Shown piece by piece: positions 1-21,439 of a stretch of 21,439 nucleotides of DNA. The stretch spans positions 1 to 21,439 of IMG/VR virus record IMGVR_UViG_3300007509_000072. One strand, written 5' to 3'. The notes below the pieces were generated by a model that did not search any database, was not told the origin of the DNA, and worked only from the letters and a program-made list of their open reading frames with translations. Made by a program: the position numbers and the translations under genes. Positions within the stretch are counted from its first letter, which is position 1; the number at the start of each line of letters is the position of its first letter. This DNA is from a virus.

Positions 1-402
1 GCGTCTGGTGATGGTGTTGTTACCAATGATGGTGGAACAATGCGTCAAACAACCGTTGCTACGTTTGATACTTATTTCTCTGGTTCAACACAAACTTTAA
101 CTAATAAAACTTTAACAGCGCCTAAATTTGCTGATGCTGGATATATAGCTGATGCAAATGGTAATGAATTAGTTGTACTTCAAACAACTACTTCTGCAGT
201 CAATCACTTTGATATAGCAAACGCTGCGACTGGTAATAATCCTACTATTTCAGCGGTTGGCGGAGACTCTAATATAGACCTTACTTTAGTGCCAAAAGGC
301 ACAGGAGTTGGTAAATTAACTAATGCTAATGGCACTAGTTCTACACAAAAAATAACAACAGATGGAAAAAGTATTGTCTTCTCCATGGTTTTCGGGTATT
401 AA
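1..402 (+). CDS. Phage tail fibre protein, C-terminal end (5' partial)
   Basis: The frame is open from base 1 and gives 133 residues before a TAA at 400-402. The real start is upstream of the window, and the ATG at 40 is probably internal. The text TQTLTNKTLTAPKF (about residues 31-44) and the later DSNIDLTLVPKGTG are phrases I recognise from tail fibre and collar proteins of marine phages, where they repeat along a beta-rich shaft. The protein is rich in T, N, G and A and has no membrane segment. This part would sit near the distal, receptor-facing end of a fibre. The next gene starts 19 bases downstream with its own ribosome site. The fibre role is inferred from phrase similarity and context. 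An appendage or decoration protein is the alternative. Confidence 0.6.
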   Translation, partial: ASGDGVVTNDGGTMRQTTVATFDTYFSGSTQTLTNKTLTAPKFADAGYIADANGNELVVLQTTTSAVNHFDIANAATGNNPTISAVGGDSNIDLTLVPKGTGVGKLTNANGTSSTQKITTDGKSIVFSMVFGY

Positions 403-421
403 TATAAAAGGAGAATAAAAA

Positions 422-781
422 ATGGCAACACCTAATCTAGTTAACATAGCAACCATTACACCTAAAAATGCAATGGGTACTTTAGGAGACACTAGTAGAA
501 CAACTATGATTGACGTTCCTGCAGAAACTGCAGTTAGAATTGATACAATATTATTAGCAAACGATGACGGATCTAACGCTGTTGATGCAACAGTAGAAAT
601 TAGTAACGACAACGGTACAACTTATTATAAAATTGCAAGCACTATTTCTGTGCCAGCAGATTCAACGTTAAGTCTTATTGATAGATCAATCTATTTAGAT
701 GAAACAGATCTTATAGCTGTAACAGCAGGTGCCGCAAATGATTTAGACTACCATGTTTCATATGTAGAAATGGTAGATTAA
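422..781 (+). CDS. Small beta-rich phage structural protein
   Basis: A 119-residue protein with a strong Shine-Dalgarno (AAAGGAG at 407-413) nine bases ahead of the ATG. It has no cysteine or membrane segment. It alternates short hydrophobic strands with N/D/G/T turns: VRIDTILLAND, VDATVEISND, YYKIASTISV, LDYHVSYVEM. That looks like a single beta-sandwich domain. The same strand pattern occurs in the 113-residue product of 10077-10418, so the two appear to be distant paralogues on either side of the oxygenase cassette. The likely role is a minor virion or tail component next to the fibre. I cannot name the family with certainty. It is followed directly by a strong ribosome site (AGGAGG at 783-788) serving a short leader reading frame. 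Confidence 0.55.
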   Translation: MATPNLVNIATITPKNAMGTLGDTSRTTMIDVPAETAVRIDTILLANDDGSNAVDATVEISNDNGTTYYKIASTISVPADSTLSLIDRSIYLDETDLIAVTAGAANDLDYHVSYVEMVD

Positions 782-796
782 TAGGAGGAAAACTTA

Positions 797-877
797 ATGC
801 CAAAAATTAACAAAGATTTGATCCAGATCAAATCTTTTTATATAATATATGATATGAGGAAAAAATTAAATGCCTAA
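797..877 (+). CDS. 26-codon leader reading frame spanning a hairpin
   Basis: ATG at 797 follows a near-perfect Shine-Dalgarno, AGGAGG at 783-788, and the frame closes at TAA 875-877. Codons 6-14 lie on the palindrome at 812-837. The stop falls just after the start codon of the next gene (870), so a ribosome finishing this frame would end on top of that start. The first codons (M P K I) copy the first codons of the downstream gene (M P K I I K), as does the ribosome site before them. The frame is therefore either a translated leader affecting the hairpin and downstream initiation, or the remnant of the original gene start split by insertion of the hairpin-promoter unit. The peptide has no recognisable domain. 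Confidence 0.35.
   Translation: MPKINKDLIQIKSFYIIYDMRKKLNA
812..837 (+). terminator. 26-bp palindrome with T-tract, terminator-like, copy 1
   Basis: AAAGATTTGATC (812-823) pairs perfectly with GATCAAATCTTT (826-837), separated by CA, and a run of T follows to 839. In RNA this is a long stem ending in U residues, as in an intrinsic terminator, although it is A/T-rich and so weaker than a classical one. A reverse-complement copy lies at 1988-2015. The right half also lies in the spacer of a promoter whose -10 is at 841-846, so termination and re-initiation would be coupled. Confidence 0.6.
818..846 (+). promoter_or_regulatory. Sigma70-like promoter embedded in hairpin copy 1
   Basis: TTGATC (818-823) and a perfect TATAAT (841-846) are separated by exactly 17 bases. 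The -35 matches the consensus at four of six positions and is part of the left arm of the palindrome. Transcription would begin around 853 and serve the glycine-rich adhesin gene at 870, leaving a leader of about 17 bases containing GAGGA at 856-860. The A/T richness of the region makes chance matches to -10 common, but the spacing and position after a terminator are as expected for a real promoter. Confidence 0.45.
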
Positions 878-1559
878 AATAATTAAAGTCGCAAAAGGAT
901 CTTTTACAACAGCAGATATTACTGTTGACTCAGACGGAAGAGTTATTACAGCTTCTTCAGGATCAGGTGGTGCAAATTTAGTTGCAACATTTGGAGAAAC
1001 AGGTCCTGCTTCAGGAACATACACGGCACAACCAGGTGCTAATTATATAGTTGCTTACATAGGCGGAGGCGGTGGAGGCGCTGGAAGAAGTCCTGGTACC
1101 ATAAACGGAGCTGCTGGAGGCTTTGCTGCTTATGCAACACCTATTACACAACCTTACTCTAAAGCTTATTCAATTGGAGCTAGAGGAACTGGACAACAGG
1201 GACAAGGTGGTGGTGGTAATGCTGGAGGAGCGACTACTTTTGGTTCTCCTGCAACAGTAACTTCAAACGGTGGTGGTGGCGGTGGAGGTCCTGGTGGATC
1301 TCAAGGAAGTGTTGGAACTGTTTCTGGGGAAACTATGGATTTAACTAGTATAGGAAGTTCTACTAAAGGTTTAATGTATAACAAAAGTATAAGAAGACAA
1401 ATGGGTACAGATATTATAATGGACTCACCAAGTAATTTTGATAAGGATAACCGTACAGTATATCAAGGCCAAGGCGGAGCACAAGCAAACATAAGTTCTG
1501 AAGGTGGAGCACCAGGTGGATCTGGTTTCATCTATGTTTACGAAAACATAGGTTCTTAA
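870..1559 (+). CDS. Glycine-rich phage adhesin / tail fibre tip protein
   Basis: A 229-residue protein. Residues 1-35 form a short N-terminal section ending in SSGSGG. Residues 60-145 contain several poly-glycine runs separated by short polar segments (YIGGGGGGAG, GQGGGGNAGG, SNGGGGGGG). The C-terminus ends in PGGSGFIYVYE. This layout matches the glycine-rich domain common in phage tail fibre tips (Pfam Gly_rich_2 type, from memory), and resembles the polyglycine-helix adhesins of T-even phages in principle. The likely role is receptor binding on the host surface. ATG 870 has GAGGA at 856-860. A hairpin-promoter unit precedes it and a reverse-complement copy follows the next gene, so this gene and its partner could be exchanged as a unit. 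Receptor specificity cannot be predicted. Confidence 0.6.
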   Translation: MPKIIKVAKGSFTTADITVDSDGRVITASSGSGGANLVATFGETGPASGTYTAQPGANYIVAYIGGGGGGAGRSPGTINGAAGGFAAYATPITQPYSKAYSIGARGTGQQGQGGGGNAGGATTFGSPATVTSNGGGGGGGPGGSQGSVGTVSGETMDLTSIGSSTKGLMYNKSIRRQMGTDIIMDSPSNFDKDNRTVYQGQGGAQANISSEGGAPGGSGFIYVYENIGS

Positions 1560-1561
1560 TT

Positions 1562-1984
1562 ATGGCAAAAATAGTAATGTCAGCGTTAGAAGATGGTGGA
1601 GTTTATAAAGTTTTTGCTGATCAAGCAGAATTAGATGCTTCACACATAGTACAATCTGCATATACAATTGTTGATTTGTCTGATGCTGATTTAGAAAAAG
1701 TTTTAGAAGAAACAGCAACCTTTAAAGTTACGGATGGAGTTTTAGGTGTTGTTGACATATCTACTACTTGGAACAAAGAAGAGTATAAAAATGCTAAAGA
1801 CAAACTTTTAGTGGTTTACAATAGTATGGATGATAAAACTAAAAAAGCTTCTTTAGAAAGTTTTATAGAAACTGTTAATGGCATAGACATAGATTCTTTA
1901 ACAATAGATTCATCAGTATCTTTTTGGAAATACGTAAAATCAATAAACGGCAACGTCGGTTATCACCCTTTACAATTATTATAA
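1562..1984 (+). CDS. Hypothetical protein downstream of adhesin
   Basis: A 140-residue acidic protein that starts two bases after the adhesin gene stops. It has no clear ribosome site of its own, so translation is probably coupled. The N-terminal third looks like a small alpha/beta unit (KVFADQAELDAS, YTIVDLSDADLEKVLEE). The C-terminal half is mostly helical and charged, with KNAKDKLLVVYNSMDDKTKKASL. There is no signal peptide or membrane segment. I do not recognise the family. Small genes directly after phage adhesins often encode assembly chaperones for the fibre, and that is a reasonable guess from position only. The gene is followed at once by the terminator-like palindrome at 1988-2015, so the adhesin and this gene seem to form a two-gene transcription unit. 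Confidence 0.45.
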   Translation: MAKIVMSALEDGGVYKVFADQAELDASHIVQSAYTIVDLSDADLEKVLEETATFKVTDGVLGVVDISTTWNKEEYKNAKDKLLVVYNSMDDKTKKASLESFIETVNGIDIDSLTIDSSVSFWKYVKSINGNVGYHPLQLL

Positions 1985-1987
1985 TTA

Positions 1988-2015
1988 AAAAGATTTGATC
2001 TGGATCAAATCTTTT
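1988..2015 (+). terminator. Palindromic terminator-like hairpin, copy 2 (inverted copy of 812-837)
   Basis: AAAAGATTTGATC (1988-2000) pairs with GATCAAATCTTTT (2003-2015) around a central TG. The central dinucleotide is TG here and CA in copy 1, so the two 26-bp cores are exact reverse complements of each other. The hairpin lies four bases after the stop codon at 1984, the right place for a terminator of the adhesin unit. Its right arm ends in TTTT. Confidence 0.65.
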
Positions 2016-2022
2016 ATCCCCC

Positions 2023-2051
2023 TTTACTATCCCCTTTACAAATTATATAAT
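2023..2051 (+). promoter_or_regulatory. Sigma70-like promoter P1 for the oxygenase cassette
   Basis: TTTACT (2023-2028) and TATAAT (2046-2051) are separated by 17 bases. The stretch TTATATAATATAT around the -10 is the same as that around the -10 after hairpin copy 1, so the hairpin plus promoter behaves as a repeated unit. It precedes the first oxygenase gene at 2099. It overlaps a second candidate promoter that is shifted by 12 bases. Confidence 0.45.
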
Positions 2052-2063
2052 ATATACTATAGT
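2035..2063 (+). promoter_or_regulatory. Sigma70-like promoter P2 for the oxygenase cassette
   Basis: TTTACA (2035-2040) and TATAGT (2058-2063) are separated by 17 bases, each matching consensus at five of six positions. The -35 lies in the second copy of a 12-base-period direct repeat of CCCCTTTAC (2019-2027 and 2031-2039), which also supplies the -35 of P1. A second direct repeat, TATAGTGC, lies at 2058-2065 and 2069-2076. Transcription from P2 would leave a leader of roughly 30 bases that includes AAAGG just ahead of ATG 2099. Confidence 0.4.
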
Positions 2064-2098
2064 GCCTTTATAGTGCTCGAAAGAATTATAAAGGTACA

Positions 2099-2650
2099 AT
2101 GCAAAACTTATTTGTAATAGAAGATTTTTATACTGCTGAAAATTTCGGCTTAATGTCTAATTTTCAAAGAACGTGTAACCTGAAAGGTTTACATGTCCCT
2201 CAAAATATTTATTACCCTTCAAGACTAGAAGCTTATCCTACATGGGAATCTGATAATTTTGAAAAAGATCAAATAGAATACAACCTTACAGAAAAAACTT
2301 TAATTCAAAAAACAGGGTTTAAAATTAAAAAAATTAAATCTTTTTTTAGAAAAGTATTAACTTCTGAACTTTTAAAATCTCCCTACAAAGGAAGAAATGA
2401 ATCCCTTATCCATCAAGATTCCGACAATTTTGATTGGGCTGGTGTAGTATATTTTGATAGTTTTAGTATAGAGGATGGAACAAGACTATATTCATATAGA
2501 GAACAAGTAAAGCCTGATATTATAATTGGATCTAAGCCCAATAGATGTATAGTTTTTAAAGCTGCCTTATTTCATTCGGCGGGAATAGATTGGAATAAAG
2601 ATTCGAGGACTGTGCAAACATTTTTTTTAAAAACGGATGAGAATGTTTGA
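2099..2650 (+). CDS. 2OG-Fe(II) oxygenase-like protein (HxD type), cassette gene 1
   Basis: A 183-residue protein, first of the oxygenase cassette, with AAAGG a few bases before the ATG. The C-terminal half fits the double-stranded beta-helix of 2-oxoglutarate/Fe(II) dioxygenases: His105-Gln-Asp107 in LIHQDSDNFDWAGVVYF as the first two iron ligands, His159 in ALFHSAG as the third, and Arg170 in DSRTVQTFF at the position that binds the 2OG carboxylate. Residues 1-30 (FVIEDFYTAENFGLM) look like the usual N-terminal helix of such proteins. The expected reaction is Fe(II)- and O2-dependent hydroxylation or oxidation of an unknown substrate, giving succinate and CO2. No signal peptide is seen, so it should act in the host cytoplasm or inside virions. 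Its 3' end overlaps the next gene. Confidence 0.65.
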   Translation: MQNLFVIEDFYTAENFGLMSNFQRTCNLKGLHVPQNIYYPSRLEAYPTWESDNFEKDQIEYNLTEKTLIQKTGFKIKKIKSFFRKVLTSELLKSPYKGRNESLIHQDSDNFDWAGVVYFDSFSIEDGTRLYSYREQVKPDIIIGSKPNRCIVFKAALFHSAGIDWNKDSRTVQTFFLKTDENV

Positions 2651-3389
2651 AAATAAAATAGAATTTAGTGCTCATGAAATATACGTCAATTTAAAAGACA
2701 GTTATCCTATACCAGCAAAAAATAATTTACCTGAATGGTATAAAAAATTAGATCATACTTGGCCAGATAAAACTGTTAAAGGGTGTGTGCCTTTTTTAGA
2801 TTCAATGTCAGCGGGGTATATTTTAAAATTACCTCAAGATTTTTATTTTAACCACAACTTTACAAATGAAAAAGGGGAGAAAGATACTATTTTTGCGTGT
2901 CCAATGTCAGAAGAATCTGGTTTTTTAAATTTACATTTTGTTAATTTGAACAAACAAGGAAATGAACATCATTCTGGAAAACAAATTAAAGGCAGTCCAC
3001 ATTTAAAAAAAAATAATAACCAAAGCGTTTTAAAGTTTCTGAATCCTTGGAAAATAAAAACACCTTCAGGATATTCTTGTTTATTTGTTCCTCCACTTAA
3101 TAATTCAGACGATAGATTTAGTATAATACCAGGTATTGTTGATACCGATACATATAATCAAGAGATAAATTTCCCATTCCTCATAAATGGAGATAAGTAT
3201 GAAACTTTAGAAACAACTCTGAAAAAAGGAACCCCTTATGTTCAAGTAATACCTTTTAAAAGAGAAAGTTGGAAAATGGTGATTAAAGGAAAAAAATCAC
3301 AAGACCTGGTTAAAGAAAAATTTGGATTCTCTTTAAAATTTTTACATAAATATAAAACATTATACTGGAATAAAAAATCATGGAAATAG
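2637..3389 (+). CDS. DUF6065-like protein of unknown function, cassette gene 2
   Basis: A 250-residue protein starting at ATG 2637 or, equally possible, ATG 2643. Both overlap the upstream gene. It has no HxD...H iron motif. The order of phrases, SYPIPAKNNLPEWYKKL near the start, CVPFLDSMSAGYILKLP, then SGYSCLFVPPLNN, GIVDTDTYN, INFPFLING, and finally KKGTPYVQVIPFKRESWKM, matches a family I know from marine phage and bacterial genomes annotated as DUF6065 (recalled, not searched). It is probably a globular, largely beta cytoplasmic protein. Members tend to occur near phage oxygenase genes, so a partner, substrate carrier or product-processing role for the neighbouring enzymes is possible but unproven. 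It overlaps the next start by ten bases. Confidence 0.55.
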   Translation: MRMFENKIEFSAHEIYVNLKDSYPIPAKNNLPEWYKKLDHTWPDKTVKGCVPFLDSMSAGYILKLPQDFYFNHNFTNEKGEKDTIFACPMSEESGFLNLHFVNLNKQGNEHHSGKQIKGSPHLKKNNNQSVLKFLNPWKIKTPSGYSCLFVPPLNNSDDRFSIIPGIVDTDTYNQEINFPFLINGDKYETLETTLKKGTPYVQVIPFKRESWKMVIKGKKSQDLVKEKFGFSLKFLHKYKTLYWNKKSWK

Positions 3390-3946
3390 ATAGTTTTATT
3401 AGAACGTATAAAATCATAGAAAAAAAACCGTTGTCTAAATTTTTAGCTTACGTTGAAAAAACAAAAACCTTTAAGGCAGCCCCTATTGTTACTAAAAAAG
3501 GATTGCAAGTTAATACTGAAGTCAGGGATGTTAAAACGTTATTTTTAAATGATTTAGAAAAGAGTTTAACTAATGTTCATTGGTACAATTATTTTAATAG
3601 CTGTTTTTTAAGATGTTTGGAAGAATACAAACGAGAAACTAATTCTGAGTTCCTGCATTATCAAAATAATTTTGAAATGAGCGTTTTAAAATATGATATA
3701 AATAATTTTTATACATGGCATACTGACCACGGTTTTACTACTCCGAGAACCATGAGTTGCATTTTATTGTGTAATGACGACTATGAAGGTGGGGACTTGA
3801 CATTTAAATTACCCAACCACGAAGAGTTTTGTGTTGAAGGTAAACCAGGTGAAGTAATAATGTGGCCTAGTAATTTCATGTACCCTCATTGCGTTAAACC
3901 TGTAACCAGTGGAAATAGAATAACAGTTGTTGGATGGTTGGTATAA
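3380..3946 (+). CDS. Prolyl-4-hydroxylase-like 2OG-Fe(II) oxygenase, cassette gene 3
   Basis: A 188-residue protein and the clearest oxygenase of the set. The iron ligands are His114 and Asp116 in YTWHTDHGF and His170 in FMYPHCVKPV. Arg180 in SGNRITVVGWL is placed to bind 2OG. Between them, the phrases MSCILLCNDDYEGGDLTF and GKPGEVIMWPSNF are typical of the P4Hc / PKHD-like branch of prolyl-4-hydroxylase-type enzymes. Residues 1-100 form the charged N-terminal helical part. The expected activity is hydroxylation of a protein side chain or a small molecule, with 2OG and O2 as co-substrates. The substrate is unknown. It starts ten bases before the stop of gene 2 and ends in TAATG, sharing its stop with the start of gene 4, so translation is coupled on both sides. 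Confidence 0.8.
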   Translation: MEIDSFIRTYKIIEKKPLSKFLAYVEKTKTFKAAPIVTKKGLQVNTEVRDVKTLFLNDLEKSLTNVHWYNYFNSCFLRCLEEYKRETNSEFLHYQNNFEMSVLKYDINNFYTWHTDHGFTTPRTMSCILLCNDDYEGGDLTFKLPNHEEFCVEGKPGEVIMWPSNFMYPHCVKPVTSGNRITVVGWLV

Positions 3947-4578
3947 TGAAACATAATGTGTGGCCTTTGTTTTCATCCCCTCTTTTTTTAATTGAAACTG
4001 ATTTAAAAAAAAATGAATTAAAGAAATTAGAACCAAAATTAAAAAAAGAAAAAACAATCCACAGTCCAATTAATAAACTTAGTGAGAACCCTAAACAAAA
4101 TAGTTTTAATACTAGTATAGAAGGAGTTTTACAAAAAGAGGAGTATGAAACTTTAAAAGATGCTGTCGTTAAATCCATAAGATGTATTAATGATAATTAT
4201 TTTAAATATAAAACTAATTTTATCATAAGTAAATCATGGGTGGGATGGGCTCCTGCAAAAAGCAGTTGTACTATTCACAGACATCAAAATTGTTTTTTAA
4301 GTGGAGTAGTTTATATTAAAGCAGAAGAAAACTGTGGAGATATTGAATTTGAAAACTTTAACCATAGGGACATATCAGTAGAACCTAGACACAAGAACAC
4401 TATTTATAATGTGGAACGTTTTCGGGTAACACCAAAACCAGGGTTACTGTTACTGTTTCCAAGTAATATGTATCATAAGATACATGAAAATAATTCAAAC
4501 AAAGACAGGATTTCTGTTCCTTTTGATGTTATGCCCACGTCTTTCTTAAATAAATATATTGAAAATAATGAAGTGTAA
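3946..4578 (+). CDS. 2OG-Fe(II) oxygenase of the TIGR02466 / 2OG-FeII_Oxy_5 type, cassette gene 4
   Basis: I chose ATG 3946, which shares TAATG with the upstream stop and gives a 210-residue protein beginning MKHNVWPLFSSPLFLIETDL, the usual N-terminus of this family. An in-frame ATG at 3934 would add four residues. Family signatures are His111-x-His113 in CTIHRHQNCFLSGVVYI, the strand CGDIEFEN, and PGLLLLFPSNMYHKIHENN with His177, followed by Arg188 in KDRISVPFDV. The family has His-x-His where most relatives have His-x-Asp. Which residues bind iron in it is not something I can settle. It is related to the products of 5089-5652, 5640-6119 and the minus-strand gene 7139-7708, suggesting duplication within the cassette. 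The substrate is unknown. Confidence 0.75.
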   Translation: MKHNVWPLFSSPLFLIETDLKKNELKKLEPKLKKEKTIHSPINKLSENPKQNSFNTSIEGVLQKEEYETLKDAVVKSIRCINDNYFKYKTNFIISKSWVGWAPAKSSCTIHRHQNCFLSGVVYIKAEENCGDIEFENFNHRDISVEPRHKNTIYNVERFRVTPKPGLLLLFPSNMYHKIHENNSNKDRISVPFDVMPTSFLNKYIENNEV

Positions 4579-5092
4579 ACTAATTAAAAATTTTTTGACA
4601 AAAGAAGAAATTAATCTTTGTACAGATTACTGTAGAATACAACACCGACAAAACAAATCTAATTTTGATAATCAAAACAGTAATTTGGATTCTAGTTTCT
4701 ATGCAGATCCTTTAATGGAATCCATGTTGTTAAACAAAAGAAAGTTAGTTGAAAAACATTCAAAACTGAAGTTGCTACCAACTTATTCTTATTTTAGAGT
4801 CTACACTTATAAATCAGATTTACCAAAACATACAGATAGACCCTCTTGTGAAATAAGTGTTACAGTGCATATAAACTCAGACGGAACACCTTGGGAAATA
4901 TATGCTGGAGATAAAAAATACAGAACTAAACCAGGAGACGCTATTTTATATAAAGGTTGTGAAGTTGAACATTGGAGAGAACCTTTTGAAGGCGACTGGC
5001 ATGCACAAACTTTTTTACATTATGTAAATTCTGAGGGACCCTATAAAGATTTTTATAAGGATCAAAGAAGAATGTGGGGAGATAAAAAATGA
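4568..5092 (+). CDS. 2OG-Fe(II) oxygenase (P4H-like), cassette gene 5
   Basis: ATG 4568 gives 174 residues. A TTG nine bases earlier is in frame but less likely. It overlaps the upstream gene by 11 bases. The motif set is His88 and Asp90 in DLPKHTDRPSCEISVTVHI, His135 in GCEVEHWREPF, and the C-terminal strand WHAQTFLHYVN, where an Arg or Lys 2OG anchor is not obvious. The phrase KPGDAILYKGCEVEHWREP is one I recognise from phage and bacterial 2OG oxygenases of prolyl-hydroxylase type. The N-terminus (KLIKNFLTKEEINLCTDYC) is the standard opening helix. The chain ends with a charged tail (FYKDQRRMWGDKK). Without a clear basic 2OG anchor, its co-substrate binding may differ from its neighbours. 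ATGA couples it to gene 6. Confidence 0.72.
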   Translation: MKCKLIKNFLTKEEINLCTDYCRIQHRQNKSNFDNQNSNLDSSFYADPLMESMLLNKRKLVEKHSKLKLLPTYSYFRVYTYKSDLPKHTDRPSCEISVTVHINSDGTPWEIYAGDKKYRTKPGDAILYKGCEVEHWREPFEGDWHAQTFLHYVNSEGPYKDFYKDQRRMWGDKK

Positions 5093-5652
5093 GCTTTTTA
5101 GAAATTATGTTTTGTCATTCAATATATCATTCAACACTATCCAACGAAAAAATTAAAAAACAATTATTAAAAATCGTGTACGCTTTAGAAAAAAATGTTG
5201 AATCAAATAAAAAAACCAACAAAGGGGGATATCAAAAAGAGTTAAACTGTAAAGATTTATTCTCAAATTTAATATCTAAAGAAATTAATAAATATGAGAA
5301 ACTTTTAAATTTCAATAAGAAATTAAAGCTGGATAATTTATGGTGTAATATTAATTACAAAAACAGTTATAATGTATCCCATGTACATCCCCAAGCTCAT
5401 TTTTCAGGAGTCTATTATTTAAAGACGCCAACAAATTGTGGTCAATTAATTTTCACTAATCCCAATACATTTGTTGGAATGCACTCTGAAATGGAACAAG
5501 CAAGTGAGCACCCTAATTTCAAATCTCATTTTTATATAGAACCTGTTGAAAACCTATTGTTAATTTTTCCTTCTTACTTATTACATGAAGTGGAAATGAA
5601 CGATTCTAATAAAAAAAGAATATCAATATCTTTTAATTTATGCATCAAATAA
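5089..5652 (+). CDS. 2OG-Fe(II) oxygenase of the TIGR02466 / 2OG-FeII_Oxy_5 type, cassette gene 6
   Basis: A 187-residue protein whose ATG overlaps the previous stop as ATGA, a standard coupled start. Signatures are His98-x-His100 in VSHVHPQAHFSGVYYL, then CGQLIFTNPNT, then NLLLIFPSYLLHEVEMND with His166, and Arg177 in KKRISISFNL. The arrangement is the same as in gene 4 and in the minus-strand gene. The first 75 residues are Lys/Asn-rich and helical (residues 20-70), consistent with a lid over the barrel. The next gene is evidently a diverged copy of this one: it repeats the CG-x-I/L-x-F strand, the SNKKR segment and the general length. It is predicted to be cytoplasmic with unknown substrate. 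Confidence 0.75.
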   Translation: MSFLEIMFCHSIYHSTLSNEKIKKQLLKIVYALEKNVESNKKTNKGGYQKELNCKDLFSNLISKEINKYEKLLNFNKKLKLDNLWCNINYKNSYNVSHVHPQAHFSGVYYLKTPTNCGQLIFTNPNTFVGMHSEMEQASEHPNFKSHFYIEPVENLLLIFPSYLLHEVEMNDSNKKRISISFNLCIK

Positions 5653-6119
5653 ATATATTTACAAAATCATTATTTTTTACTGATCAAAAAGATTCGGAAT
5701 TTAAAAAAGAAACTGTGAAAACAAAACAAGTAGATGTTAAAAAATTTAATAAAATTATTTCTAATTTTGTAAATGGACTATGTAAAAACTATTGTATAGA
5801 TTCTCAAAAAATTGAGATTGACAATGTTTCTTTTGTTGAAGATTTAAAAAATGAAAGTAATTTAAATCAAAAATTTAAAGATTTTTTATTTCAAGGACTG
5901 TATCTAATTGATGTAGATGAAGATTGTGGTTTAATATCTTTTAAAAGAGAACCTGAAAAAATCATATTTATTCATACAGATTTTATCCCTGTTTTTAATT
6001 TCATAGCCAGAGAAAACACAGTGGTGGTAATTCCTTTTAATGTTTCATTTGATCTTAAAGAAAATAAATCAAATAAAAAAAGACAATATATACACTTTAC
6101 TTTAAAATATGCCTACTGA
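5640..6119 (+). CDS. Degenerate oxygenase-fold paralogue lacking metal ligands, cassette gene 7
   Basis: A 159-residue protein overlapping the upstream gene by 13 bases. It aligns with gene 6 over the catalytic half: FQGLYLIDVDEDCGLISFK against FSGVYYLKTPTNCGQLIFT, and SNKKRQYIHFTL against SNKKRISISFNL. At the metal sites it has Gln77 and Phe79 in place of the two histidines of HVH, and Phe137 in place of the distal histidine. The 2OG arginine (Arg148) is kept. The frame is open with no frameshift, so selection seems to have kept the fold while the chemistry was lost. It may be a pseudoenzyme that scaffolds, regulates or dimerises with an active paralogue, or binds the same substrate as a decoy. 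Catalysis is unlikely. Confidence 0.6.
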   Translation: MHQINIFTKSLFFTDQKDSEFKKETVKTKQVDVKKFNKIISNFVNGLCKNYCIDSQKIEIDNVSFVEDLKNESNLNQKFKDFLFQGLYLIDVDEDCGLISFKREPEKIIFIHTDFIPVFNFIARENTVVVIPFNVSFDLKENKSNKKRQYIHFTLKYAY

Positions 6120-6636
6120 TAAAGAAGTAACTTTAATAGATGATATTTTATCACAAAAAGAAAACATAGGGTTGATCAAAAAACTTTGTTACCATCAATG
6201 GTATTTAACAAAATGTTTAGACTATGAAAATTTAATGCCTCCCTTGTTCGCAGGGAGAGGTGGGGGTTTTAGTGTTGAAACTTTACGAGATGGCAAGCCT
6301 TTTGATTCACCTCTTAATAAAGAAGCATATAAAATTACTAAAAAAATCTGTGAGCAATTAGATATTAAAAAGTATAAAATAAAAAGATTTTTATGGAATA
6401 TGTATTTTCCTAGAAATCATACTGACTTTCATAAAGACGAATACACCGACGATTTTTTAAGCATATTATATAATCCACACACGACCGATGGAGGCACTTT
6501 TATTGACAATAAATTTTATGTTGATAAATTAGGCCAAGCAAAAGTTTATAAAAGTATGGTTGAACATAAAGGCAACCCTCCTTCAAAAGATGCAGTTCGT
6601 TTTAATCTTAATATTTTAATAAAATGTTTAAAATAA
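6109..6636 (+). CDS. 2OG-Fe(II) oxygenase-like protein (HxD type), cassette gene 8
   Basis: A 175-residue protein that overlaps gene 7 by 11 bases. The core motif is clear: His108 and Asp110 in HTDFHKDEYTDDFLSILYN, a strand with DGGTFIDNKFY, His153 in KSMVEHKGNPP, and Arg164 in DAVRFNLNILI as the 2OG anchor. The segment MYFPRNHTDFH before the motif is the strand that leads into the barrel. The first 60 residues contain a glycine/arginine patch (FAGRGGGFSVETLRDG) that could contribute to substrate binding. It is not close to the PF13759-like members and looks like a separate lineage of the superfamily, so the cassette holds several unrelated oxygenase types rather than only tandem copies. The substrate is unknown. 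Confidence 0.7.
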   Translation: MPTDKEVTLIDDILSQKENIGLIKKLCYHQWYLTKCLDYENLMPPLFAGRGGGFSVETLRDGKPFDSPLNKEAYKITKKICEQLDIKKYKIKRFLWNMYFPRNHTDFHKDEYTDDFLSILYNPHTTDGGTFIDNKFYVDKLGQAKVYKSMVEHKGNPPSKDAVRFNLNILIKCLK

Positions 6637-7112
6637 AAGATAAATTTTTACCTGAAGATGAGTTTTTAAAAATAAAAAATACCTTACTCACTAACACCTT
6701 CCCCTGGTACTATGTAAATAATGTGGCGTATCCAGGAGATAATGCTATAGGAAATTTTTATTTAAGCCATACCGTATATGAAGATGGAACCATATTAAGT
6801 CAACCAGCCCTTAATTTACTTGGACCTGTTCTTTTAAAATTAAACATAAAAAAACTATTTCGAGTAAAATGTAATTTTTATCCTCACACCCCTAAGATAA
6901 AAAAACACGCATTGCATCGTGATCATGATGATCCTAAATGCAATAGTGCTATACTTTACATTAATAACAATAATGGGTACACAGGATTTTCAAACCGTAA
7001 AATAAAATCTGTTGAAAATAGGGTGTTATTTTTTAAAGCACATAAAAAACATCACAGCACAACATGCACTGATCAAGATGCAAGAATCAATGCAAACTTT
7101 ATTTATTTTTAA
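6624..7112 (+). CDS. 2OG-Fe(II) oxygenase-like protein (HxD type), cassette gene 9
   Basis: A 162-residue protein, last of the + strand cassette, overlapping gene 8 by 13 bases. His98 and Asp100 in KKHALHRDHDDPKCNSAILYIN are the first two iron ligands, His143 or His144 in KKHHSTTC the third, and Arg154 in DARINANFIYF the 2OG anchor. The N-terminus (KIKDKFLPEDEFLKIKNTL) is the standard opening. NNGYTGFSN between the two halves is typical of phage oxygenases of this kind, which I know from cyanophage genomes. The protein is short for the superfamily, with little beyond the barrel. It ends 26 bases before the stop of the convergent gene on the other strand, with only a weak 5-bp inverted repeat (7117-7138) between them. 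Confidence 0.7.
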   Translation: MFKIKDKFLPEDEFLKIKNTLLTNTFPWYYVNNVAYPGDNAIGNFYLSHTVYEDGTILSQPALNLLGPVLLKLNIKKLFRVKCNFYPHTPKIKKHALHRDHDDPKCNSAILYINNNNGYTGFSNRKIKSVENRVLFFKAHKKHHSTTCTDQDARINANFIYF

Positions 7113-7138
7113 AACCTAAAGTGTATATATTGTCTTTA

Positions 7139-7708
7139 TCAGTAGACATATTTTATAGTTCTTTCTTGTAATAAATCATCTCTGATCTCTTTCACATCAA
7201 AATTAAAAGAAATGATACTTCTTCTTTTTTTTGTCTGATTTACACCAGATCTGTGTATAACATGTGATGGAAAAACAATAAAATCACCTTCTATAACTCT
7301 TAATGAAATAGCTTTATTTAAATTAAGAGGATCTAATAATTGAGTGTATTGATGATCATCAAACTCTAGATAATACACACCTGTAAAATTATTGGCATGA
7401 ATATGCCAACCGTGTGTGCCTTGATTACCGTATTGTTGAAACCATGTTTCATGTATTTTAATTGATTTAAAACCAATTTTATTCACCATTTCTAACAGTT
7501 GATTATGAGAATATGGAAATACGTATTTAACCCAGGGTCTGTTAAAATCAGAAGCTTGGTCCCAATCTAGCTTATGAAAAACATCTTCAAATTCTATTTT
7601 GCTGTTTTTAGTTTTTGATTGATTAATTAGAGATAATAGGTTATTTTTAAGGTTTAAATGATTATTAAAGTGCGCCTTTAAAAGCGGGGTTCCTATGGAA
7701 AGATTCAT
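7139..7708 (-). CDS. 2OG-Fe(II) oxygenase of the TIGR02466 / 2OG-FeII_Oxy_5 type, minus strand, cassette gene 10
   Basis: A 189-residue protein and the only convincing gene on the minus strand. It starts MNLSIGTPLLKAHF, the family's usual opening. Signatures are His102-x-His104 in HGWHIHANNFTGVYYLEF, then EGDFIVFPSHVIHRSG with His152, and Arg162/Arg163 in KKRRSIISFNFDV. It is a clear relative of genes 4 and 6 and is better preserved than gene 7. It converges on gene 9 and diverges from the tail hub gene at 7775. A promoter-like TAGACA-N16-TATAGT on the minus strand ends 11 bases before the ATG, and no Shine-Dalgarno is visible, so its mRNA may be nearly leaderless. The opposite orientation suggests separate control or independent acquisition. 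Confidence 0.75.
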   Translation of the reverse strand: MNLSIGTPLLKAHFNNHLNLKNNLLSLINQSKTKNSKIEFEDVFHKLDWDQASDFNRPWVKYVFPYSHNQLLEMVNKIGFKSIKIHETWFQQYGNQGTHGWHIHANNFTGVYYLEFDDHQYTQLLDPLNLNKAISLRVIEGDFIVFPSHVIHRSGVNQTKKRRSIISFNFDVKEIRDDLLQERTIKYVY

Positions 7709-7718
7709 AAAAATATGT

Positions 7719-7746
7719 ACTATAGATTTTTTTAAAAAATTGTCTA
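7719..7746 (-). promoter_or_regulatory. Candidate promoter for the minus-strand oxygenase
   Basis: Read on the minus strand, TAGACA (7746-7741) and TATAGT (7724-7719) are separated by 16 bases. The -10 is the same hexamer as in cassette promoter P2. The predicted start site lies only a few bases before the ATG at 7708, so the transcript would have almost no leader. The surrounding 66-bp gap (7709-7774) is nearly all A/T, so chance is a real alternative. Confidence 0.4.
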
Positions 7747-7774
7747 CTATAAATTTAAATGGTAAGTAAATAAT

Positions 7775-9913
7775 ATGCTACAGAAAATTAACATACAACC
7801 TGGAATCAATAAACAAGTCACAGCAACGGGCGGCGAGGGCCAATGGGTTGATGGTGACTATGTTCGTTTTAGATATGGCTCACCTGAAAAAATAGGTGGT
7901 TGGGCACAGTTAGGAGATATAACTTTAACCGGTAGAACAACTGCCATGCACCAATTTGTTAATTCAAGTGGTATTAAATATTCAGCACTAGGTACAAACA
8001 GAATTTTATATGTGTATTCAGGAGGCGCATTTTATGATATAACTCCTATTAAAGCTACAACAACATTAACAAATGCATTTACAACAACAAACGGAGACGC
8101 AACAGTCACGATCACGTTTGCATCTGATCATAATATTACTCAGTACGATATCATTAAGCTGGATAATTTTACCACTATTACCAATTCTGATTTTGGCTCT
8201 TCTGATTTTGATGATAACGTATTCATGGTTGCAACCGTCCCTACTTCAACAACGATTACAGTTGAAATGGGATCGAATGAATCAGGATCAGGAGCATCCA
8301 CATCAGGTGGAATAAGAGTTCAACACTACTATTCGATTGGACCTTCAGTTGAAGAATCAGCTGCTGGTTGGGGATTAGGAGCATGGGGAGGTACTGCAGC
8401 AGGTGCAGTTACATCTACTTTAGATGGAGCATTAACAGATTCTTCCACAAGTATTGTACTTGATGATTCATCAGGATTTCCTGCTTCAGGAACAGTTTTA
8501 ATAGATGATGAAAGAATTGTTTATACAACAAACACTACAGGTACTGGAACTTTATCAGGTTTAACTAGAGGATCAGATAACACAACAGCCGCATCACACT
8601 CTGATGCTGCTACTGTAACCAATGCATCTGATTATACTAAATGGGGTGCATCACAAACAGGTGATATTGTAACAGCTCCTGGTATTTGGTCATTAGATAA
8701 TTTTGGTAATAAACTTATTGCAACTATTTCTGATGGTGCAACTTTTGAATGGGATTCTAATGCAACAGGTGCTACATCAACCAGAGCAACGACTGTATCC
8801 GGAGCACCAACAGCTTCACAGTTTACTTTAGTTTCTACACCGGATAGACACTTAGTTTGTTTTGGAACAGAAACTACAATTGGCACAACATCTACTCAAG
8901 ATGATATGTATGTTAGATGGTCTTCACAAGAATCATTAACTACTTGGACTCCAACTTCAACTAATACTGCCGGTACACAAAGACTTGCAGATGGTACAAG
9001 AATTGTTGGAGCAATTAGAGGTCGTGATGCAATTTATATTTGGACTGATACAGCTTTATTTATTATGAAATTTGTTGGTCCACCATTTACTTTCTCGTTT
9101 CAACAAGTTGGAACTAACTGTGGATTAATTGGACAAAACGCTGCAGTTGAAGTTGATGGATCAGCTTACTGGATGTCAGAAAATGGTTTCTTTAGATACA
9201 CTGGACAATTACAATCATTACCATGTTTAGTTGAAGACTATGTTTACGATGGCTTAGCAGATGTACCTAGACAACATATTTATGCAGGTTTAAATAATTT
9301 ATTTGGTGAAGTCACATGGTTTTATCCAGGTAGTGGAGCTACAGCTAATTCTAGATCGGTTACATACAATTATATGGATTCGAGCAGCGAGCGGCCTATA
9401 TGGACTATAAGTTCACTTGCAAGAAGTACTTGGGCAGATTCATCTATATTTGGTAAACCACATGGAACTGAATATGATTCAAGTGCTACAAGTGATTCAA
9501 CAGTTGGCAACACCGATGGTGTTACAACTTATTATGAACATGAAACTGGAACTAATCAAATTAAAGCAGGCGCAACAACTGCTGTTCAAGCTAGTATTGA
9601 ATCAGGAGATTTTGACTTAGACCAAAAAGGTTTAGGTGGAGACGGTGAATATATGATGAAAATTAGAAGAGTCATACCTGACTTTTTAACTCAAACTGGA
9701 GATGCAAGAGTTACATTAAACTTAAAAAATTATCCAACAGATGCACAAGCAAGTTCATCTTTAGGACCATTTACATCAACAACAACTACAACTAAAATAG
9801 ATACCCGTGCTAGAGCTAGAGCAATAGCTTTAAAAGTAGATAATACTGGTTTAACTCAGCACTGGAAATTAGGTACTTTTAGATTAGATATACAACCGGA
9901 TGGAAGAAGATAA
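7775..9913 (+). CDS. Podophage tail hub / DNA-stabilisation protein, P22 gp10-like
   Basis: A 712-residue structural protein. The opening INIQPGINKQVTATGGEGQW followed by VDGDYVRFRYGSPEKIGGW is a signature I know from tail proteins of marine podophages related to P22 gp10. Repeated short beta strands suggest a propeller or hub: WSLDNFGNKLIATI (about 305-318), then DMYVRWSSQESLTTWTP, then SAYWMSENGFFRYTG. Residues 219-286 are a separate small beta domain (LDDSSGFPASGTVLIDDER, then GTGTLSGLTRGSDNTTAASH) inserted between GWGLGAWGG and the WSLDNFG strand. It would sit at the portal end of the tail and help retain packaged DNA and attach fibres. There is no obvious strong ribosome site. It is the first + gene after the oxygenase cassette. 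A T7 tubular gpB-like assignment is the alternative. Confidence 0.6.
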   Translation: MLQKINIQPGINKQVTATGGEGQWVDGDYVRFRYGSPEKIGGWAQLGDITLTGRTTAMHQFVNSSGIKYSALGTNRILYVYSGGAFYDITPIKATTTLTNAFTTTNGDATVTITFASDHNITQYDIIKLDNFTTITNSDFGSSDFDDNVFMVATVPTSTTITVEMGSNESGSGASTSGGIRVQHYYSIGPSVEESAAGWGLGAWGGTAAGAVTSTLDGALTDSSTSIVLDDSSGFPASGTVLIDDERIVYTTNTTGTGTLSGLTRGSDNTTAASHSDAATVTNASDYTKWGASQTGDIVTAPGIWSLDNFGNKLIATISDGATFEWDSNATGATSTRATTVSGAPTASQFTLVSTPDRHLVCFGTETTIGTTSTQDDMYVRWSSQESLTTWTPTSTNTAGTQRLADGTRIVGAIRGRDAIYIWTDTALFIMKFVGPPFTFSFQQVGTNCGLIGQNAAVEVDGSAYWMSENGFFRYTGQLQSLPCLVEDYVYDGLADVPRQHIYAGLNNLFGEVTWFYPGSGATANSRSVTYNYMDSSSERPIWTISSLARSTWADSSIFGKPHGTEYDSSATSDSTVGNTDGVTTYYEHETGTNQIKAGATTAVQASIESGDFDLDQKGLGGDGEYMMKIRRVIPDFLTQTGDARVTLNLKNYPTDAQASSSLGPFTSTTTTTKIDTRARARAIALKVDNTGLTQHWKLGTFRLDIQPDGRR

Positions 9914-10077
9914 TGGCTAGAATTGTACAATCATTAACACAACCTACTGATAAATACGATCAAACAGTTCAACAATCATTTGTTAGAGATGTAGATAGTA
10001 TTGTAACAAAATTAAACTCAACTTTTCAACAGGACTTAAAGGATGAATTACAAGCCTTTGATTTCTTTTTAGCATAA
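9913..10077 (+). CDS. Small conserved phage protein, 54 residues
   Basis: The ATG at 9913 shares TAATG with the tail hub stop, and the TAA at 10075-10077 shares TAATG with the next start, so it is locked between two genes. The product begins MARIVQSLTQP and is helical and charged (QSFVRDVDSIVTKLNSTFQQ, then DLKDELQAFDFFLA), with no cysteine and no membrane segment. A near-identical small protein follows the tail hub gene in other marine podophages, from memory, so it is likely real and virion-related, possibly a short coiled-coil tail or head completion piece. Codon use matches its structural neighbours. Function is unknown. Confidence 0.65.
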   Translation: MARIVQSLTQPTDKYDQTVQQSFVRDVDSIVTKLNSTFQQDLKDELQAFDFFLA

Positions 10078-10418
10078 TGGCAAATAGTTTCGTAAATAAA
10101 AAAGCAGATTTAACCAGTAATAGTGCAACGACACTATATACAGTGCCTTCTTTTTCTACTGCTGTTATTAAATCTATTATAGTATCTGAAGATTCAGGAA
10201 ATGCTGATACAATTACAGTGACTTTAACTGATACTTCTGATAATGTATTCAGCCTTTTTAAAACAAAAGCAATATCGGCAAATGCCACAACAGAGCTGTT
10301 ATCAGCACCTCTAGTCGCACAGGAGAGCGAAGTAATAAAGGTGACTGCAGCTACTGCAAATAGACTACATGTAGTCCTTTCAGCCTTAGAAATTAAGCCT
10401 AGAGAAGTTACAACATAG
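10077..10418 (+). CDS. Small beta-rich phage structural protein, paralogue of 422-781
   Basis: A 113-residue protein whose start overlaps the previous stop. Strand order follows the product of 422-781: TAVIKSIIVSEDSG against VRIDTILLANDDG, then NVFSLFKTKAISANATTELL against TYYKIASTISVPADSTLSLI, then NRLHVVLSALEI against LDYHVSYVEM. Identity is low but length and pattern agree. It has Thr/Ser-rich turns and no membrane segment. The likely role is a beta-sandwich virion component of the neck or tail. It is followed by a 76-bp gap containing a candidate promoter, so it appears to close the tail hub transcription unit. Confidence 0.6.
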   Translation: MANSFVNKKADLTSNSATTLYTVPSFSTAVIKSIIVSEDSGNADTITVTLTDTSDNVFSLFKTKAISANATTELLSAPLVAQESEVIKVTAATANRLHVVLSALEIKPREVTT

Positions 10419-10424
10419 TCTTGA

Positions 10425-10453
10425 TTTACGAGTAAAAAACAAGTAGATATATA
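10425..10453 (+). promoter_or_regulatory. Candidate promoter for the internal virion protein operon
   Basis: TTTACG (10425-10430) and TATATA (10448-10453) are 17 bases apart within the only sizeable gap (10419-10494) in the second half of the window. An alternative pairing, TTGATT (10421-10426) with TAGATA (10444-10449), also has 17-base spacing. The element lies directly before five head-to-tail virion genes. A weak CAGG/CCTG 4-bp stem follows at 10458-10472. Confidence 0.3.
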
Positions 10454-10494
10454 AACTCAGGTGAAATCCCTGCCTTTTAAATTTAACAAACATT

Positions 10495-13182
10495 ATGATA
10501 ACAAGATCGAAAATGCGAAGACAATTATATAGAGGCGGCGGAATCGCCGGATTATACCCAAGACAGAAATACGGTATTGGTAGTTGGGTAAAAGAACGAG
10601 TCAGAAAATTAATTCCAAATGAACTAGCAGATGTTGCAGTTAAAGCTGCACCATTCGTTGCACCTTTTAATCCTGGTATTGCAGGATTGATGAGAGGCAT
10701 AGGTAGATTTGATCAAAGAGGAAGTATAAGTGATGCACTTAAACAAGGCGCATTAACTTATGGTGGTGGACAATTAGCTAGACAATTAGGTGGAGCTGGC
10801 GTTCAAACAGATTTTCTTGGAACACCCGGAGATAGATTTAGAGATAGATTTACAACTCCTTTAAGTCAAGACAGAATGGAAGGATTAAGAAATTTATTTA
10901 AAGCTAGAGAAAAGACTGACGTTCCAGTTAAAAAATCTCAGGTTAAAGCCGGGGATTGGAGAGAAAACTTGCTACATACTTATAGCTCACCTGTTTCATC
11001 AGAACAATCAACAATTAAAAACATTTGGAATAAATGGCAAGGAATGTCTCCAGGATTGCGAACAGCAATCGTTGGTGTAGGTACCGGTGCATTAGCAGGT
11101 GTTGCTCAATGGTTTGAAAATCAAATACCACAAGAACAAGGTGAAAGTATGGAAGCTTATATGGCAAGAAGAAGCGCAATCGTTGGAGATTTAATGTTAC
11201 AATATATGGACAATACTCGTGCCTTTGATGCAGAATGGACAGGTAAGACACTTGAACAGAAAAAAGAAGAAATAGCACGACTTAATAAAAATCAAGGTGG
11301 AAGAGTTGGGTATCAGACTGGTGGCATTAGTATGGCTAATACTCTTCAAGAAAATATTAGAAGAAATCAAGCTGCACAACAACAATTTTCAGAATCAATT
11401 GCTCCAACAAGAGAAGCTGTTTTACAAGGAATAAAAGCTGCATCAATAGCGGCTGCACCTAAAAGTCTTACAGGACCAACAACTAAACTTTATCATGGAA
11501 CAACTAGAGCAGATCCATTTAGTGGAACTAAATTTTTTGCATCTCCTGATAAAGCAACAGCTGCACAATATGCAAGATCGGGAGTAGGGTATGGAAATCC
11601 TCTTTCTAAAGCTCCTGTTACAGGTAGAATTTTAGAAGCAGAAGTTCCTACATCTCAAGCACAGTCTTTGTTAAAAAAAGGACTTACAGGAACTAGAGAA
11701 ACTGTTCTAGATCCTCAAGCAGCAAAAACTTTATTTGAAACAGGAAAAGGAACCTTAAAAGGAGCTGGGAGTCTTGCTACAAAAGCTGCGTTAGCAGGCA
11801 CTAAAGCAATACCTTATGTAGGAGGAGCAGTTAGTTTAGCAGATGCTGCGTTAAGAGCTAAAGAAGGTGACTATATTGGAGCAGGTCTTGGAGCTGCAGG
11901 AGCAGTTCCTGTATTAGGATTACCTGCATTAGGAGCACAAGTAGTTTATGATCAACTTAGAGATCCTGATGCACGTACAACAGAAGAAATAGCTAGAGCT
12001 TCTCAATATGGAGACGGAGTAATTGGTGGAACAGAAGAGTTAGAGTTAGTACAAGAGGGAACAAATAAAGCTACTGGTTCTCCAGAATGGAGGGTAGTTA
12101 ACGATCCGACACTTTGGGATAGTGAATTTTACAGAAACAATCCAGATCCATTTATTAAAGATCGTGATAGATGGGACGCTGCTTATGCAAAAGCGACAGG
12201 CGGTGGAAAAACACGTATATCTTCAGACGGTCAAATTGTAACAGATTTTGGAAATTGGGACCCAGGTAATACTTATCAAAAGTATGTAAGGGATATTCAA
12301 CGTTACAGCGATTATGATGCAAGACCACTTGGAAAATTTTATGAGTATGGTCCAGAGTCTATGTATCCAAATTTAAGCGAGGATCGAATTGCAGAATTAA
12401 AAGAGCAAGAAAAAATTATGGCTCAATTATATGGAGCACCTGGAGGATTAGATCCAAGAGATAGACCAGGATATACAAACACAGGTTTTACACCAGCGTT
12501 AATGAACCAAGGCGGCAGAGTCGGTTTATACGCTGGAGGAAATGGAACACCATTACCAGAAGATCCAACTAAACCAATTAACCCTTGGGCAAAAGAAGGC
12601 ATCAAGAGTCTAGATGCTGGTGCACCTGATATTACTTATGAAGGTAATAGACCTGCTAAAAAACAAGAAATGAAAATGGCCGGTCCTGATTGGTATATTA
12701 AAAGAATAGAAAATTTAATGTATAATTTTAATATGTCGTATGAAGAAGCTGGTGAAATAGCTTATGATAGTGATAAGTATTATGAAGTTATAGGACATGA
12801 TCCTTATGCTAAAGGTCCAGTACTACCAAGTCCAGAAGATCCAATTAATCCTTTTGCACCTAAACCACAAGGACCAGTTTTACCTGATAAGATGATGGCA
12901 GCTAAAGGCGGAAGAATTAAACAACTATATGGAACAGGTCCAGCAGGATTACCAGGAATACCAAGAATGGCTCCTGATGGAATGGAATTTGATATGAGAC
13001 AGAACGGCGGCTTTCAAGGACTAGGTGCTAAAGAAAAGAAAGATGATGTACCTGCTATGTTAGCTAAAAATGAATTTGTCTTCACTGCTGATGCTGTAAG
13101 AGGCGCAGGTGGAGGAGACATTGAATTAGGAGCACAAAGGATGTATGATACAATGAAAAATTTAGAGAGAAGGGTAGTATAA
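10495..13182 (+). CDS. Large internal virion protein with ART-like segment and tape-measure-style C-terminus
   Basis: An 895-residue virion protein. ATG 10495 gives the longest form, and ATG 10513 (MRRQLYRGGGIAGLYPRQ) may be the true start, since marine phage relatives begin near there. There is no good ribosome site for either. Residues 268-277 are GGRVGYQTGG and residues 673-682 repeat it as GGRVGLYAGG. Residues 330-415 resemble an ADP-ribosyltransferase fold: KLYHGTTR, FFASPDKATAAQYA, and ETVLDPQ. Residues 420-485 are hydrophobic and Gly/Ala-rich (AIPYVGGAVSLADAAL, GAGLGAAGAVPVLGLPALGA). The C-terminus has KDDVPAMLAKNEFVFTADAV, the pattern seen at the end of tape measure proteins. It probably enters the cell with the DNA. 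ART activity is unproven. Confidence 0.6.
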   Translation: MITRSKMRRQLYRGGGIAGLYPRQKYGIGSWVKERVRKLIPNELADVAVKAAPFVAPFNPGIAGLMRGIGRFDQRGSISDALKQGALTYGGGQLARQLGGAGVQTDFLGTPGDRFRDRFTTPLSQDRMEGLRNLFKAREKTDVPVKKSQVKAGDWRENLLHTYSSPVSSEQSTIKNIWNKWQGMSPGLRTAIVGVGTGALAGVAQWFENQIPQEQGESMEAYMARRSAIVGDLMLQYMDNTRAFDAEWTGKTLEQKKEEIARLNKNQGGRVGYQTGGISMANTLQENIRRNQAAQQQFSESIAPTREAVLQGIKAASIAAAPKSLTGPTTKLYHGTTRADPFSGTKFFASPDKATAAQYARSGVGYGNPLSKAPVTGRILEAEVPTSQAQSLLKKGLTGTRETVLDPQAAKTLFETGKGTLKGAGSLATKAALAGTKAIPYVGGAVSLADAALRAKEGDYIGAGLGAAGAVPVLGLPALGAQVVYDQLRDPDARTTEEIARASQYGDGVIGGTEELELVQEGTNKATGSPEWRVVNDPTLWDSEFYRNNPDPFIKDRDRWDAAYAKATGGGKTRISSDGQIVTDFGNWDPGNTYQKYVRDIQRYSDYDARPLGKFYEYGPESMYPNLSEDRIAELKEQEKIMAQLYGAPGGLDPRDRPGYTNTGFTPALMNQGGRVGLYAGGNGTPLPEDPTKPINPWAKEGIKSLDAGAPDITYEGNRPAKKQEMKMAGPDWYIKRIENLMYNFNMSYEEAGEIAYDSDKYYEVIGHDPYAKGPVLPSPEDPINPFAPKPQGPVLPDKMMAAKGGRIKQLYGTGPAGLPGIPRMAPDGMEFDMRQNGGFQGLGAKEKKDDVPAMLAKNEFVFTADAVRGAGGGDIELGAQRMYDTMKNLERRVV

Positions 13183-14597
13183 TGGCTTGGGATACAGATA
13201 AAATAAAAAAAGATCTTGGTATAATAGCAAACCTTAATCCAATGACAAGGTTGATTAAAATGCTTATGGAGAGATATCGAATAACAGAAGAAGAAGCTAT
13301 AGACATGATACAAAGAGGAGGACAAGGTCCAGAACTTGAGCCATTTAAACCAAGACAAATGCCAGAAGAAGAATTACCTAGACTACCTCAAGAATTACCT
13401 AGAAGACGTTCTCCTGATGCTGGAGAATGGTTGGACAGAGAAAGCTTTGAATATAAAAGAGAACCTTTTAACCCAAGAGGACCATTTCCTGAATATAAGA
13501 GAGAACCTTTTAACCTAAGAGGAGAAGGTGCTGAGTATGAACTTTTAAACAAAGGCGGAAGAGTAGGTTACCAAACAGGTGGAATAACAGAATCAAGAGT
13601 ACTACCACCAGAATATATTGAAGCATTAGGTAAAACGTATGCAGCAGATCTTACAAGACAAGCTGGTATACCTAGCATTACTACAGCTACAGCTCAACAA
13701 CCTGGTGAAACAGCTCAGCAATGGCAACAAAGACAAGGACAGGCACAACAATATGGAATTACAAAAGCTGGAATGGCTGAACTTGCACCGCAAGTAGCAG
13801 CACAAGATCCATATCAAGCAGCAGCTTATGCACAAGCAGTTGATCCAACAAAAGGACTTGGAGGCTATCAACCTTATTTAACGGCTGCAGGAACAGCAGC
13901 GACAGCAGCGGGTGGTTTAACAGGGCCTATGACAGGTGCGCAACTGGCAACTATTGACCCTACAACCGGTCAAACAGTTACACCTACTTTAGCTCCTGGA
14001 AGTTACATGTCGCCTTATCAACAACAAGTTATCGATGCGACTATGGCCGACTACGATGCACAAGCAGCTAAATCTAGATTAGGTTTAGGAGCACAAGCAG
14101 TAGCAGGTGGAGCGTATGGCGCAGGTCGTCATGGTATTGCAGAAGCAGAATTTGATGCATTAAGTAATAGAGGAAGAGCTGCTCAATTAGCTAATTTAAG
14201 AGCAGCAGGTTTCCAACAGGCGCAACAAGCAAGACAACAAGATTTACAAAATCAAATGGGTTTAAGTAATTTACAACAAGGCTTAGGTGGAACACAACAA
14301 GATTTCGCTAGAGCACAGATTGCAGGTCTAGGTACACTGGGTGCTACACAACAAGCACAAAACCAAGCAGTCCTTGATGCACAAAGACAATTTGCAACTA
14401 TGGCAGTTCAAGAACCAATTCAAAGAACACAGATGTTAGGTTCTGGTGTAACAGGACTAATGGGTGGTATGGCAGATTATGGAACTACAATTGGACAAGC
14501 ACCGGCAACACCTCAAAGCAGCCCACTAGCTACAGCACTAGGTGTTGGATTAACAGGAGCTGATATCTATAGTAGATTAATAAATAGGAAAAGTTAA
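13182..14597 (+). CDS. Internal virion / ejection protein, Gln-rich
   Basis: A 471-residue protein whose ATG shares TAATG with the previous stop, with GAAGGG 13 bases upstream. Residues 20-45 are a short helical pair (RLIKMLMERYRITEEEAIDM). Residues 90-100 and 104-114 are a tandem repeat (EYKREPFNPRG, EYKREPFNLRG), visible also in the DNA at 13449-13524. Residues 125-134 are GGRVGYQTGG. From 160 onward the protein is Gln/Ala-rich with long helices: SPYQQQVIDATMADYDAQ (277-294), AVAGGAYGAGRHGIAEAE, then many QQA units. The region around AVAGGAYGAGRHG recalls a motif common in marine podophage virion proteins. A P22 gp7-like or T7-like injected role is plausible but unproven. There is no signal peptide. 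Confidence 0.55.
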   Translation: MAWDTDKIKKDLGIIANLNPMTRLIKMLMERYRITEEEAIDMIQRGGQGPELEPFKPRQMPEEELPRLPQELPRRRSPDAGEWLDRESFEYKREPFNPRGPFPEYKREPFNLRGEGAEYELLNKGGRVGYQTGGITESRVLPPEYIEALGKTYAADLTRQAGIPSITTATAQQPGETAQQWQQRQGQAQQYGITKAGMAELAPQVAAQDPYQAAAYAQAVDPTKGLGGYQPYLTAAGTAATAAGGLTGPMTGAQLATIDPTTGQTVTPTLAPGSYMSPYQQQVIDATMADYDAQAAKSRLGLGAQAVAGGAYGAGRHGIAEAEFDALSNRGRAAQLANLRAAGFQQAQQARQQDLQNQMGLSNLQQGLGGTQQDFARAQIAGLGTLGATQQAQNQAVLDAQRQFATMAVQEPIQRTQMLGSGVTGLMGGMADYGTTIGQAPATPQSSPLATALGVGLTGADIYSRLINRKS

Positions 14598-15406
14598 TGT
14601 CAAGAATATTAAAAAGACCAATGTTTAGAACGGGTGGTACTCCTAACGAGGGTATTATGCATGGACTGGTTAATCGTAGAAGTTATGATAATGGTTCAAA
14701 AGCTGAGCAATATGCAGATGAATATTACGGTATGCTTTCAAAATATAAACCACCTGCACCAAGATTTCCTATGGGTCAGATAGGTTTAAATTTAGTATCA
14801 GGTGAGTATGCAGGTGATGGTTTATTAGCGAACATTGCTGGATCAGCAAGAGAACCTTACTCACAATGGACTCAAGCAGACGATGCAACAAGAGGCATAG
14901 ATTACCAAACAAAAATGACAGCTGCTAAGATGGGTATATCTAGAGCGGAAGCTGAAAGAATAGCTATGATAAAAGCTCAAAAAGATGCTAACAATATGCA
15001 AAAATTATATCCTTCTCAAAGAGCATTTGAAACTGAAAAAAATAAAAGAATAGAGTCAGCATCTAAATTAAAAAGTTTTGAAAAACCTAACGTCTATCAA
15101 AAATTTGCAGATGCAACTGCAGAATATGATGTCTTTATATTAAGAGGGTTAAGAGACAGTAATGATCCTAAAGCAAAAGAAATTTATGCAAATAGAGCGG
15201 GCGTAGGAGGTTTTGTTCCATTTAATATAAAAACACAAACGTTTGATTATTTGGCAATGAATCCTGGGAAGTACTATTACGACCCTGACAATAGAGTTTT
15301 TGTTCAAAGAATTCCTGATGATCCAAGTACTCCTGAAGATGAAAGTGGTTTTTTCCAATACGATCCATATACTTTTCAAAAAACTAAGCTTCCAGGAAAA
15401 GAATAA
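14597..15406 (+). CDS. Virion-associated protein, unknown function
   Basis: A 269-residue protein that starts at TAATG with AGGAAAA upstream. It opens with SRILKRPMFRTGGTPNEG and GIMHGLVNRRSYDNGS, an N-terminus I recognise from marine phage proteins in this operon position. The middle (residues 95-150) is helical and charged (KMGISRAEAERIAMIKAQKD). The C-terminal third is acidic and rich in aromatic residues and proline (YYYDPDNRVFVQRIPDDPST, then GFFQYDPYTFQ). There is no enzyme motif or membrane segment. Placement between two internal virion proteins suggests it is part of the same ejected or internal complex. It is followed by a ten-base gap and a strong ribosome site (AAGGGGG at 15405-15411) for the next gene. 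Confidence 0.5.
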   Translation: MSRILKRPMFRTGGTPNEGIMHGLVNRRSYDNGSKAEQYADEYYGMLSKYKPPAPRFPMGQIGLNLVSGEYAGDGLLANIAGSAREPYSQWTQADDATRGIDYQTKMTAAKMGISRAEAERIAMIKAQKDANNMQKLYPSQRAFETEKNKRIESASKLKSFEKPNVYQKFADATAEYDVFILRGLRDSNDPKAKEIYANRAGVGGFVPFNIKTQTFDYLAMNPGKYYYDPDNRVFVQRIPDDPSTPEDESGFFQYDPYTFQKTKLPGKE

Positions 15407-15416
15407 GGGGGTTTAA

Positions 15417-18400
15417 ATGGTATTTGACCCATTTTCAGCGAAACCTTATGAGCGTGTAGATGATTCATCTAAAAAAGATTATGTAGATGCAGAAGCTAAT
15501 CACGAGATATCACAATTTGAAGCTGCTTTAAATGGTATTGCTTCTGGTTTATTAAAAATACCTGAAGGATTTGTATCACTAGGTGCAGAGATTATGGATG
15601 CTACCGGCATGACAACTAATGCTGCAGCGAAAGTAGAACAAGTATTTGATAAAATAAATCCATTTGAAGAAATAGCCGAGCAGCGAGCAGCGGGTAAAAT
15701 ATTAGAAGCACTAGTATCTATTGGTATACCTGCAGGAGCAGGTGCAAAGATTGCAAGTAAACTTGCAACTAAAGCATTGCAAGCTAGGAAAGCTGGTACT
15801 TATGTAAACTTAAAAGGAAAGAATGTTAGAAAGGGAATGGAAAAAGTTTATAAATTAAATGATGCAGCAAGAGTACAACGTTTTGGTGCAGCAGTATTAG
15901 GTGGAGCAGCTGGAGAAACTTTAGTTGCTGATGTAGAAAACATAGGAACCATTGGTGATGCACTTGAATTTGGACCAACTCAATTAGAAGTAGATGCAGA
16001 AGTAGATTATGAAGGAGGAGTAGCTGAAGATTCACAAAAAGATGCAGTAAGAAAATTAGGCAACCGTCTTAAGTTTGGTGCAGACTCTATATTATATTTT
16101 CCATTTATATATGGCGGACTAAAAGCAGTAGGCAAAGTAGGAAAATACGGTAAGGATCTTGCATTAAGTTCTTCTAGAATAAATAAGAGTATAAATACAA
16201 TGGCTTCTGCCGTAAGACCTACTTCAGATAAACCAACAGCAATGTTTCTAGGTAAAATGAGAGAAGCTTCTGGTAAAGCAGCTGATACAAATTTTGCGAT
16301 AGAACAAGTTAAAAGAATAGATAAAGAAGTTAGTAAAATGTTTCCATCTATTAAAAGTTTTTTTAATGGAAGTAGAGAGTTAAATGCAGCTAAGAAAGAA
16401 GCTTTTTATAAAGATTTAAAAGAACTTATGTTTGAAGGTAAACTAACAGACAAAGTTGGTAATTCTGCAATATATAAAAAAATAAAAAAACAAATGACTG
16501 ATGCAGGATTAAATGACAAGTCTCAAAATACAATTTTAGATGGTATATATAATACTAGAAAAAAATTTGCTAATCTTTTAGAAAGAATTCAAGAAGGAAG
16601 CACAGCTAAAGCAACACTACCAAAAGAAATGCAAAATACTGCAGGTCTTATGGGAGATAGGATGAAATTAATGTTAGGTAGTACTTATAAAATTTTTCAA
16701 AATCCCGTAGTAGATAATCTATCTTCCTATAAACCTGCGAAAGAACAAATTAATAAAGTAAAAGCTATACTTAAAAGACACGCAAATTTAAATGGTAGAG
16801 AATTAACTGAAGATCAATTGGACTATAGAATAAATGAAATATTAAAAAATGTTACAAAGTTTACTAAAGGTACACAACTACCTTCATTTAAAATGACTGA
16901 TATTACTTTGGGTGCAAAAACTCCTGATGTTAGAAGAAACTTTCAAAGAATACTTACCAAAGAAACAGGTAAGGGAAAAACAAAACAAGTTACTACTCAA
17001 GTTATAGGCCCAGGAAGTAAAGCTTTTAGAGAATTATTTGGAGAAGTAGATGATGCAAGACAATCCATATTTAATGGAGTTGGATTATTGTCTACTATTG
17101 CTAGAAGAAGTGAACTTATAGATGATCTTTTAAAAACAAATGATGATGCAATTGCAAATAAAACAACGCAATTATTTTACTCAGATAAAAACGAAGCTAT
17201 TAAACAATTAGGAGCAGGTGGCTTAAATGAAATTGTAGCTTTAGATGAATATTTAAAACCTATGTTTAAAGATGGTGTTTTATTAAATAGATTAAAAGGA
17301 ATGTTTACAAATAAAGAAACCGCGGAAGCTTTTGATCCAGTTAATAGATTAAGTGATTGGTTTGTAGGACCAGAAAAAACAGGTTTTACCAAAGGAATGT
17401 CTACAGCTTATAAAAATTTATTTTTAGCACCTAAAGCAGGAGCACAAGTTGCAAAAACAGTATTATCACCAACAACTCACATGAGAAACTTTTTAAGTGC
17501 AACAGGTTTCTCCTTAGCTAATGGAACTTTATTTACTAACCCTAAATTATTTGCTGAAGCAGCAGCTACAGCAGCTAGAACCGTTCAACTAGGACTTCGT
17601 TCTCCTAAAGCAATGGAAGAATACCGAGAAATGCTAGAGTTAGGCGTGGTTAATTCTAATGTTAAGATGGGTGACTATATGAGTTTGTTAAAAGATATAG
17701 GTGCAGCTAGGGATGGATCTAATTTTGCTACAAGTATGTGGAATAATATGCTTAGAAAAATGGCAAGAATAGTAGAACCTGCTCAACAATTATATACTTT
17801 AGAAGATGATGTATTTAAAGTTTTTAACTTTAAAGTTGAAAAAGCAAGATTGGGCAATGCTTATGCAAAGGCAGGTATTAAAAAAACAGAACAAGAATTA
17901 AAAGAAGAAGTAGCAGATATTGTAAGAAACACTGTACCAAACTATGCATATGTTTCTGATATTGTTAAAGGTCTTCGTGCTACTCCTTGGTCTAACTTTG
18001 CATCTTTCCCGAGTGGCATTATGAATAGTGGTGTGGGTATAGGTAAAAGAATATTTAAAGAAATGCCACACTCTAAACCTACTAGAGGAAGCAACATGCT
18101 ACCAGTAGTTTATGAAACAGGTAAAGGTTTTGTAAAAAATGATAACCCTCTTTGGGGAATTGGTTTTAAAAGATTACTTGGTTCTGCAACTGCTTTTGGA
18201 ACATTAGGAATGGGAATAGGAGCTGGTTATAAAGCTATATTTGGTACAACTGATAAACAAGAAGCAGCATTAGAAAGATGGGTAGCTCCTTATGAAGTTG
18301 GAGATAAGAAATTTATTATAAAAGACGTAGATGATGAAGGAAACACTGTATACTATTATCAAAACTGGAGTAATAACAATGCTTATGATTATCTAGAAGC

Positions 18401-19463
18401 TCCTTTCAGGACGCTATTAAAAAGAGTTCAAGAAGGTATAGAAGGTGATGAAGTATTATCTAAAGGTTTTGTTAAAGGTATATCAGATGCTTTTGAAGAT
18501 TTCAGAGAACCTTTTACTTCAGAATCAATTGCACCAGAGGCTATAATTGACCTTATAGTAAGAGGTGGTGTAACTGATACAGGTAGAAAACTTTGGACAG
18601 ATCAAACTCCTTGGTACGATCAAGTAAGAATTGCAGGAGAGCACGTATTAAAAACTCAAATACCTTTTTCTCAATCACAAATGGCTAGAATATGGTATGC
18701 AAGTAAAGGTTTACCTGATCCAAGAGGAAATTTATATGAATTAGAAAAAGAACTGCAAGGTTTATATGGATGGAGACAAATTAAAATTGATCCAGTTAAG
18801 TCTTTAAGTTTTAAAATTACCAATTACAATACTGAAAAAAGAAATGCTACTAGAGAATTTACTGGTGGTGACTCTAAACTTTTAGCTGGTGGAATACATG
18901 ACGCAGAAGAAATAGCTAGACAATTTTTTATAGCTAACAGAGCTTTATTTGAATCACAAAAAAACATGCACTTAGATTTAAAAGCAGCTAATGAATTTGA
19001 AGTTGAGGATGATCAACTAGCTGAAGTATTTGATAAAAGAGGTATACCTGGAAACGTGTACGGTCCTTTCTTTCAGGGCGTATTTAGACCTTATGTTCCT
19101 TCAGACAATATTATAGGAAAATTTTATGAAATAGATGAGAAGAATGGAACTAATTCTATAGAAACAGCTATGCCAATTATACAAAGTATGGTTGAGTCTT
19201 TTCAGGATTTAGATTTAAATAAACCTTTTGAGTTTAAACTAAGTGATTTTGGTATTAAGGACCCAGAAGAAGTAGAAGAACCAACAGGCTTTGATCCTTT
19301 TAAACAATCGCAACTACAAACTCCAGACGTAAACCCAGCATTAATGTCACAAGTATTACCAAGTACTGACACTATGCAAACCGGCTTGACGCCTACAGAA
19401 CAAGCGTTGCTTTCTAATGAAGAAAAAGCTATAAGACTTAGACAAAGGGGAATGACAACATAA
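15417..19463 (+). CDS. Giant internal virion / DNA ejection protein (1348 residues)
   Basis: The largest gene here, with AAGGGGG at 15405-15411 as ribosome site. The product is mostly helical with several hydrophobic Gly/Ala-rich stretches: residues 95-125 (ILEALVSIGIPAGAGAKIA), the region around FGAAVLGGAAGETLVAD, and 917-943 (FKRLLGSATAFGTLGMGIGA). Residues 684-691 are SPTTHMRN, a phrase also seen in large polyvalent proteins of phages and plasmids. No lysozyme or transglycosylase motif is visible. Size and operon position match T7 gp16-like internal core proteins that leave the capsid with the DNA and build a channel through the envelope. The hydrophobic stretches fit a membrane-crossing role. 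Sequence alone does not prove the T7 link. Confidence 0.55.
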   Translation: MVFDPFSAKPYERVDDSSKKDYVDAEANHEISQFEAALNGIASGLLKIPEGFVSLGAEIMDATGMTTNAAAKVEQVFDKINPFEEIAEQRAAGKILEALVSIGIPAGAGAKIASKLATKALQARKAGTYVNLKGKNVRKGMEKVYKLNDAARVQRFGAAVLGGAAGETLVADVENIGTIGDALEFGPTQLEVDAEVDYEGGVAEDSQKDAVRKLGNRLKFGADSILYFPFIYGGLKAVGKVGKYGKDLALSSSRINKSINTMASAVRPTSDKPTAMFLGKMREASGKAADTNFAIEQVKRIDKEVSKMFPSIKSFFNGSRELNAAKKEAFYKDLKELMFEGKLTDKVGNSAIYKKIKKQMTDAGLNDKSQNTILDGIYNTRKKFANLLERIQEGSTAKATLPKEMQNTAGLMGDRMKLMLGSTYKIFQNPVVDNLSSYKPAKEQINKVKAILKRHANLNGRELTEDQLDYRINEILKNVTKFTKGTQLPSFKMTDITLGAKTPDVRRNFQRILTKETGKGKTKQVTTQVIGPGSKAFRELFGEVDDARQSIFNGVGLLSTIARRSELIDDLLKTNDDAIANKTTQLFYSDKNEAIKQLGAGGLNEIVALDEYLKPMFKDGVLLNRLKGMFTNKETAEAFDPVNRLSDWFVGPEKTGFTKGMSTAYKNLFLAPKAGAQVAKTVLSPTTHMRNFLSATGFSLANGTLFTNPKLFAEAAATAARTVQLGLRSPKAMEEYREMLELGVVNSNVKMGDYMSLLKDIGAARDGSNFATSMWNNMLRKMARIVEPAQQLYTLEDDVFKVFNFKVEKARLGNAYAKAGIKKTEQELKEEVADIVRNTVPNYAYVSDIVKGLRATPWSNFASFPSGIMNSGVGIGKRIFKEMPHSKPTRGSNMLPVVYETGKGFVKNDNPLWGIGFKRLLGSATAFGTLGMGIGAGYKAIFGTTDKQEAALERWVAPYEVGDKKFIIKDVDDEGNTVYYYQNWSNNNAYDYLEAPFRTLLKRVQEGIEGDEVLSKGFVKGISDAFEDFREPFTSESIAPEAIIDLIVRGGVTDTGRKLWTDQTPWYDQVRIAGEHVLKTQIPFSQSQMARIWYASKGLPDPRGNLYELEKELQGLYGWRQIKIDPVKSLSFKITNYNTEKRNATREFTGGDSKLLAGGIHDAEEIARQFFIANRALFESQKNMHLDLKAANEFEVEDDQLAEVFDKRGIPGNVYGPFFQGVFRPYVPSDNIIGKFYEIDEKNGTNSIETAMPIIQSMVESFQDLDLNKPFEFKLSDFGIKDPEEVEEPTGFDPFKQSQLQTPDVNPALMSQVLPSTDTMQTGLTPTEQALLSNEEKAIRLRQRGMTT

Positions 19464-21277
19464 TGGTTCAAAAATATACATCTCTATATAAGGACGATCC
19501 AATAGCTGCAGAGCTAGAGGCGGGAATCCAAGGGACTGATGTATACCAAGGAAGTCCTTATGTCTTAGCTAATGTACCTGGATTTGAAGGAGTTCGATAC
19601 GCAACTCCGGATTACAATAGATACCAAGATTTATACGGCCTTTACATGGGCGGTGGATTCGATGCTGCACAAGATGATTTCCCTATTCAAGCAGGAGATA
19701 TTACAGGTGGACAAATAATTGATACCGGAGCTGGAGACGCTTCATCTATAGGTACTATACCTCTTGATCAAACTGGTGTTACAGGAGTTAATACTCCTTT
19801 CGAACAAAATTTAATTGATCAAGGTGCAGGAGTACAAATAGCACCGGGTCAACCTGTTGTAGCTCCAGGCGAGATGCCAGTTACACAAGCAGAGATGGAT
19901 GAGTTTAATAGAATACCAGTATCAACAGATTATGTAGATCCATATACAAGTCTTGGAGAAGAAGAAGGAAGATTAACTTACGCAGAGCAACTGCAACAAT
20001 TACAAGATGAACAAGCTTTAACTAATTTAGAACGAGCTAGAACTGGACAGTCTAATGTTCCAACTTATATTGGTGGAGAAAGAACCTTAGAAGATACAGG
20101 AGCAGGTATAGATGACATGTATGCAACGGATTATTCAGGAGAACCATATGACGATCTAATGGATTATGATGAACATTACGATATGGTAGAGCCAACTTCA
20201 CAAAAAAATATCTTAGCAAATAAACAACTTGCTTTAGAAAACAGAGGTTTAGATGATGTAACCTTTGACGAGTTAGATAGTCATTATAATCAAAATTTAG
20301 AAACTGCACCAGAATACTCTGTAACTAGACCAGCAGGAATTGATGCATCTATGACAGCGCCACAAACTACAGATTTTCCTGATCAAGTAGATTTTGATCA
20401 AGGTTTTATAGACGCAGGAGATTTTTCAGCTCCAGGAACGTTAGCTGATCCAGCGGAAAAACAAGATATTGAAAGTCTTCCCGCTCAAGAACAAAATAAT
20501 CTTTTATCTGATATAGCAAATCAATTAGGTGGAATTTGGGATAACACAAGTAAGACAATAGAAATAGCAGGACAAAAAATAAATCCTTTTGTTGCAGGAG
20601 TTAAAGGTGCAATAAATAAATATATTTTTGGTGGTTTCCCTGCAACTCTTATATTCGATGCACTAGGTGCTATGGGTATTGAACCTGGATATTCAGATCA
20701 AACAAAAGCAGCTCAATACATTGGTCTTGCAAAAGAAGGTGAAACTCAAGACATATATGGAATTAATACACAATCTATGTTTGGAGACTATGATCAATAC
20801 AATATAGATAGAGTTGAAGAATTGGAAGATATAGTAGCTGATCAATTATCAAGAGGTAAAACTAACACAATACAAATGCGAGAATTAGAAGATAGAAAAT
20901 CTTATAATCGTATGGCTTCAGGAGATATTGATGATGATCCAACAGGCGATGCTCAGATAGCAGAAGAGATTGCATTACAAGACAGAATAGACGCTGGTAT
21001 TGAAGCAGCTGATGAAGAACCAGGACCAAGCGGAGACAGACCACAAGGAGTTGACGCTGGAACTGCTGACATTCAAGATTATGCTGATATTTATGAACCA
21101 CCGGCACCAGTAGCCACAGTAACTTACTCTCAACCTAGTCATCATGGAAATGGTGGCGGTAATGGAAGAGGAGGCTCGCAGCAAGCAACTTCTGGTGGTG
21201 GATTTTCAAGCGGCTGGGGAGGCGGCTGGGGCTGGTCCAAAGGTGGAATAGTGAGTTTAAAAAATGCCAAAAGGTAG
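19463..21277 (+). CDS. Acidic virion-associated protein with Gly-rich tail
   Basis: A 604-residue protein starting at TAATG, with AGGGG about a dozen bases upstream. It is strongly acidic over residues 1-330 and 440-560, with many D/E and Tyr. Residues 373-413 form a mildly hydrophobic segment (NPFVAGVKGAINKYIFGG, FPATLIFDALGAMG) that could contact a membrane. The end is unusual: HHGNGGGNGRGG, then a Gly/Trp stretch FSSGWGGGWGWSK, and finally KGGIVSLKNAKR, a C-terminal variant of the GG motif seen in the other virion proteins. There is no enzyme motif. It is probably an internal or ejected protein of the same set. The last 14 bases overlap the next gene. Confidence 0.5.
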   Translation: MVQKYTSLYKDDPIAAELEAGIQGTDVYQGSPYVLANVPGFEGVRYATPDYNRYQDLYGLYMGGGFDAAQDDFPIQAGDITGGQIIDTGAGDASSIGTIPLDQTGVTGVNTPFEQNLIDQGAGVQIAPGQPVVAPGEMPVTQAEMDEFNRIPVSTDYVDPYTSLGEEEGRLTYAEQLQQLQDEQALTNLERARTGQSNVPTYIGGERTLEDTGAGIDDMYATDYSGEPYDDLMDYDEHYDMVEPTSQKNILANKQLALENRGLDDVTFDELDSHYNQNLETAPEYSVTRPAGIDASMTAPQTTDFPDQVDFDQGFIDAGDFSAPGTLADPAEKQDIESLPAQEQNNLLSDIANQLGGIWDNTSKTIEIAGQKINPFVAGVKGAINKYIFGGFPATLIFDALGAMGIEPGYSDQTKAAQYIGLAKEGETQDIYGINTQSMFGDYDQYNIDRVEELEDIVADQLSRGKTNTIQMRELEDRKSYNRMASGDIDDDPTGDAQIAEEIALQDRIDAGIEAADEEPGPSGDRPQGVDAGTADIQDYADIYEPPAPVATVTYSQPSHHGNGGGNGRGGSQQATSGGGFSSGWGGGWGWSKGGIVSLKNAKR

Positions 21278-21439
21278 CGCTTTACAAAGAATAGAATCAC
21301 ACGAAAAGCTTTGCAGGATTATGCAGAAACTAACACATAAAAAAATTCATTCAATAGAAGAACGAGTAAAGAGACTCGAGAAAATATTGTTAACATGTTC
21401 AGGAGCATTAATTGCTGGCATGGCTTTTCTAATCTACAC
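21264..21439 (+). CDS. Small coiled-coil plus membrane-segment protein, possible holin (3' partial)
   Basis: ATG 21264 lies inside the end of the previous gene and the frame stays open to the window edge, 58 complete codons. Residues 8-40 are charged and heptad-like (IHSIEERVKRLEKILL). Residues 41-58 are hydrophobic (LLTCSGALIAGMAFLIY) and would cross a membrane. This order, a short coiled coil followed by one membrane segment, is typical of XhlA-like and other small phage lysis-accessory proteins. Position after the virion genes supports a lysis cassette. The C-terminus is missing, so a holin, spanin or unrelated membrane protein cannot be separated. Confidence 0.45.
   Translation, partial: MPKGSALQRIESHEKLCRIMQKLTHKKIHSIEERVKRLEKILLTCSGALIAGMAFLIY

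Follow-up and report, generated by a model that had tools for sequence, protein, structure and literature searches.

Two palindromic hairpins, each followed by a promoter-like sequence, flank two genes near the left end of the DNA analysed here (hereafter the window), which is an entire IMG/VR virus record of 21,439 bases. A preliminary description regarded them as an inverted pair of mobile regulatory cassettes bracketing an adhesin module, and the locus thus raises the question of what these units are, how they came to lie where they do, and whether they move genes. Our preferred answer is that each unit would consist of a terminator hairpin and a sigma70-like promoter that together act as a compact stop-and-restart signal, and that the left one (site 1) lies at a recombinant join. 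We assign this reading a probability of about 0.55.

To place the window, we compared its proteins with those of known phages. The nearest relatives of its 712-aa protein (7775-9913) are found in phage 023Pt_psg01, HTVC027P, and HTVC023P (44-50% identity), and the 119-aa protein encoded at 422-781 is closest to that of HTVC033P (63%). In addition, the window matches the gene order of HTVC027P (tail genes, oxygenase genes, and a large structural gene). Such nearest relatives, together with the HTVC027P gene order, suggest that the host is probably SAR11. All features described below are given on the plus strand unless stated otherwise. The 119-aa gene of the structural region is followed by a Gly-rich 229-aa gene (870-1559), which is probably tail-associated, a 140-aa gene (1562-1984) that ends just 5' of the second hairpin, and a cassette (2099-7112) composed of one Pfam-confirmed 2OG-Fe(II) oxygenase (3380-3946, the only one among the plus-strand genes scanned) and oxygenase-like neighbours. 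The idea of an adhesin or receptor-binding module is in keeping with the tail-module position, which fits HTVC033P, where the 119-aa homologue comes after the tail fibre gene. However, neither Pfam nor PHROGs gave a match for 870-1559 or 1562-1984, and the label adhesin is therefore putative. For HTVC023P-type pelagiphages, passages of PMC9599517 describe 2OG-Fe(II) oxygenase auxiliary metabolic genes (AMGs) and their cross-family transfers; its text contains neither promoter nor palindrom- nor cassette as a term.

Within the oxygenase cassette, a segment with two oxygenase-like genes (6103-7113) is inverted relative to all 15 relatives compared, and is flanked by inverted repeats at 6079-6125 and 7117-7159 (21 nt at 100% and 27 nt at 93% identity). 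Either the segment has truly been inverted or the difference arose in assembly. At the matching position, the three genes of HTVC027P are on the minus strand. The PHROGs family name for the genes at 6109-6636 and 6624-7112 is "DNA endonuclease V" (phrog_274), a label that may be misleading inside an oxygenase cassette; Pfam found nothing for either gene.

Hairpin 1 (812-837) is a perfect 26-nt palindrome, AAAGATTTGATC-CA-GATCAAATCTTT, which is T-tailed and terminator-like on both strands. Hairpin 2 (1989-2014) is the same palindrome with TG at its centre, and the two copies are each other's reverse complement. The preliminary description had reported the palindromes, their centres, and this relation correctly, but gave the right copy as 1990-2013, which is one base too short at either end. 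No further site in the window matched the palindrome pattern at up to three mismatches, nor did any of 100 shuffles. The two hairpins are also the sole inverted repeats in the window with arms no shorter than 10, a loop no longer than 8, and two or more GC per arm, and two such repeats were reached in just one of 100 shuffles. A 13-mer, TTATATAATATAT, is common to both units (838-850 and 2043-2055); a 13-mer shared 3' of both hairpins was seen in 5 of 5000 dinucleotide shuffles and in none of 3964 random window pairs. The same A/T string was thus rightly noted at both sites, but it directly adjoins the hairpin at site 1 only, and comes 28 nt later at site 2.

Taken as whole units, the pair is not inverted. 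In a palindrome of this kind, only the two central bases distinguish the sequence from its reverse complement, and in a further copy, found in a related contig (L003), they are TA. These two bases (CA, TG, TA) drift, and the supposed inversion rests on them. When the right flanks of the two hairpins were aligned in direct orientation, 16 of 18 positions matched, whereas the inverted comparison with the left flank gave a match of only 7 nt, and the hairpin-free relatives carry this site 2 left flank as their own ordinary sequence. Thus, the pair is direct: both units read hairpin then promoter in the same direction.

RNA fold prediction gave plus-strand energies of -9.5, -10.8, and -10.8 kcal/mol for the three copies (z = -4.2, -4.1, and -4.6) and reverse-strand energies of -10.0 and -10.3 kcal/mol for hairpins 1 and 2 (z = -3.8 and -2.4). 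The predicted stems have 11 or 12 pairs, four-base loops, and T tails, as would be expected of AT-rich intrinsic terminators that could work in both directions. Three points count against the terminator reading: the stems are poor in G-C pairs, a built-in terminator scan (at least three G-C pairs, loop of 3-8 nt) listed neither hairpin, and the T tail at site 2 consists of four T only, followed by ATCCCCC. As for promoters, a candidate sigma70-like promoter at 818-846 (TTGATC-17-TATAAT) has its -35 hexamer inside the left arm of hairpin 1, and a similar match (TTTACT-17-TATAAT) lies at 2023-2051, so the perfect TATAAT with a 17-base spacer noticed earlier is confirmed at both sites. The candidate promoter of the oxygenase cassette is TTTACA-17-TATAGT (2035-2063). 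Each of these three matches agrees with the consensus at 10 of 12 positions; taken together, promoter-like matches are no commoner in the window than chance would give (74 versus 78 expected from shuffles), a further point against the reading.

Site 2 could be compared in 19 contigs that encode relatives of the 183-aa protein. The hairpin is present in one of them (L003) and absent from the other 18. The seven closest hairpin-free contigs read ...TATCACCCTTTACAATTATTATAATATATATTATAAAG... or near variants, and carry TTTACA-17-TATAAA, which has the hexamer spacing of the candidate cassette promoter; the 11 more distant ones lack the hairpin and have TATA-like boxes, with promoter consensus judged by eye. 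Relative to these empty contigs, the window and L003 contain approximately 66 extra nt (1986-2051 in the window, ends approximate) bounded by TATAAT-type repeats, namely the hairpin, the second and third TATCCCC(C)TTTAC-like copies, and the second TATAAT. Three TATCnCCCTTTAC-like copies are located at 1961-1973, 2015-2027, and 2028-2039, with hairpin 2 between the first two, and these near-copies suggest slippage or tandem duplication of the promoter -35 region. The seven close empty contigs have the candidate cassette promoter without the hairpin, so the promoter is taken as ancestral and the hairpin as a gain, which appears to be recent, common to L003, and placed just 5' of the pre-existing promoter. 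As the preliminary description had it, the right unit does stand at the edge of the oxygenase cassette: site 2 is the cassette boundary, and its candidate promoter may well start the cassette.

At site 1, 88 nt separate the 119-aa gene of the window from the gene that follows it. The corresponding spacing is 8-26 nt in 86 related loci, of which 80 are the best of 262 relatives and six come from other scans (84 distinct contigs by name), and the hairpin is absent in all 86. Over 241-809, the window shows 95-100% identity per 60-base bin to L004, L092, L106, L008, and L006. It is approximately 98% identical to L004-type contigs left of 809 (97% for the 119-aa protein and the L004 group), and L003/L091-like right of 852; after hairpin 1, identity to L004-type contigs drops to 76% while that to L003, L091, and L093 rises. 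The ratio of L004-like to L003-like informative sites is 92:3 over 421-820 and 21:59 over 821-1300 (Fisher P-value = 9e-25, with sites that are linked rather than independent). At the join, L004 reads ATGCCAAAAATTATAAAA and L003 reads TTAAAATTAACAAAG-GAGGAAAAAATTAAATG, in which AAAATTAACAAAG is directly followed by GAGGAAAAAATTAAATG, whereas the window reads ATGCCAAAAATTAACAAAG-(hairpin and TATAAT)-GAGGAAAAAATTAAATG, with the hairpin unit between the two. These readings place the seam at the 7-mer AAAATTA (803-809), a microhomology that ends two bases left of the stem and links a left parent resembling L004 to a right parent resembling L003; the 119-aa gene lies to its left and the Gly-rich gene to its right. 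Sequence comparison thus points to a sharp parental switch with the hairpin at the breakpoint, and this holds for site 1.

Six sampled contigs of the left-parent type (L004, L005, L006, L007, L008, and L104, the last judged from alignment only) have no hairpin at the seam, and no contig in the sampled data corresponds to the presumed right parent with a unit at site 1. The left flank of hairpin 1 is tied to L003 by just two further bases (AC) and AAAG, the latter being also the first bases of the stem, and we therefore consider an L003-like right parent with moderate confidence. The join also retained the start of the L004-type downstream gene as a remnant frame of 26 codons (797-877), which runs through hairpin 1 and overlaps the first 8 nt of the next gene. 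Further right, the window is again mosaic, informative sites favouring L004 by 34:14 over 1301-1540 and 28:10 over 1541-1940. No hairpin is present at the switch near 1300-1400, which counts against hairpins as general exchange points. Beside hairpin 2, the informative sites (0:0 over 1941-2020 and 0:3 over 2021-2100) are too few for placing a switch.

We then analysed the distribution of the palindrome. The exact 26-mer occurs in one other IMG/VR contig, L003, and a 20-mer core adds only L090, a contig of 246 kb in which the match falls within a 509-aa reading frame and was taken as chance. No bacterial or archaeal genome contig contained the 22-mer core. At up to three mismatches, the palindrome was found in one of 22 related records (L003) and was absent in 21, these records being fragments, and it was absent from all 24 SAR11 genomes searched. 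The composite pattern with the site 1 spacing, which does match the window, was found in no IMG/VR contig, and phage blastn searches with both units gave AT-rich partial matches only, among the matches listed (20 of 187 and 20 of 444 records). A match to a Sulfolobus virus also turned up, and the site 1 unit gave a match of some kind in 48 Vibrio phage records. The palindrome is not a common mobile sequence, and a widespread mobile element was rejected on the basis of the single other IMG/VR contig with the exact 26-mer and the lack of genome contigs with the 22-mer core. A survey of the window and the loci compared yielded 87 terminator-like stems and 12 terminator-promoter composites; five of the 12 rows are the hairpins of the window and L003 on either strand, and the other seven are 9-bp stems. 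A different hairpin, without promoter, lies just 5' of an oxygenase-type gene at the tail-AMG boundary in L048 (6565-6588) and L069 (2666-2689), and is imperfect in their near relatives L043 and L049. As for the related contigs in which it had been proposed to search for the palindrome and its linkage to breakpoints, it is largely absent from them, but at site 1 it is linked to a breakpoint.

Based on these observations, the following model may be considered. The AT-rich, T-tailed hairpin would serve as an intrinsic and potentially bidirectional terminator next to a host-type sigma70-like promoter. At site 2, it would end the structural-gene transcript, and the promoter would restart transcription for the oxygenase cassette; here the hairpin and the partial repeat of the -35 region would be the recent gain seen in L003 as well, added to an ancestral promoter. 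At site 1, a shortened unit would occupy the gap before the Gly-rich gene. The spacer with a separate -35 is missing there, so the hairpin arm itself would provide TTGATC. Deletion from a unit like that of site 2 would nearly yield the site 1 sequence. Through the 7-nt microhomology (2-9 nt left of the hairpin), a right arm of the L003 type bearing the unit would have become attached to the L004-like left arm, leaving a spare ribosome-binding site and start codon. Translation of the remnant frame (797-877), if it occurs, would oppose termination, so attenuation is possible; the frame could also couple translation or act as a leader. The sequence, the predicted fold, the presence or absence of the units, and the seam are shown, whereas termination, promoter activity, which unit was copied from which, and any part of the palindrome in causing the exchange are inferred. 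Points against the model are the small number of known copies (three, in two contigs), the absence of the presumed right parent from the sampled contigs, and the remnant frame, whose translation would weaken termination at hairpin 1.

Several other explanations were weighed. The units could be true PeSL (promoter-early stem-loop) cassettes, whose copies at different places provide the homology at which DNA is exchanged, so that gene blocks pass from one pelagiphage to another. Their form, the presence of two copies in one fragment, and the position of one on a parental seam would agree with this, but it appears doubtful: the sequence shared at the seam is 7 nt and none of the six left-parent-type contigs has a hairpin there, the neighbouring genes occur without the unit in 86 of 86 site 1 loci and 18 of 19 site 2 contigs, and the parental switch at about 1300-1400 is hairpin-free. 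A left parent outside the sample that carries a unit at site 1 would nevertheless be compatible with the sampled contigs. Much less probable, and in our opinion highly improbable, is that the palindromes serve as inverted repeats at which the adhesin segment is flipped by site-specific or homologous recombination, i.e., phase variation. Although they are reverse complements, this relation rests on two drifting bases, the promoters face the same direction, and no recombinase match was found among the 10 window proteins scanned. Moreover, 870-1984 has one orientation in all close relatives and none of the relatives shows 838-1988 inverted; inversion between the hairpins was thus rejected.

The palindrome might instead be an operator that overlaps or adjoins the promoter, such as a Crp/Fnr-type box, whose consensus we take to be TTGAT-N4-ATCAA. 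The sequence TTGAT-NNNN-ATCAA is present in all three copies, a look-alike with the same 17-nt spacing (TTTGATCTAGATCAAATTTTTTGTTATAATATATG) occurs in Vibrio phage Chazly21, and a crp-fnr gene beside nirK is mentioned for some SAR11 in parts of PMC12816887. However, the HTH_Crp_2 cut-off was exceeded in none of 24 SAR11 genomes (0 of 5 and 0 of 19, with two sub-threshold matches), many of which are single-cell or metagenome assemblies and possibly incomplete, and the stem continues beyond both ends of the box and finishes in T runs. The centre of the palindrome lies approximately 28 bp 5' of the predicted start at site 1 and 56-68 bp at site 2, so there is no fixed operator geometry, and we regard an operator as unlikely. 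A similarly low probability applies to an assembly chimera of two co-occurring phages in the metagenome at site 1, with site 2 being ordinary. The join is found in a single contig, L003 has no unit at site 1, and palindromes and shared 7-mers favour misjoins. On the other hand, approximately 40 nt at the join are absent from both sampled parent groups, so a simple L004/L003 misjoin is excluded and a third, unsampled donor would be needed.

If the units work as stop-and-restart signals, they would show how SAR11 phages separate transcription of the late structural block from that of an auxiliary-gene cassette. Promoters and terminators of these phages are poorly mapped: no terminator was reported for phage Skadi-1 (PMC10504331), and prediction of middle and late promoters failed in pelagimyophages (PMC7029224). 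Among the papers listed for pelagiphage promoters and terminators and for PeSL shuffling, none was found to report such a unit in pelagiphages, which is not proof of absence. A hairpin unit on a recombinant seam would also be a good case in which to ask whether terminator-promoter composites favour exchange in phages other than the T4 type. A more speculative idea, to which we give little credence, is that in HTVC023P/027P-type phages small terminator-promoter units are copied, or copy themselves, from one intergenic site to another, where they mark or provoke genome joins, with the 26-codon leader made by the site 1 join as a possible attenuator. If true, a PeSL-like shuffling system would exist outside T4-type phages, in HTVC023P/027P-type pelagiphages.

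Comparison with known systems further helps to define the units. Phage moron and AMG cassettes carry their own promoter. The window, L003, and the seven close hairpin-free contigs likewise have a sigma70-like promoter of their own before the oxygenase cassette, but the hairpin of the window is facultative and lies 5' of the promoter, whereas those cassettes have a fixed downstream terminator. The site in the T5-like Vibrio phage Chazly21 (L135, 600-640) shares TTTGATC-TA-GATCAAA, the T run, and TATAATATATG at the same spacing. It belongs to an unrelated phage group, and the alignment is AT-rich and short (36 nt, 89%, E = 4e-4), so that a shared origin is unlikely; the resemblance may reflect convergence, either towards a common operator or towards a common terminator-promoter layout. 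A hairpin-promoter motif of the haloarchaeal virus HGTV-1, likened to PeSLs by its authors in a passage of PMC3950731, also combines an inverted repeat with a TATA-like element before genes; however, HGTV-1 is an archaeal virus and its motif precedes most genes on one genome side.

The closest comparison is with the PeSL composites of T4-type phages, reportedly described by Arbiol in 2010 and Comeau in 2014. Their role in these phages is described in parts of PMC4503421, and they are also treated in parts of PMC5931544. PeSLs join a stem-loop able to terminate transcription to a strong early sigma70-like promoter; the units of the window resemble them as small intergenic composites of a predicted terminator and a candidate sigma70-like promoter, one of them at an exchange point. 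PeSLs occur in T4-type myoviruses as many near-identical copies in hyperplastic regions and exchange through homology between unit copies, whereas the window belongs to an HTVC023P/027P-like podovirus, has two units in 21.4 kb, which are located in the structural/AMG region, and has a 7-mer outside the hairpin as its seam. Of the resemblance proposed in the preliminary description, the form (T-tailed stem-loop with sigma70-like promoter) and the position of site 1 at a breakpoint are retained, and the notions of a mobile cassette that mediates shuffling are unsupported. The likeness to PeSLs is good in form and partial in position, but membership fails on copy density, exchange homology, and virus type.

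Follow-up and report, generated by a model that had tools for sequence, protein, structure and literature searches.

Co-inheritance of a phage oxygenase cassette with a glycine-rich tail-tip adhesin in the pelagiphage lineage

Nine genes with a 2OG-Fe(II) oxygenase fold and one with a dUTPase-like fold (2637) form a cassette downstream of a tail-tip gene in a marine phage, and among relatives the oxygenase set is inherited with the neighbouring adhesin and shows no such tie to the gene at its opposite end. The window, which is the whole 21,439-nucleotide stretch analysed here (IMG/VR record IMGVR_UViG_3300007509_000072), is a fragment of a marine phage related to HTVC023P-type pelagiphages (Pelagibacter phages); a megablast search of the window against phage isolates gave no match. 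The ten open reading frames, numbered g1 to g10, were confirmed at their coordinates, where they overlap or abut except for the tenth (7139-7708), which is on the minus strand and follows nine on the plus strand. Eight of the nine oxygenase-fold proteins have an apparently intact metal-binding motif, the product of 5640 lacks all three ligands, and purifying selection (dN/dS) acts on all ten genes. Phage 2OG oxygenases are common unexplained genes of marine viruses, for which published proposals name DNA repair and the regulation of host metabolism; a quantitative link between an oxygenase set and a tail tip indicates a definite, testable substrate.

The co-inherited module begins with a Gly-rich C-terminal tail-tip/adhesin-like protein (870-1559, plus strand; 229 aa, 24% Gly), which was recognized by composition and alignment and is the presumed substrate. 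Adhesin homologs at two loci (L099 and L104) are fused to a full-length fibre N-terminus. Directly 3' of the adhesin lies a small protein of 140 aa (1562-1984, plus strand), whose position is conserved in cassette carriers and at L362 and which, judging from position alone, is possibly a fibre assembly factor. The right border, outside the module, is a flanking virion structural gene ('stabilization protein'; 7775-9913, plus strand; phrog_3287, 1.4e-105), and module borders coincide with conserved genes. Neither signal peptides nor transmembrane segments are evident in hydropathy profiles of the cassette proteins.

Open reading frames, Pfam and PHROG matches, profile comparison and motifs agree with the original prediction of a dense oxygenase cassette with at least two lineages, and the predicted pattern (HxD or HxH, a distal His and Arg) was found. 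An HxD...H triad occurs in g1, g3, g5, g8 and g9 and an HxH...H triad in g4, g6 and g10, the latter form being common to the PF13759 relatives aligned; g7 has neither. Most products are placed in the oxygenase fold by profiles. Pfam matches place g3 (3380-3946, plus strand; H114-T-D116, H170, R180), which is of prolyl-4-hydroxylase type (PF13640, 9.6e-14), and two TIGR02466-type proteins that exceed the family's curated 62.5-bit cut-off: g4 (3934-4578, plus strand; H115-x-H117, H181, R192; PF13759, 3.9e-20) with 80.5 bits and g6 (5089-5652, plus strand; H98-x-H100, H166, R177; PF13759, 1.8e-26) with 117.9 bits. The TIGR02466-like g10, at the right end of the module (7139-7708, minus strand; H102-x-H104, H152, R163), falls below that cut-off with 34.4 bits but passes PF13759 (7.3e-9; 36.4 vs 27).

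Profile links place g1, g8 and g9. The triad is invariant in g1 (2099-2650, plus strand; H105-x-D107, H159, R170; phrog_1644, 8e-11; phrog_274, 8e-5), which profile-profile comparison connects to g9 (96%). Genes g8 (6109-6636, plus strand; H108-x-D110, H153, R164; phrog_274, 1.1e-15) and g9 (6624-7112, plus strand; H98-x-D100 or H101-x-D103, H143/H144, R154; phrog_274, 6.5e-42) share an inverted segment, and g9 is missing from some cassette carriers. The weakest assignment is g5 (4568-5092, plus strand; H88-T-D90, H135; phrog_2954, 2.7e-51), which is based on its conserved HxD...H motif and a moderate profile link to g4 (64%, E 6.5e-5); it is also under the strongest purifying selection of the ten genes. 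In these profile comparisons, probabilities for control families stayed at 0-2% against all oxygenase families, and direct sequence matches to the PDB were absent for g5 and g9.

Two published or database labels find no support in these proteins. The PHROG label of DNA endonuclease V for g8 and g9 found no Pfam or NCBIfam match at E up to 1, and both proteins have the oxygenase triad and profile links to oxygenases instead. Similarly, g5 is labelled ferrochelatase in PHROGs and in the literature (PMC9599517) but has no Pfam match at E up to 1 and carries HxD...H. A phase-variable invertible switch at g8-g9 was rejected: inverted repeats are present in the window, whereas the segment borders of L090 and L094 lack them. 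Anti-phage defence or counter-defence was likewise discarded, with PADLOC returning just a generic CRISPR-associated '2OG' label.

The ligand-less g7 (5640-6119, plus strand) retains R148 and is assigned from its predicted structure. Its AlphaFold model is a double-stranded beta-helix (pLDDT 86.5) whose closest counterpart among solved structures is a TIGR02466 protein (3bvc/2rg4; Z 13.8), with a Z of 12.0 to PBCV-1 vCPH (PDB 5c5t). This gene had been taken for a dead copy, but the ligand loss is common to every ortholog examined and dN/dS is 0.06-0.40, so that a decaying pseudogene is rejected and purifying selection points to a maintained pseudoenzyme. Another ligand-poor family is also found repeatedly in the slot that holds the cassette (L195:5150-5677).

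The remaining gene, g2 (2637-3389, plus strand; phrog_7084, 1.6e-48), had been described as DUF6065-like. That likeness stands as a weak match (PF19541, 15.3 bits), below the gathering cut-off of 26.6; 13 of 15 relatives also match DUF6065 weakly and the HRTV-15 homolog passes with 29.2, and on sequence grounds g2 is a distant branch of DUF6065. What is added is a dUTPase-like beta-clip fold: the AlphaFold model has moderate confidence (pLDDT 68), Foldseek and VIA-align both rank dUTPases highest against it (Z 10.9 over 119 residues, rmsd 2.7), and a profile link to dUTPases is weak (E 0.001-0.004). A profile search by sequence against solved structures gave no match for g2, nor is PF00692 (dUTPase) matched. 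The protein shares the dUTPase/dCTP deaminase fold (e.g., PDB 3ecy) and, in part, motifs II to IV; unlike dUTPases, it lacks the motif I Asp and motif II Ser and has 250 aa with long insertions. An active dUTPase is rejected because the catalytic motifs are altered (AGLDL to AGYIL and PRSGLA to PPLNN, with motif III, GIVDTD, retained). Haloarchaeal viruses with a g2 homolog also encode a separate true dUTPase.

The cassette is conserved beyond the window. Two contigs from other samples (L010 and L112) are 100% identical to it over the covered parts, all ten genes occur in six contigs (about four distinct sequences) at 60-95% protein identity, and gene order is kept in several independent viral contigs. 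The same order in contigs from other samples rules out an assembly artefact. Among cassette-bearing contigs the adhesin is 64-83% identical compared to 46-66% for tail gene 7775, and at the right border g10 is 80-81% identical although the adjoining 7775 is only 46-66%. Tail gene 7775 of the window is itself 91-100% identical to that of phages whose oxygenase set and fibre differ from those here.

Across related loci that share the slot, oxygenase repertoire tracks upstream fibre/adhesin similarity (partial Mantel r 0.645, p 0.001), with no relation to the downstream tail gene (r -0.004, p 0.53). A set of 103 loci chosen irrespective of the slot gave 0.66 for the fibre and -0.07 for the tail gene, and the result persisted when contigs fetched with g2, isolates and the window were removed, which rejects sampling bias as its cause. 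Even the oxygenase adjoining the tail gene follows the fibre (0.35 vs -0.04), and the gene upstream of the fibre contributes nothing to the correlation. These statistics back the suggested link to a virion protein. Across fibre families, oxygenase count also rises with the Gly and Pro content of the fibre (rho 0.47-0.58), with Pro and Gly effects being inseparable. One Gly-rich, Pro-poor fibre family (46-53 loci) is an exception with about one oxygenase, so Gly richness alone is insufficient, and three loci (L012, L076, L089) keep similar oxygenases despite unlike fibres.

Among 228 related loci the slot holds 0-9 oxygenases, and arrays of nine arose several times independently (L182, L194, L198, L306). 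This variation in number and kind speaks against the fixed serial pathway first envisaged and looks more like a tailored set. A sulfotransferase occurs in the slot at 8 loci, accompanied by APS-kinase-like genes at 2 of them, and further slot genes encode a carbamoyltransferase C-terminus and methyltransferase-like and glycosyltransferase-like proteins. In the unrelated T4-like cyanophage P-TIM40 the order is Gly-rich tips, a small gene, two tryptophan halogenases, a g2 homolog and oxygenases; cyanophage oxygenases are also found far from tail genes. The oxygenases of HTVC027P are gp72-gp74.

We give about even chances to the cassette being a set of enzymes that is matched to the fibre and modifies the tail-tip adhesin of the phage itself. 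The enzymes would be cytoplasmic, virion-associated, matched to the neighbouring Gly/Pro-rich adhesin and, as deduced from gene position, probably expressed late. The eight Fe(II)/2-oxoglutarate oxygenases would add hydroxyl groups to adhesin or fibre-tip side chains during synthesis and folding, g7 could assist a TIGR02466-type neighbour as a partner subunit devoid of catalysis or as a scaffold that binds the substrate, and g2 may be an accessory. The outcome would be a stabilised tip or a receptor-binding surface altered beyond the reach of the 20 amino acids. Fibre co-inheritance, the Gly/Pro correlation, other modification enzymes in the slot, P-TIM40 gene order and purifying selection count in favour of adhesin modification; the Gly-rich family with few oxygenases, the three loci with unlike fibres and distant cyanophage oxygenases count against it, and co-inheritance could also stem from a shared location in a single variable block flanked by conserved genes. 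For a cyanophage with 24 oxygenase genes, the virion proteomics passage lists none of them as a virion protein (PMC9602691), a point tempered by the fact that a modifying enzyme could act without being packaged.

The main rival is modification of the host receptor, in which case the enzymes would match the fibre equally well. Here the enzymes would act late on a cytoplasmic precursor of the host surface molecule recognised by the fibre, so that progeny are not trapped on debris and superinfection of the cell is prevented; the set would match the fibre because both fit one receptor. Phages can alter host receptors, identical fibre co-inheritance is predicted, and the sulfotransferase, carbamoyltransferase and glycosyltransferase-like genes of the slot are compatible with glycan chemistry. 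We nevertheless consider receptor modification rather unlikely: the window cassette has no glycan-specific or membrane-bound enzyme, its fold, as seen from g7, is nearest to protein hydroxylases (prolyl 4-hydroxylases), and SAR11 surface glycans are poorly known. We view with similar doubt the proposal that a hypervariable slot between conserved genes gathers unrelated auxiliary metabolic genes, with oxygenases of diverse roles (2-oxoglutarate/nitrogen signalling, nucleotide or host protein modification) linked to the fibre solely by block exchange through recombination in conserved flanks. Phage 2OG oxygenases have been published as auxiliary metabolic genes (PMC3037559, PMC9599517, PMC9602691), and strongly variable slot content and module borders at conserved genes accord with such cargo. 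However, a slot nearly filled by oxygenases, with independent arrays of nine, is unexpected for random cargo, and the correlation with fibre composition and the recurrence behind Gly-rich tips in P-TIM40, a different phage family, also count against this proposal.

It is very unlikely that these jelly-roll proteins are chiefly virion or assembly components (chaperones, fibre collars) with catalysis secondary or lost: conservation of g7 despite ligand loss, the second ligand-poor family and the placement of g1 in a PHROG named minor coat protein are consistent with such a use, but the apparently full metal triad in eight of nine proteins is not demanded by a structural role. Least probable is the stepwise oxidation of one small molecule, as in natural product clusters, which several distinct oxygenases per operon and the P-TIM40 halogenases would suit, but neither the cassette nor its surroundings contain a recognisable core-forming enzyme (synthase, ligase, peptide precursor), gene number varies freely and the fibre linkage is left unexplained.

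If adhesin modification is correct, the host range of phages of the ocean's most abundant bacteria would hinge on post-translational chemistry that is invisible to fibre sequence comparison, and the published reading of 4568-type genes as ferrochelatases of iron metabolism would be corrected. As a tentative extension, oxygenases, pseudo-oxygenases, sulfotransferases with APS kinase, carbamoyltransferases and halogenases could form exchangeable 'adhesin maturation islands' that travel with a tail tip rich in Gly and Pro and equip its receptor-binding surface with non-standard residues. The pattern recurs in pelagiphage-like podoviruses and a T4-like cyanophage and could imply that host recognition is set by chemistry plus sequence.

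HTVC023P-type pelagiphages carry eight non-orthologous oxygenases, often close to one another and beside 'ferrochelatase' genes (Wittmers et al. 2022, PMC9599517). They represent the same phage lineage and gene families as the window, although those oxygenases were read as host-metabolism genes that are nearby 'although not adjacent'; the window differs in its uninterrupted array within a tail module, in an oxygenase fold for the 'ferrochelatase' and in a set tied to the fibre. Cyanophages S-SCSM1 (24 2OG-Fe(II) oxygenase genes; PMC9602691) and S-SZBM1 (nine, scattered genome-wide; PMC9146016) resemble the window in having many divergent PF13640/PF13759 genes per phage; in the available parts of these reports, the proposed roles are DNA repair or host metabolism and a fibre link is not drawn. 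TIGR02466/PF13759 proteins of marine bacteria (PDB 3bvc, 2rg4) are, in both sequence profile and fold, the nearest solved structures to the g4/g6/g7 group but are single bacterial genes, unlike the window array. Adhesins of gp38 type are small separate tail-tip proteins that are encoded at the end of the fibre operon and contain Gly-rich stretches. They are a possible parallel to the window adhesin; PP01 gp38 is an example (PMC12892980). Literature searches found no modification enzymes accompanying gp38 and no publication that joins sulfotransferase, oxygenase and phage tail fiber. The closest working analogy is with viral collagen-type hydroxylases: PBCV-1 vCPH (PDB 5c5t) and mimivirus collagen-modifying enzymes (PMC9546862) are viral enzymes that act on repetitive Gly-rich proteins, although they belong to eukaryotic viruses, number one or few and use collagen Gly-X-Y substrates, whereas window-type adhesins are Gly-rich without collagen repeats. 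Clusters of phage oxygenases had been described before, as auxiliary metabolic genes accompanied by 'ferrochelatases', but their link to an adhesin appears to be new.

The window is a linear IMG/VR virus fragment of 21,439 bases, for which no DNA-level match to phage isolates was found; among isolates, it comes closest at the protein level to the Pelagibacter phages HTVC027P and HTVC023P, to phage 023Pt_psg01, and to phage DSL-LC04. All ten ORFs claimed at 2099–7708 in the original prediction are present. Genes 1–9, with overlaps of a few bases, lie on the plus strand, and the tenth (7139–7708) lies on the minus strand. To their left are a glycine-rich tail-tip protein, the adhesin (870–1559), and a 140-aa gene (1562–1984), and to their right is a virion structural gene (7775–9913; phrog_3287, 1.4e-105). 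Two phrog_1276 paralogs, whose profiles match each other, flank this module (422–781 and 10077–10418).

Among the oxygenase-fold genes, named here by start coordinate, Pfam places 3380 in PF13640 (9.6e-14) and 3934, 5089, and 7139 in PF13759 (3.9e-20, 1.8e-26, and 7.3e-9), with 3934 and 5089 above the TIGR02466 cut-off. Genes 2099, 4568, 6109, and 6624 match only PHROG families with uninformative names (‘minor coat protein’ for 2099, ‘ferrochelatase’ for 4568, and ‘DNA endonuclease V’ for 6109 and 6624). In profile–profile comparisons, where control families gave 0–2% against each oxygenase family, 2099, 6109, and 6624 are tied to Pfam-recognised oxygenases with best probabilities of 79–100%, and 5640 to the TIGR02466 group at 92–96%; the link of 4568 is weaker (64% to 3934, 44% to 3380). 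A ferrochelatase identity is not supported for 4568, which has no Pfam ferrochelatase match and carries an oxygenase motif instead (H88, D90, H135). Across cassette-bearing contigs, the metal triad and distal Arg are invariant in 2099 (H105, D107, H159, R170), 3934 (H115, H117, H181, R192), 5089 (H98, H100, H166, R177), 6109 (H108, D110, H153, R164), 6624 (H98, D100, H143/H144, R154), and 7139 (H102, H104, H152, R163). In 3380, H114 and D116 are invariant, and H170 and R180 fall outside the region common to truncated sequences. HxH is common to aligned PF13759 relatives and is thus a family trait; to our knowledge, this family has no tested enzyme.

The gene at 5640 retains no metal ligand in any ortholog examined and keeps R148. 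Its predicted structure is a double-stranded beta-helix (pLDDT 86.5), closest to the solved TIGR02466 proteins 2rg4 and 3bvc (Z 13.8). It had been called a dead copy, a description that is not borne out: dN/dS is 0.06–0.40 in the pairs computed, so the gene is maintained, which fits a role as a non-catalytic partner. One of the two subunits of TlxIJ is non-catalytic. This heterodimer of two such proteins (PDB 7vbq) is a precedent for such a role. A second slot family, between fibre and 7775-type genes (L195:5150-5677, with L-numbers denoting related viral loci, and 16 relatives), has a 98% profile match to 7139 and apparently lacks the usual motif; its relatives include one in 023Pt_psg01 (L007:9823-10326), and HTVC023P has a similar protein (L008:8536-9039).

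Gene 2637, the remaining cassette member, belongs to phrog_7084 (1.6e-48) and is a distant DUF6065 relative with a score under the cut-off. The best PDB matches of its AlphaFold model, of moderate quality (pLDDT 68), are dUTPases (Z 10.9, 119 residues, rmsd 2.7). Maricaulis dUTPase and 2637 align in register at AGLDL/AGYIL and PEGF..PRSGLA/PSGY..PPLNN and, further along, at PGTVDADYRGEI/PGIVDTDTYNQEI and then RGERIAQMVI/KGTPYVQVIPF. By sequence alone the match to dUTPases is weak (hhalign E 0.004, probability 8.5%); with more sequences it reaches E 0.0011 and 21%, and everything else scores 0–2%. On this basis, we read 2637 as a protein of dUTPase fold in which the metal-binding Asp is lost and motif II is altered, rather than as a dUTPase. 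Some 46 records of haloarchaeal tailed viruses, including Hafunaviridae (L366:8902-9786, L367:8902-9723), contain a homolog with ~30–35% identity. In the two of these viruses that were inspected, the homolog is located beside a ribonucleotide reductase and the tail operon's adhesin end, and both encode a separate true dUTPase.

The cassette is conserved and under constraint. L090, L091, L092, L094, L095, and L096, which represent about four distinct sequences, also carry all ten genes, and L097, L099–L102, and L108 carry eight or nine; L010 and L112, from other samples, are 100% identical to the window across the parts covered. In the pairs computed, each of the ten genes has dN/dS values within 0.03–0.43, the lowest, about 0.07, being in 4568. 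Among 228 related loci whose slot is closed, 49, 48, 42, 36, and 21 have zero, one, two, three, and four oxygenases, and 9, 6, 2, 5, and 10 have five, six, seven, eight, and nine. The window is the upper end of this continuum. Nine-oxygenase arrays in L182, L194, L198, and L306 have other members and order, so the slot was filled several times independently. In L114, L115, and L136, slot oxygenases and a methyltransferase-like gene are oriented opposite to the tail genes, as are the oxygenases of HTVC027P. Three loci filed under bacterial genomes (L362, L363, and L365; Maricaulis, Microbacteriaceae, and Chitinophagaceae MAGs) look like binning contamination; L362 clearly comes from a phage tail region, and the other two probably do as well.

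The moving unit is 870 to 7708. Phages with the same cassette have mostly 60–95% identity in the cassette and 64–83% in the adhesin, but only 46–66% in the 7775 gene, which is 91–100% identical in phages with a different set, typically four oxygenases and different fibres. Left of the module, 422–781 has 97% identity in L094 and L108, where the adhesins are 82% and 73% identical. Within the cassette, the segment holding genes 6109 and 6624 runs in the opposite direction to its counterpart in L090 and L094. Its borders (6079–6125 and 7113–7159) carry two inverted duplications (21 nt, 100%; 27 nt, 93%), ordered A-B...A′-B′ and absent from the other orientation in L090 and L094, the footprint expected of one inversion via staggered breaks. 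Through the inversion, 6109 acquired a new start region that duplicates the end of 7139.

Similarity matrices for 118 non-redundant loci show that the oxygenase set tracks the fibre (partial Mantel r 0.645, p 0.001) and has no association with the 7775-type gene (−0.004, p 0.53). In the 103 loci fetched only via 7775-type genes, r is 0.66 for the fibre and −0.07 for the 7775-type gene. Pairs with alike 7775-type genes and unlike fibres share no excess of oxygenases (0.148 vs a background of 0.156; 1685 pairs); sharing is 0.76 with alike fibres and unlike 7775-type genes (19 pairs, most from the window's own cassette group). Even the oxygenase adjoining the 7775-type gene tracks the fibre, and the gene above the fibre has no added effect on the set. 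Oxygenase number also rises with fibre Gly and Pro (rho 0.56 and 0.58, 47 families; 0.56 and 0.47, 23 coarse families), effects that are inseparable; one large family, Gly-rich but Pro-poor, has about one oxygenase.

Sulfotransferases also occur in slots, at 8 loci, 2 of which have an APS-kinase-like gene as well; further slot contents are methyltransferase-like genes and C-terminal domains of carbamoyltransferases. The sulfotransferase and APS-kinase-like gene are side by side in L301:5014-6200 and share a tail slot with oxygenases in L180:7313-9639; such phages may make their own sulfate donor. L162:8889-9464 encodes a carbamoyltransferase C-terminal domain on its own (191 aa; PF16861, 1e-51), with the N-terminal domain absent from the same frame. 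The T4-like cyanophage P-TIM40 (33110–44437; L376:7111-18438) has three Gly-rich tip proteins and a 135-aa gene followed by two tryptophan halogenases, a 2637 homolog, and at least four oxygenases, which suggests that halogenases may share the same chemistry. An oxygenase cluster lies a few kilobases behind the tail fibre genes in Sf-CH8.

The fibre match, the composition correlation, nearby hydroxyl-using transferases, and recurrence in another phage family make modification of the tail-tip adhesin the most likely function, a reading we hold with about even confidence. Its main rival, in which the receptor is modified, would give the same match between set and fibre and seems unlikely. Fibre and oxygenases sit together in a single variable block, so linkage contributes to the match; linkage without function is similarly improbable.

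In the literature, which was covered in part, no tail-tip modification linked to these genes was found. A role in 2-oxoglutarate/nitrogen control was put forward by Sullivan et al. (PMC3037559), and cyanophage papers (PMC9146016, PMC9602691) propose DNA repair or host metabolism. In the HTVC023P-type lineage, Wittmers et al. (PMC9599517) described eight oxygenases that are not orthologous and often lie near each other, and paired them with ferrochelatases. Those pelagiphage ‘ferrochelatase’ genes appear to be the 4568 family, because HTVC023P gp67, so annotated, groups with 4568.
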